Below are positions 1 through 64,000 of a stretch of DNA of 64,000 nucleotides, piece by piece (position 1 is the first letter of the stretch; each line of letters opens with the position of its first letter). Location of the stretch: NCBI GenBank assembly GCA_030765065.1, contig CM060978.1, positions 53,472,421 through 53,536,420 on the forward strand, read 5' to 3'. The notes beneath the pieces are model-generated. The model had not been told where the DNA came from. It did not search any database and saw only the letters and a list, made by a program, of their open reading frames with translations. The translations under genes were made by a program, and so were the position numbers. This stretch comes from Deroplatys truncata. Taxonomy: Eukaryota; Arthropoda; Insecta; Mantodea; Mantidae.

Positions 1-213
1 GCAACCAGCTATTAAGAGATATGTATGTGCTTAAAGGCTAGTGTATTTCCAAATTGCCCTTGTAAATATTCATTTCCCTTACATCTACAAGAAAATTAGC
101 AATAAGATAGACTCTGCAAATGTTTATCTCGATTAACATGAAGTAGTTGGAGAATAAGCGTTTGTATAAATAGTTTGTACAAGAGTAGAGAAAGTCATGT
201 GAGTGTAACATCA
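1..213 (+). repeat. HINE-A copy, 3' end only (cut by window edge)
   Basis: The window opens inside a HINE-A element. Visible are the GCAACCAGCT block, the AAGCGTTTGT block, the subterminal GAGTAGAGAAAGTCATGTG motif and the terminal ACATCAGATTTTT. The 5' part lies outside the window. The sequence is close to the copy ending at 63526. Confidence 0.8.
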
Positions 214-1206
214 GATTTTTTTAAGTTCCCCATAGATAAAAATCACATACATTAAATCAGGGTATCGAGAAGGCCATAATTCTCTACTACTTGCTCTATC
301 TTCAAAATTGTCCTGAATTAAATTTAACGACCTATCAGCGGTATGCGCAGCAGCAGTTTGTCGGAAAAATAAAGATTGACATTCAAAGTCCGTCAACTAT
401 TCAAAAAATGGTGCACTGTGATATGTGTATCTCTCTCCATGTATTATTTGTTAAAAAAAACGGTCTACTATTCTTTATGCATTTTTTGCTCGCCAATTTT
501 TGCGTCATGCAAAGGAATACGTGTGTAAAATCGGGTTTCACTGTGCTCCAATATCTGTTATTTTGCGACAAAACACAGCCATATAAATGAAACCATGCTT
601 AGTCAGAGAAGAATATTAAGTGTTGGTTAATTACTCTTATCACTGACATTTTGCGAAATGTAATTACATAAATTTATTCAACTCTGATGAACGGGTAAAA
701 AATAAGATTATGCAAATACCCTCTTACACTTTAAGAACTTAAAAACTACAGGCGAGATATCTACTCAATTTCGAATATTGAACTCTGAATTGTGAATAAA
801 AATTTCTTGAAAACACTCCAGAAATATGCGGATATACGGCAAAATTTACATTTCCTATGATAAACTATTGGTTTATTGTCAATGTAATTGTAAATATGAG
901 AACATGATGCGGTTGCGGGGATGTTATAACTACTTCGGCGGGAGTCTGAGCTGCGGCAGCCGGCTCACGAGTAGCCATACGTTGGCCACAGTGTGAAGGA
1001 AAAACACTTATACCAGACATTATTTCTTTTTGCTGGTATTGCCTTATGCTTTGATTCTAATCTGATTAAAATACTTAATGTGTGTATTGGCTGCCCCTTA
1101 TTAGGAAAAGTTATAACATTAAAAGGAAAGTAATATCTTTCTTTTAATTCAACTGATATTAATATTTCAAATAATTGTTTATGGTAGTGGTAGAAGAGTA
1201 AAGTGA
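214..1206. other. Unassigned AT-rich stretch
   Basis: No recognisable gene or repeat of this window is seen. Short open frames (for example 291-590 +) have no family resemblance and biased AT-rich composition. A GC-richer patch lies at about 900-990. Confidence 0.4.
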
Positions 1207-1589
1207 TTCATTGTGAACAACTTTTGTATAACTGGTAAACCTTAAGAGATAGAGAAATTTTACTACACAAAAAATGTAGATCGCGTTAAAATACACAATT
1301 TATGTCATATACATTTTTGTTGTTGAGTGAACCATTTTAGAGATATTGCTTGTTATTCCCTTATATTTTCCAATACTTTTTCTCAAATGGGAATTCGTTA
1401 TTTTTATGTCCTGTACATGGAAAGAGAGTGGAATGCGCCACATAGCAACCAGCTCTTAAAATATTTGACTATCGCTTAAAGCCTAGCAATTCCCCTTGTG
1501 TCTACAAGAAAATTAGCAATAAGATTAACATGTCGATTAACTTGAAGCATATGGAGATTAAACGTTTGTAGAAATAGTAAAAGCTTTGC
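1207..1589 (+). repeat. HINE-A copy, 3' part
   Basis: It matches the HINE-A second half, from the GTGAACGACTTTTGCATAAC block to the AAGCGTTTGT block. It stops about 45 bp short of the normal 3' end, where a copy in the opposite orientation begins, giving a tail-to-tail junction at 1589/1590. Confidence 0.75.
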
Positions 1590-3187
1590 AGAATTAGCTG
1601 CATTACACATTTCGTTACAGCGATAGTTAAATGTTTAAGACCTGGACGCTATATGCTGGCTTTAAAATTCCAACTGTTTCCATACAATCGCGAGAAACAA
1701 TTGAATGCTGAAAGGACCTCAAAAAATGACCAAGTAATTAAAAATTCGCACCCTTTAATAACGGATTTCTCAGAAATGACTTATGCTACAACAAACTTAT
1801 TTGACATAGATTATGTGTTTTAAAGAAATATACATATTTTGTTTGGTACGTATTCGTCTATCGCTTTAGGTTTAGCAGTTTACAAGATTATACAAAATTT
1901 CTTCCAACTGAAGTGCACTTCACAGGTTATTCCCAGAAAGTTCAAGATATAGATTTTATTTGTCATGTAAATGTCTTTAATGTATTGTATTTTAATCAAA
2001 ATCGTTAAATCGATTTTGGAAAATCAAAAATTGAAAAATGTTCTAGGTAAAGGTTAGTTTGGGTGGGGGATTTTCTTGAAAATCCTCGCTCGCATCCTTG
2101 GAAGGTATGAGAAAGGAGTATTTTAGAAGGAGTTGTATCGTATTTCGACTGCTGGGGAGCCGAACTTGTAGTAGTTGCAACCGCACGTATAGTAAACAGC
2201 CTTCGCCCCAAATGTACTTTCAGGTGGCCTTTGTCGCAAGTTTAAAAAAAATATTTACTTTGTGATTTAACTGTTTCTTTAAATATTATATATCTATGTT
2301 TGCCTCGGCTGCGTCAGTATTTGATAGACACGTTTCTCTTAGCAGGGTTGCGGTGCGACAAGTATGTAGGCTTACACAGATTATAATTTTACTTCACTCC
2401 TTTTATTAACACTTGATACGATTTAAATATAACTTCACTGATATAGAGAGCTGTGACATTCTTTTATAAATTACTTGCGCTTTTCAACACGTAAACTATT
2501 TTTATCTCACACGAATACGTATTATACTTCTCGAGGACGTGTCTCGCGTCCGGTTAGAAACACTGTTTGCAGCAACTGAACCGTATTTCAACCGCCTAAA
2601 CTTGTAAATTTCTGTATTTCAAGTCTCTGATTGGCTATTCCTAAGCCAATAGGATACCTTCTTTTAACTAAAGCTTTTTCTGGTTGTTGATTGGGTATTT
2701 TTAAACTCTCTGAAAATTTACATTATTGTTGCTGCAATAATGACTAGTAGCATTTAAACTTTCAAATTCATTATTGCCCCAAGGTTACCTCATTGTTAGC
2801 AACCTTTAACCTATTATTCTCACAGCTCCTACATTATTAAAGTACGTAATATATTCAGATAACATTATAACACATGGATACAATAATGCAAACATATACA
2901 AAGACTGTTACATACACTTTTACAAGTTATTACATACTCATATTGCTTTTTAGTGTTAAAAATACTGCCTCAGGTACTAAAACTAAATACCAAGTCTGGT
3001 ATTATGCGACTTCTCGTTTTTAATTATGCTGTTCTCACACACAAACACACATACGGATCTTTTTATAAAATACTTTTTTTTCTATTCAGAGGTCCTAAAA
3101 CATGTATTTCCTGTGAAATCTCGGTATAGAATTTATGGGTGGAACACAAAACTTCCCCTACCTAATCTACGTATTAGAGAAAGTAGA
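1590..3187 (-). repeat. Old HINE-A copy interrupted by a solo LTR
   Basis: This is an older-subfamily HINE-A on the minus strand. It runs from the GCAGAAATAGCTACATTACAC-like block at 1597 through the TTTTAATCAAAATCGTTA block to the 5' terminus (TTAGAGAAAGTA near 3180). It is interrupted by the LTR-B copy at 2108-2972, after which the HINE sequence resumes exactly (CTAAAACTAAATACC). Confidence 0.75.
2108..2972 (-). mobile_element. LTR-B copy 1, solo LTR with GGTA target duplication
   Basis: An 865-bp insert in a HINE-A copy. Read on the plus strand it begins TGAG and ends CTGCCTCA, so the ends are TG..CA. GGTA is duplicated at 2104-2107 and 2973-2976. It carries two copies of the short GCCCCAAATGT/CCGGTGGCC unit, CCAAT-type boxes (GATTGGCTATT, near 2630 and 2690) and no coding sequence. 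It is shorter than copies 2 and 3 because the first ~45 bp are partly deleted. A solo LTR left by LTR-LTR recombination is the simplest reading; a non-autonomous DNA element is the alternative. Confidence 0.75.
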
Positions 3188-3374
3188 AATAGAATGTTAC
3201 TTAATATTCTTAACTTTGCGGTATCAATTGGTACCATATAGCTGCACTGATTGTAGATTAACTGTCATGGAACTAAATGACAACAGTGTGTGTTCAGGTT
3301 TCCGTTAAGACACAATCCTGGAGTCTTGTTAATGAGCGAATTGCTTATTAAATAACCATAACACCCCCGCAAAC

Positions 3375-3510
3375 ACATAGGTACTCTCACAAAACACCAG
3401 ATTCTGGGAATACCGTGAAAGGTTTTTGTTTAAAGACAACTTTCTAGAGCCTAGCCAGGAATCGAACCCGGAACAGGCAGTTTCTCTACCAAATGAGGTC
3501 TGGGACAGTA
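3375..3510 (-). mobile_element. SINE-K fragment (tRNA-derived)
   Basis: On the minus strand there is a pol III B-box-like GGGTTCGATTCCTGGCT, followed by sequence matching the better copy at 44983-45264 (the TCTGGG and ACTCTCA blocks). The A-box half is poorly preserved. Confidence 0.5.
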
Positions 3511-3564
3511 ATAGCAGTTAAAGTGTTCGTTTTCAAGCATTGGTCTTTCATTTACCAGTCGGTA

Positions 3565-3845
3565 CATCGCCCTACGTGGTCTGCCTCAGGTTCCCCAGGT
3601 CGCGGATTCAAACACGGCGGAGGGCGATAGATTTTTTCGGGCGTAAAAATCCTTAGCATGGCTTCCTTCGGAAGGGAAGTAAAACCGGTGGTACCGTATT
3701 GTAGATCTGCAGCACGTAAAATAACCTTAAGCCTAATGAAGAGGCTCTGAACAAACTTTCCGGTTTTTCACGCCCAATATAAAATGGGATGCTAAGAACC
3801 ATAGTAGTTAAAGAGCGTCCATAAATTAAACTTAATTTAATTTCT
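3565..3845 (+). mobile_element. SINE-V copy 1
   Basis: A tRNA-derived SINE. It has a degenerate tRNA head, a B-box region (GCGGATTCAAACACGGCGG), the body motif GCATGGCTTCCTTCGGAAG and a tail TTAATTTAATTT. A target duplication GTCGGTA lies at 3558-3564 and 3846-3852. Three other copies are in the window (about 12080, 23165, 41163). Confidence 0.8.
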
Positions 3846-3959
3846 GTCGGTATGGAGTCCCCTTTGCAGTTCTGCTTAGCCAAACCTTTTGGTATCCGCG
3901 CTATCAGTATAAACTAACTTCAACTAAGGACGGCTTGTATGGGCCACCTGGTATACCTA

Positions 3960-4239
3960 TAGGATGAATCACCTAAAACTTGCACCAAAAATATTTTGGA
4001 AATGGAAAGTGCTGTTGATGTGCAGTTTTCACAGTATTGATTGGTAGTCAGGGGCTCCTACATTTAGCCTATAAACTGATTTTAATAATACTAAGATAGT
4101 GCATTTTTTTGAGGAAACCTACAATTTTTTAAATGGAACAATGCCTAGTTACATCAACAGGAAAAAGTAGGGTAAATTAGAATGCCAGTGGTCTTTATTA
4201 CAGGATATTTGCGGTGCAAGTTTTAGGTGATTCACCCTG
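3960..4239. mobile_element. 280-bp MITE with 37-bp TIRs and TA duplication
   Basis: The ends are inverted: GGATGAATCACCTAAAACTT near 3962 pairs with AAGTTTTAGGTGATTCACCC near 4219. TA is present on both sides (3958-3959, 4240-4241). No coding capacity is seen. The TA target site and terminal CAGGGTGAATC fit a Tc1/mariner-superfamily non-autonomous element. Confidence 0.75.
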
Positions 4240-4289
4240 TATACATTATTAAGCATATTTAAGTCCTTCCTAAGTTGTTCACTACTTTG

Positions 4290-5105
4290 TTTGTCCATAA
4301 GTCGTCAACAATAATGTATATGAAATAAATTGTGTGTTTTAACGAGATCTACATTTTTTATCTATCTCTTACGGTTTACCAGTTATACAAAAACATTCAC
4401 AATGGGGACATTCCCAGAAAATTCAAGATATACATTTCATGTCTTATGTGATATTTTAATCAAAATAATTAGAGCCATTTTTGAGAAAATCAAACTCTTC
4501 GAAAAATATTTCATGTAAAGAGTAGTCTGTGCTGGGGTTTTGTTTAACATCTTCGTGTCGCATCTTTGAAAGATTCTTCTTCTTCTGTTTAACTTCCTCT
4601 TACGTAGGACTTACACACCCCAGGAATTACAGACGGGTGCCTGGGGTAAGAGGCCCGTCGAGGAGCAGACACTCATGGCAGCCCGATGCTTGGTATGGGA
4701 GGAAGGAATTAGATGAAACGAAATGCTGAAATGGATGATTATTGGAGCAGTCGGTGGAATGAACGGAGGGGGAAACCGGAGAAATATACACCACAAATCC
4801 CACATGCGGGTCCCTGGGATTGAACCCGGGCCGCCTCGGTGAGCGGTCTAACCACTCGGCCACGGCACCGCCTATCTTTGAAAGATACTGAATCTAAATA
4901 CCAAGTTTGGTATTTATCCGACTTTTCGTTTTTGAGTTATTCTGTTCACAAACATACAGACATATATACAGAAACTTTTTATAAAAATGCTTTTTTGGAT
5001 TCAGGGGGCCTCAAAACATGTATTCCCTGTGAAATCTCGGTATCGAATTTTTGGGTGGAATACAATACTTCCCCTACTTACTATACGTAATAGAGAAAGT
5101 AAAAA
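4290..5105 (-). repeat. HINE-A copy interrupted by SINE-S
   Basis: A minus-strand HINE-A covering its middle and 5' parts, ending at AATAGAGAAAGTAAAAA. It is split by the SINE-S at 4575-4873. The microsatellite is short and degenerate (ACAAACATACAGACATATA). Confidence 0.75.
4575..4873 (-). mobile_element. SINE-S copy 1, 13-bp target duplication
   Basis: On the minus strand the head reads as a tRNA-like A box GTGGCCGAGTGGTTA and B box GGGTTCAATCCC, resembling Ser/Leu-type tRNAs. It is followed by a non-tRNA body and a CTTCTT tail. The HINE target ATCTTTGAAAGAT is duplicated exactly at 4562-4574 and 4874-4886, which shows retroposition. It is a relative of the copy at 39702-40008. Confidence 0.9.
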
Positions 5106-5648
5106 ATGAAGAAAATACCTATGTATGTCTTTAACATTATAAATTTATATTTTTGTATTGTTTAATGATTTTGACTTTGATGTAAAATTTTCTTAGTAAT
5201 TTCTTATTTAAAATGTTCTTGTCAATGAGACATGGAAATGTCTGAATAAAGTGTAAAGGGAACATTTTTATGTAGTTTTTCCTTACTAATTCTGGTCCTT
5301 TCGCGTGGTTTTACAGTGCTGTCAGTTCTGCATTTGTACCCAATTACCTGAACTTCCCTGCCAACCTTATTATTTCTGTTCAAACTCTGAATCACCTCCA
5401 CACTCAATTGTTTCTTGTCCCGTCCTCTTTATTTCCCATTCCTGTTATATTGTTCTGGAGACATTTCTAGGGACACGTTTATGGGCATCCGTACGACCAT
5501 TTTATGTTTATGGTATTATCACCATCCTGTTCAATAAAATTTCCTCATAACACTCCTATGGGTTTATAAAACAATAAAACTGAGAAGAATAGCTTGCCTT
5601 TAGGGGTGTTTGGTAGCATTCAGGAACAACGCTTACGTTTTGTCTTTT
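5106..5648. other. Unassigned AT-rich stretch
   Basis: No repeat of this window and no recognisable gene is seen. Two AATAAA motifs occur near 5536 and 5572. The open frame at 5305-5550 (+) has no family resemblance. Confidence 0.4.
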
Positions 5649-6476
5649 TTACTTTCTCTACTACGTATAGTAAGTAGGGAAAGTATTGTATTCCACCCAA
5701 AAATTTGATACCGAGATTTCACCGGAAATACATGTATTGAGGCCCCCTGAAAGCATTTTTGGAAACATGTCCGTATGTGTGTGTGAACAGCATAACTCAG
5801 AAACGAACAGTCGGATAAACACCAAACTTCATATATGGTTCTGTATCTTCTACAGATGCAACACGAAGGTTTTCAAGAAAATACCCCTACCCCAGATTAC
5901 CCTTTACATGGAACATTTTTCGAAAATTGTAATTTTCTCAAAAATGGATCTAAAGATTTTGATTAAAATATCATAAGTTTAAGATATTTTTATGACAAAT
6001 AAAATGTATATGTTGAATTTTCTGGGAATGTCTCTAAAAGTATTCTTCATTATGAACGACTTTTGCATAACTGGTAAACCATAAGAGATAGACAAAATTT
6101 TACTAGACTAAAAATGTAGATCGCGTTAAAATATACAATTTATGTCATATACGTGTTTTTTGTTGAGTGGACCATTTTCGAGATATTGCTTGTTATTCCC
6201 TTAAATTTTCCAATGCTTATACTTTTTCTCAAATGGAAATTCGTTATTAATTTTTTTTGTCCTGGTAATTCAAAGAGAATGGAATACTTCACATATCAAC
6301 CAGCTCTTAAAATATTTAACTATTGCTTAAAACCTAGCAATTCTCCTTGAATCTACAAGAAAATTAGCAATAAGATTAACATCTCGATATTCAATTAACG
6401 TGAAGCATAAGCGTTTGTAAAAATAGTTTGTACAAGAGTAGAGAAAGTCATGTGAGTGTAACACATCAGATTTTTT
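5649..6476 (+). repeat. HINE-A, complete reference copy
   Basis: It starts ACTTTCTCTACTACGTATAG and ends GTGTAACACATCAGAT, with T runs on both sides. The 12-nt ACTTTCTCTACT at the 5' end recurs in inverse complement about 30 nt from the 3' end (GAGTAGAGAAAGT). Between that and the end a small hairpin can form (ATGTG, 7-nt loop, CACAT). A short TGTGTGTG microsatellite lies about 125 nt in. No ORF of significance is present. The architecture (subterminal inverted repeats, internal microsatellite, 3' hairpin, T-rich site) is that of DINE-1-like Helentron-associated elements; the assignment is inference. Another copy follows head-to-tail with no spacer. Confidence 0.8.
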
Positions 6477-7060
6477 TACTTTCTCTACTACGTATAGTAA
6501 GTAGGAGAATCATTGTTTTGCACCCAAAAATACGATGCCGAAGTTTCAACGGAAATAAACGTTTTGACGCCCTCTGAACAGAAAATATGTATTATTTCAA
6601 AAAGAAGTGTGTGTGTGTGTATGAATAACGCAACTCGAAACCGAAAGGCCGGATAAATACCAAGCTTGGTATTTATGTTCGGTACTATCCAAAAATGAAC
6701 AAGAAGATTTTCAAGAAAATCCCGCAACCCAAACTACACTTTAGATCTAACATTTTTCGAAATATTAAAGATATTTACATTACAAGTAAAGTATATATAT
6801 TTGATTTAATCGGAATAACCTATGAAGTCATTTTCATTGGGAAGGAATTTTGTATGATCTTGTATAATTAGTAAAGGATAAACAATAGACGAAAACGTAC
6901 TACATAAAAATGAGTTATTCTTTGGAGTATAAGCCATCTCCGAGATATACTTTATTAATCATTCGAATTATTCCTTTCTCGGTCCTGCCAATTCAGTTGT
7001 AATTTTAAGGCCAGGATATAGTGTTCGGCACCTGAAGCAGTACGTTTTGATTAGTTAAAT
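6477..7060 (+). repeat. Old HINE-A copy, tandem to the previous one
   Basis: It begins TTACTTTCTCTACTACGTATAG directly after the CAGATTTTT end of the preceding copy. It is more diverged, with a short (GT)n at 6608-6620, and fades out after the AAGGCCAGGATATAGTG block. Confidence 0.75.
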
Positions 7061-7539
7061 AAAATTACAATCATGGGAAGAATAAATACCAATAACAGTA
7101 AGGATAGTGTTAAATAAAACTGGAAAGCGAATGTTACTCTATGTGGAAATAAGGGTTGAGAGAGACAAGGTCATCAGCGGCCGGAAACGGGTGGTTTTTC
7201 CCTCTATTGTTAAGTGTCCCGTTAGGTTGCTGGAACGCAGAGGTGTAGAAAAGGGTCAATGCTCGCCAAAAGCCAGATTGCCTTATGCATCCAATGAAAG
7301 AAGCTAGAAATCAGGTGATAGTGGAATGGGGAGGTATAGAACGTTTGAAATAGAGAAACAGGAGATTTTAGAAGACACACTTGGCCGTGTTAGTTCCTGG
7401 GAGATGTTTGTCAGAAAAGTGTCAGCGGATAGGCGCGATGATATGAAGTGTAACAAATACGAAATGCCCGCGTGTGTGTCGAAGTAATAGCAGGAATCAA
7501 ATGTTAAAACGGTAACGGTAAATAAGCGAGCAGGAAAAC
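7061..7539. other. Unassigned stretch
   Basis: GC content is slightly higher than in the neighbours. No recognisable gene or repeat is seen. The short frames at 7107-7307 (+) and 7304-7573 (-) resemble no family I know. Confidence 0.35.
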
Positions 7540-7670
7540 AAACAGTCGTATTCACCACTAACCCGAGATCCAAAATCTATGGAAAAAACCCTGAGCTAGT
7601 ACCGAACCCGGGACCATTCCTACAAATCCCGTACCGTAAAATAGCCGCATACCATAGCAAACTGGCTCCC
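7540..7670 (-). mobile_element. tRNA-derived SINE fragment
   Basis: On the minus strand there is a B-box-like GGTCCCGGGTTCGGTACTAG, followed by a GGGTTTTTTCC block, as seen just after the tRNA head in the SINE-G and SINE-K families here. It is too degraded to assign to one family. Confidence 0.4.
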
Positions 7671-7674
7671 TAAC

Positions 7675-7890
7675 GTGGGGCGCATAATCGACAACAAAAA
7701 CTACCGCAAACCCTGTCTATGTTTGCGCCCTTCGTCACTCGAATCTGGATCTCCGTCCTCAACCCTCTCTCCTAGGGGTGACGGTAGAAAGAGAAAGGGT
7801 CGTTGCAGCCTACTTGCGGTGCCCTGCCCCGTTGTGGGGACCCCTCCTTTCGTCTGTACCTTTGGAGTTACCTTTGAAGGTTGATGAAGA
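7675..7890 (+). mobile_element. SINE-G 3' fragment
   Basis: Related to the 3' half of the minus-strand SINE-G at 11010-11525. Shared blocks are TTTGCGCC, GAATCTGGATCT, CCTACTTGCGGTGC and CTGCCCC, in the opposite orientation to that copy. The tRNA head is missing. Confidence 0.6.
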
Positions 7891-8057
7891 GACCTAAAGG
7901 GCCTTTTTTGGTATCAAATATAGACTTGGATTTAAGGTTTTAATACTTAAATATATTATTGATTGCTTAGGAAATTAAATCTATTACATACTTTACTGTT
8001 GTTATTAATAACATTATAAATTTTTTAAAGATTGAGATGCTTCCATCGTAGCATATA

Positions 8058-8904
8058 CACTACGTGATCAAAAGTATCCGGACACCTGGCTCAAAATGAC
8101 TTACAAGTTCGTGGTACCCTCCATCGGTAATGCTGGAAGTCAATATGCTGTTGGCCCACCCTTAGCCCTGATGGCAGCGTTCACTCTCGCAGGCATACTT
8201 TCAATCAGTTGCTGCAAGGTTTCTTGGGGAATGGCAGGTCATTCTTCACGGAGTGCGGAACTGAGGAGAGATATCGATGTAGGTCGGTGAGGCCTGGCAC
8301 GAAGTCGGCGTTCCAAAACATCCCAAAGATGTTCTATAGGATTCAAGTCAGGACTCTGTGCAGGCCAGTGCATTACAGGGATGTTATTGTCGTGTAACAA
8401 CTCCGTCACAGCCCGCGCGTGATTCATCACTCCACACAACGTTTTGCCACTGTTCAATCGTGTAATGTAGACGCTCCTTAAACCTAGCGAGGCATCATTT
8501 GGTATTTTCCTGCGTGATGTGTGGCTTATGAGCATCCACTCGACCATGGAATCCAAGGTTTCTCACTTTGCGGTGCATGGTCATGGTACTTGGAGTGGAT
8601 CCTGATGCAGTTTGGAATTCCTGTGTGATGGCCTGGATAGATGTCTGACTATTACTCTTTACGACCCTCTTCAAATGTCGGCGGTCTCTGTCAATCAACA
8701 GACGAGGTCGGCCTGTACGCTTTTGTGCTGTACATGTCCCTTCACGTTTCCACTTCACTATCACATAAGGAACAGTGGACCTTGGGATGTTTAGGAGTGT
8801 GGAAATCTAGCGTACAGACTTCTGACACAAGTGACACCCAATCACTTTACCACGTTCGAAGTCCGTGAGTTCCATTCTGCTGTTTCACGATGTCTAATGA
8901 CTAC
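8058..8904 (-). mobile_element. Truncated Tc1-like (DD34E) transposon, copy 1
   Basis: The left terminus reads CACTACGTGATCAAAAGTAT after a TA (8056-8057) and matches the left end of copy 2. The right end is lost: homology to copy 2 stops at 8904. Relative to copy 2 about 285 bp are also missing at 8423/8424, removing the central catalytic part. Confidence 0.85.
8140..8875 (-). pseudogene. Tc1-like transposase pseudogene, copy 1
   Basis: The minus strand encodes Tc1-type transposase pieces. One is an N-terminal helix-turn-helix part with the TGRPRLL motif (8495-8764). The other is a C-terminal part with WPAQSPDLNPIEHLWDVLER (8239-8556), which holds the last catalytic Glu, ending in a Lys-Gly-Gly-rich tail and a stop at 8140-8142. 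The two parts are in different frames. The segment with the first and second catalytic Asp has been deleted, so the product could not be active. Confidence 0.85.
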
Positions 8905-9341
8905 GTTAGGAACCCCGTCTGCCCTAGCCTGTAACCCCGGATCAGATTGCCCTGTGTGTGTCTTTCGCTTCACCCCTTCATAAAATAGGCCTCCTATGTG
9001 CTTCCGTGCCGAAATGCTCCTCCGCAACTAATCTACCCTCTGCCACCTACTCTTTATTATTCTTATGAAAGGTTTTGTTCCACGAAATTTATTATTTAAT
9101 TGTGAAGAGTGATATGCAAGATTTCAAAGTATAAAATTCCAAATTCTTCACATGATATCTGATTTTCATTTTTTGTCATCACACAGCAAGGTGGCGCCGA
9201 CCAGCCTGACCGAAGGCTTTTTAGTTGTTTTCCTTGGTCGCTAGAAGAATGTTGGTTTTTATAATTTAATCCACGAATTTTCCTATAATCCCTTTCATCA
9301 CTACATTCAATTTCCTTCTTCTTTACCGTCATATCAGACAC
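8905..9341. other. Unassigned stretch
   Basis: It follows the breakpoint of the truncated Tc1 element. No gene or repeat is recognised. Confidence 0.35.
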
Positions 9342-9482
9342 TAGGCTGATCACCCATCCAGGGTTTGCTGTAACCCAGAGTTTGTTTGCTCTTCTACAAA
9401 CTACTGACCCAAGGCATTGGCTTGTAAGTTCTTGGGGGTGTCAGTCCTACAAAGGGGATGGTAATTCTTTGAAGAAAAAGAA
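9342..9482 (+). mobile_element. SINE-S 3' fragment
   Basis: Diverged match to the 3' half of the SINE-S at 39702-40008 (blocks GGCTGATC, CTTGTAAGTTCTTGG, GTCAGTCCTACA) and the A/G-rich tail GAAGAAAAAGAAC. The tRNA head is absent. Confidence 0.5.
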
Positions 9483-9566
9483 CAAGGAAATTGCCATCTA
9501 GGAAAGTTACTACATACGATGATAAAATAATTTCCTTCTATAATTAAGTTGTACAAATCTATGATA

Positions 9567-10380
9567 AAAAAATCTGATGTGTTACACTCACATGAATTTC
9601 TCCACTCTTGTACAAACTATTTTTACAAACGCTTATTCACCATATGCTTCATGTTAATCGATATGTTAATCTTGTTGCTAATTTTCTTGTAGATGCAAGG
9701 GGAATATGCTAGGTTTTAAGCGATAGTCAAATATTTTAAGAGCTGGTTGCTATGTGGAGTATTCCATTCTGTTTGTAATACCAGGACAAAAAATATCAAT
9801 AGCGAATTTACATTTGAGAAAAAGTATATGTATTAGAAAATTTAAGGTAATAACAAGCAATATCTCGAAAATGGTTCACTCAACAACAAAAATGTATATG
9901 ACATAAATTGTGTATTTTAACGCGATCTACATTTTTTGTGTAGTAAAATTTTGTCTATCTCTTATGGCTTACCAGTTATGTTAAAGTCGTTCACAATGAA
10001 GAATACTTTTGTAGACATTCCCAGAAAATTCAAGATATACATTTCATTTGTCATGAAAATATCTTAAACATATGATATTTTAATCAAAATCGTTAGAGCA
10101 ATTTTTGAGAAAATAAAAATTTTTGAAAAATGTTCCATGTAAAGGGTAATCTGGGGTGGGGAGATTTTCTTGAAAACCTTCGTGTCGCATCTCTGGAAGA
10201 TACTGAACCTAAATACTTGGTTTGGTGTTTATCCGACTGTTCACGGACATGTTTCCAAAAATCCTTTTTTTTTGGATTCAGGGGGCCACAAAATATATAT
10301 TTCCGGTGAAATTCGATATCGAATTTTTGGGTGGAATACAATAATTCCCCTACTTACTCTACGTAGTAGAGAAAGTAAAA
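9567..10380 (-). repeat. HINE-A, near-complete minus copy
   Basis: It starts at AATCTGATGTGTTACACTCA and ends at GTAGTAGAGAAAGTAAAAA. The microsatellite has been lost together with the flanking CAGCATAACTC block (around 10238), so this copy is internally deleted. Confidence 0.8.
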
Positions 10381-11005
10381 ATATACCTAAAATGGTTGAA
10401 ATTAAAATAATTTCAATAATGGCTTGAACATACTTCAGTCGGCTTTCTGGGATTGCTGCCTTTAATGGACTGATTTAAAATATATTGGTCAGAATGTTAA
10501 ATTCGTTGATTTCAATGATTCATAGACCGAGTTAAACTGTTTTATAATGGTGGTAATATTATATGAAGGAGCTATGAGACCTAGGAGAAACTTCCCTATT
10601 AACTTACAAAAAATAAAACAAATGGAGAAGACAAATGAAGCATACTACTTTCATGCTCACCAGCTGTGCAGACAAAACTTTGAGGCTTATGTTTGGTTTT
10701 CTTGTGTAGTAAAATATAAAATATTGGGCCGTATATATCCCTGGAATGTGGGCGGTAGACCTACTGGTGTGCGGTCATTAACCGTAGTAACATAATGCAT
10801 TTCGTAAACCAATAATGTACACACAAAACAGTTGAACCTCCCTTTTACATTATCCAGTCTACGTTTTTCGCAGATATACGTTAAATGTTTTTAGGCACCG
10901 AACTTTGTCCATTAATATTTAGCTCAATTATATGTTTTTCGGTTATACGCTTTCGTACTAATACGTCGCAATTTTTTCTGATCCCCTTACCTGTAATAAA
11001 AGGCA
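10381..11005. other. Unassigned AT-rich stretch
   Basis: No repeat shared with the rest of the window was noticed. An 82-codon open frame at 10547-10795 (+) is not recognisable. Confidence 0.35.
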
Positions 11006-11525
11006 AATGTAATGAAAGGTATGTATCAGCAAGGGGCCCATGGAGGTGGGGCAGAGCACCGCAAGTAGGCCATAACGGCCCCTTTTGCTTCCAACGTGAC
11101 CCCGTGGGAAATAGGGATGAGGTGAGAGACCTGAAGGACGATCAGATCCAGATTCCAATTGGCGCAAGCGTGAACGGAGTCTCTAACACTTCCAGATAAA
11201 GCGTATTATCAAGCCCTGCCCACAAGCCATCAACCTCCAGGGTCCCCGTGGGGGAACCCACTCGGAAAAGAGACCTAACTGAGCGGTACCACAGGATGTC
11301 GGAGAAGAAGCCTTTACAGAACGCAAGCCACCGCCCTGAAACAGACGAGAAGGAAGATGATGGATACAGGAAATGAAAGATAGGAGAGACCTGGTAGAAG
11401 ATGAACCACCCCAGGCTGTCGACCTGGGGAAACCACGAAAAACCCATGGGCCACAGTGGACGGTCGCCGAGATCGATTCCGGTAACTTCGGAATGCGCGG
11501 CACAGACGTTGCCGCGTCAATTATC
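11006..11525 (-). mobile_element. SINE-G, long minus-strand copy
   Basis: Reading the minus strand from 11525 there is a tRNA-like head region (GTCTGTGCCGCGCATTCCG, GAATCGATCTCGG), then the family blocks GGCCCATGGGTTTTTCGTGG and GTTTCCCCAGGTCG, a CTGTTTCAGGG block and the 3' part shared with 7675-7890. It is about 500 bp, long for a SINE. It resembles the copies at 16360, 27822 and 61955. Confidence 0.65.
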
Positions 11526-11529
11526 CCTC

Positions 11530-12068
11530 TCGATTTACCTATAGTTAGTAGAGGAAGTATTTCATTCCATTTAAAATTCGATACCGATATTTAACTTGAA
11601 ATACACGTTTTGAGGTTACTTTTATTTTTAGAAAAAGGCCCGCGTGCGTGTCTGTCAGACTTTAGATAACATAGCTCAAAAATACCAAACTTAGTGTTTA
11701 GTTCAGCAAGGATGCGACACGAAGATTTTTAACAAATTCTCCCCCCCCAACTATCCTTTACGTACAAAAAGTTTCGTTAATGGTTCTAACGATTTTGATT
11801 AAAATGACATATGATTAGAATATTGTAAGAGAGATAACATGTATGAATTGAATTTTCTGGGAATAGCCTGTTAAGACCTCTTCATTCTGAATTTCTTTTG
11901 TATAATTGGTAAACCGTAAGAGATAGACAAAATTTTACTACACTAAAATGTAGACCTCGTTAAAGCACACAATTTGTGTTAAATACAATTTTCTGTGGAG
12001 TTAACCATTTCCAAGATATTCTCTTCTATTGTTTTAAATTTTAAAATAGTAAGTCACTATTTGTTTCT
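11530..12068 (+). repeat. Old HINE-A copy
   Basis: Diverged plus copy from TAGTTAGTAGAGGAAGTATT through GATTTTGATTAAAAT to AGTAAGTCACTATTTG. The 3' end is missing and replaced by the adjacent SINE-V. Confidence 0.7.
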
Positions 12069-12079
12069 GCTAGTGGTCA

Positions 12080-12366
12080 TGTCGTCCTCACTGGTCTAGA
12101 GTTACCATGCTAGCCGCTAGTTCCCGAGGTCGCGAATTCAAACCCGACGGAGGGCTATGGATTTTTTCGGGCGTAAAAATCTTTAGCATGGCTTCCTTCG
12201 GAAGAGAAGTAAAGCCGGTGGTCCCGTGTCGTAGATTTACGGCACGTAAAAGACCCTCAAGCCTGATAAAGAGGGCTGTGAGCAAAATGTTCGCTCTTTC
12301 GTGCCCAATATATGATGGGACGCTAAGAACCATAATAGTTAAAAGGAGTTAATAAATAAAACTCAA
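12080..12366 (+). mobile_element. SINE-V copy 2
   Basis: The tRNA-like head (GTCCTCACTGG..TTACCATGCTAG, B box CGAATTCAAACCC), the family core GCATGGCTTCCTTCGGAAG and the tail CTCAATTTAATTT are all present. It is the best-preserved head-to-tail copy of this family here. Confidence 0.8.
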
Positions 12367-12387
12367 TTTAATTTACGAGGGTCGTTT

Positions 12388-12526
12388 TTACCTTCTCTAC
12401 TACGTATAGTAAGTAGGGGAAGTATTGTATTCCATGAAAAATTCGATGCCGAGATTTCACCGGAAATATATGTTTTGAGGCCTCCTTAATCCAAAAAACG
12501 GATTTTTGGAAACATGTCCGTGTGTG

Positions 12527-12567
<41 letters not shown>

Positions 12568-13246
12568 TCTGTGAACAGCATAACTCAGAAACGAACATTC
12601 GGATAAACACCAAACTTGGCATTTAGGTTCAGTATCTTCCAGAGATGCGACACGAAGGTTTTCAAGAAAATCCACCCACATTACCCTTTATATGGAACAT
12701 TTTCGAAAATTTTAATTTTCTCAAAACTGACTAACGATTTTGATTAAAACATCATATGTTTAAGATATTTTCATGACAAATGAAATGTATATCTCAAATT
12801 TTCTTGGAATGTCTCCAAAAGTATTCTTCATTGTGAACCACTTTTGCATAACTGATAAACCATAAGAGATAGACAAAATGTTACTACACAAAAATGTAGA
12901 TAGCGTTAAAATACACAATTTATACCAATTACTTTTGTTTTTTTAGTGAACCATTTTCAAGATATTGCTTGTTATTCCCTTAAAATTTCTAATGCTTTTT
13001 CTCAAACGGGATTTCGTTATTCATTTTTTTTGTCCTGGAAATGCAAAGAGAATGGAATGCGCCTTATAGCAACCAGCTCTTAAAACATTTGACTATCGCT
13101 TAAATTCTACCATATTCGCTTTTCATCTATAATAAAATTAGCAATAAGATTAACATCGCGATTAACATGAAGTATATGGAGAATAAGCGTTTGTAAAAAT
13201 AGTTTGTACAAGAGTAGAGAAAGTCATGTGAGTGTAACACATCAGA
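12388..13246 (+). repeat. HINE-A, complete copy with expanded (GT)n
   Basis: It starts TTCTCTACTACGTATAGTAAG and ends GTGTAACACATCAGA. The internal microsatellite at about 12521-12568 is a GT array with single interruptions. Confidence 0.85.
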
Positions 13247-13515
13247 ATATTTAAGTAAGAACCGTTTTGTTATAGCACACGAAATATATTAGTTTTTCTA
13301 GCTGTGCCGTTGTTTCTGCATGAGACATTATTTCACTCACACACACTCAAAATACGGGAACAAAAACAATATGGTACAGATTCTTAACTCTGTAAGGAAC
13401 AGATCAACACTGATCGTAGTAATGGTAGCTGGAAGCTGGCGATTTCTATGCTACCTGTGGTGCTAACATAACCGTATACTGTATCAACTGTATACCGCAC
13501 ATTTTCGTGTTAAAA

Positions 13516-14379
13516 AAAATCGTATGTGTTACACTCACATGACTTTCTCTACTCTTGTACAAACTATTTTTACAAACGCTTATTCTCCATATGCGTCATG
13601 TTAATCGAGATATCAAGATGTTAACCTTATTGCTAATTTTCTTGTAGATGCAAGGAGAATTGGTAGGCCTTAAGTTATAGTCAAATATTTTAAGAGCTGG
13701 TTGCTATGTGGAGTATTGCATTCTCTTTGCATTACCAGGACAAAAAAGTGAATAACGAATTTGAGAAAAAGTATAAATATTGGAAAATTTAAGGAAATAA
13801 CAAGCAATATCTCGAAAATGGTTCACTCAACAACAACAAAAATGTATATGACATATATTATATACTTTAACACGATCTACATTTTTTGTGTAGTAAAATT
13901 TTGTCTATCTCCTATGGTTTACCAGTTATGCAAAAGGTGTTCACAATGAAGAATACTTTTGGAAACATTCCCAGAAAATTCGAGGCATACATTTCATTTG
14001 TCATGAAAATATCTTAAACGTATGATATTTTAATCAAAATCGTTAAGAGCCGTTTTTGAGAAAATTAAAATTTTCTAAAAATGTTCCATGTAAAGGTAAT
14101 CTGGGGTGGGTGGATTTTCTTGAAAACCTTCGTGTCGCATCTCTGGAAGATACTGAACCTAAATACCAAGTTTGGTGTTTATCCGACTGTTCGTTTCTGA
14201 GTTATGCTGTTCACAGACACACACACACACACACACACACATACCTACACATGCATGTTTCCAAAAATGCTTTTTTTGTATTCAGGGGATCACAAAACAT
14301 GTATTTCCGGTGAAATCTCGGTATCGAATTTCTGGGTGGAATACAATACTTCCCCTACTTACTATAGAGAAAGTAAAAA
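13516..14379 (-). repeat. HINE-A, complete minus copy
   Basis: It starts ATCGTATGTGTTACACTCAC and ends CTATAGAGAAAGTAAAAA; CGTAG has been lost from the 5' terminus. The (CA)n lies at about 14217-14241. The 260 bp between this and the previous copy (13247-13515) holds nothing recognisable. Confidence 0.85.
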
Positions 14380-14436
14380 GGAAACAGAAACAAAAAAGAA
14401 TTCGGATAAACCGGAGCTCCGGATCAATGAGGGAGG

Positions 14437-14958
14437 TATAAACGTATGTACAGAGAGAGTGAAAAAACTACGAACCGGCTGCGCGGTGTGTTTCCTGTCC
14501 GCGTCCTCTGCGCTCGTTGTCGTCAGCTGCTTTCATAGAAAGGTGCGGATGAAACCATACAACATTTTTAAACCTAGTTTTAAAGGCTTTACTTACCAAC
14601 TTTATGAAAGGAGATGGTGAAATCTGGCCACCGTCGTTGTCCATACATTTTTGGCACCTCTTTAGGAAACTATCCTTTACTCTCCGTAGTTCATGTTGAA
14701 AAATTTCCTGGCGGATATTTTGTTTTAATTCTTCCAGGGTGTGTAGGTTTGTCTTAACTTTATGTTTTAAGTTACCACAGAGATAGAAATCGCAGGGGGT
14801 TACACTCTTTCATAAGGTTGTTAAGTAAAACCTTTAAAAGTAGTTTTAAAAATGTAAGTTTTCATCCACGCCTTTCTATGATAGCGGCATACGGCAACAC
14901 CGCGCAGCCTGTTTGTAATCTTTTGGCTCTCCCTGTACATATATGTATTACTGTAGCT
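14437..14958. mobile_element. MITE with long TIRs carrying a transposase 3' end
   Basis: Long imperfect inverted ends are visible. GTATGTACAGAGAGAG (14447) pairs with the complement of the CTCTCCCTGTACATATATG block near 14925, GGCTGCGCGGTGT (14477) with the block ending at 14909, and CATAGAAAGGTGCGGATGAAA (from 14536) with the block at about 14861-14883. The centre encodes a transposase fragment on the minus strand. This is an internally deleted, non-autonomous derivative of an IS630/mariner-type element. The outer limits are approximate. Confidence 0.7.
14592..14803 (-). pseudogene. DDE transposase C-terminal fragment
   Basis: The minus-strand frame reads from TPCDFYLCG through HTLEELKQNIRQEI to QKCMDNDGGQ. 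This is the end of the insect mariner/IS630 transposases that normally have PCDFYLWG followed by KV and a conserved CxDxxGGxF-type C-terminus. The Asp after PC would be the third catalytic residue; the usual Trp is Cys here. All upstream domains are missing because of the internal deletion. Confidence 0.7.
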
Positions 14959-15481
14959 ACCGCTTTTCTTTACTATAATCAGGTTGAAGAATGTGTTTTT
15001 CAGTTACTTTTAGTTGGTCGCTATTAAAGATGAGGAAAAATTGTTTGTAGTTAACCATTATTTCGTTTGTTTAATGTAGGTAACATTTTAGTTTTTCTTG
15101 CTTTTGAGGTTAGACGGGTTTTCATTTCCTACTTTTGGAATTAAGACTTTTTCATGTGATGCTTGTTTGTTTTAAACAACAGAACTTTTGTCAGCAATTT
15201 TGTCACGGGCAAAGTTATGAATAAACAGGAGAAACTCCTACTGAAGAAACTGCATTTATATTGCAAGATTCCTTATTGTTATACTTTAGCTTTTCTTATT
15301 TTTGAGGTTAGATATGCCTCCATTTGCACAACAAGTAATAAGTTTGCATTGTTACTCCTTGCTATTAATTACTCGTTACAGAGACGAGTTTGTTTTTTGC
15401 TTTATTACCAAATTGCACACTATATGCTTAAAGGCAAACATAACTGTTTAATTTCTACACTAGAAATCTGTTAAGTCTAGA
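14959..15481. other. Unassigned AT-rich stretch
   Basis: No known gene. TTGAGGTTAGA occurs twice (near 15103 and 15302), with weakly similar surroundings. The 103-codon frame at 15163-15474 (+) is not recognisable. Confidence 0.35.
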
Positions 15482-15487
15482 ATGTTG

Positions 15488-15612
15488 CTCATTCTCTCAC
15501 ATTCTCTCTCTCTCTTTCTCCCCTCTCTCCCTCTCATTATCGCTTTCTCCCTCTCTGCGCTTTTCATTCCATCTTCTTTTCCCTCTCTCTCTCTCTACCC
15601 CTCTTTTCTTTT
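15488..15612. repeat. (CT)n-rich polypyrimidine tract
   Basis: An interrupted CT/CCT tract, directly followed by the HINE-A sequence that normally precedes its microsatellite (AACCGACTATTTGC). A similar tract adjoins HINE-A sequence at 38120-38166. Confidence 0.8.
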
Positions 15613-16235
15613 TAACCGACTATTTGCTTTTGAGTTTTGCTGTTCACAAACACACACACACAGCATACCTTTTTCTAAAAATGCTCTTATTTTTATCAGG
15701 TAGCATCAAAACATATATTTCCGGTGAAATCAAATATCGATCTTTTGTGTGGAATGCAATACCTTCTCTACCTACTATGTACGTGGTAGAGAAAGTAAAA
15801 ATGAATAGCGATTTAGCAGTCGACAAAGGTATAAATTATTTATTTGATAACTCTAACTAATAATAAAGAATATCTCCGAAATGGTTAATGCACAAAGCTT
15901 TTACTGTGACAAATTTTGTGTTTTAACGAGCCTTACGTTTTCTATGCAGTACGTTTTTCTGAAACTCGTATGGTTTACAAGTTATACAAAGGTCATTTAG
16001 AATGAACAGGACTTCACAAACTAATCGCAGAAGATTCAAATATAAATTTCATTAAGTTTACCAAACAAAAGTCATAAACATATAGTATTTTAATCAAACT
16101 CGTTAGAGCTATTTTTAAGAAAATCGAAAATTTCGAAAAAATCCTCCGCGTAAATGCAGGTCCGCAAAACATGTATTTCAGGTAAAATCGGTGTCGAATT
16201 CTTGGGTGGTTTGCAATACTTTCTTTACTTACTAA
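15613..16235 (-). repeat. Old HINE-A pieces, minus strand
   Basis: Two old-subfamily segments. 15613-15803 is the 5' end with a short (CA)n, finishing GTGGTAGAGAAAGTAAAAA. 15855-16235 runs from the AATATCTCCGAAATGG block to TTCTTGGGTGG and lacks the microsatellite region. About 50 bp between them are unmatched. Confidence 0.7.
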
Positions 16236-16356
16236 AGGTCAGGTATTTATCTAGAGAGCATGTACGGTCTTATGACCCATGCGACTGTGTTATGCAATTA
16301 ATGTAATACTAAATACTTAATAAATAACACCACTACACTACACTACTTACTAAAGG
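16236..16356. mobile_element. Short retroposed insert flanked by ACTTACTAAAGGT
   Basis: The 13-mer ACTTACTAAAGGT is found at the end of the preceding HINE piece (about 16224-16236) and again at about 16345-16357. The ~110 bp between ends with an AATAAATAAC and CACTACACTACACTAC tail. This looks like a short retroposition product with its target duplication, but its source is unknown. Confidence 0.45.
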
Positions 16357-16357
16357 T

Positions 16358-16850
16358 AAGCCGGATGGCTCAGGCGGTAACGTATGTGGCCCGTATTCGG
16401 AAAGTCGTGGGTTCGATTCCCGCGGCCGACCTTCCTGACGCCTGGGTTTTGTCGGGATTTTTCCCGGGTCGCTAGGCGAATGCTGGGAAGGTTCGTTACA
16501 TCCCCTGCATTTCTTTCCCTCCATTTCACCTCCATTCTCATTTCCACTTCACTTTTTATTTGCTTGATTTCTTTCAGGGTTACAAGTGTCGGCGGGAGTC
16601 TCGGCATTGCATGGCTGGGAAAAAGAACGTTCTACGTAATACTTCGTGCCCCGAATGGGAGCGGTATCCGAGTCCTTGCAAGCCGCAGGAGAGGAGGGCA
16701 GCCGTTTGCACCAGCTGCCATCCGAGGAGTTATCTATAAAAGGTAGGGACCCTGCCCTCTGTTCTGCCGTGTCTCCTTGTCCGGCCGCCGTCTGTCTCCT
16801 CTTACCTTACTCCTCCCTATGGGGCACCCCTTCAGGGGTTTAGACACAAA
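16358..16850 (+). mobile_element. SINE-G copy with good tRNA head
   Basis: The head has A-box-like GGATGGCTCAGGCGG and B box GGGTTCGATTCCC, as in a tRNA. It is followed by GGGTTTTGTCGGGATTTTTC, CGGGTCGCTAGG and TTTCAGGGTTACAAG blocks typical of this family. The 3' part (to about 16850) is GC-rich. This is the best pol III promoter of the family here. Confidence 0.75.
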
Positions 16851-16904
16851 AGTTCGTGTAGGTCGAGGTATTAAGTCCACCTCTGCAGTTAGTCCTAGTC
16901 TAGT

Positions 16905-17160
16905 GCTACTAATTTCTTCTTCTTATCTCTCCGTTCACCTTCCCCGTTGTTAGTACTACACTCCCAGCACTTACAAGCGGGTGCCTGGGATCAGACGCCT
17001 TGAAAGCAAAGAAGGAGATGATATGAAACCACGGTGATATGAATGAAAGTAAAGGTGATGGAGCAATGGTGGGAGTAAACCGGAGAAAACCCGCTTTGTC
17101 CACCACAAGTTCCACGTGCGGTTCCCTGGGATTGAACCCTTGGTGAGAGGTAATATTACA
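16905..17160 (-). mobile_element. SINE-S copy 2
   Basis: Minus-strand relative of SINE-S: tail TTCTTCTTCTTATC, GTGCCTGGGATCAGACG block, AACCGGAGAAAACCC block and B box GGGTTCAATCCC near 17132-17143. The A-box end is truncated. Confidence 0.7.
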
Positions 17161-17994
17161 GAAAGTCAAAATGACAATTTTGCTCCAGATCTGTCTCAAC
17201 TCATTCAATAATTTCCCATTAGGAGAAATGCATTGCGAACAACATTGCTTTATAAAAACTACTTCAGTAACTAACCTGGATTTATTTTGAATCGAGATTA
17301 TAGAGGATTAAATGTTTAATAACAAATTCCACTTCGGTTGAGCACTTTCAAAACGTTATTTGTTTGAATATGTTGGCGCCACGTCTCTCACTTCACTTAT
17401 ACACTCACGTGACAGCTGTAAACAAGTATGAAAGCGTATGTATGATATCTGATATCATAATGCACTACTTTAGGACTAAAGTGTAGCGCATGTTATCACT
17501 TTACGTGTTAAAGGATAATACGTGTTCTGTTTTATTACTGTCTAAACCTTTTAAATAACTGACTGTGTTTTGTTTACATCAACTTTTATAATTCTTTTGT
17601 AGGATTAAACACGTTTTTATTACGTTTTGTACAGTACACTGAAAACAGAGACCGCTCTGTGTTTATAAAGGGATTATTATTTGACTCTGGAAGTTCTGAT
17701 TTTCATTCCATTGCATTGGATATTATTGTGTTCCCTCTGTCATTCATGATTTAGAATACTCGCTCCTGAATTCCTGATTTGTAGACATTTTAACCATTTC
17801 AACCGAAAAGTTATCATAGATTTGTTTGTTAGTTTCTTATGCAATCTTATTAATTTGAATTTCCTCAAGAATTTTATACACATTTTATTATTATAGGCAC
17901 AATACTTGTTTATTAGATATGTTTTTAAAAATGCTGCTGCATCTGCCATATTTTGTATTGTGGATTATGCACCAATTCACAGAAAACGTATGAC
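17161..17994. other. Unassigned AT-rich stretch
   Basis: No recognisable gene. Palindromic ATGATATCTGATATCAT occurs near 17442. Nothing else structured is seen. Confidence 0.35.
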
Positions 17995-18428
17995 TTCTAG
18001 CCTCTATCGCTTATACAAATTATTCCTACGAAAGTTTATTTTCCTATCTACATCATTTAATCTAGATAAACCATTCCGGAAAGAGCTGTATTACAGATTT
18101 CGTTATAGACACAAAGGAAACAGCGAGAGTCTGTTTAAGAACTGGACTCTATATGCTGGCCTTAAAATTCCATACCATTTCCATGTAATCGCGAGAAACA
18201 TCTGTAAATCGACAGGGCTTTAAATGAATGCCTAAGTATTGAATATTTCGAACCATTAATAACGAATATCTCGGAAATGGTTGATGCTAGAAAAAAGTTA
18301 TTTGAAATAAATTGTGTGTTTTAAAGGGATCTACATTTTTTGTGAAGTATGTTTTCATCTGTGGCTAGACGTAACTTCTTCCTCCTGAAGAGGACTTAAG
18401 AGGCTATTCCCAGAAAATGCAATCTATT
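17995..18428 (-). repeat. Old HINE-A copy, 3' half
   Basis: From the CCTCTATCGCTTATACAAA block through AAGAACTGGACTCTATATGC and GCCTTAAAATTCCATAC to TATTCCCAGAAAATGCAA. The copy stops where a transposon relic begins. Confidence 0.7.
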
Positions 18429-18436
18429 TAGGGTGT

Positions 18437-18790
18437 TTCAGAACCTCTGCAACACTCTCAGGAATGATAGATATCCCCCGATAGATTAATTCAGTGTTTG
18501 TGAACAACAGCTTCACGCACACCACCTCCAGAAAGTACAGGGACTGGGGCCGAACGACTTCGTCCCTCGTGTTCAGTTTTTCCAGTGCTTTCTGTAACGA
18601 AGTATCGCAGATCTTACATTTCCCACGCTCGTTTGTTTACCGATGAGGCCTGCTTCGCACGAGGCGGATACTTCAACAGCAAGAACAGCTGCATCTGGGA
18701 TGTTGAGAAATCTTATGCAGTGTTTGTTAGATAACACCAAACAAAAGTATTTCAGAAACATCTGGACTGGAATCGATGAACATCTGCTGA
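18437..18790 (+). pseudogene. IS630/mariner-type transposase relic
   Basis: After a TIR-like GGGTGTTTCAGAA (18440), the plus strand encodes HLQKVQGL..DFVPRVQFFQCF (about 18511-18590). In another frame follows LFTDEACFARGGYFNSKNSC (about 18639-18700). FTDEA carries the first catalytic Asp of this transposase group. The same GGGTGTTTCAGAA begins the DD41D element at 42267, so the two are probably relatives. The rest of the element is not recognisable. Confidence 0.65.
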
Positions 18791-19124
18791 AACTTTACGT
18801 TTTGCCACTCCGTTTGAGTTAAATTGGGCTGTGCGTCTCAGACCTATAAAACCTAACCAGCGCAAGGCACAAGAAACAGGCGATGTCACTTGATTCAGTG
18901 GTGGTAAACAAACACAGAGTCAAAGTGTATTGGCTGTGCCTTTCAAACCTATCACACCAGATACGCTTTAAACAGGAGTGAATAACTCCGTAACGATGCG
19001 TCGAAGGATGGCGGTTGTTTGACAAAAAGAATGTTCACCTCTGAGAGATCTATTGTTCCTCAGAGTTCATCGTAGAGGTCCTGAAACATGCTTTTATCAT
19101 TAATGTAAACATATTTAATATACA
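18791..19124. other. Unassigned stretch
   Basis: A direct duplication of a GGCTGTGCSTYTCARACCTATMA-like block occurs at about 18828 and 18932. Otherwise nothing is recognised. Confidence 0.35.
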
Positions 19125-19383
19125 GGTGAACCACTTAAGTTTAGACTGTACAAGATCTCCAAAACTAAACGTTGTAGAAAGAAATGTCCTTAATAAAAGT
19201 TGCTTGACATTTAAGAGGAAAGTAAATGCCACTAGTGGTGTTTTGTTTGGAGGACGCTATGATGGTCATTTTAGGGTCAATTTAATTTTTTTAAATGGGA
19301 ACCTACATTTTGTATGTTGTTTTCTCATTAGAAAAAGGTTTATAAAAATCTGTTTATTTTGTGATAAGTAAGGAAACAAAATA
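19125..19383 (+). repeat. Repeat C, plus copy
   Basis: Shares CTTAAGTTTAGACTGTACAA, GTTGCTTGA and GATGGTCATTTTAGGGTCAA with copies at 62338 and (minus) 19384 and 63766. The 3' part (TTTATTTTGTGATAAGTAAGG) matches only the copy at 63766, so two 3' variants exist. Confidence 0.7.
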
Positions 19384-19738
19384 AAAAATGTTGGTTCTCA
19401 ACTACGAAACGGAACTTTACCCTCAAATGATTCTCCATGGATGGTCCAACCATTCAATACTCGTTGTTATTTACTTGCTGTAAGAACAATTGCAAAGCGC
19501 TTTATGCAAATGTTGTTTAATTCTTTTATGAGCAGTGAGAAAATACAAAAAGTAGGTTCATATTTAGACAATTAAATTGACCCTAAAATGAGGTTCACAA
19601 CGTCCTACAAACAAAACACTACCAATGGCACTTACTTTGCCCCATAATATCAAGCAACTTCTATTCAAGACATTTATTTCTACAACGCTTAGCTTTGGAG
19701 ATATTGTACAGTCTCAACTTAAAGGTTACACTCTGTAT
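19384..19738 (-). repeat. Repeat C, inverted copy
   Basis: A full-length minus copy from AATGTTGGTTCTCAACTACG to CAGTCTCAACTTAAAGG. It is directly adjacent to a plus copy, so the pair forms an imperfect palindrome of about 600 bp. The family is unclassified and no coding frame is seen. Confidence 0.7.
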
Positions 19739-19739
19739 A

Positions 19740-20090
19740 GTATTTTAATCAAAATCGTTTGGGACATTTATTATAAAATCAAAAATTTCGAAAATCTACC
19801 ATGTAAACGGTAGTTGTGGGTAGGAGGATTTTCTTGAAAATCTTCGTGTCATATCTTTCGAGGTTACTGTACTAAGTACCAAGTTTGATATTTATCCCGC
19901 TTTTCGTTCTTAAGTTCGCTGTTCTCTTTGTATCTATAACGAAATGTGTAATGTAGCTGTTTCTGTAAAGCTTTATTTGTATTAAAATGTAGTAGATGAA
20001 ACATAAGATTTATTAAGAATAATTTGTATACTCAGTAATAAACGATAGAGGCTAGAGAAACTCATGTAAATGCAAACACATCAGATATTT
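19740..20090. repeat. HINE-A fold-back: minus piece joined to plus piece
   Basis: 19740-19925 is a minus-strand HINE-A piece that reaches the GTTCGCTGTTC site next to the microsatellite. At 19926 it switches to the plus-strand 3' end (TCTTTGTATCTATAACG to AAACACATCAGAT). The switch point gives an inverted, chimeric element. Confidence 0.7.
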
Positions 20091-20092
20091 TT

Positions 20093-20221
20093 ACTTTCTC
20101 TACTACGCATAGTAAGTAGGGGAAGTATTGTATTCCACCCAAAAATTCAATACCGAGATTTCGCCGGAAATACATGTTTTGAGACCCCCTGAATCCAAAT
20201 AAACATTTTTGGAAACATATT

Positions 20222-20280
<59 letters not shown>

Positions 20281-21803
20281 AGCATAACTCAGAAACAGTC
20301 GGATAAACACCAAACTTGGTATTTAGATTCAGTATCTTCCAGAGATGCGACACGAAGGTTTTCAAGAAAATCCCCCACCCCAGATTACCCTTTACATGGA
20401 AACTTTTAATTTTCTCGAAAATGGCTTTAACGATTTTGATTAAAATATCATACGTTTAAGATATTTTCATGAGAAATGAAATGTATATCTCGAATTTTCT
20501 GGGAATGTCTCCAAAAGTATTCTTCATTGTGAACCACTTTTTTATAACTGGTAAACCATAAGAGATAGATAAAATGTTAATACACAAAATGTAGATCGCG
20601 TTAAAATACACAATTTATGTCATATACATTTTTTTTTGTTGAGTGAACCATTTTCGAGATATTGCTTGTTATTCCCTTAAATTTTCCAATACTGATATAC
20701 TTTTTTTCAAATTCGTTATTCATTTTTTACTTTCTCTACTACGTATAGTAAGTAGGGGAAGTATTGTATTCCACCCAAAATTTCGATACCGAGATTCACC
20801 GGAAATACATGTTTTGAGACTCACTGAATCCAAAAAAGCATTTTTGGAAACATGTCCGTGTGTGTGTCTGTCTGTGTGTCTGTGAACAGCATAACTCAAA
20901 AACGAACAGTCGGATAAACACCAAACTTGGTATTTAGGTTCAGTATCTTTCAGAGATGCGACACGAAGGTTTTCAAGAAAATCCCCCCTGCCCAGACTAC
21001 CCTTTACATGGAACATTTTTCGAACATTTTAATTTTCTCAAAAACGGCAATAACGATTTTGATTAAAATATCATATGTTTAAGATATTGTCATGACAAAT
21101 AAAATGTATATCTCGAATTTTCTGGGAATGTCTCCAAAAGTATTCTTCATTATGAACGACTTTTTCATAACTGGTAAACCATAAGAGATAGACAAAATTT
21201 TACTACACGAAAAATGTAGAGCGCGTTAAAATACACAATTTATGTCATATACATTTCTTTTGTTGAGTGAACCGTTTGCGAGATATTGCTTGTTATTCCC
21301 TTAAATTTTCCAATACTCATACTTTTTCTCAAATTCGTTATTCATTTTTTTATGTCCTGGACATGCATAGAGAATGGAATGCGCCACATAGCAACCAGCG
21401 TTAAAATATTTGACTATCGCTTAAAATCTACCATATTCCCCTTGCATATACAAGAAAATTATCAATAAGATTGACATCTTGATATCTCCATTAACATGAA
21501 GCATATGGAGAATAAGCGTTTGTAAAAATAGTTTGTACAAGAGTAGAGAAAGTCATGCGAGTGTAACACATCAGATTTTTTATGTCCTGGACATGCAAAG
21601 AGAATGAAATGCGCCACATAGCAACCAGCTCTTAAAAGATTTGACTATCGGTTAAAACCTACCTATTCCCCTTGCACCTACAAGAAAATTAGCAATAAGA
21701 TTAACATCTCGATTAACATGAAGCATATGGGGAATAAACGTTTGTAAAAATAGTTTGTACAAGAGAAGAGAAAGTCATGTGAGTATAACACATCAGATCT
21801 TTT
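20093..21803 (+). repeat. HINE-A inserted into HINE-A (three-part block)
   Basis: 20093-20725 is a 5' two-thirds copy ending GTTATTCATTTTT. 20726-21575 is a complete copy (TACTTTCTCTACTACGTATA to AACACATCAGAT). 21576-21803 is the remaining 3' end (TTATGTCCTGGACATGC to ATAACACATCAGAT). The outer pieces fit together, so the middle copy is nested in the outer one at an oligo-T site. Confidence 0.85.
20224..20278 (+). repeat. (TG)n microsatellite inside HINE-A
   Basis: An uninterrupted TG array of 27 or so units at the standard position of the family's internal microsatellite. It lies between TTGGAAACAT and ACAGCATAACTC. Confidence 0.95.
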
Positions 21804-22329
21804 TCAAACAAAAGTAAACTTATAGGCTAATCTGTAATTTTTTCTAGGCTTGCTCTCATTATGTAACATTCAGAAATCCAGGCACATGGTGTAGGAATTT
21901 TTGGTCAAACTTCGACTTTTCGATCTGTTATGCTGTCTTATTGCCTGATTTATTCAGTTCACAATTAAAGAATAAGACTCACATTCCGGTTGTAAAATGT
22001 TGATAGCTGCTATTGCCAAGCAATGCGTAAAAGTGTAGTGACAAGCACATGAGGTAAATCTCACTTTCATGAGTTGGCAACACATGCAGCTGACAGGATA
22101 GCAGCTCTTGCGTTAAAAAATTCCCGTGCGAGAGATTAACAACACGCATATATAATGCAGCGATAAAATCTCAGATTTGTGGAGGTAGTAAAGAGTTTAT
22201 GTTGCATTTTGTTCTTGGAGCTTTACATCTGGTGACAAGGTAGCACATTCTTCTGAATTTTTTATTGTTGTTTCATGCCAATCGACCTGCTTTATACAGG
22301 CCGTACAAATAAGAGCTGAAATTACTGCA
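21804..22329. other. Unassigned stretch
   Basis: Not matched to any repeat in the window and without a recognisable coding frame. Confidence 0.35.
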
Positions 22330-23166
22330 AATGCGGTCCTCTACCACGTACGTAGTAGAGAGAGAAGGTATTTGCATTCTATCCAAAAATCCGATACGAT
22401 ATTTCACCGGAAATACATTTTGAGTACCCTTGTATCTGTGAAAAAATAATCTGATGTGTTACACTCACATGACTTTCTCTACTCTTGTACAAACTATTTT
22501 TACAAACGTTTATTTCCATATGCTTCATGTTAATCGAGACGTTAAATCTTATTGCTAATGTTCTTATAGACGCAAGGGGAATATGGTAGTATTTAAGCGA
22601 TAGTCAAATATTTTAAGAGCTGGTTGCTATGTAGCGCATTCCATTCTCCTTGTATTACCAGGACAAAAAAATGAATAACGAATTACCATTTGAGAAAAAT
22701 TGTAAGTATTGGAAAATATAAGGGAATAAAAAGCAATATCTCGAAAATGGTTCACTCAACTACAAAAATATATATGACATAAATTGTGTACTTTAATGCG
22801 ATTTACATTTTTTTGTAGTAAAATTTTGTTTATCTCTTGTGGTTTACCAGTTATGCAAATCACATTCACAATGAAGAAATTTTCGAAAAATGTTCCATGT
22901 AAAGGGTAATCTGGGGTGTGGGGAGTTTCTTGAAAACCTTCGTGTCGCATCTTTGGAAGATACTGAACCTAAATACCAAGTTTGGTGTTTACCTGACTGT
23001 TCGTTTCCGACTTATGCTGTTCACAGACAGACACACAGACACACCGACATGTTTCCAAAAATGCTTTGGCTCTCAAAACATGTATTTCCGGTGAAATCTC
23101 GGTATCGAATTTTTGGGTGGAATACAATACTTCCCCTACTTACTATACGTAGTAGAGAAAGTAAAA
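22330..23166 (-). repeat. HINE-A copies: plus 5' fragment and minus full-span copy
   Basis: 22330-22440 is a diverged plus-strand 5' end. 22447-23166 is a minus copy from AATCTGATGTGTTACACTCA to GTAGTAGAGAAAGTAAAAA. It has an internal deletion near 22878, where the GACATTCCCAGAAAATTC block is missing, and a short (CA)n at 23028-23043. Confidence 0.8.
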
Positions 23167-23167
23167 A

Positions 23168-23455
23168 TTGAGTGTTGTTTATGGACGTTCTTTCACTACT
23201 ATGCTCCTTAGCGTCCCATTCTACATTGGGCGTGAAAGACCAGTAATTTTGCTCATAGGCCTCTTTATCAGGCTTGAGGTTCTTTTACGTGCCGTAAATC
23301 TACGACACGGGACCACCGGCTTTACTTCCCTTCCGAAGGAAGCCATGCTAAGGATTCTTATGCCCGAAAAGCTTCATCGTCTCCGTCGGGATTGAACCCG
23401 CGACCTAGGGAACTAGAGGATAGCATGGTAACCACTACACCACGGAGGACGATCT
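23168..23455 (-). mobile_element. SINE-V copy 3
   Basis: On the minus strand: tRNA-like head GTCCTCCGTGGTGTAGTGGT, B box GGTTCAATCCC, core GCATGGCTTCCTTCGGAAG and tail ACAACACTCAAT. The head is the cleanest of the four SINE-V copies. It adjoins the 5' end of a minus HINE-A. Confidence 0.85.
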
Positions 23456-23945
23456 CCTGAATCTGTGTCTGTGAACAGGATAACTCTAAAAGGAAAATTA
23501 GGGTAAGTAGGAAATTTGCTATTTAAATTCAGTGTCTTTCAGAGATGCGACGCGAAGTTTTTAAGGAAATCCCCGACTCCAAACTACCCTTCACGTGGAA
23601 AATTTTTCGAAATTATTCATTTTCTCAAAACTCGCTCTAACGATTTTGATTAAAATTTCATATACTAAAGGCATTTACATGACAAATAAATGTATATCTT
23701 GAGTATTCTGGGAATAGTTTGAATAGTCCTCTTCATTCGGAAGGAATTTTGTATATTCTTGTATAGCTTAAACGATAGACGAAAACCTACTGCACAAAAC
23801 GTGTAGATCACAGTTTACTTCAAATAACTTTTTTGTGTCGCAAGCCATTTTTGAGATATCCGTTACTAATGGTTCGAATTATTCAATGCTTTTGACAGTA
23901 TGGAATTTTAACAGCAAAATACAGCGTCCAGTACATAGAGTAATA
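23456..23945 (+). repeat. Old HINE-A copy, 5' end missing
   Basis: From CTGAATCTGTGTCTGTGAAC through ACGATTTTGATTAAAAT to GCAAAATACAGCGTCCAG. The 5' end is replaced by the SINE-V. Confidence 0.7.
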
Positions 23946-24353
23946 ATACACTAGAGTTAATTTGGAAGCACAGAACACTCAAGGGCGGTATTTCAATTAT
24001 TGCATTGCAAATAAATTGTGAAATCGTGAAAGTAATTGATTGAATTGGTTAGAAAGCACTATATTAATTGCTATTTGCATAATTGGAAGTGGAAGGTAAT
24101 ACAGATATGCTGTTAGAACAAGCGACACCTCCAAGATATTGTAGATTATTTGTAAATATAAAGTTTTAGGTTTACCTAGATACAACGTTTCCAAATCAAA
24201 CGGAATTTAAAGACTTAATTTTATCTCGTCAGCATTAGGAGGGTAGTGATTGATTTACTCGCAAGATGGGATACGGTATTCGGTTAGGAAGCTTTGTATG
24301 TAAAGAAAGACGAACCACCTATTTGAGGAAATAAAAGAGTAAAGCATTAATAT
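23946..24353. other. Unassigned AT-rich stretch
   Basis: No gene or repeat recognised. Confidence 0.35.
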
Positions 24354-25188
24354 TTTTACTTTCTCTACTACGTATAGTAAGTAGGGGAAGTATTGTATTC
24401 CACCTAAAAATTAGATACCGAGATTTCACCGGAAATATATGATTTGAGGCCCCCTGAATCCAATTTTTTTTTGGAAACATGTGCATGTGTGTGTGTCTGT
24501 TCTGTGAACAGCATAACTCAGAAACGAACACTCGGATAAACACCAAACTTGGTATTTAAGTTCAGTATCTTCCAGAGATGCACACCAAGGTTTTCAAGAA
24601 AATCCCTCCACCCCAAATTACCCTTTACAATGAACATTTTTCGAAAATTTTAATTTTCTCAAAAATGGCTAACGATTTTGATTAAAATATCACATGTTTA
24701 AGGTATTTTCATGATAAATGAAATGTATATCTCGAATTTTCTGGAAATGACTCCAAAAGTATTCTTCATTGTGAACGACTTTTGAATAACTGGTAAACCT
24801 AAAAGATAGACAAAATTCTACTACACAAATAATGTAGATCGCGTTAAAATAAGCAATTTATGTCATATACATTTTTTTATTGAGTGAACCATTTTCGAGA
24901 TATTGCTTGTTATTACCTTAAATTTTCCAATACTTATACTTTTTCTCAAATGTAAATACGCTATTCATTTTTTTGTCTTGGTAATGCAAAGAGAATGGAA
25001 TACTCCACATAGCAACCAGCTCTGAAAATATTTGACTATCGCTTAAAGCCTAGCAATTTCCCTTGCATCTACAAGAATATTAGCAATAAGATTAACATAT
25101 CGATTAACATGAAGCATATGGAGAACAAGCGTTTGTAAAAATAGTTTGTACAAGAGAAGAGAAAATCATTTGAATGTAACACATAAGA
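24354..25188 (+). repeat. HINE-A, complete copy
   Basis: From TTTACTTTCTCTACTACGTA to GTAACACATAAGAT. The microsatellite is very short (GTGTGTGTGTCTGT), at about 24486-24499. Confidence 0.85.
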
Positions 25189-25209
25189 TTTTTAACATTC
25201 TAGCACATT

Positions 25210-25825
25210 ATTACTTTCTCTACTAGTATAGTAGGTAGGAAATTGTATTACCACCCACAGTTTATATATGGAGTTTTCAACGGAAACACGTGTTTAGATG
25301 CCACTGAAACCAAACAAAGCGTTTCTGAAAACACATCCGTAAGTGCGTGTCTGTGAACACGATAACTCAAAAACGAAAAACCTAATAAATACCTAACATT
25401 GTATTTGGGTTCAATATCTTCGAAAGATGTGACACGAAAATTTCCAAGAAAATCCCTACCCCAAACTAGACTTTTCTTGGAAGATTTTTCGAAAATTTGA
25501 TTTTCCAAAAGTAACTAACGATTTTGATTAAAATACTATACGTTCATGATATTTTTATGGCAAATGAAATATATATATATATATATATATCTTAAATTTT
25601 CTGGAAATGTCCGCTCTTCATTCTGAATGCCTTTTGCATAACTGATAAATCGTAAGAGATAGACAAAAATTTACTATTTATAAATGTAGACCTCGTTAAA
25701 ACACACAATTTATGTAAGGTATATTTTTTTTGTCGAGTGAACCATTTTCGAGATATTCTTGTTATTCGTTTGAATTTTCCAATACTTATACTTTTTATAA
25801 CATGGGAATTCGTTATTCGTGCATA
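25210..25825 (+). repeat. Old HINE-A copy with (AT)n
   Basis: From ATTACTTTCTCTACTAGTAT to GGGAATTCGTTATTCG; the 3' third is missing. An AT microsatellite (25570-25590) has grown inside the AAATGTATATCT block. Confidence 0.75.
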
Positions 25826-25904
25826 TTACGTGCTCTCATGTCTGCATAGTTTTCTTTGCGTCGCTTTAATGTTTTAATTTAATCTACTATGCATATAGTC
25901 CGCA

Positions 25905-25937
<33 letters not shown>

Positions 25938-26500
25938 GTAATAGAACAAATGTCAGTGATAAACATTACGTACTCTTATGTTTGAATGGTTTTCGTTACG
26001 TTCCTTAATGTTTTGATTTAACTCAACAATGCGTAAAATCTGTAATGTTAAATAAGAGGTAAAACACAATTTAGTAAATACTATGAACGGATAAGGATAG
26101 CTGAAATAAAGATATTTTAATTAATTATCAGTTTAACCAGTCGATTTATTCCTTCGGAAATAAAGTCTCTGTATCTGAAGTGGAAGGTTGGTGTGTTTAC
26201 ACTGTTCTTGTCTATCATCACTGACTGTGCACTCTAGTGCAAGCCTGGAAACTACCTCGCGCTCCGCTAATCTTCTTCGTTGATAAGCAAGAACAGTAGA
26301 ACGAAGGTCGCTCATTTTGTTCCACCAGGTCCTCAGTGGCCTGCCTTTGCTTCGTATTGCCCCGTGTAATTCTGCAACTGTTTTAACGCATGAAGGAATA
26401 TCTACAGACGTGAAATACGGCGTGGTTGGGTACCAAAGGCGGTGTACTCTGATGATACACGGTTATGGTTAGGAGACACCTTGCTACTAAGACCTACATA
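25826..26500. other. Unassigned stretch with (TAA)n
   Basis: A TAA triplet array lies at 25916-25937. Otherwise there is no recognisable gene. Nearby sequences around 25830-25880 and 25965-26015 are diverged direct repeats (ATTACGT..CTCT.ATGT, GTTTTCGTTACGTTCCTTAA), suggesting an old local duplication around the array. Confidence 0.5.
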
Positions 26501-27741
26501 CTCTACGTGATCAAAAGTATCCGGACATCTGGCTGAAGATGACGTACAAGTTCGTGGCGCCCTCCATCGGTAATGCTGGAAGTCAATATGGTATTGGCCC
26601 ACCCTTAGCCTTGATGACAGCGTTTACTCTCGCAGGCAAACTTTCAATAAGGCGCTGGGGGCTTCTTGGGGAATGGCAGGCCATTCTTCAGGGAGTGCGG
26701 AACTGAGGAGAGGTATCCATGTAGGTCGGTGAGGCCTGGCACGAAGTTGGCGTTCCAAAACATCCCAAAGGTGTTCTATAGGATTCAAGTCAGGACTCTG
26801 TGCAGGTAAATCCATTACAGCGATGTTATTGTCGTGTAATCACTCCGCCACAGCCCGTGTAGTATGAACAGGTGCTCGATCGTGTTGAAAGATGCAATCG
26901 CCATCCCCGAATTTCTCTTCAAGTGGGAAGCAAGAAGGTGCTTAAATATCAAAGTAGGTCTGCCCTGTGATCGTGCACGCAAAACAACAACGGGTGCAAG
27001 CCCCCTCCAGGAGAAACACTACCACACCATAACAGTACCACCTCCGAATTTCACTATTGGCACTACACACGCTGGCAGATGACGTTCACTGGGCATTTGC
27101 CATACCCACACCCTGCCATCGGATTGCCACATTATGTACCGTGATTCGTCACTCCACACACTTTTTGCCACTGTTCAATCGTGTAGTGTTGACGCTCCTT
27201 ACACCAAGCGGGGCGTCGTTTGGCATTTTCCTGCGTGATGTGTGGCTTATGAGCAGCCGCTGGACCATGGAATCCAAGGTTTCTCACCTCACGCCTAACT
27301 GTCATAGTACTTGGAGTGGATCCTGATGCAGTTAGGAATTACTGTGTGATGGTCTGGATAGATGTCTGCCTATTACTCTTTACGACCCTCTTCAAATGTC
27401 GGCGGTCTCTGTCAGTCAACAGACGAGGTCGGCCAGTACGCTTTTGTGCTGTACATGTCCCTTCATGTTTCCACTTCACTATCACATCAGAAACAGTGGA
27501 CCTAGGGATGTTTAGGAGTGTGGAAATCTGGCGTTCAGACTTCTGACACAAGTGACACCCAATTACCTGACCACTTTCGAAGTCCGTGAGTTCCATGGAG
27601 CGTCCCATTTCGGTGTTTCACGATGTCTAATGACTACTGAGGTCGCGGATAATGAGTACCAGGCAGTAGGTGGCAGCACAATGCACCTAAGATGAAAAAC
27701 GTATGTTTATGGGGTGTCCGGATACCTTTGATCACATAGTG
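26501..27741 (-). mobile_element. Tc1-like (DD34E) transposon, copy 2, both ends present
   Basis: A 1241-bp element flanked by TA (26499-26500 and 27742-27743). The left end CTCTACGTGATCAAAAGTAT and the complement of the right end CACTATGTGATCAAAGGTAT are matching TIRs. It contains one transposase pseudogene on the minus strand. Copy 1 at 8058 is a deleted relative. Confidence 0.9.
26583..27608 (-). pseudogene. Tc1-like DD34E transposase pseudogene
   Basis: About 340 codons from a Met at 27608 to a stop at 26583-26585, the usual length for Tc1 transposases. Visible from the N-terminus: helix-turn-helix region with ISTLLNIPRSTVSDVIVKWK, TGRPRLL, first Asp in SDESRY, second Asp in FQHDRAPVH, and Glu in NPIEHLW. 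I count 34 residues between the second Asp and the Glu, which is the Tc1 signature. Premature stops are at 27339-27341 (Glu to stop) and further on in MVW*CF and VAE*LH. It is therefore dead but fairly recent. Confidence 0.9.
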
Positions 27742-27821
27742 TATGTATATAATAAATATAATCAAGGTGTATATAACTCTCACCGTATAAATAGCTTTCC
27801 CTAATTTGTTTCAGGACCATC

Positions 27822-28012
27822 ACCGAGCGGGATGGGTTAGCTCGTTACGTCTGTGGCCCGCATTCCGCAAGTCCCTGTATTGGTCTACACTCTGACCCAT
27901 GGGTTTTTCATGATTTCCCCAGGTCGCCAGCAAAATTCTGGAGAGGTTTATCTTCTACCAAGACTCTCCTGCCATTCATTTCCTGCACATTTCCGCATGT
28001 AAGGACGTGAGT
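27822..28012 (+). mobile_element. SINE-G copy, 5' part
   Basis: tRNA-like head remnants (GGGATGGGTTAGCTCGTTAC, GTCTGTGGCCCGCATTC) followed by the family blocks CCATGGGTTTTTCATG and CCCAGGTCGCCAG. The B box is eroded. Confidence 0.6.
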
Positions 28013-29065
28013 TCTAATCAGACACACATTCGTTCGTGCACACCTTCGTGCATATTTATAACACTCTTTCTTGAGAATTAGTCACGTAATCCAGTGATTA
28101 CTTGCGTGTTATTTTAAGCGCTCAGTGACGCGCTTGTGTAAGATTAGCGGCAATCGTGAGGGGTTTTGACGGTAAGCATTTTAGTGACTCACGGCAACTT
28201 ATGCGTGTACTAGTTTCTTTTATTGCGGAAAGAGTTATTTCGAACCAAAAAATTGATACTGCAGATCTTAACGGGTACAAGACTTCAATTTTTATGATTT
28301 CGATTGCTACGATTCATAATCGGTGCCATTCTTCATCTTCAAAAGCTCAGGGATTAGATCACATTAAATTTCTCAGTCAATTTTAACTGGTGTCATGCTT
28401 TCGCACTACCCTGCGCATACCCACGAAATATCTCATAACCAACCACTGTAGCAGCCGGCAGCAGAATCAACAGCAGATACAGCCCGGCAACAGATCCTCG
28501 CCCAAGTTAGATAAAAGTTGGTGTTTTACAGTGGCCAAAACATTGTTTTATTTATGTCGAATTGTTTTTTAAAACACAGTATTTGGAACACTAGCAGGTA
28601 CTCCTCCAGAAATCTTACCAAGAAAAAATCGTTCATAAGATGGTAAAATGCAGTTACGCCTTCTAAATTTTTAATCTTAAACCTCCTTGATTACAGCTAC
28701 CCCCTCACACACTGCCCTGCAATTTCACTAGAGCGAAACCTCGGCTTTAAGATCGTTATTTTAGTCCTTTGTGGGTCAACGCTGATTGCGGTGCATCTAC
28801 AATGTCCTCGAGCAAAACATTTACTGCAGTTCCACTTTTCATTAAGACATGAACTTGGACTGTTTTTCCACTGACGCAAAGTAGTAATCAACAACGACTC
28901 TCCTGACCTTCGTTACTAGGAATACCAGGTGATTTGGTTTCATGCAACCCTTAGTATATGCTCAGTACCAGTTCTGTTAAAGAATTAATATAACGATATG
29001 GTTTGGGTTGACACTCTAGAAGACCAACAGTCCATAAGATAAAACTAGAGACAGGAGAATGTAAA
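28013..29065. other. Unassigned ~1 kb stretch
   Basis: One of the longest parts of the window without an identified repeat. A 65-codon minus frame at 28697-28894 contains CSKCFARGHCRC, a Cys/His cluster without the spacing of a known zinc finger. No splice-supported gene could be built here. Confidence 0.35.
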
Positions 29066-29762
29066 AAAATCTGATGTGTTACACTCACATGACTTTCTCT
29101 ACTCTTGTACAATCTATTTTTACAAACGCCTATTCTCCATATGCTTCATATTAATCGAGATATCGAGATGTCAATCTTATTTGTAATTTTCTTGTAGATG
29201 CAAGGGGAATATGGTAGCTTTTAAGCGATAGTCAAATATTTTATCGCTGGTTGCTATGTGGCTCATTCCATTCTCTTTGCATGTCCAGGACATAAAAAAC
29301 GAATAACGAATTTGAGAAAAGTATAAGTATTGGAAAATTTAAGGAAATAACAAGCAATATCTCGAAAACGGTTCACTCAACAAAAAAACTGTATATGATA
29401 TAAGTTGTGTATTTTAACGCGATCTACATTTTTTGTGTAGTAAAATTTTGTCTATCTCTTATGGTTTACCAGTTATGCAAAAGTCGTTCATAATGAAGAA
29501 TACTTTTGGAGACATTCCCAGAAATTTCGAGATATACACTTCATTTCTCATGACATTATCTTAAACATATGATATTTTAATCAAAATCGTTAGAGCCATT
29601 TTTGAGAAAATTAAAATTTTCGAAAAATGTTCCATGTAAAGGGTAGTCTGGGGTAGGGGGATTTTCTTGAAAATCTTCGTGTCGCATCCCTGGAAGATAC
29701 TGAACGTAAATACCAAGCTTGGTGTTTATCCGACTGTTAGTTTTTGAGTTATGCTGTTCACA

Positions 29763-29819
<57 letters not shown>

Positions 29820-29960
29820 ACACACGGACATGTTTCCAAAAATGCTTTTTTTGGATTCAGGAGGTCTCAAAACATGTATTTCCGGTGAAATCTCGGTATC
29901 GAATTTTTGGGTGGAATGCAATACTTCCCCTACTTACTATACGTAGTAGAGAAAGTAAAA
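29066..29960 (-). repeat. HINE-A, complete copy with ~60-bp (CA)n
   Basis: From AATCTGATGTGTTACACTCA to CGTAGTAGAGAAAGTAAAAA. The CA array at about 29762-29825 is among the longest in the window. It preserves both subterminal motifs. Confidence 0.85.
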
Positions 29961-30059
29961 AATGTTGCCAAAATGTGAAAATATGAAGAAACATATTTAA
30001 AATTTTATGAAACATATATTTTAAAGCCAAAGCCCTTATTCTTCAAGGATTTAGAATGA

Positions 30060-30393
30060 ATCTCTTGTGCTGCATTCACATGACTTTCTCAAACGTTTAT
30101 TAGTGGGTATACAAATGATTCCTAAGAGTTTATTTTCCTATTTACATAATTTCAATCGAGATAAACTTTTCCAGAAGTAGCTACATTACACATTTATTTA
30201 TAGATACAAAGGGAACAGCGACAGTCAAATGTTTAAGAACTGGATGCTATATGCTGACATTAAAATTCAAACTCTTTCCACGACATCACGAGAAAAAAGT
30301 GAATGTCGTCATGAATTTAAAAGAAGATAAAGGTACTGAACAATTTGAACTATGAATAACATACATCTCAGAAATGGCTGACGCCACAAGAAA
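30060..30393 (-). repeat. Old HINE-A, 3' part
   Basis: Minus copy from TGTGCTGCATTCACATGACT to AATGGCTGACGCCACAAG, old subfamily (GTTTAAGAACTGGATGCTAT block). The next HINE-A begins immediately. Confidence 0.7.
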
Positions 30394-31229
30394 AATCTGA
30401 TGTGTAACACTCACATGACTTTCTCTACTCTTGTACAAACTATTTTTACAAACGCTTATTCTCCATCTACTTCATGTTAATCCAGATAAACATTTGCAGA
30501 CTATCTTATTGCTAATTTTCTTGTAGATGTAAGGGGAATATATATTTACAAGGGCAATATAGAAATACAGTAGCCTTTAAGCACATACGTATCTCTTAAT
30601 AGCTGGTTGCTAGGTGCAGCACCATTCTCTTTGCCGCAGGTTAATACTCTTTGCATATACAAGACAAAAAAATGAATAACGAATTCCCATTTAAGAAAAT
30701 AAGTATTGAAAAACTTAAGGGAATAACAAGCAAAAATTTTGTCTATCTCTAATGGTTTACCAGTTATGCAAAAGTCGTTCACAATGAAGAATAATTTTGG
30801 AGACATTCCCAGAAAATTCAAGATATACATTTAATTTTTCATGAAAATATCTTAAACATATGATATTTTAATCTAAATCGTTAGAGCCATTTTTGAGAAA
30901 ATTAAAATTTTCGAGAAATGTTGCATGTAAAGTGTAATCTGGGATGGGAAGGATTTTCTTGAAAACCTTCTTGTCGCATTTCTGGAAGATACTGAACATA
31001 AATATAAAGTTTGGTGTTTATCCGACTATTCGTTTGAGTTATGCTGTTCACAGACAGACACTCACACACAGACAGATAGACAGACACACACAAGGACATG
31101 TTTCCAAAAATGCTTTTTTTTGGATTCAGGGGGTCTCAAAACATGTATTTCCGGTGAAATCTTGGTATCGAATTTTTGGGTGGAATACAATACTTCCCCT
31201 ATTTACTATACCTAGTAGAGAAAGTAAAA
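30394..31229 (-). repeat. HINE-A, complete minus copy
   Basis: From AATCTGATGTGTAACACTCA to CCTAGTAGAGAAAGTAAAAA. It carries the variant 3' block with TTTAAGCACATACGTATCTC also seen at 1-213, 56270-56350 and 63330. The microsatellite is a mixed CACA/GACA tract at about 31051-31091. Confidence 0.85.
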
Positions 31230-31575
31230 ATTAATTTGAAATTTTCTGTAGCATAAGCCATTTCTAAATTATCTGTTATTAATGGTTGGTATTGTTCATC
31301 ATTCTCTTCAAATCCTGTCAACATTTAGTAGTTTCTCGCGATGTCATGGAAACAGTATGGAATTTTAAGGCCAGCATATAGCGTCCAGTTCTTAAAAATT
31401 TGACTATCGCTGTTGTCTTTGTATCTATAACGAAATGTGTAATGTAGCTGTTTCTGCAAACGTTTATCTGGATAAAAATGTTGTAGATAGAAAAATAAGC
31501 TTTAGTAAGAATAGTTTGTATACCCATTAATAAAACATAGAGGGTAGAGAAGATCATGTGAATGTATCACGTCAG
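31230..31575 (+). repeat. Old HINE-A, 3' end
   Basis: From CTGTAGCATAAGCCATTTCT to GTATCACGTCAGAAT, with TTCTCGCGATGTCATGGAA and CCAGCATATAGCGTCCAG, diagnostic of the old subfamily. Confidence 0.75.
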
Positions 31576-32039
31576 AATTTTTTGCATGCTCTTGCTGTTG
31601 AAAGTATACTTTCATAAATTCATTATTTTGTACTATTAAATAACATAAAATGTAGAACTAAGTCGCTCCTGATGATGATGATTATGATATATACAGATTT
31701 TACAATAGATGTGTTTTATTTGTTGTTGTAGGATGAAAGTAATTGTATAGTATTATTTAGAAGTGCAATAAATATTTTTCGTCTCTCTGAAACCTGGTGC
31801 AGATATTAGAAATATGGTAAAAACGCGTTTGAAACGGATGTCATTTATGAACCACAAAACCACGGGGTGCCTGGAGGGGGCATGCAGCAAAAGGCTCCTA
31901 GGCTTCGCGGTTATTTTGTTTTAGATTAGCTATTTTGTATATTAATTTTGCATGTTTTTCAGACAACAATCTCACATCTCTATCAACGCAGTCTGAGATG
32001 GAAAATTTATTTTTCTCCAAGTTTTGCTTTAAAATTTAC
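31576..32039. other. Unassigned stretch
   Basis: No gene recognised. A short GATGATGATGATTATGAT patch occurs at 31671. Confidence 0.35.
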
Positions 32040-32370
32040 TTTATCTACTGCTTACCTAATATAGTCAAATTAATAGCAACGAGAATCTCAGAAATATTTA
32101 ATCGCATAAAGAGTGTGTTTTAACAAAATATACTTTTTATATATTAATTTTCTTTTCTAACTCTTGTGGTTTATTCGTTATACAAAGTTATACAAAATTC
32201 GATTCGTATGAAGTAGGTATCAAAGGTTATTCCCAGAAGTTTCAAGGTACAGTGATGCAGCGACCATGGTCCAAAATTATCAGTAGGCCGGCCCCGAGGA
32301 GTCGGAGGCAAGCAACGATAAGTAGAGCTCTCGCCAGCATAAACATTGGAAGCGCTATCGTTAGATAACC

Positions 32371-32450
32371 AGAATCTTCTGGAAGTTTTCTTTCCCCCGC
32401 CTCCAGAAGTTATATCCGGAACACTCTAGAATGTTCTGTGGAAACTTCCA
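32371..32450 (+). promoter_or_regulatory. Heat-shock element cluster (HSF sites)
   Basis: Arrays of the inverted nGAAn pentamer are visible: AGAATCTTCTGGAAGTTTTC at 32371-32390, CCAGAAGTTATATCCGGAAC (weaker) and CTAGAATGTTCTGTGGAAAC at 32426-32445 followed by TTCC. At least two perfect GAAnnTTC modules lie just upstream of a TATA box, as in insect hsp70/hsp22-type promoters. Confidence 0.7.
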
Positions 32451-32455
32451 CCGGC

Positions 32456-32463
32456 TATATAAG
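32456..32463 (+). promoter_or_regulatory. TATA box of the heat-shock promoter-like insert
   Basis: TATATAAG in the context GGCTATATAAGCCAGCGG, 6 bp after the last HSF module. An arthropod initiator-like TCAGTT lies at 32500-32505, about 45 bp downstream, slightly farther than usual; a start near 32487 is also possible. Confidence 0.6.
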
Positions 32464-33008
32464 CCAGCGGTTGCGGCAATGATTTAGCGAGTTGGGAGAT
32501 CAGTTAGCGAGTTAACGAGTGTGCGACGAAAAGTGCTACTCTGATAGAGAGTTTGTAATGACTGCCGTGACGTGCAGTGAGTGCTGTTTCCACGAGAGAT
32601 TGGTGAAGTCTTGTATTCGATTCCCCAGCGAGGGAGCTGTTCGGAAGAGGCTATGTCGTATCTTATTACGGTGTTGGCTTACGAAGCAAGTGAAGTTTGA
32701 GAGAACTTAGAGAAGTGACTATTAAAAAGTAAACAAAGTTGCAATATACATTTTATTTGTCATATAAATATGTTTTCTATATAGTATTTTAATCAAAATT
32801 GTTAGAGCCAGTTTTAGCAAATACAAAAATTTGAAATATTTTCCATATAAAATTAGTTTGGCGAGGGATTTTCTTAAAAACCTTGAAGACGTATGTTTGG
32901 AAGATACTGAATGTAAATACCGATTTTGTTATTTATCGGACATTTCGTTTTTTACTGATGTTCTTCACAGACAAACATGTATTTTCATAGTCATTTTGGC
33001 ATGCACTT

Positions 33009-34318
33009 TGAGGCAGTATTTCTAAAAGTGTTAAAAGTAGCAAATAAAATGCTTAATAGTGGCTGTGATAGTGAATAAACAAACTTCACTCAGGTCATTG
33101 AACACCAGATCATTGACCTTACAACAGGTTATTGACCTTAAAGTGTCAAACAAGTGTCGAACAGAATATAAAGTATTCTGCTATACATGAGTGTAGTAAA
33201 AAACCAGTAAGTGTTAAATAAAAGCGACAGTGAAAAATAGAAAGTGTTACAATAAAAAGATTATGTTTTTTTCTTTCAGGAGACTTTCAGAAAATATTAT
33301 AAAAAAACAATTTTTTAAATATTTCTAAAAGGGGGCATTTTGAGACAGTATTTTTAACACTTAAATGATTTCAGTCAAATTATATAATATAAAATTTAAT
33401 AACAGCCCGCCTTAAAGCAATGTGTATGTAACAATATATAAAAAGTGTATATTACAGTCATTGTATATGTTTATATTATTGTGTACATGTGTAATAATGT
33501 TATGTGAATGTATTACGTAATTCAATAATGTAGGAGCTGTGAGAATAATAGGTTAAAAGTTGCCAACAATGAGGTAACCTTGAGGCAATAATGACTAAGA
33601 AAGCGTAATAATGTTATTAGTCATTCTTGGAGCAACAATAATTAATTTTTGTGAGAGTTTATAAAACAGCCAATCAACAACCAGAGAAAAAGCTTACGTT
33701 AGATGAAGGTATTCTATTGGACTGTGATTAGCCAATCAGAAATTGAAATACAGAAATTTACAAATTTAAGCGATAGAAATCAAGTCAGTTGCTTGTAGAC
33801 AACGCTCATAACTGGACGTGTTGGTTGTAGACAGTGTTTCTAACCGGACGCTAGACACGTCCCCGAGAAATTTAATACGTATTCGTGCGAGATGAAAAAT
33901 AGTTTACGTGTTAAAAAGTGCAAGTAATTAATAAAAGAATCTCACAGTTCTTATATCAGTGAAGTGTTATTTAAATCGTATCAAGCATTAATAAAAGGAG
34001 TGAAGTAAAATTATAATCTGTGTAAGCCTACATTCTTAGTCGCACCACAACCCTGCAAAGAGAAACATGTCTAACAATAATATTGACGCAGACGAGGCAA
34101 ACATAAATATATAATATTTAAAGAAACAGTCAAATTACAAAGTTAATATTTTTAAACATTTTTGGGGGGCGAAGGCTACCGGAAAACGGGTACTGTACGT
34201 GCGGTTGCAACGAACTTCAAGTTCGGTTCCAAACAGTTGAAATATAATACAACTCCTTCATACAATACAACTCCTACTTCACATTGGCTTTCCATACGTG
34301 AAGCAACTAGCTTCTTCA
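33009..34318 (+). mobile_element. LTR-B copy 2, ACTT target duplication, itself interrupted
   Basis: Begins TGAGGCAGTATTT and ends GCTTCTTCA, flanked by ACTT (33005-33008 and 34319-34322). Its first ~30 bp are duplicated (TGAGACAGTATTT again at 33341). A 291-bp insert at 33029-33319 splits the start. Removing the insert and one copy of its 12-bp duplication leaves about 1007 bp, the same length as copy 3. It contains CCAAT-type boxes (AGCCAATCA, twice) and AATAAA-like motifs near 33940-33990. No coding region. Confidence 0.8.
33029..33319. mobile_element. 291-bp insert with 12-bp target duplication
   Basis: TATTTCTAAAAG occurs on both sides (33017-33028 and 33320-33331). The insert is A-rich towards its right end. 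It contains an imperfect tandem CATTGACCTTA-type repeat and a TTTTTTCTTTCAGGAG splice-acceptor-like motif. The 12-bp duplication suggests retroposition; the source is unknown. Confidence 0.55.
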
Positions 34319-34322
34319 ACTT

Positions 34323-34877
34323 TCTTGGTAGAATGCAAGCTTCCTCTGTCTGCTACGTACGTGGGAGGGAAAGTAATGATCAAAATTGCCCATACATGTG
34401 AACGTATTGTCAACTTTTTCTTTACACATAGTAACTGCTGAGAATTCTCTTCTTTAAATTTAGTTAATTAAGATTAACTAAAATATTTACCTTCTATACT
34501 GTTTACCTGTACTAAGTAGATGAGATACTATATTCCACCCAAAATTTCGATACTGAGATTTCATTGCTAGCCACGAGAAGTGGTGGAATGCGCCACTCTC
34601 AGTTAGTATTCCGTGAGTAATGGACCGCGTGTGCATGCCGGGTTTTGGATCGGTAGACATCTCCTCCCACCTTCCATTTTTAATAATGTAGGAACCCCAA
34701 ACGGTTGGGAAATAAATCTAGGAATGTGTGAGTAAATTTGTGTTATGGATTTTGTACAATACAGTAAAAACCCACGCCTTCATCTTAACCTCCACAGCAC
34801 GTTTCGGTCCTTCGTAATACCAAGTAAGTATACGTCCCCTCATTGTACGTGCTGGGTACTCAAAATTAATTTAGTTT
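34323..34877. other. HINE-A scraps and unassigned sequence between two inverted LTRs
   Basis: 34323-34385 is the 5' end of a minus old HINE-A (TGGTAGAATGCAAG to GGGAAAGTA). 34500-34562 is a plus 5' end (TATTCCACCCAAAATTTCGA). The rest, including 34565-34870, is not recognised. Confidence 0.5.
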
Positions 34878-35884
34878 TGTAGTTGGTAATATCTTTACGT
34901 TATTTGCACCACGCTTTGTGCGTCAATTTGAAGTAGGAGTTGTATTGTAGTTCAACTGTTGGGGAGCCGAACTTTTAGTTGCAACCGCACGTATGGTAAA
35001 ATGTTTCCGGTAGCCTTCGCCCCAAATGTACTTTCCGGTGGGCCTTGCCCCAAATGTTTAAAAAATACTAGCTTTGTAATTTTTGACTGTTTCTTTAAAT
35101 ATTATATATTTATGTTTGCCTCGGCTGCGTCAGTATTTATATTTCCTTAGAGACATGAATGTTTTAACAGGGAGTGGTGCGAGTGAAGAATGTAGGCTTT
35201 TACAGATTGTAATTTTACTTCACTCCTTTTATTAATGCTTGACACGATTTAAATAACACTTCACTGATATAGAGAGCTGTGACTTTTTTTATTAATTACT
35301 TGCACATTTTAACACGTAAACAATTTTTGTCTCACACTGAATACGTATTAAACTTCTCGAGGACACATCTCGCGTCCGGTTAGGAACACTGTCTACTACC
35401 AACGCGTCCAGTTATGAGCAGTGTCTACAAGCAACTGACTTGATTTCTACCGCCTAAATTTGTAAATTTCTGTATTTCAAGTCTCTGATTAGCTATTCCT
35501 AATCCAATAGAATACTTTTATTTAACTTAAGCTTTTTCTGGTTCTTGATCGGCTATTTTATAAACTACCTCAAAATTTACATTATGGTTGCTCCAATAAA
35601 GACAAGTAGTATTGTTAAACTTTAAACTACATTGTTGTCTCAAACTTACCTCATTGTTAGTAACTTTTAACCTATTATTCTCACAGCTCCTACATTATTA
35701 AATTACGTAATATATTCACATAACATGATTACACGTGTATACAATAATACAAACATACACAATGACTGTAATATACACTTTTTATATATTATTACATACA
35801 CATATTGTTTTAAAGCGGGCTGTTATTATATTTTATATTATATAATTTGACTGAAATCATTTAAGCGTTAAAAATACTGCCTCA
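34878..35884 (-). mobile_element. LTR-B copy 3, full length, GTTT target duplication
   Basis: 1007 bp, TGTAGTTGG to TACTGCCTCA on the plus strand, with a perfect GTTT duplication (34874-34877 and 35885-35888). It has two units of the ~30-bp CCCCAAATGTACTTTCCGG repeat, CCAAT boxes, and the same body as the other copies. It lies in inverted orientation to copy 2, so the two are not the ends of one retrotransposon. Confidence 0.85.
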
Positions 35885-35924
35885 GTTTTCATGTGTACTT
35901 TTAGGCCATTTACCCAGCATGTAA

Positions 35925-36365
35925 CAATATTTAAGTTCAGACTCGAAAATTTTCGAGAAAATTCCCCCGCCCTAAAGTACTGTTTGTATGAAAAAATGTT
36001 TTGAAGGTTTTTCTTTTTCTCAAAAATGGCTCTAACAATTTTAATTAAAATATCATTGGTTTAAGATATTTTCATGACAAATGCGATGTATAGCTTGAAT
36101 TATCTGGAAAATGTCTCTGAAGTCCTCTTCATTTTTGCATAATTGGTAAATCGTAAAAAGTAGACAAAATCTTACTACACATAACATGTAGATCTCGATA
36201 AGGCACATATTCTATGTTAAACATATGTTTTATTTTGGAGTTAACCATTTCCAGCGTGTTCCTTGTCATCCGTTTATCTTCAAATACCTATACTTTTCTG
36301 AAATAGGAAGTCATCATTCATTTTGTTCCTCCTAGTCACACAAAGAGAACCGAATTTCAAAGCGT
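35925..36365 (+). repeat. Old HINE-A, middle part
   Basis: From TATTTAAGTTCAGACTCG through ATTTTAATTAAAATATCATT and CATAATTGGTAAATCG to GTCACACAAAGAGAAC. Old subfamily. Confidence 0.7.
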
Positions 36366-36384
36366 AATTCCTTAAGTACGTAAG

Positions 36385-38078
36385 GAAGTAAGGGAAGTAT
36401 TGCATTCCACACAAAAATTCGATGCCGAGATTTCACTGGAAATACATATTTTGGGGCCCCTTGAGCCAGTGTTTTAACATTTAAATGATATCAGTTTAAT
36501 TATATAAAAAATATAATAAGAGCCCGCCTTAAGGCAATATGTGTATATTAATAGTATATAAAGTGTATGTAACAGTCATTGTATTATGTTCATATTATTA
36601 TGTACATCTATAATAATGTTATGTGAATGTATTACGTAATTTAGCAATGTAGGAGCTGTGAGAATAGAAGTCGATGGTTACTAACAATGAGGTAAAAATG
36701 AGGTAACTTTGAGGTAACAATGAATTAGAAAGTTTAATAAAGGCTGCTAGTAATTCTTGGACCAATACTGTAATATCTGAAACAGTTTATAAATAGCCAA
36801 TCGACAACTAGAAAAAGCTTAAGTTAAATAAATGTATTCTATTGGAGTAGGATTAGCCAATCAGAGACTTGAAATAAAGTAAATGTACGAATTTAGGCGG
36901 TAGACGCCAGACGCTAGAAGGCAGCGTTCCCGAGCAGTTTGCTCGGTATGTATTCAGTGTGAGACATAAAAATTCATTACGGCGCAAATAATATAAAGTT
37001 TACGTGTTAAAAAGTACAATTAATTAACAATAATCCCACATTATACAGTAGGATACATCAGTGAAGTGTTATTTAATCGTGTGAAAGACTAATAAAACGA
37101 AGTTAAATACCATTATAATTTGTGTAAGCCTTCATTCTTTAGCCGTAATACCCCTGCTAAGAGATAAGTGTTCTAAAAATTACTACTGACGCAGCCGAGG
37201 CATATACATATAATATTTAAATAAACATTAAAACACAAAATTGATTTTTAAACGTGGGGGCGAAGGTCATCAGAAAGTTTGTATCGTACGTGCGTTGTCT
37301 AAAAACCTTCAAGTTTGGCTCTCCAACAGTGGAGTTACAACCCTTTCAAATTGGATCCCATACGTGGGGCAGCAATAATCCTCATCACCTTGAATACAAA
37401 TAATGCATTTTTTTAAACATGTCTGTGTGTCTGTCTGTGAACAGCATAACCCATAAAACGAAGAGTCGAGTAAGTACCAAAGTTGGTATTTAAGTTCAGT
37501 GTCTTCCAAGGATGCGACACGAGCATTTTCAAGAAAATACCCCCCAACTACAATAAATTTTCTAAAAAGGACTTTAAGGATTTTGATTAAAATACGATAT
37601 ATTAAAAGATATTTACGTGATCAACAAAATGTATATGTTGAATATTCTGGAAATAGCCTTTGAAGTCCTTTAAATTTGGAAATAATTTTATATAATCTTG
37701 TATAACTGGTAAACAATAAGCGATAGAAGAGAAGTTTATTTTAAATGTTATTTTGTGGCATAACTTATTTCTGAGATATCCGTTATTAATGGTTCAAATT
37801 GTTCATTTCTTTGTCATTCTTTAAAGTTGTGTCAACATTTGTTTGTTTCTTGTGATTGCACGGAAACAGCATGGAATTTTAAGGCCAGCATATAGCGTCC
37901 AGTTCTTAAACATTTGACTATCGCTGTTCCCTTTGTATCTATAACGAAATGTGCATCGTAGCTATTTCTGTAAAGGTTTATTTGGATTAAAACTAGAAGA
38001 GAGAAAAATAGCTTTATTAACAATACCTTTATATCCACTAATGAACGATAGAGAGCAGAGAAAGTTATGTGAATCTAT
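36385..38078 (+). repeat. Old HINE-A split by LTR-B copy 4
   Basis: 36385-36461 is the 5' end (AGGGAAGTATTGCATTCCAC to GGGGCCCCT). After the LTR it resumes at 37388 (CCTTGAATACAAATAATGC), with a short (GT)n at 37422-37438, and runs to the 3' end at about 38078 (AAAGTTATGTGAATCTATCAC). Confidence 0.75.
36462..37387 (+). mobile_element. LTR-B copy 4
   Basis: 926 bp, TGAGCCAGTG to CCTCATCA, inserted in an old HINE-A. The flanks share CCT(T), consistent with a 4-bp duplication that lost one base. Only one GGGGGCGAAGGTCATC unit is present. No coding sequence. Confidence 0.75.
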
Positions 38079-38170
38079 CACATATATTTTGTATCCGACT
38101 CTTAGTTTTTGGATTATGATGCTCTGTCTGTCTCTCCCTTCCCATCCTCCTCTCTCTCTCTCTTTCTCAT

Positions 38171-39125
38171 TGAAGTAGGTTTGTTGCTGCTACGTATGGA
38201 AAGCCGATTTGAAGTAGGAGTTGTATTGTAGTTCAAATGTTGGGGAGCCGAACTTGAAGTAGCTGCAACCGCACGTATGGTAAAAAGTTTCCGGTAGCCT
38301 TAGCCCTAAAAGTAGTTTCCGGTGGCCTTTGCCCCAAAAATGTTTAAAAAATATTAACTTTGTAATTTTGACTGTTTCTTTATATATTATATATTTATGT
38401 ATGCCTCGGCTGCGTCAGTATTTATTTTTAGAGACATGAATGTTTTAGCAGGGTTGTGGTGCGACTGAAGAATGTAGGTTTACACAGATTATAATTTTAT
38501 CTCACTCCTTTTATTAATGCTTGACACGATTTAAATAACACTTCACTGATATAGAGAGAGAGAGAGCTGTGAGAGTTTTTTATTAATTACTTGCAACTTT
38601 TAACACGTAACTATTTTTCGTCTTCACTGAATACGTATTAAATCTCGCGTCCAGTTAGGAACACTGTCTACAACCAGCTGACTTCTGAATTTTTAAATTT
38701 TGCTATATTTCAGTTTCTGATTGGCTAATCCTACTCCAATGGAATACCTTCACTTAACTAAAGCTTTTTCTGGTTGTTGATTGGCTATTTATAAACTGTC
38801 CCAAAATTTACATTATTGTTTCTCCAATAATGACTAGTAGCATTATTAAACTTTCTTACTCATTATTGCCTCAAAGTTAAGTCATTGTTACCTCATTGTT
38901 AGCAACCTTTAACCTATTATTCTCACAGCGCCTACATTATTATATTATGTAATACATTCACATAACATTATTACACATGTATACAATAATATAAACATAT
39001 ATAATGACCGTAATATACACTTTTTATATATTTTTACATACACATATTGTTTTAAGGCGTGCTGTTATTGAATTCTATATTACATAATTAGACTGCGATC
39101 ATTTAAGTGTTAAAATACTGCCTCA
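38171..39125 (-). mobile_element. LTR-B copy 5, no target duplication
   Basis: 955 bp, TGAAGTAGGT to ACTGCCTCA. The flanks are TCAT and ACTC, so there is no matching duplication. The left flank is a (CT)n tract attached to HINE-A sequence and the right flank is unassigned. This suggests recombination between two LTRs at different sites, or a later deletion. Confidence 0.75.
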
Positions 39126-39689
39126 ACTCTCGGAAATCGACCTTTCTGAGGCGAATGCAATGTTTTCTCTAACTGCTCTTCCAATAAAAGACCATTGTGG
39201 AACTCTTTAATCGAATGGAATCCTTACTCTATCTAAGGCGTGTAAGTGAATATTTGATTTTGTGTATAGCATTCACTTGGGCAACCCCTAAGTAACTATC
39301 TCAGAAATATGGGTCAAGAAATTCTCCCATGTGATGCTGTAGAGGGAATTCTCCTAACTCTGTGACAACAATTGACAGTAAACACTCCAGAGCTGTTACA
39401 ACCAGATACCTGACTGGCTGCCGGGTAGATTAAGAAAACGTCGTCTTCTTCAAGAAAAGCTTAGAAATGAACGGAATGGTCATTCCAATTGAGTTCTTCT
39501 GGACGTAAACCAATTAACGACCCTTTGTGGAGGCGGAGGAGATGGCAGTAAAGATTTTCTTTTCTTTTTCTTCCTCTCCTTCTCTCCTGTTCATAATTTA
39601 CTTCCTCTTTTCTCTGATCGGAAGTGTTGAAGCCATTAGTTTCTATAAAATGAGACGAAAAGTGGAATGGCTATTCTTTTATTTAACAC
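39126..39689. other. Unassigned stretch
   Basis: No gene or repeat recognised; ends with a TC-rich patch (39557-39615). Confidence 0.35.
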
Positions 39690-39701
39690 GAATATGAAAC
39701 T

Positions 39702-40008
39702 GGCGGCGCCGTGGCCGAGTGGTTAGACCGCTCGCTTCTCAGCGCGGCGGCCCGGGTTCAATCCCAGGGATTTGTAGTGGACTGGGCGGTGGTCTGGGCG
39801 GGTTTTCCCCGCCATTCATTCCCCCAGCTGCTCCATCATCGCCTATCATTTCACCATCATTTCGTTTCATTTACTTCCTTCCTCCCATACCAGGCATCGG
39901 GCTGATCCATGAGTGTCTGCTCCTCGACGGGCCTCTGACCCCAGGCACCCGTCTGTAAGTCCTGGAAGGTGTAAGTCCTACATACGAGGAGGTTAAACAG
40001 AGAAAGAA
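39702..40008 (+). mobile_element. SINE-S, full-length copy with 12-bp target duplication
   Basis: 307 bp. GAATATGAAACT is duplicated at 39690-39701 and 40009-40020. The head GGCGCCGTGGCCGAGTGG..CCGGGTTCAATCCC has pol III A and B boxes and resembles Ser/Leu-type tRNA without a long variable arm. It is followed by a body with GTGTCTGCTCCTCGACGGG and the tail AGAGAAAGAA. It is the best copy of the family here and a good consensus starter. Confidence 0.92.
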
Positions 40009-40200
40009 GAATATGAAACTACGTTTTCAAATATTAAAAGTACGCTTTTGGCAGCAAATGCTGTTAACACATTATTTGAGTGTAAAAATATTTTTACAAA
40101 TGCTTATTAATTTCTTTACCAAGTACATAGCAGATAGAGAAGTTGTTGCATTTTACCAAAAAATCGATACTGGAACTACACATTTTCGGACCCGTTGAAT

Positions 40201-40960
40201 AAAAAAAACTGTTGTGTTTCACTCACATGACTTTCTCTGCTCTTGTACAAACTATTTCTACAAAGGCTTATTCTCCATATGCTTCATGTTAATCAAGATA
40301 TCGAGATGTTAATCTTATTGCTAATTTTCTTGTAGATGCAATGGGAATTGGTAAGCTTTAAGCGATAGTCAAACGTTTTAAGAGGTGGTTGCTATGTGGA
40401 GTATTCCATTCTCTTTGAATTACCAGGACAAAAAAAATGATCAACGAATTCCCATTTGAAAAAATAAGTATTGAAAAATTTAAGGGAATAACAAGCAATA
40501 TCTCGAAAACGGTTCACTCAACAAAAAATGTATATGACATAAATTGTGTATTTTAACAGGATCTACATTTTTTGTGTAGTAAAATTTTGTCTATCTCTTA
40601 TGGTTTACCAGTTATGCAAAAGTCGTTCACAATGAAGAATACTTTTGGAGACATTCCCAGAAAATTCAAGATATACATTTATTTGTCATAAAATATCTTA
40701 AACATATGATATTTTAATCAAAATCGGTAGAGCCATTTTTGAGAAAATTAAAATTTACGAAAAATCTTCCATGTAAAGGGTAATCTGCGGTGGGAGGGAT
40801 TTTCTTGAAAAGCTTCGTGTCGCATCTCTGGAAGATACTGAACCTAAATACCAAGTTTGGTGTTTATCCGACTGTTCGTTTCTGAGTTATGCTGTTCACA
40901 GACAGACACACAAACACACAGACAGACAGACAGACAGACATGTTTCCAAAAATGCTTGTT
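40201..40960 (-). repeat. HINE-A, minus copy lacking its 5' end
   Basis: From ACTGTTGTGTTTCACTCACA to TTTCCAAAAATGCTTGTTTG; the 5' terminal 120 bp are absent. The microsatellite at 40900-40940 is a mix of CACA and (GACA)n. Confidence 0.8.
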
Positions 40961-41162
40961 TGTGCTCATAGCTCTTAAGATATGCATTTTAGAGCCCATA
41001 TTTACTGGACATTTTTTCTTGTTTTGCCTCATACTGCCAGCTCTCAAAATGAAATACTTTTTCTTTAACATCCTGTAAAATAAATATCTTATCTTCCAAA
41101 CACGGTCGCTAATAACCTAGCAGTTGAGTGTCCTTAAAAAAAATGAAAAAATCCAAACACGG
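40961..41162. other. Unassigned flank plus a 46-bp A-rich insert
   Basis: TCCAAACACGG occurs at 41095-41105 and 41152-41162; the 46 bp between them end in an A-rich run. It looks like a very short retroposition at the site later used by the SINE-V that follows. Confidence 0.5.
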
Positions 41163-41447
41163 GGTCGACCTCGCTGTAATGGTTACCATGCTAGTCTCTA
41201 GTTTCCGAGGTCGCGGGTTCAAACGCGGCGGAGGGCGATGGAGTTTTGCGGGCGTAAAAATCCTTAACATGGCTTCCTTCGGAAGCGAAGTAAAGCTGGT
41301 GATCACGTGTCGTAGATTTACGGGACGTAAAAGAACCTCAAACGTGATAAAGATGCCTCTGAGCAGGGTCTTTCACGCCCAATGGGACACTAAGGACCAC
41401 AGCAGTTAAAGAGCACTCATAAATAAAACTCGATTTAATTTTAATTT
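41163..41447 (+). mobile_element. SINE-V copy 4, 11-bp target duplication
   Basis: Head GACCTCGCTGTAATGGTTAC, B box GCGGGTTCAAACGCGG, core CATGGCTTCCTTCGGAAGC and tail CTCGATTTAATTTTAATT. TCCAAACACGG lies at both ends (41152-41162, 41448-41458). Confidence 0.85.
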
Positions 41448-42266
41448 TCCAAACACGGAAAACCTAAGATAAGATACATTGCCATGACTTAGAGCTAGTA
41501 GAATTTTAAGTATATCTTAAAATATAACGGACAAAAAGTAACATTAAAATTTTTTGCTTAAAGCAGTATTTTTAACACTTAAACGATATAGGTCTAATTA
41601 TATAACAAAATAACAGCACGCCTAAAAGCAATATGTGTATAATATAATATGTAAAATGTATGTAACAGTCATTGTATTATGTTTATATTATTCTGTACAT
41701 GTATAATAATGTTATGTGAATATATTACGTAATATAACAATGTAAGAGCTGTGAGAATAGAAGCCGAAAGTTGCGAACAATGAGGTAGCGTTGGGGCAAC
41801 AATAATTAGAAAGTTTAATAATGCTACTAATTATTCTTGGAACAATAATATAATATTTAAAACAGTTTATAAGTAGCCGATCAAAAACTAGAAACGCTTT
41901 AAGTTAAATAAAGGTATTCTATTGGAGCAAAATTAGCCATCAGAGACTTGAAATATAGTAAATGTACAAATTTAAGCGGTAGACGCCAGATGTTACAATG
42001 CAGCGTGTTCGCTCGGTACGTATTCAGTGTGAGACAAAAACTTCACTACGGCGTGAATAATATAAAGCTTAGTGTTAAAAAGTACAAGTAACAATAATCT
42101 CACAGCCCTACAGCAGGAAGCATCAGTGAAGTGTTATTTAATCGTGTGAAAGATTAATAAACAAAGTACAATACCATTATAATTTGTGTAAGCATTCATT
42201 CTTTAGCCGTACTACCCCTGCTAAGAGATACGTGTTACTACTGACGCAGCCGAGGCATACATTATA

Positions 42267-43821
42267 CCGGGTGTTTCAGAAATACTTTTACAAACTTCCG
42301 GTATGAGTTCCCCACACCAAAAGAAGGAAAAAGGTTCATATAAACATATGTCCCATAATCCTTGGTTTTCGCGTTATTCCTGTCACAATGAAAGTGAGAG
42401 TACAACGGCCTTCGGGGTCCAACCTCAAAACCTCATTTCTGTATGCATTCATAGAAGGGGTTGACCCATTGTATTACATACGGTATATGGCGAAGTGTTG
42501 CAATGGAGACTTTTTACGTTTGTCATTTGTCATTAGTCTGTCTTCAACGTTTCAATTGTGTACATGTAGTGAGTTAACTGCACGTGTTTCGTTCCACCAT
42601 GGCTGGATATTCATTTCGTGAACAGGCAGACATGATTTTTATGTATGGTCGCGCGAATGGTAATGGACGCGAGGCTGCACGGCACTATCCGATGGACTTT
42701 CCAGACCGAAGATAACCGAGTCATCCAACCTTTGTCGCTGTTTATCGTCGCCTTGTTGAGACAGGAACCGTTGCACCACGGACTATTGATCGAGGAAGAC
42801 CAAGAGTTATTCGTACGCTGGAACGCGAAGAACAGATGTTAAAGTGTGTCGAAGACGAACCAGGTATCAGTACAAGACAATTGGCTGTGGCATCTGGTAC
42901 ATCACACGTGACAGCATGGAGAGTACTTCACGAGCAGCTCCTGTATCCATATCTTATTCAACGTGTGCAGTGCCTATCGCCTGCCAATTATGCACCACGG
43001 GATAACTTTTGCCAATGGTTTGTAGCACAAACAGCCAATTCATTGTTCGTCACGTCAGTTTTGTTTATAGACGAGGCAATATTTGGGAGGGATGGAGTTA
43101 CTAATTTTCATAACGTACACGTATGGGCAGATCGTAATCCTCATGCTGTACTTCAGGTTAGACATCAGCAACAGTTTAGTCTGAATGTGTGGGCTGGCAT
43201 TGCAAGTGGCTGTCTGGTAGGTCAATACGTTTTATCAGCACGTCTTACTGGCGCTGTCTACAGGGACTTTATCCAGCACACTCTTCCCGACTTACTTCAC
43301 GAATATGTGCCACTGCAAATAAGAAAACACATGTGGTTTATGCATGATGGGACTCCGGCACACTTTAGTCGCATTGTTCGAGATGCACCAACTAGTATCT
43401 ACCATGGTCGATGGATAGGCAGAGGAGGAACCGTTCCATGGCCTGCACGTTCTCCCGACCTCAATCCTGTGGATGTTACCTCTGGGGGCATCTTAAATCG
43501 TTGGTTTATGGAGCAGTCATCCCGGATGCAGAAACGCTTCATCGACGTGCCATGAAAGCCTGCGAGACCATTCGACACCATCCCGGAGTTTTGACATGGT
43601 GCAACATTCCATGATTCAACGAGTACAGGCATGCATAGAAGCAAGAGGCCATTTCGAGCATTTATTATGAGTTTTGTATGTTACAAGTGTACCACTGTGT
43701 AGAACACCTCCTAACGAGAAAACAAAGGATTATGGAACATATGTTCATATGAACTTTTTTCCTTCTTGTGGTGTAAGGAACTCATATAAGAAGTTTGTAA
43801 AAGTATTTTTGGAACATCCTG
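42267..43821 (+). mobile_element. DD41D mariner-like transposon, 107-bp TIRs
   Basis: 1555 bp, flanked by TA (42265-42266, 43822-43823), inserted in LTR-B copy 6. The 107-bp terminal inverted repeats (42267-42373 and 43715-43821) share ATACTTTTACAAACTTC, ATGAGTTCC, AGAAGGAAAAA and CATATGT blocks. It encodes one broken transposase. Confidence 0.9.
42599..43670 (+). pseudogene. DD41D transposase pseudogene
   Basis: About 357 codons if its lesions are disregarded, from ATG at 42599 (MAGYSFREQADMIF) to TGA at 43668-43670. It has an N-terminal helix-turn-helix with ISTRQLAVASGTSHVTAWRV (about residues 88-107) and a DDE domain. The catalytic carboxylates are in FIDEAIFG, FMHDGTPAHF and SPDLNPVD; I count 41 residues between the second and third Asp. 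Lesions: TAA at 42713-42715 (a single C-to-T would explain it), a 1-base loss near 43470, and another in the T run near 43590. With three lesions it is inactive but young. Confidence 0.9.
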
Positions 43822-44025
43822 TATATATATATATATATTTAAATAAACATTGAAATACAAAGTTAACTTTTAAACGTTGGGGTGAAGGTCACCGAAAAAG
43901 TAAACGTTGGGGTGAAGGCCACGGAAAAGTGAACGTGGGGTGAAGGCCACCGGAAACTGTGTATCATACAGGGGGCAGTTACTTCACCAAGTTTGGCTCT
44001 CCAACAGCAGCAATATTCTATCTCA

Positions 44026-44506
44026 TGATACACGTTACGCATGCTAGAATCCACAACAATTGCTGAATAAATATTATCCCCCAGGATGTACATACATAAC
44101 ATAAACTTGTCATATCAACTGTGTGAGTGGCTCGGTAAATTCAAAACGAGCATTTGATAGTACACAGCATCTGTATCTTCAAGAACTTCCAGAGCATCTA
44201 CTAGGATCCCGTTGCGACATCTTATTGACTCTACCCACACCTTTAACCACATCAACTCCACCCACACCAGACCTTATTAAATACGCCTTCAAACTTAGGA
44301 TTGGAACGCTGTGGTGTTGCAACCAAAAGTGACATATACTCTCACAGCAGTCTCATTACTTATTCTCAGAGCCACATTTTTACTGATTCACTTTGCCCGA
44401 GTTCTCTTCTCCAGTACTAATTCTTATCTTCCTTCGTCACCTTTCCCTAAGTTTGCACAAGTATTCTTCCATCATTTTATATGTCAACGTATAGTAACCC
44501 ACTTTT
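44026..44506. other. Unassigned stretch
   Basis: No recognisable gene or repeat. Confidence 0.35.
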
Positions 44507-45575
44507 TACTTTCCCTATTACGTATAGTAACCAGGGAAAGTATTGCATTACACTCAAAAATTCGGTACCAAGATTTCACGGAAATGTATGTTTTGAGAAT
44601 TTTTGGAAACAAACTTGGTATTTGAGTTTAGTAACTTCCAAGGTTTTCAAGAAAATCCACCCTCCCCAACTACCCTTTACATGGAACATGCTTAGGAAAT
44701 TGATTTTATAAAAAATGGCTCTAATGATTTTGATTAAAATACCATATATGAAATATATTTACATTAAAAATAAAATGTACATCTGAATTTTCTGAGTACA
44801 GCCTTTGAAGTCCTTTTCATTCGGAAGGAATATTGTATAAACTTTCGTAACTGGTAAACATTACGTGTCAGGCGAAAACATACCATACAAAAAATTTATC
44901 TCTTTAAAGCACACAATTTACTTAAAATAAGGCTTTTTGTAGCATAATCCGTTTCTGAGATAGCCGTTTTTAAAGGTTCGAAATTTTTTTAGTTTCATTT
45001 ATAACTCGCCTTTAACTGCATAGGCCTTTCGGCGGCCTTTCCTTTGAAACTTATTGCCAATTGTGCTAACTCGTGTAACTCTTGTGGTTGGGTTTTCTTG
45101 CACATTGGTTTTTAATCATTAGATCATACACACATTCACACTCTCATTCATACTTCCAGACTCTGGGCAGGATAGAGAAAAATTCCCACCCCCAGCCAGC
45201 AATCGAACCTGGGACGCCTCGCACAGTAGGCAGGTGCTCTACCGACTGAGCTACGGGGCCAGCCGGTTCGAATTCTTCAATTCTTGTCACTCTTTTTAAG
45301 ATCCCATCGTTTTTCAATTGTTTCTCACGATTGCATGGAAACAGTATGAAGCTGTAAGGCTAGCATGTAGCGTCCAGTTCTTAAACATTTGACTATTGCT
45401 ATTCCCTTTGTATCTATAACGAAATGTGTAATGTAGCTATTTCTGCAAAGGTTTATTTGGATTAATATATAGTATATAGAAAAATAAACTTTAGTAAGAA
45501 TTGTTTGTATACCCACTAATGATCATAAAGGGTTGAGAAAGTCATGTGAATGTATCACATCAATTTTTAAAGGTG
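44507..45575 (+). repeat. Old HINE-A split by SINE-K
   Basis: 44507-44974 and 45273-45575 are one plus-strand old HINE-A (TACTTTCCCTATTACGTATA to ATGTATCACATCAAT). The microsatellite region and CAGCATAACTC block are deleted. Confidence 0.75.
44983..45264 (-). mobile_element. SINE-K, full copy with GGTTCGAA target duplication
   Basis: Minus strand: tRNA-like head GGCCCCGTAGCTCAGTCGG, GTAGAGCACC, B box AGGTTCGATTGC. A body follows, then a pyrimidine run at the left that is the A-rich tail in its own orientation. Duplication at 44975-44982 and 45265-45272. The anticodon stem is mispaired, so it is not a functional tRNA gene. Confidence 0.85.
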
Positions 45576-45739
45576 CCATTCCTGTAAACTTTATTTGGAT
45601 TAACATGAAGTAGATAGAAAAACTTAAATGTTAATGATATTTACAAGAACAGGAAAAGACAGATAAACTAACAACAAAAAATCACACAAACAAAACAGAA
45701 GAAGAGAAAAACGTGTCCACAAACACACGCTTTTGTTAT

Positions 45740-46042
45740 CCACTACCCTCCCCCTCCCACCCTTGACCCTCTTCCATACACTCGGATCTGAGCTGCATAA
45801 CCTTTTGTACAAATGTACCAATTGCTTTCCCCTCCTCCTTCCCAAACAGCTAGGTTCAACAAGCTAACCCTCTCTTTGAGTTAACAGAGGCACCTGTCAG
45901 ATACTTTCTCCTAACTGTTCTGTCTTAGTGCAATGCGCCAGAATATGAATCCAAGTTTCTTCCTCTCTATACCAGGGACAGATTCTTATGCTTTCTTCGT
46001 TAATATTTGATTGCTTGCCATGATCCCAGTCTGACACAGTAA
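45740..46042 (-). pseudogene. Non-LTR retrotransposon ORF2 C-terminal relic (probable)
   Basis: Minus-strand frame with SDWDHGKQSNINEESIRICP and then WYREEETWIHILAHC, resembling the zinc-binding tail after reverse transcriptase in LINE-type retrotransposons (CPxCxxEEExxxHILxxC; the second Cys is Tyr here). After a stop, LFGKEEGKAIGTFVQKVMQL follows in another frame. The reverse transcriptase itself is absent, so this would be a degraded fragment. Confidence 0.45.
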
Positions 46043-46607
46043 AGCGTTTGTAAGAGTATTTTGTGGATAGATAAGAATAAGCGATATGGGGTGGGTAAAT
46101 TAATGTAAATGCTTCACATCAAGACCAAGATGAAACACAGCCGTACTCTATTATGAAAAACGCTTGGTAGGCGGGACGATATCTCTGTTAGATGAAGAAA
46201 CAGAAGACGTCTTATATCCATGTTTCGTGTTGAGGACGAAAAGAACGATCTCTTTGCAAGTAATTTTAGACTCCATCCTTTGACAAGACGTGGTGTTGAA
46301 TATCAAGAACCTGCTTCCTTCTCTCGTGGCCTCAAGATATTTAAACTGATAAATATGTGCCAGAAAACTGGCGTCTTAGGCATATCACCTCATCTCCTTG
46401 CTTCCACAAAAGAAAAGAATTAATAGAAACGGAATGAAATGGGTTGCTAAAGGTTGTGACAATGATAATTTGAAAAAGAGTTTAAATATACACGGTTAAA
46501 CTAAAAGCAAATGTAAAACAGTCTGTTGTGATACATTCCCATAGCTTTCTCTAACCTCTATCTTTGCTAATGGGTAAACAGGTCAGTCTTACTAAAACTT
46601 ATTACTT
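46043..46607. other. Unassigned stretch
   Basis: A 67-codon open frame at 46220-46423 (+) resembles nothing I know. No repeat seen. Confidence 0.35.
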
Positions 46608-47385
46608 TCTCTACTACGTATAGTAAGTAGGGGAAGTATTGTATCCCACCCAAAAATTCGATACCGAGATTTCACCGGAAATACATGTTTTGAGACCCCC
46701 CGAATCCAAAAAAAGCACTTTTGGAAACATGTCCGTGTGTGTGACTGTGTGTCTGTGAACAGCATAACTCAGAAACGAACAGTCGGATAAGCACCAAACT
46801 TGGTATTTAGGTTCAGCATCTTCCAGAGATGCGACACAAAGGTTTTTCAAGAAAATTCCCCCACCCCAGATCACCCTTTACATGAAATATTTCTCGAAAA
46901 TTTTAATTTTCTCAAAAATGACTAACGATTTTGATTAAAACATCATTTGTTTAAGATATTTTCATGACAAATGAAATGTTTATCTCTAATTTTTTGGAAA
47001 TGTCTCCAAAAGTATTCTTCATTGTGAGCGACTTTTGCATAACTGGTAAACCATAAGAGATAGACAAAATTTTACTAAACAAAAAATGTAGATCGCGTTA
47101 AAATACACAATTTATGTCATATATATATTTTTTTGAGTGAACCATCTTAGAGATATTGCTTGTTATTCCCTTAATTTTTCCAATAGTATTCATTGTTTTT
47201 GTCCTGGTAATGAAAAGACAATGGAATACTCCACATAGCAACCAGCTCTTAAAATATTTGACTATCGCTTAAAGCCTAGCAATTCCCCTTGCATCTACAA
47301 GAAAATTAGCAATAAGGTTAACATCTCGATTAACATGAAGCATATGGAGAATAAGCGTTTGTAAAAATAGTTTCTACAAGAGTAA
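46608..47385 (+). repeat. HINE-A, nearly complete
   Basis: From ACTTTCTCTACTACGTATAG to the AATAGTTTCTACAAGAGTAA block. The terminal ~35 bp are replaced by an inverted old copy (tail-to-tail junction at 47385/47386). Confidence 0.8.
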
Positions 47386-48157
47386 CTACTACATTTCATC
47401 AAAATAAACTTTTGCAGAAGTATATCCATTACACATTTCGTTATAGATACAAAGGGAACAGCGAGTCAAATGTTCAAGAACAGGGCGCTAAATGCTGGTC
47501 TTAAAATTCCATACAGTTTCCATGCAATCGCGAGAAACAGCTGAAAATCGACGGTCCTTTAAATGAATGACAAATTATTGAACAAATCGAAGCATTAATA
47601 ATGATATCTCGAAAATGGCTGATACCACAAAAAACTTATTTGAAATAAATTACGTATTTTAAAGAAATTCATATTTTTCAGTTAGTAAGCCTACGTCTAT
47701 CGCTTAAGATTTACCAGTTATGCAAGATTATAAAACAATTGCTTCAGAATAAAGAGGACTTCACAGGATATTTTCAGAAAGTTCAAGATGTAAATTTTAT
47801 TTTCCATGTAGATATCTTTAATGTATGGTATTTTGATAAGAATGTTACAGCCATTTTTAAAATAAAAAAAATTGGAAAATGTTCTATGTAAAGGGAAATT
47901 TTGGGAAGGGGATTTTCTTGAAAATCCTTGTGCTGCACTTTTGGAAAGTACTCAATCTAAATGCCAAGTTTGGTATTTATTCGACTTTTCGTTTTTGAGT
48001 TATGCTATTCACAGAAACACACACACTTTTTCTAAAAATGCTTTATTTTTACTCGCGGGGCCACAAAACATGTGTTTCGGATGCAATCTAGGTATCGAAT
48101 TTCTGGGTGGAATGCAATACCTTCTCTGCCTACTTCGTACGTAGTAAAGAATGTAAA
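47386..48157 (-). repeat. Old HINE-A, nearly complete minus copy
   Basis: From ACTACATTTCATCAAAATAA through CTGGTCTTAAAATTCCATAC to TACGTAGTAAAGAATGTAAA. Short (CA)n at about 48017-48027. Confidence 0.75.
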
Positions 48158-48449
48158 AATCTGATTTGATACATTCACACGACTTTCCCTGCCCTCTATC
48201 GTTTATTACAAGCCATTCCTACTAAAGTTTATTTTTCTGTCTACTACATTTTAATTCAAATAAGCCTTTGCAGAGATAACTACATTACACATTTCGTTAT
48301 AGATACAAAGAGAACAGCGACAATCAAAAGTTTAAGAACTGAACCTATATGCCGGTCTTAAAATTCCGTAAGCTGTAGTAAGAAGTGTTTGTATACCCAC
48401 AAATAAACAGAGGGTAGAAAAAGGCATGTGTATATATCACATCAGATTT
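48158..48449. repeat. MITE-like fold-back made of two HINE-A 3' ends
   Basis: The left ~85 bp (AATCTGATTTGATACATTCA to AAAGTTTATTTTT) is inversely repeated at the right (AAGCTGTAGTAAGAAG to ATATCACATCAGATTTTT). A 290-bp inverted structure built from HINE-A 3' termini results. Confidence 0.65.
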
Positions 48450-48985
48450 TTCTATATACTTCATGTCAATCGAATAAGTGTTTGCAGAAGCCAATTCATT
48501 ACACGTTTATTGTAGGTACAACAGGGATAAAGTAGATTGAAGGCATTGTCATTACTTTAAAACTACATATACTTTGCATCAGGATAAAAAAAAAAGAATA
48601 CTGATTCACCATAGTAGTATTGCAAAATTCATCCTAATAGCAACGTGCATCTCTTAAATCGTTCTACATTTTTGTATAAGGTAATTATTTGTCAATTTTT
48701 ATGGTGTAAAAGTTATGCAAAATTGTATAAAGTTAATTGAGACTGAAAATAATTTAACAGGCTATTCATAGAAAATTCAATTTATAAGTTCTATTAGCCA
48801 ATATCTTAAACATGTTATCAAAATCGTTAGCAAAATAAGAAACGTTTTCATGTCAAAGGTAGTTTGGTGTGGGGGAAATTTTTGTGTTGCTACCATGGAA
48901 GTTTCTGGACTTAAATATCATGTTTGGTATTTAACCGACTTCTGATTTTTGAGATATGTTGTTCGCAGACACGCAGACTCATTTC
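48450..48985 (-). repeat. Old HINE-A, minus copy
   Basis: From the ATACTTCATGTCAATCGA block through TGTTATCAAAATCGTTAG to the GTTCGCAGACACGCAGAC block; the 5' end is lost. Confidence 0.65.
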
Positions 48986-48986
48986 T

Positions 48987-49123
48987 ACTTTCTCTACCAT
49001 GTATAGTAAGTAGGGGAAGTATTGTATTCCACACAAAAATTCAATACCGAAATTTCACCGGAAATATATGTTTTCAGACACTCTGAATAAAAAAAAAGCA
49101 TTTTTGGAAACATGTCTGTGTGT

Positions 49124-49160
<37 letters not shown>

Positions 49161-50337
49161 CAGCATAACTCAGAAACGAACAGTCGGAAAAACACCAAAC
49201 TTGGTATTTAGGTTCAGTATCTTCTAGAGATGCGACACGAAGGTTTTCAAGAAAATCCTCATACCCCAAATTACCCTTTACATGGAACTTTTTTCGAAAA
49301 TTTTAATTTTCTCAAAAATGGCTCTAACGACTTTGATTAAAATATTATATGTTTAAGATAAATGAAGTGTATGTCTCGAATTTTCTGGGAATGTCTCCAA
49401 AAGTATTCTTCATTGTGAACGACTTTTGCATAACTGGTAAACCATAAGAAATAGACAAAATTTTACTACACAAAAAATGTAGATCGCGTTAAAATATTAC
49501 CCTTGCAACTACAAGGAGATTAGCAATAAGATTAACATCTCGATATCTCGATTAACATGAATCATATGGAGAATAAGCGTTTGTAAAAATAGTTTGTACA
49601 AGAGTAGAGAAAGTCATGTGAGTGTAACACCTCAGATTTTTACTTTCTCTACTACGTATAGTAACCAGGGGAAGTATTGTATTCCACCCAAAATTCGATA
49701 CCGAGATTTCACCGGAAATACATGTTTTGAAACCCCCTGGATCCAAAAAGAGCATTTTTGGAAACATGTCCATGAGTGTGTCTCTGTGTGTGTCTGTCTG
49801 TCTGTCTGTCTGTCTGTGAACAGCATAACTCAGAAACGAACAGTCGGATAAACACCAAACTTGGTATTTAGGTTCAGTATCTTCCAGAGATGCGACACGA
49901 AGGTTTTCAAGAAAATCCCCCACCCCAGACTACTCTTTACATGGAACATTTTTCGAAAATTTTAATTTTCTCAAAAATGGCTCTAACGATTTTGATTAAA
50001 ATTACATATGTTTAAGATATGTTGTATACATTTTTTTGTTGAGTGTACCATTTTCTAAATAGTACTTGTTATTCCCTTAAATTTTCCAATACTTATACTT
50101 TTTCTCAAATTCGTTATTCATTTGTTTTTTGTCCTGGTAATGCAAAGAGAATGGAATACTTTACATAGCAACCAGCTCTTAAACGCTTAAAGCCAATTCC
50201 CCTTGCATCTACAAGAAAATTAGCAATAAGATTAACATCTCGTTATCTCGATTAACATGAAGCAAATGGAGAATAAGCGATTGTAAAAATAGGTTGTACA
50301 AGAGTAGAGAAAGTCATGTGAGTGTAACACATCAGAT
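48987..50337 (+). repeat. Two head-to-tail HINE-A copies
   Basis: 48987-49637 (ACTTTCTCTACCATGTATAG to GTAACACCTCAGATTTT) has a deletion near 49495. 49638-50337 (ACTTTCTCTACTACGTATAG to GTAACACATCAGAT) has one near 50022. They are joined with no spacer. Microsatellites: (GT)n 49110-49158 and (TCTG)n at about 49793-49816. Confidence 0.85.
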
Positions 50338-50970
50338 TTTTCTTCTGAAGATGCTCCTTTCTTGGATACAGGACACATGTGACGTAGTTTTATTTTACAA
50401 TAATTTAATAAACTTAATTTTATAAAGTTAGATATTCAGAACAGGTTGATGGAAAGTTCGACACATGGATGGATTCGTCAAAATATCATACTGATGTCCG
50501 GTTACGTTAGTACTGTCTAAAGCACTAGTCAGCATGCATCTCGAGCATTTAAACTTAAAAGTATTATGGCAGCTCGCGCTCTGCTAGACCCGTGTTAACA
50601 GTAATCTGTGACACTCATTTAGCCCAATCTTCAGCTACACCGCAAGTTCGCCGGGACATGGGAATGCCAACCTTCTTCGCACCCTACGTTAACTTGTCCC
50701 TTGCAGCTTTATCGTTGATAGATGTGTTTATAGTAATGTAGAGTAGAACATCAGCTGACTAAATGTTTCTGAAATGATTATTGCAGTGTAGTGTAGTACT
50801 ATAGGTAATTAAACTAAATTTGGAAACGGAATTACACGTCAATAATTTGCCACCGTTCACCACTGCTCCCTCTGACCACTCCACTGCCAAGCTTTGCTCT
50901 TCGCCTGGAAATCTGAACTATATACATCCCCATGCTCTGTTCACAGACAGACAGTCAAACATATCCGCTT
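50338..50970. other. Unassigned stretch
   Basis: No recognisable gene or repeat, and base composition near average. It might belong to host non-coding sequence. Confidence 0.35.
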
Positions 50971-50971
50971 C

Positions 50972-51185
50972 TGTGGAGTGGGGGTAGCGTGTCCGCTTCA
51001 CGTTCAAGAGGTCCAGAGTTCAAATCCTCGCTTAGGGTGAGTTTTCCACCTTATTTGGGGGTTTTTCCCTTATTCTGCGAAGAAGAATGATGAGTATCTC
51101 TAAGTTCTAAAGATCCCAGACTCCTTTGAGCATCATTTCATTCTTCATCTTACCTGCCAGGTTAAAGAACGTTAACTTCAAGCAT
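50972..51185 (+). mobile_element. SINE-R, tRNA-derived SINE
   Basis: tRNA-like head GGAGTGGGGGTAGCGTGTCC with B box GAGTTCAAATCCTCG. The seven-base anticodon-loop position reads TCACGTT, which would be an ACG (Arg-type) anticodon. A non-tRNA body with GGTTAAAGAACGTTAAC follows. No second copy was noticed in the window. Confidence 0.6.
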
Positions 51186-51360
51186 AAAATACAGGTACGT
51201 TTTTTCCAACAAATGTTTTTAGACAGCATGGCCTAAAGTTAGAAATTCTAATACACCAGCTAAAAACTTTAGTACTAGTGCGATAATCTTCAGTGTGACC
51301 AACTTTGGTTTCAAGTACAATCACATGGTAATTACTCTTTGTCTTTACTTGGTTTGTTAG

Positions 51361-51645
51361 ATTTTACTTTTCATTATGTCTTGTTACATGATTAATTTCT
51401 CATGGCGCTCGCACTATCTGTTCACAATACAAATCGTCGTGCTTCAATTTATCGCAATTTGTTGTAGAATTAACCTATACCTTATGCAAAACGTTACTCG
51501 TTTATCTAACCTACATGAAGTTTAAATGACGGAAATTATGAATTCAGAAGAAACTGAAATGGAAGTGAAATTACAGAAGCAACAGAAGAGTAACACTGGA
51601 AGTACTTACCCAAAAATCCAGAAAGCAATGTGGTATAGTATTTAA
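51361..51645 (+). pseudogene. Possible chemoreceptor membrane-segment exon (degenerate)
   Basis: An open frame of 54 codons (51361-51525) reads as a hydrophobic segment, SHYLFTIQIVVLQFIAICC, followed by RINLYLMQNV. This resembles the TM-then-R..N pattern of insect gustatory receptors. A stop at 51523-51525 is followed in frame by a polar stretch (MTEIMNSEETEMEV..), like an intracellular loop, up to 51645. It lies in the right order and strand for the receptor end at 52674-53108, with a HINE-A copy between them. The evidence is weak. Confidence 0.25.
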
Positions 51646-51721
51646 TCGCTTCATTACCTGGTGTGAGGTAAAACATGTTGAGTTTCACTGAAAATGACTG
51701 CTAGCAAATCAATATCTCGCT

Positions 51722-52545
51722 TTTTACTTTCTCTAATACGTAGAGCAAGTAGGGGAAATATTACATTCCACCCAAAAATTCGATACGTGATATTATCGGA
51801 AATACAGGTTTTGAGGTCCTCCCAATCAAAAAGAAATTCATTTTTTGATAAAGGTTGGTGTGTGTCCGTGTGGATGTGTGTCTGTAAACAGTGTAACTCA
51901 AAAACGAAAACTCGGATAAATACCAAAATTGGTGTCTATTTCAGTAACTTTAAAAGATGCAACATTAAGATTTTCAAGAAAATCCCCCACCCTAGACTAC
52001 CTTTACATGGAACATTATCTGAAAATTTTGATTTTCTCAAAAATGGCTCTAACGATTTCGTTTAAGATATATTTATGACAAATAAAATGTATATCATGAA
52101 TTTTCTGGGAATGTCTCCAAAAGTCCTGTTTATTCTGAATCTTTTTGCATAGCTGGTAAACCGTAAGAGATACACAATTTTACTACACAAAAATGTAGAT
52201 CTCGTTAAAACACACAATTTATGTCATATACATTTTTTTTGCCGAGGAACCATTTCCAAGATATTCCTTGTTATTTGTTTAAATTTTCCAATACTTTTAC
52301 TTTTCCTAAAATGTGTTTTTTTATTTTTTTTATGTCCTGGACAGGCAAAGAGAATGGAATGCTCCACATAGCAACCAGCTCTTAAAAGATTTGACTATCG
52401 CTTAAAGTCTACCAAGTCCCCTTGCATCTACAAGAAAATTAGCAATCTCGATTAATATGAAGCCAGTGAAAAATAAGCGTTTGTAAAAATAGCTTGTACA
52501 AGAGTAGAAAAATTCATGTGAGTGCAATATGTCAGATTTTTTAAC
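51722..52545 (+). repeat. HINE-A, complete copy between possible receptor exons
   Basis: From TTTTTACTTTCTCTAATACG to GTGCAATATGTCAGAT. The microsatellite is reduced to GTGTGTCCGTGTGGATGTGT at 51859-51878. If the neighbouring exons are real, this copy sits in an intron. Confidence 0.85.
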
Positions 52546-52673
52546 GTCTTTTCCTCTTGTTTCAAAAACCGCATTCTAAATGTGATCTCTGTTAAACCTC
52601 TTGTACATCATCAAACCTTTTTTGAATTCAAATGTTTACAAGAAAAATATTTTTTAATTTTTGAAAAGATTGG

Positions 52674-53108
52674 ACCAGGGTCATAAATGTGTATCTACAT
52701 GTTGCTTCTTTGCCAAACTTAACCTCTTCAGAACACGTTGATAATAATTACGTGCAAAGTAAATTACTATTAGCGTCACTGTGTAGCAATTTAAAATCAA
52801 ATATTGCTCTATATGTAACATTACATAGCATGTTCACTATTATAGCTCATGAGATCAGATTACGATTAAATAATACAATGGAAATACTACGACTTGATAG
52901 ATTAACTACATTATATAACACCGCATTAATGCATTATTGTACCTTCGGAAATCTGCTCGGTAATTTCTTCATATGTTCTCAGTTTCATATTGTGGTAACC
53001 AAGAAGCCCACGACGTACAGATGTGGCCAATTTTCGTATAACCTAATCAGCTCCCAGGTGGTTATTGCTGTTTACTTTTCGCTTTCAGTCATGTTACAGA
53101 TCCTGTGA
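52674..53108 (+). CDS. Probable insect gustatory-receptor-like C-terminus, two exons
   Basis: Proposed join 52674-52814 and 52983-53108, stop TGA. The intron 52815-52982 (168 bp) is GT..AG with a pyrimidine-rich acceptor (TTCTTCATATGTTCTCAG) and phase 0 at both sides. The spliced frame gives SEHVDNNYVQSKLLLASLC, then KKPTTYRCGQFSYN and a final membrane segment VVIAVYFSLSVMLQI. Insect gustatory receptors end with a KLL helix, then FTACGFFxL(D/N), a last TM and TYhhhhhQF. The 33-residue spacing from KLLL to CG is the one I expect in that family, and their last intron is phase 0. The intron has no stop, so an unspliced 139-codon frame is also open. Key residues differ from the consensus (QI, not QF). 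Upstream exons were not found, apart from a weak candidate at 51361, so it may be a pseudogene. Confidence 0.45.
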   Translation, partial: TRVINVYLHVASLPNLTSSEHVDNNYVQSKLLLASLCSNLKSNIALYVTLHSMFTIIAHEIRLRLNNTMEILRLDRLTTLYNTALMHYCTFGNLLGNFFICSQFHIVVTKKPTTYRCGQFSYNLISSQVVIAVYFSLSVMLQIL

Positions 53109-53370
53109 CGCACTGTAAATAGTCGCATTTCATTGGCAAAAGCCATCAAATCATTGCCAAACCTTTGATCGTTTACAGTAAGTCCTTATTTGCTTTCAAG
53201 ATTTCCAAAACCTTTAAAAGTAGTATTGGAAGCAATTTGACAAGAAAAGTTGTGAAGTGGTGATAACTCTTGGAAAGTTTTTTTTACTCTATTTTATTTA
53301 ACGTCGCTTTAACTCCTTGGTACTATCGCGACGGATCTGTTGGTGGATAACTCTTAGAAAGATATGTGAT
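53109..53370. other. Unassigned sequence before the satellite
   Basis: No repeat or gene recognised. Would include the 3' UTR if the receptor call is right; no close AATAAA is seen. Confidence 0.35.
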
Positions 53371-54490
53371 GGACAGTTAGCCTTTTAGGTCTCATCTCTG
53401 TAAGCACCCGCTCCGTCACATGTCACAGAGACCTTAGCGCAAGCTACCGAATCTTCTGCTTCGTGTCGTGCAGACGGCAATAGGGTGCCGTCCAGTCCAA
53501 CCGCCGCTCCCATGCAAAGGCGGATAGTTAGCCTTCTAGGTCTCATCCCTGTAACCACCTGCTTCATGCCGTGCAGATGGCATTAGAGTGCCGTCCAGTC
53601 TAACTGCCGCCCTCACACAGAAAGGCGGACAGTTAGCCTTCTAGGTCTCATCCCTGTAACCCCTGCTTCATGCCGTGTAGATGGCATTAGGGTGCCGTCC
53701 AGTTTAACCGCCGACCCCATATAAAGGCGGACAGTTAGCCTTCTAGGTCTCATCCCTGTAACCCCTGCTTCATGCCGTGTAGATGGCATAAGGGTGCCGT
53801 CCAGTCCAACCGCCGCCCCCATATAAAGGCGGACAGTTAGCCTTCAAGGTCTCATCTCTGTAACCCCTGCTTCATGCCGTGTAGATGGCATTAGGGTGCC
53901 GTCCAGTTTAACCGTCGACCTCTCACAGAAAGGCGGACAGTTAGCCTTCAAGGTCTCATCCCTGTAACCCCTGCTTCATGCCGTGTAGATGGCATAAGGG
54001 TGCCGTCCAGTCTAACCGCCGCCCCCATACAAAGGCGGACAGTTAGCCTTCAAGGTCTCATCCCTGTAACCCCTGCTTCATGCCGTGTAGATGGCATAAG
54101 GGTGCCGTCCAGTCTAACCGCCGCCCCCATACAAAGGCGGACAGTTAGCCTTCAAGGTCTCATCCCTGTAACCCCTGCTTCATGCTGTGTAGATGACATA
54201 AGGGTGCCGTCCAGTCCAACCGCCGCCCCCATATAAAGGCGGACAGTTAGCCTTCAAGGTCTCATCCCTGTAACCCCTGCTTCATGCCGTACAGATGGCA
54301 TTAGGGTGCCGTCCAGTGCAACCACCGCCCTCACACAGAAAGGCGGACAATTAGCCTTTGTAAAATGCCACCTTGCTTCGTCACCTGCTCACAGAGATCC
54401 CCAACGCATGGCAGCCAGATCTTCTGCTTCGTGCCGTGAGATGGCGTTAGGGCGCCGTCCGGTCTAACTACCTACATTGTCTGCGGATAG
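53371..54490. repeat. Tandem array, 102-103 bp unit
   Basis: GGACAGTTAGCC (or a one-base variant) starts units at 53522, 53627, 53729, 53831, 53934, 54037, 54139, 54241 and 54344, so spacing is 102-105 bp. Inner units are nearly identical; the first (53371) and last (54344-54490) are diverged and longer. Each unit contains GGTCTCATCCCTGTAACCCC and GGGTGCCGTCCAGTC. Because 102 is 34 codons, frames stay open across units on both strands, which I take as a by-product. The array is much GC-richer than the surroundings. Confidence 0.95.
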
Positions 54491-54559
54491 ATGGCATATC
54501 ATTCGCTATTACCACTTTTTTCATTTTACTATTGTTTTAGACTTAAGGTGGAACTTAGG

Positions 54560-54700
54560 GTCGTGGTATTAAATATCCAATCCGGTATTTCCCTTAGCAA
54601 CTGAGGAAAACCACGAAAAAACCTCAGACAGATTGGTCGGCCCACGGGATTAGAACCTGAAACCTCCCGAATGCAGGCCACAGATGGAAAGTCTTGTAAA
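54560..54700 (-). mobile_element. SINE-G fragment
   Basis: Minus strand: GTGGCCTGCATTCGGGAGG, B-box-like GGTTCTAATCCCGTGG and GTTTTTTCGTGGTTTTCC, all typical of SINE-G just after the head. Confidence 0.5.
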
Positions 54701-55320
54701 GCATTGAATTTAGGTAAAATTTGATGATGTACAAGGATTTTAATTTCAGGAATCAACATAATAATATTTATATTTTACAAATTCGAGCGCTGTCTATAAA
54801 ATATAGTGTGTCACACGTGTTAAAAGCTGTATTATATTGCGCATAGGATTGCGAAATAAAACCCCTTGCATGATAATCTGTTATTTTATCCAAAATGGTT
54901 GTGATTATGTTCCCCTAATTTTGTGAATGCATATCAAACACAGCATCATGCAATTTCACAATAATAAGATTAAATTCACCGCAGTCGAGATGTACTGAAG
55001 CTTCCTCGCAGCTTGTCGCGTTCTGGAATACACACAATGACCGCCATTTTCACTTTTAAAGAAGGCGATATAAGTGGTGATAAGGATGGCAGCTGTCGAA
55101 GGCGTCTCATAATCCATCACTTCCAGCACCTGCCCAATGCAATTACCTCCACAAGATGATGGTAACATGATAATATCGATCACACGCTCTCTCGGTGATA
55201 CCTACAGCTTCCAGACTGCGATACGATCCCACTCAACTGATTTGTAGCACCACAGAACCAACAACATGCCAAGTAAAACTATTGTGACTTAAAACACTTT
55301 TTTTATGTGATACATAAACA
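54701..55320. other. Unassigned stretch
   Basis: A 75-codon minus frame (54956-55183) beginning MIDIIMLPSSCGGNC is not recognisable. No repeat seen. Confidence 0.35.
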
Positions 55321-55634
55321 TTACTTTCTCTACACCCTATCGTTTATTAGTGGATATACAAACTATTCCTACTATTGCTGAATGTCGACAGGATTTCAAG
55401 AACGGCCAAGTATTAAAAAATCGACAAATAGTAATAACGGATATCTCGGAAACGGCTTATGCCGCATAACTTATTTTAAGTGAACTGTGCGTTTTAAAGA
55501 GATATACATTCCTTGTGTATTACGTTTACGTTTATCCCTTAACCTTTACCAGTTATACAAGATTATACAAAATTCCTTCCGAATGAAGAAGACTTCACAG
55601 GCTATTCCCAGAAAATTAAAGATATACATTTTTA
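55321..55634 (-). repeat. Old HINE-A, 3' part
   Basis: From ACTTTCTCTACACCCTATCG through GGATATCTCGGAAACGGC to CCCAGAAAATTAAAGATATA. Next copy follows directly. Confidence 0.75.
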
Positions 55635-56521
55635 TTACTTTCTCTACTACGTATAGCACGTAGGGGAAGTATTGTATTCCACCCAAAAATTCGATACCGA
55701 GATTTCACCGGAAGTACATGTTTTGAGCCCCCCTGAATCCAAAAAAATTACTTTTGGAAACACGTCCGTGAGTGTGACTGAACAGCATAACCCAGAAACG
55801 AACAGTCAGATAAACACCAAACTTGGTATTTAGGTTCAGATCTTCCAGAGATGCGACACGAAGGTTTTCAAGAAAATCCCCCTACCCCAAATTACCCTTT
55901 ACATGGAACATTTTTCGAAAATTTTAATTTTCTCATAAATGGCTCTAACGATTTTGATTAAAATATCATATGTTTAAGATATTTTCATGACAAATAAAAT
56001 GTATATCTTGAATTTCCTGGGAATGTCTCCAAAAGTATTCTTCATTGTGAACGACTTTTGCATAACTGGTAAACCATAAGAGAAGACAACATTTTACTAC
56101 ACAAAAAATGTAGATCGTGTTAAAATACACAATTTATGTCCTATAAATTTTTTTGTTGAGTGAACCATTTTCGAGATATTGCTTGTTATTCCCTTAAATT
56201 TTTCAATACTTATTTTCTCAAATGGGAATTCGTTATTAATTTTTTTTGTCTTGGATATGCAAAGAGTATTAATCTGTGGCAAAGAGAATGGTGCTGCACC
56301 TAGCAACCAGCTATTAAGAGATATGTATGTGTTTAAAGGCTACTGTATTTCTATATTGCCCTTGTAAATATATATTCCCCTTACATCTACAAGAAAATTA
56401 GCAATAAGATAAGAGTCTGCAAATGTTTATCTTGATTAACATGAAGTAGATGGAGAATAAGCGTTTGTAAAAATAGTTTGTACAAGAGTAGAGAAAGTCA
56501 TGTGAGTGTAACACATCAGAT
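55635..56521 (+). repeat. HINE-A, complete copy
   Basis: From TTACTTTCTCTACTACGTAT to GTAACACATCAGATTTTT. The microsatellite is nearly lost (GTGAGTGTGACTG at 55768). It carries the variant 3' block also found at 1 and 30540. Confidence 0.85.
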
Positions 56522-57275
56522 TTTTTATCATGTAAATGTCTTTAATACATTATTTTTTAATAAAATTCGTTAGAGCTATGTTTTAAAAAATTGAAATTTT
56601 AAAAAAATGTTCCATGTATAGTGTTTTTGGGAGTGAAGGAATTTTCTTGAAAATATTCGTGTCACATCTTTGGAAGGTATACTGAACCTAAATACCAAAC
56701 GTAGCGTTTATGCGACTATTTGTTTTTGAGTTATGCTGTTCACAGACACAATTATAGAACTTTTTATAAGAATTCTGTTTTTTGGATTTAGGAGCCTATA
56801 AGATGTATTTGTTTTTGAAATGTCAGTATGGAATTTTTGGATGGAATACAATACTTCCACTGCTTATTATAGTAGTAGAGAAAGTAAAAACGATAGCAGT
56901 TTATCTCTTGAGAAAAGCAATAAGCGTTTGAAACTTTAAACCAATTACAGAAGATATATCGGAAAAGGATATCGCTAAAAAGTTTAGCATAAATTGCGTG
57001 CTTCGAAGAGATCTACTTTTTTGTATAGTAAGGTTTTGTCTATCTCTTACGGTTTACCAGTTATACAGAAGCCATTCCAAATGAAGAGGACTTCACAGGC
57101 ATACCCAGAAAATTGTAGATATATATTTTATTTGTCATGCAAATATCTTAAATATATATTATTTTAATCAAAACCGTTAGAGCAATTTTTGAGAAAATAA
57201 AAAATAATGAAAAAAGTCCCATGTAAAGAATACTTCAAGGTGGGGGACTTTTCTTCAAAACCTTCGTATCTCACA
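56522..57275 (-). repeat. HINE-A pieces, minus strand
   Basis: 56522-56889 runs from the TCATGTAAATGTCTTTAA block to AGTAGTAGAGAAAGTAAAAA. 56905-57275 is an older piece from AAGCAATAAGCGTTTG to CTTCAAAACCTTCGTATC. The second ends at a fold-back point. Confidence 0.7.
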
Positions 57276-57806
57276 TTTTGAAACTGTTTATTTTCTCTTT
57301 AAAATGGCTGGAACAATTTTGATTAAAATACCACATATTAAATATATTTACATCGCAAATAAAAATGCATATCTTGAATTTTTGGTGAACAGCCTCTGAA
57401 GTCCTCTTCACTTGGAAGGAATTTTGTATAATCTTGAATAACTGATAAATGTTAAGCGATAGACGAAATCGCTCTATACAAAAAGCCATCTCGAAGTATC
57501 CGTTATTAGTAGTCGAATTGTTCTATATTTTTCATTCTTTTCAAGTCACATCAATTTTCAGTTTTTTCTCGTGTTTGCATGGGAACAGTATGCAATTTTA
57601 AGGCAGCATATAACGTCCAGTTCTTAAACATTTGACTATCGCTGTTCCCTGCGTGTTTATTTCTAATAGTCTAATGCAACTATTTCTGGAAATGTTTATC
57701 TCCATTAAAATGAAGTAGAAAGAAAAATAAGCTTTTGTAAGAATAATTTGCATACCGATTAAGAAGCCAGAGGTTAAAGAAAGTAATTTGAACGTAACAC
57801 ATCAGA
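57276..57806 (+). repeat. Old HINE-A, 3' two-thirds
   Basis: Begins at TTATTTTCTCTTTAAAATGG immediately after the inverted piece and ends GTAACACATCAGATTTTT. Confidence 0.7.
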
Positions 57807-58662
57807 TTTTTATTTTCTATACTACGTATAGTAAATAGGAGAAATATTGTATTCGACCCAAAATTTCGATACCGATATTTCTCCGGAAATACATATCTTG
57901 AGGCCCCCTGAATCCAAAAAACACTTTTAGAAGACATTTCCGTGTGTGTGTCTATTTGTGAACAGCTTAACTCAAAAATGAAACGTCGGATAAATATCAA
58001 ACTTGGTATTTGTATTCAGTATCTTTCAAAGATGCGACAGGAAGATTTTTACGAAAATTTCTCCACCCCAGACTAGCCTTAACATAGAACATTTTTCGAA
58101 ATTTTTTATTTTCTCAGAAATGAGTAACGATTTTGATTAAAATATCATATATTTAAAACATTTTCATGAGAAATAAAAAATACTTCTTGAATTTTAGGAT
58201 AATGTCCCCAAAATTCCTGTTCTTTCTGAATGGCTCTTGCATAACAGGTAAACCGTAAGAGAGCACAAATTTTTCTACACAAAAAATGCAGAGCTCGTTT
58301 AAACACAAAATTTATGTCATGTACAGTTTTTTTGTGGAGTGAATAATTTCCGAGACATTCCTTGTTATTTGTTTGAATTTTCCAATACTAACTTTTTCTC
58401 AAATGGGAATTCTTTATTCGTTTTATTTATATCCTGGACATGCAAAGAGAATGGAATACTCCACATAGCAACCAGCTCTTAAAATATTTTTCTATAGCTT
58501 AAATCCTACCACATATTCCTTGCACCTACAAGAAAATTAATAATAATTTTAGTTTTTGCAAATGCTTATCTCGATTAACATGAAGTAGATGGATAATAAG
58601 CGTTTGTAAAAATAGTTTGTACAAGAGCAGATAAAACACGTGAGTGCAACACATCAGATTTC
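57807..58662 (+). repeat. HINE-A, complete copy
   Basis: From TATTTTCTATACTACGTATA to GTGCAACACATCAGATT, joined head-to-tail to the previous one. Short GTGTGTGTGTC at about 57942-57952. Confidence 0.8.
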
Positions 58663-59369
58663 TTTTTCATAATTTTGTACAGGTATACCACAGTAACATA
58701 TTGTAGATCTTGATAAAATACAGAATTAATTAAGTTTTTTTAGCTTCAGCAATTTCCAATATGTTCATTCCTGTTTTGATTTTCATGTCATGGAAAGACT
58801 CTAGAATAGCAACGCCAACATACAGCGAATCGCGTTTTAATGATTTAATATCACTTCGGCCTCCCCGCAAGCGTTTAACTTGATTTTGGTTCAATAAACA
58901 TCTTCAAGTAATACTGAAGTGTACTAGGCCTACTATACATGTCACATGGTATAAAAGCAGGTTAAAAGCTGTGCAACCTAATAAAAAGCTGAGCACATGC
59001 ACTATGTTTCCCTGTGTCCGCACTTCCAACGCGTGTAACGAAATGGATAGCTGCACATTTCCAAACAGACAAGCGTCATTAACAATCAATTGTACACATA
59101 CTGGGTTGTTTGGGAAATTCAATTAACTTTAGCTGTGCGACGCGTAGGCAATCTGGCGGCCCTAATCAGTTCTATACCTAAGGGATTAACGTCCTCTACT
59201 GCGAATCGAGCAACTGTGAAATTCTCTGGCATCTCTTTCACAAGTTAACGTGATATTTAGAGCAGTTGCAGGAAGATTCAGCACTAATTTAACAACTTTC
59301 CCCATGTCAGTCCGTACACCTGTGAGCGAGAAAAAAAGGTAGTCCATTCTACTGTTTACATATAGCAAG
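58663..59369. other. Mostly unassigned stretch
   Basis: The first ~130 bp look like heavily decayed HINE-A (CATATTGTAGATCTTGAT, CAATTTCCAATATG, TCATGGAAAG). The remainder is not recognised. Confidence 0.4.
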
Positions 59370-59728
59370 TATAGCAAGTGTGTGTGTCTGTGAACAGCAT
59401 AACTCAGAAACGAACAGTCGGATAAACACCAAACTTGGTATTTACGTTCAATATCTTCCAGAGATGCGACACGAAGGTTTTTAAGAAAATCCCTCCACCC
59501 CAGATTACCCTTCACATGGAACATTTTTCGAAAATTTTAATTTTCTCAAAAATGGCTAACGATTTTGATTAAAATATAATATATTTAACATACGGCAAAT
59601 AAAATGTATATCTCGAATTTTCTGGGAATATCTCCAAAAGTATTCGTTATTTTGAGCGACTTTTGCATAACTGGTAAACCATAAGAGATAGACAAAATTT
59701 TACTACACAAAAATATAGGTGCCTTTAA

Positions 59729-60657
59729 AGCCCTCTCCACACTGATTAACATTTAACAAAACTTGTCAAGCGCAACATGTTAACAGTTTGCATGTTGACC
59801 AAATTTTGATTGCAGAATTGACTTAACATGTTAATTGAAAGAGTTGTGCTTGACATTTTTAACATGTTGGATGTTTTCCACTTTTAATGGAAAACTTGTT
59901 AAGTCAATTTGCTCTCTGTGTATGTGATTGGATGAACTTCGGAAGTATCCAGACTGTAAACATGGTAGTTATTGTGTTCGGTAGTTCCGTGTTGACTCGT
60001 TCTGTGCTTATATCTTTGATTTGGTTTGCTTCATGTGAAGTTATGGAATGGACGAAAGAAAAGACACTTTCATTAATAAAATCTTTGTTAAGGCTATCAT
60101 TATGGAACATTGTAATATATGTAATAAAAAGGATGGACAATTATACCAAACTATGTGCAATTTATTGTTGTTCCAGAGGCAATATCAGAAAAAGAAAAAT
60201 AATAACCTCACTTTGCTAGAGAATTGCAAAAAAGGCTCAAGTCTGGCAGCTTCTCTCAAATGTGTGTCCTTTTTGTGAATTATAGGTTAGAAACCTTGCT
60301 CAAAACAAAGTTGAAGTCACTTTGACTTGTTCTCAAGAAATTGAAGTCAAACCTGCTCCGAATTTTAAACTCATTCAAAATATTTTCACTGCTGTGCCGA
60401 TTAACAAGATAGAACCTCATTACCTTCCATTTTTCTTTTTATTACATATCAAACACAGATACAAATAGCAATAGTCGATTCCTAATCACTGGAGTCCATT
60501 TTGCTTTTAGTTAAAAGGTTTTGTTGTCCCAACAAGTCAACTGGTGTGGATAGAATGTTAAACATTCACAGTTACAACATTTTGAAGGCATTTAACATGT
60601 TGAATGAGACATTTTGTTAATTGTTGAATGTTAACTGTTGAACAGTGTGGACTCACC
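59729..60657. mobile_element. 929-bp TTAA-flanked DNA transposon remnant
   Basis: TTAA lies on both sides (59725-59728, 60658-60661). Ends: CTCTCCACACTGATTAACAT and, inverted, GAGTCCACACTGTTCAACAG. AACATGTT palindromes occur near both ends (59785, 59828, 59862, 60596). A TTTTCCA..TGGAAAA hairpin lies near 59875. With a 3-bp TTA duplication it would fit PIF/Harbinger, with TTAA piggyBac or Kolobok. Internal sequence below. Confidence 0.7.
60045..60170 (+). pseudogene. MADF/Myb-like fragment (possible)
   Basis: The plus frame in 59887-60219 has MEWTKEKTLSLIKS then LWN, resembling the start of a MADF (Myb/SANT-like) domain, W(T/S)xExxLxLIxxY...LW. PIF/Harbinger elements carry such a protein beside their transposase. 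The similarity covers only about 25 residues and no transposase was found. Confidence 0.3.
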
Positions 60658-60905
60658 TTAAAACACACAATTTACTCCAAAAATGACTTTTTTGTGCCAT
60701 AAGCCATTTCTGAGATATCCGTTATTAAGTAATGTCATTCTTTTGAAGTTTTTTCGATATACAGCCGCGATAGCATGGAAACAGCATGGAATTTTAAGGC
60801 CAGCATATAGTGTCCAGTTCTTAAACATTTGACTATCGCTGTTGTCATTGTATCTATAACAAATGTGTGATGTAGCGATTTCTACAAAGTTTTATCTCAA
60901 ATTAA

Positions 60906-61289
60906 ATGAAGTAGATGTTTTATCTTATAAAAATCCCAAAACACAGAAATGAACCGTAAGCTATATTATACTCAGTTTGAGTCGAAGGAGTGTTAAAATA
61001 TAACCTCTCTTAAATAATTATACTCCGATTTGTGTAAACAAGTAGAGATGAATAGACCAATGTAACTTGATTAACAACTCGACCTTCTAGAGGGTAGAGT
61101 GGGTGAGAAATGAGTTACCTGCAGAGCTGAACTACACAACAGCCACAATATTTGTATCAATTGCTTCTTCTGTTGTAAACATGGAAATGAACTCTATAAT
61201 TATTAACATTATCGAATAATTGTCGCTAATAAGATGCTATTCCGAAGTATATATCTATTTCATAACTTACTCTCATCCATTATTATACC
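60906..61289. other. Unassigned insert in HINE-A
   Basis: Not HINE-A and not recognised. It precedes the SINE-G copy, and both together interrupt the HINE-A. Confidence 0.35.
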
Positions 61290-61738
61290 TAGCGAAATCG
61301 CTCCACGGTGAGTGTGGGACTCGCATTCGGTAGGTCCTGAGGTAGATTCCAGTCGACTTCCCAATCTTCTCTGGGATTTTTCGTGATTTTTCCTGGTCGG
61401 TAGACAATCCTGAGGTGGTTTATTATCTACCACTATTTCCTTTACATCACTTCTCTTTCACGCGTGCTTCTAGGTTTTGTGGCCTATGGTGCTGCCGGAT
61501 AAATGGCGCGGATGCATGCTGAATGGACACCAGAGGGCTGTTGATTTGTGGGTGGTTCAGCATGATCTCTGCAGCTCCAGCAGTGGGGCGGGTTTTAAGC
61601 CAGCAACTGTTAGGGACTTCCGCGCGTCTCTGTGGTGTGTAGCCTCCTATGGCTTCTTCACCTCATCTCTTCCTCCTGGGGGTAATAATCTATGCAGGTC
61701 GCAGCGCCCGGGGTGCCCCCTCTGTTGAATCACCTACA
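61290..61738 (+). mobile_element. SINE-G, diverged long copy
   Basis: tRNA-like head remnants (GGGACTCGCATTCGGTAGG, B-box relic GTAGATTCCAGTCG), then GGGATTTTTCGTGATTTTTC and CTGGTCGGTAGACAATCC, and a GC-rich 3' part to about 61735. Confidence 0.6.
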
Positions 61739-61949
61739 CCTAAGCTTTTGTAGGAACAGTTTGAGGAAGAGTAAGTAGAGAAAGCCATGTAATTGTAACG
61801 AATAAGAGCTTTTAAACTTTTATTGTGTATATGATATCGCATAGGACCTATATATTTTAGTTGCAGGTCTAACACATACTGAAATGAAATTTAAAGCCAT
61901 TCAGCATTAATGTGTGACAACATTAGGAGAAACGTTCAGAAAAGTTTAT

Positions 61950-62337
61950 TAAAAGTACCGTGCGGGAGGCTACGTCTGTGGCCCGCATTCGGATGGTATG
62001 GACCATGGGTTTTTCGGGGTTTTCCCGGGTCGCCAAGTGAATGTTGAGAAAGATTCTTACATCCCCCGAATTTCCTGTCCCTCCATTTCATTCCATTAAT
62101 TATTTCATTCATCCTTCACCCCGTTTGGTCTGTTTCAGGGTTGGAAGAATCGGCGTTAGAGTTTCCGTGCAATGTGTCAGGGAAAAGGATGCTCTCTGTG
62201 AACCTCCTCTGTCCCTTGACCTTCGACGAGGTTCTTGGGTTTATGGGCCGCCCCCGGCGGGGGCATTGCACTCCATGTGGGTCGCGTTCCCGGTTTGTCT
62301 CTCCGTCTCCTCGGGCGTTTACAGGGTGGATAATTTA
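61950..62337 (+). mobile_element. SINE-G copy
   Basis: GTCTGTGGCCCGCATTCGG, CATGGGTTTTTCGGGGTTTT, CCCGGGTCGCCAAGTGAATG and TCTGTTTCAGGGTTGGAAG match the copies at 11006 and 16358. The A box is eroded. Repeat C follows directly. The ~140 bp between 61807 and 61949 hold nothing recognised. Confidence 0.7.
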
Positions 62338-62656
62338 AGTTGAGACTGTACAATATCTCTAAAACCAAGCGTTGTGTAAAGAAATGACTTAATAAAAGTT
62401 GCTTGATATTTTGGGGGAAAGTAAATGTCATTAGTCGTGTTTTGTTTGAAGGACGTTGTGATGGTCATTTTAGGGTCAATTTAATCTTTTTAAATGGGAG
62501 GTTACCTTTTCTATGTGGTTTGCTCACTCCTCAGTTAAAACTAAACAACATTATAAAGCACTTTGCAATTACTCTTACACCAACGTAAATAACAACGAAA
62601 ATCCAGGAATGCTGTTTGAGGGTCAAGTTACGTTTCGTAATTGGAAACCAACATTT
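62338..62656 (+). repeat. Repeat C, plus copy
   Basis: From TTAAGTTGAGACTGTACAAT to TTGGAAACCAACATTTTT. It is the counterpart of the inverted copy at 19384-19738. A HINE-A begins at its terminal T run. Confidence 0.7.
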
Positions 62657-63526
62657 TTACTTTCTCTACTGCGTATAGTAAGTAGGGGAAGTACTGTATT
62701 CCACCCAAAAATTCGATACCGAGATTTCACCGGAAATACATGTTTTGAGACGCCTTGAATCCAAAAGAAAGCATTTTTGGAAACATGTCCGTGTGTGTGT
62801 CTGTGAACAGCGTAACTCAGAAACGAACAGTCGGATAAACACCAAACTTGATATTTAGGTTCAGTATCTTCCAGAGATGCGACACGAAGGCTTTCAAGAA
62901 AATCCCCCACCCCATATTATCCTTTACATGCAACATTTTTCAAAAATTTTAATTTTCTCAAAAATGGGTAACGATTTTGATTAAAATATCATATGTTTAA
63001 GATATTTTCATGACAAATAAAACGTATATCTTGAATTTTCTGGGAATGTCTCCAAAAGTATTCTTCATTGTGAACGACTTTTGGTAAACTGGTAAACCAT
63101 AAGAGATAGACAAAATTTTACTACACAACAAATGTAGATCGCGTTAAAATACACAATTTATGTCATATACATTTTTTGTTGAGCGAACCATTTTCGAGAT
63201 ATTGCTTGTTATTTCCTTAAATTTTTCAATACTTATTTTCTCAAATGGGAATTCGTTATTCATTTTTTTGTCTTGGATATGCAAAGAGTATTAATCTGTG
63301 GCAAAGGGAATGGTGCTGCACCTAGCATCCAGCTAGGTGCTTAAAGGCTACTGTATTTCTATATTGCCCTTGTAAATATATATTCCCCTTACATCTACAA
63401 GAAAATTAGCAATAAGAGAGAGTCTGCAAATGTTTATCTCGATTAACATGAAGCATATGGAGAATAAGCGTTTGTAAAAATAGTTTGTACAAGAGTAGAG
63501 AAAGTCATGTGAGTAACACATCAGAT
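62657..63526 (+). repeat. HINE-A, complete copy
   Basis: ACTTTCTCTACTGCGTATAG to GAGTAACACATCAGATT. The microsatellite is only GTGTGTGTGTCTG (62791). The variant 3' block GTGCTTAAAGGCTACTG is present. Confidence 0.85.
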
Positions 63527-63765
63527 TTGTTTTGTCCTTGTAATGCAAAGAGAATGGAATACTGCACATAGCAACCAGCTCTTAAAATATTTGACTATCG
63601 CTTAAAGCCTACCAATTTTCCTTGCATCTATGTACAAGGAAATTAGCAATAAGATTAACATCTCTATATCTCGAATAACATGCAGCATATGGAGAATAAG
63701 CGTTTGTAAAAATAGTTCGTACAAGGGTAGAGAAAGTCATGTGGGTGTAACACATCAGATTTGTT
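63527..63765 (+). repeat. HINE-A 3' end, tandem to the previous copy
   Basis: From TTTTGTCCTTGTAATGCAAA to GTAACACATCAGATTTG. Only the last ~240 bp of the element are present. Confidence 0.8.
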
Positions 63766-64000
63766 TATTTTATTTCCTTATTCCTCGTCACAAAATAAAC
63801 AGCTTGGTATAAACCATTTTATGAGAATACATACAGAATGTAGGTTACCATTTAAAGAAATTAAATTAAGTCTAAAATGACCATCATGGCATCCTCCAAA
63901 TAAAACGCCACTAATGGCATTTGGTTTTTCCCCTGATATCAAGCAACTTTTACCAAAGACATTTCTTTCTACAACGCTTAGTTTTCGAGATATTGTGCAG
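63766..64000 (-). repeat. Repeat C, minus copy running off the window
   Basis: Contains TTTAAAGAAATTAAATTAAG, TCTAAAATGACCATCATGG, AAGCAACTTTTACC and GATATTGTGCAG, complementary to the copy at 19125. It is cut by the right edge. Confidence 0.7.

Follow-up and report, generated by a model that had tools for sequence, protein, structure and literature searches.

Helentron-associated repeats of very high copy number in the genome of Deroplatys truncata, Helentrons with the same ends, and nesting of the family in its own T-tract

The analysed window comprises 64,000 bp (C4:53472421-53536420) of the 4.29-Gb assembly of Deroplatys truncata and holds numerous copies of one repeat, for which the copy at 5649-6476 (plus strand; K2P 0.053 to the consensus) is taken as the example. 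This copy carries a subterminal repeat at its 5' end, an inverse copy of it about 28-30 nt from the 3' end, an ATGTG/CACAT hairpin and a T-run on both sides, and thus displays the anatomy (12-nt subterminal inverted repeat, 3' hairpin, T junctions) given in a preliminary description of this DNA. The ends read T(n)ACTTTC... and ...CAGAT(n), with the hairpin ATGTG...CACAT placed directly before CAGAT(n). In the palindrome ACTTTCTCTACT...AGTAGGGGAAGT the 5' 12-mer makes up the left arm; it is found at both ends, a palindromic subterminal inverted repeat within the 12-15 bp of Helentron-associated elements (HINEs), by which name the repeat is called here. As folded DNA both structures are weak (5' palindrome -4.9 and 3' hairpin -2.3 kcal/mol, computed with no shuffle control). 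The majority-rule consensus of 851 bp, built from 12 window copies, contains a tract of eight Ts (T8) at 619-626 and a further T-run at the 3' end. None of the six window frames of at least 130 aa lies inside 5649-6476, in line with the lack of coding capacity noted earlier, while three of these frames overlap other HINE copies in part. The window gave no Rfam match at gathering scores. At 42716-43555 a 279-aa open frame showed a weak match to HTH_Tnp_Tc3_2, a Tc-type transposase domain (E 4e-4, below cut-off).

Further full copies, identified by BLASTN and by their ends, lie at 9567-10378 (minus), 12388-13252 (plus), 13514-14376 (minus), 24356-25193 (plus), 29064-29958 (minus), 30391-31227 (minus) and 51724-52542 (plus). 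BLASTN also revealed a copy without its first ~125 bp (40202-40909, minus) and one without its 3' end (consensus 1-792; 46602-47384, plus). Others are stacked on or nested in their own kind. The 5' part of an outer HINE (1-608; 20091-20728, plus) is split at its internal T-tract by a full copy (20727-21581, plus; T6 on each side), after which the 3' part of the outer one (602-828) continues at 21575-21803 (plus). The full copy at 55635-56526 (plus) lies inside an antisense HINE fragment, its empty site being read from the HINE consensus, and that at 62657-63531 (plus) is followed by a HINE 3' part (602-828) at 63525-63765. At 49640-50341 (plus) a copy with an internal gap abuts the 3' end of another HINE head-to-tail, and a full copy at 57810-58664 (plus) is likewise set on the 3' end of another. 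Of the copies listed in the preliminary description, those near 29066 and 30394 had to be placed on the minus strand.

The family is abundant in the window and beyond. Allowing at most one mismatch, 43 matches to ACTTTCTCTACT were counted in the window, a number reached by none of 100 shuffles (mean 0.56). With the copy at 5649-6476 as query, BLASTN returned 58 pieces, which are not equal to copies but fit an earlier estimate of at least 45 full or partial copies in 64 kb; the end search gave 30 5' and 31 3' ends. The consensus covers 26,335 of the 64,000 bp (41.1%), the reversed consensus none, and genome-wide the exact 12-mer occurs 267,484 + 270,276 = 537,760 times, compared with 1,038 + 974 = 2,012 for the reversed sequence used as control, so that the description of an abundant family dominating the window was borne out. 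The 5'-end form TTTTACTTTCTCTACT has 208,917 genome occurrences (control 13) and the 3'-end form AACACATCAGATTTT 186,824 (control 8). The window itself is enriched: it holds 27 exact 12-mers, whereas 64 kb of the genome hold about 8 on average. From the window bases per exact 12-mer, hence from one rich window, a HINE share of about 524 Mb or 12% of the genome can be roughly extrapolated. This estimate is rough because the family is unevenly spread: 20 loci picked by Helitron_like_N matches, and hence not at random (L009-L028, 69,411 bp), are only 1.4% HINE and hold one exact 12-mer. Distances from the consensus fall into two humps: of the 24,318 bases that could be aligned, in 50 pieces of at least 150 bp, 12,497 have K2P <0.10 and 8,461 K2P >=0.20, a pattern suggestive of one young and one old wave.

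At the places listed, HINE ends look sparse over the first ~9 Mb of contig C1 compared with the genome mean, except in a tandem array with a unit of ~3,408 bp near the contig start (about 20-123 kb; L001-L008). The four array stretches compared (L001, L002, L003, L008) each include a full HINE, 91-92% identical to the consensus, and are mutually 98-99% alike, a HINE caught in a satellite. Apart from the repeat family, 99 COX1 matches were scattered over many contigs, many of them on C16 (707 Mb), and this spread suggests numerous nuclear copies of mitochondrial DNA; the COX1 stretch L049, on a 110-kb contig, has no stops under the invertebrate mitochondrial code, appears by its sequence to be arthropod and may also be a nuclear copy.

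Insertion sites were read from 11 nested insertions with HINE-like flanks, chosen from 45 paired rows; the empty sites are paralogous and not orthologous. In ten of the 11, both flanks match one continuous HINE, in which they are either contiguous or separated by Ts alone; for the remaining case (C10_86M) no paired site was obtained. One of the ten (C3_172M) shows ATT between T-run and element. Flanking non-T bases were neither gained twice nor missing, and no fixed-length duplication of non-T bases appeared in the 10 alignable cases, a T-only duplication being invisible where the target itself is a T-run. Insertion among Ts without duplication, as expected, is thus seen at these paralogous sites in 10 of the 11 cases chosen, as far as non-T bases are concerned. 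The result bears on a reading of the repeat as a MITE of a TIR DNA transposon, with the 12-nt repeats as terminal repeats bound by a DDE transposase. Such an element would likewise have inverted 12-nt repeats near both ends, copies without a long frame, like the example, and a high copy number. However, the repeats are subterminal and asymmetric, with the 3' hairpin outside them, the 10 alignable sites lack a fixed target duplication, and, decisively, an element with the same ends encodes Rep and helicase (see below). On these grounds the MITE reading was rejected as scarcely credible.

The T8 landing tract allows the same sites to be counted genome-wide. It was found intact 73,418 times, filled 18,144 times as judged by 5' junctions and 13,033 times by 3' junctions, and end-to-end junctions, in which one element directly follows the 3' end of another, number 7,283; the reversed control was 0 in all four counts. 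Counted by eye, exactly five Ts precede ACTTTC in 83 of 100 5' junctions listed, whereas among the empty sites listed a form with seven Ts ahead of ATGTCC is the most frequent, outside the C1 array as well, and seven is likewise the most frequent number at the 3' junctions listed. From these T counts it follows that about five Ts are added per insertion, which can belong to the element and make a duplication unnecessary. The filled fraction is 8.7% of the 208,917 5' ends and 7.0% of the 186,824 3' ends. This modest excess points in the same direction as the composite route considered below, although it could also reflect unequal conservation of the two half-sites. The run counts do not show that the HINE tract is favoured over other T-runs: in the window nine of 55 runs of at least seven Ts have the left flank of the HINE tract and three of 30 5' ends lie inside the tract, with a fourth nearby, and around the Helentrons described next the respective numbers are 28 of 179 and 15 of 45, the latter including seven inherited composite junctions. 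With its T8 tract and its 3' T-run, the element itself offers T-runs; its copies thus serve as targets for the family, and head-to-tail nests result.

A partner was sought in the same genome with the PF14214 (Helitron_like_N) profile, which gave at least 152 matches; among the matches listed, 18 (counted by eye) lie in open frames of at least 2,000 aa. Ten of these loci were read with their flanks and contain open frames of 2,108-2,543 aa. All ten are Helentrons of about 10 kb (9,794-10,606 bp) with one long ORF. Their first ~711 bp correspond to the 5' part of the HINE, at 86-91% identity to the consensus, and each closes with the 3' repeat and hairpin of the HINE. Over the terminal 37-39 bp, which hold this repeat and hairpin, they agree with the window copy at 95%, the 11-bp repeat core being identical, so that HINE and an autonomous Helentron of the same genome have 11 bp or more of the subterminal repeat in common at 10 of 10 loci read; over the last 60 bp, identity to the HINE consensus is 75% in all ten. 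The search for an autonomous Rep/helicase element with the same ends, one of the checks proposed at the outset, accordingly gave a partner at every long-ORF locus read. Two subfamilies can be distinguished among the ten copies, with 98.9-99.6% identity within and 96.8-97.2% between them, so that Helentron activity is recent and may be current.

The long ORF of copy C9_66M, scanned in two pieces, contains Herpes_teg_N, DUF6570, Helitron_like_N, PIF1, Pif1_2B and a C-terminal Exo_endo_phos_2 region, and thus combines Rep and a PIF1 helicase in one protein (PF14214 and PF05970, both above cut-off). Its helicase part matches PIF1-type helicases best among solved structures (8bnv, E 9.6e-31), with Helraiser (7lcc) at E 2.7e-24. 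PF14529 (Exo_endo_phos_2) was matched over its full length at E 4.4e-5 and 23.8 bits, below the curated cut-off of 27.4, and the sequence of this part found no endonuclease among solved structures, its sole match being a putative integrase at E 0.38. GDFN and SDH motifs, which we take to be endonuclease motifs, are visible in the Helentron proteins, and a C-terminal AP-type endonuclease is a probable prediction. Both Helentron proteins compared possess the Rep motif VEFQMRGSPHEH, including the serine of G-S-P-H. This serine is described as diagnostic for Helentrons as opposed to Helitrons (Thomas et al., 2014, PMC4067079). The same two proteins differ in the number of central charged repeats of the EYKESERKRNKEYMEQAREDE type, and repeat number may explain the differences in ORF length among Helentron copies. 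At the N-terminus of the Helentron ORF the herpesvirus tegument region Herpes_teg_N was recognised in L037:6941-9997 (E 2.1e-9, 37.7 bits, cut-off 25); OTU-type proteases are named for Helentrons in the published description, and the literature search found no paper combining Herpes_teg_N with Helitron.

The second set of Helitron_like_N matches (L009-L028), which includes the best-scoring ones (up to 196 bits), mostly has internal stop codons and few HINEs nearby. It is what a derivation of the repeat from a canonical Helitron, with 5' TC, 3' CTRR and insertion between A and T, could appeal to. Yet the HINE sits in T-runs with T(n)ACTTTC... and ...CAGAT(n) at its ends, GSPH in the Rep of the partner that shares these ends is of the Helentron type, and the low HINE content of these 20 loci (one exact 12-mer in 69,411 bp, 1.4% HINE) does not place the family there. 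Since neither ends nor flanks show the canonical features, this origin was rejected and must be regarded as extremely improbable. The assignment to a DINE-1/Helentron-like class made in the preliminary description is in contrast supported by the partner with the same ends together with insertion into T-runs.

In DINE-1/INE-1 elements a GT/GTCT microsatellite stands close to the 5' end, and the copy number is very high. The family studied here resembles those of Drosophila in this layout (PMC4067079), and a closer comparison is offered by the HINEs and Helentrons of Metaseiulus, Culex and Drosophila (Thomas, Vadnagara & Pritham, 2014, PMC4067079). According to that account, these share with the present family palindromic subterminal repeats of 12-15 bp, a 3' palindrome and missing coding capacity, T-rich insertion without duplication and with variable T number, and a Rep/PIF1 partner with the same ends and the GSPH Rep motif, the endonuclease of that partner being probable in the present case. 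The 3' repeat lies ~28-30 nt from the end here and 38-60 bp in mite HINEs, which is a range for the mite and not a rule for the class (PMC4067079). A separate RPA gene is described as frequent, though not universal, in Helentrons; unlike in the Helentrons of Thomas et al., none was seen here by a frame-length check (frames of at least 70 aa ending before element position 2200 or starting after 9000; longest frame outside the main ORF 111 aa in all ten Helentrons), and the N-terminal Herpes_teg_N match is a further difference from their description. Similar to the present family, Cg_HINE of the Pacific oyster (2020, PMC7492417) is reported with HINE structure, a (GTCY)-type microsatellite and oligo-T sites without duplication. 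It has central satellite-like arrays, whereas here the core is unique in the copies read and tandem truncation occurs at one T-tract; inner copies of tandem Helitrons are often 3'-truncated, as stated in the introduction of that paper.

By the rule of Thomas et al. (PMC4067079), members of a subfamily are at least 80% identical over the last 60 bp, so that HINE and Helentron with their 75% belong to the same family, and to different subfamilies. Since the 3' ends fall below this rule, the exact parent may be outside the ten copies read, and it is conceivable that the window HINEs belong to a different Helentron with an exact 3' match, those found being cousins. Besides the 75%, the 86-91% in the 5' part would agree with this, as partner pairs reach >95% in Culex and 98% in Drosophila (Thomas et al., 2014, PMC4067079). 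On the other hand, 86-91% falls inside the 84-99.9% given for mite pairs (PMC4067079), and the last 37-39 bp, presumably the part recognised, are 95% identical to the window copy, with the 11-bp repeat core unchanged. We therefore consider a closer, separate parent unlikely, while granting it a real chance; if it existed, the class of the HINE would be the same.

Directly upstream of nine of the ten Helentrons lies a HINE piece (~1-620). Among the seven loci of one subfamily (B) its identity from locus to locus is 97.3-99.7% (gaps ignored), while comparisons involving the other two loci gave 90.4-93.4% and comparison of the subfamily-B piece with the Helentron's own 5' part 92.8-94.8%. The 60 bases on each side of the composite differ among loci, except in those set in a HINE T-tract; on the outside lie unrelated DNA, a HINE in antisense, a T-tract within a HINE or the 3' end of a further HINE. 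In six of the seven composites the matching HINE 3' half is missing or is explained by a further 5' half upstream, C4_200M having one more, unpaired HINE 3' half; in the seventh, C10_233M, the 3' half follows, and this locus could be the original nest. A near-identical upstream piece at seven loci with differing flanks indicates a mobile unit with two 5' ends and one 3' end, and most simply HINE(1-620) and Helentron move as one. That nine of ten Helentrons landed independently in the same HINE site was rejected, the upstream piece being near-identical and travelling along in seven.

The head-to-tail units of HINE(1-620) plus element might instead have arisen by unequal recombination or satellite growth and not by self-insertion with subsequent composite transposition, and true tandem arrays with a full HINE do exist in this genome (the array with the ~3,408-bp unit near the beginning of C1, in the four units compared). 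But in the cases read the break lies in the T-tract, several nests possess the corresponding 3' half beyond the insertion, and the subfamily-B junction recurs at seven loci in different surroundings with an upstream unit 97.3-99.7% identical, which makes an origin by recombination very unlikely. Self-insertion is thus preferred, and has a precedent in FoHeli, the non-canonical Helitrons of Fusarium oxysporum (2016, PMC5148889), in which self-insertion and elements with several 5' ends and one 3' end are described, and for which a route starting at the leftmost 5' end and stopping at the first 3' end was already proposed. In FoHeli the duplicated 5' part is described as typically <200 bp and as present in 'a number of' elements (PMC5148889); here it comprises ~620-680 bp, and is fused to a long-ORF element at seven of ten loci read, and one landing tract is seen with tens of thousands of junctions, filled and empty.

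It is very probable that the repeat is a non-autonomous Helentron-associated element of the DINE-1 kind, mobilised in trans by the ~10-kb Helentrons of the same genome, and that it nests and forms composites. Its mobilisation would depend on the Helentron protein with Rep, PIF1 helicase and probable endonuclease: Rep would nick the 5' end at the palindromic subterminal repeat, the helicase would peel off one strand, and replication would stop at the 3' subterminal repeat and hairpin, with a presumed role of the endonuclease in transposition. A nested element that started at the outer 5' end and stopped at the first 3' hairpin would possess two 5' ends and one 3' end, and one young Helentron subfamily (seven of the ten examined) is such a composite of HINE(1-620) and Helentron. 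The commonest young autonomous lineage among the ten read is indeed this two-headed form. More tentatively, and with a chance we put somewhat below even, growth of the family may have fed itself, copies providing their own landing sites and nests being relaunched as stretches that start at the outer 5' end and reach as far as the first 3' hairpin, so that 5'-stacking would be heritable and successful and the family perhaps among the largest of the DINE type.

Helentrons and HINEs as such are known. Our literature search found no description of this family, and the 12-mer only in four papers on other subjects by title; judged from the literature searched, it appears to be a new member whose size and composite lineage are worthy of attention. 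In the publications compared here, work on HINE and Helentron insertion relied on modest sets of empty sites, whereas in this genome tens of thousands of examples of one T8 target can be compared, some empty and others filled, and the same genome also holds near-identical autonomous copies with long open frames. Thus target choice, changes in T number, start and stop rules and the formation of composites could become statistically measurable. The findings suggest a simple route by which a rolling-circle element may fill a large part of a multi-gigabase genome.
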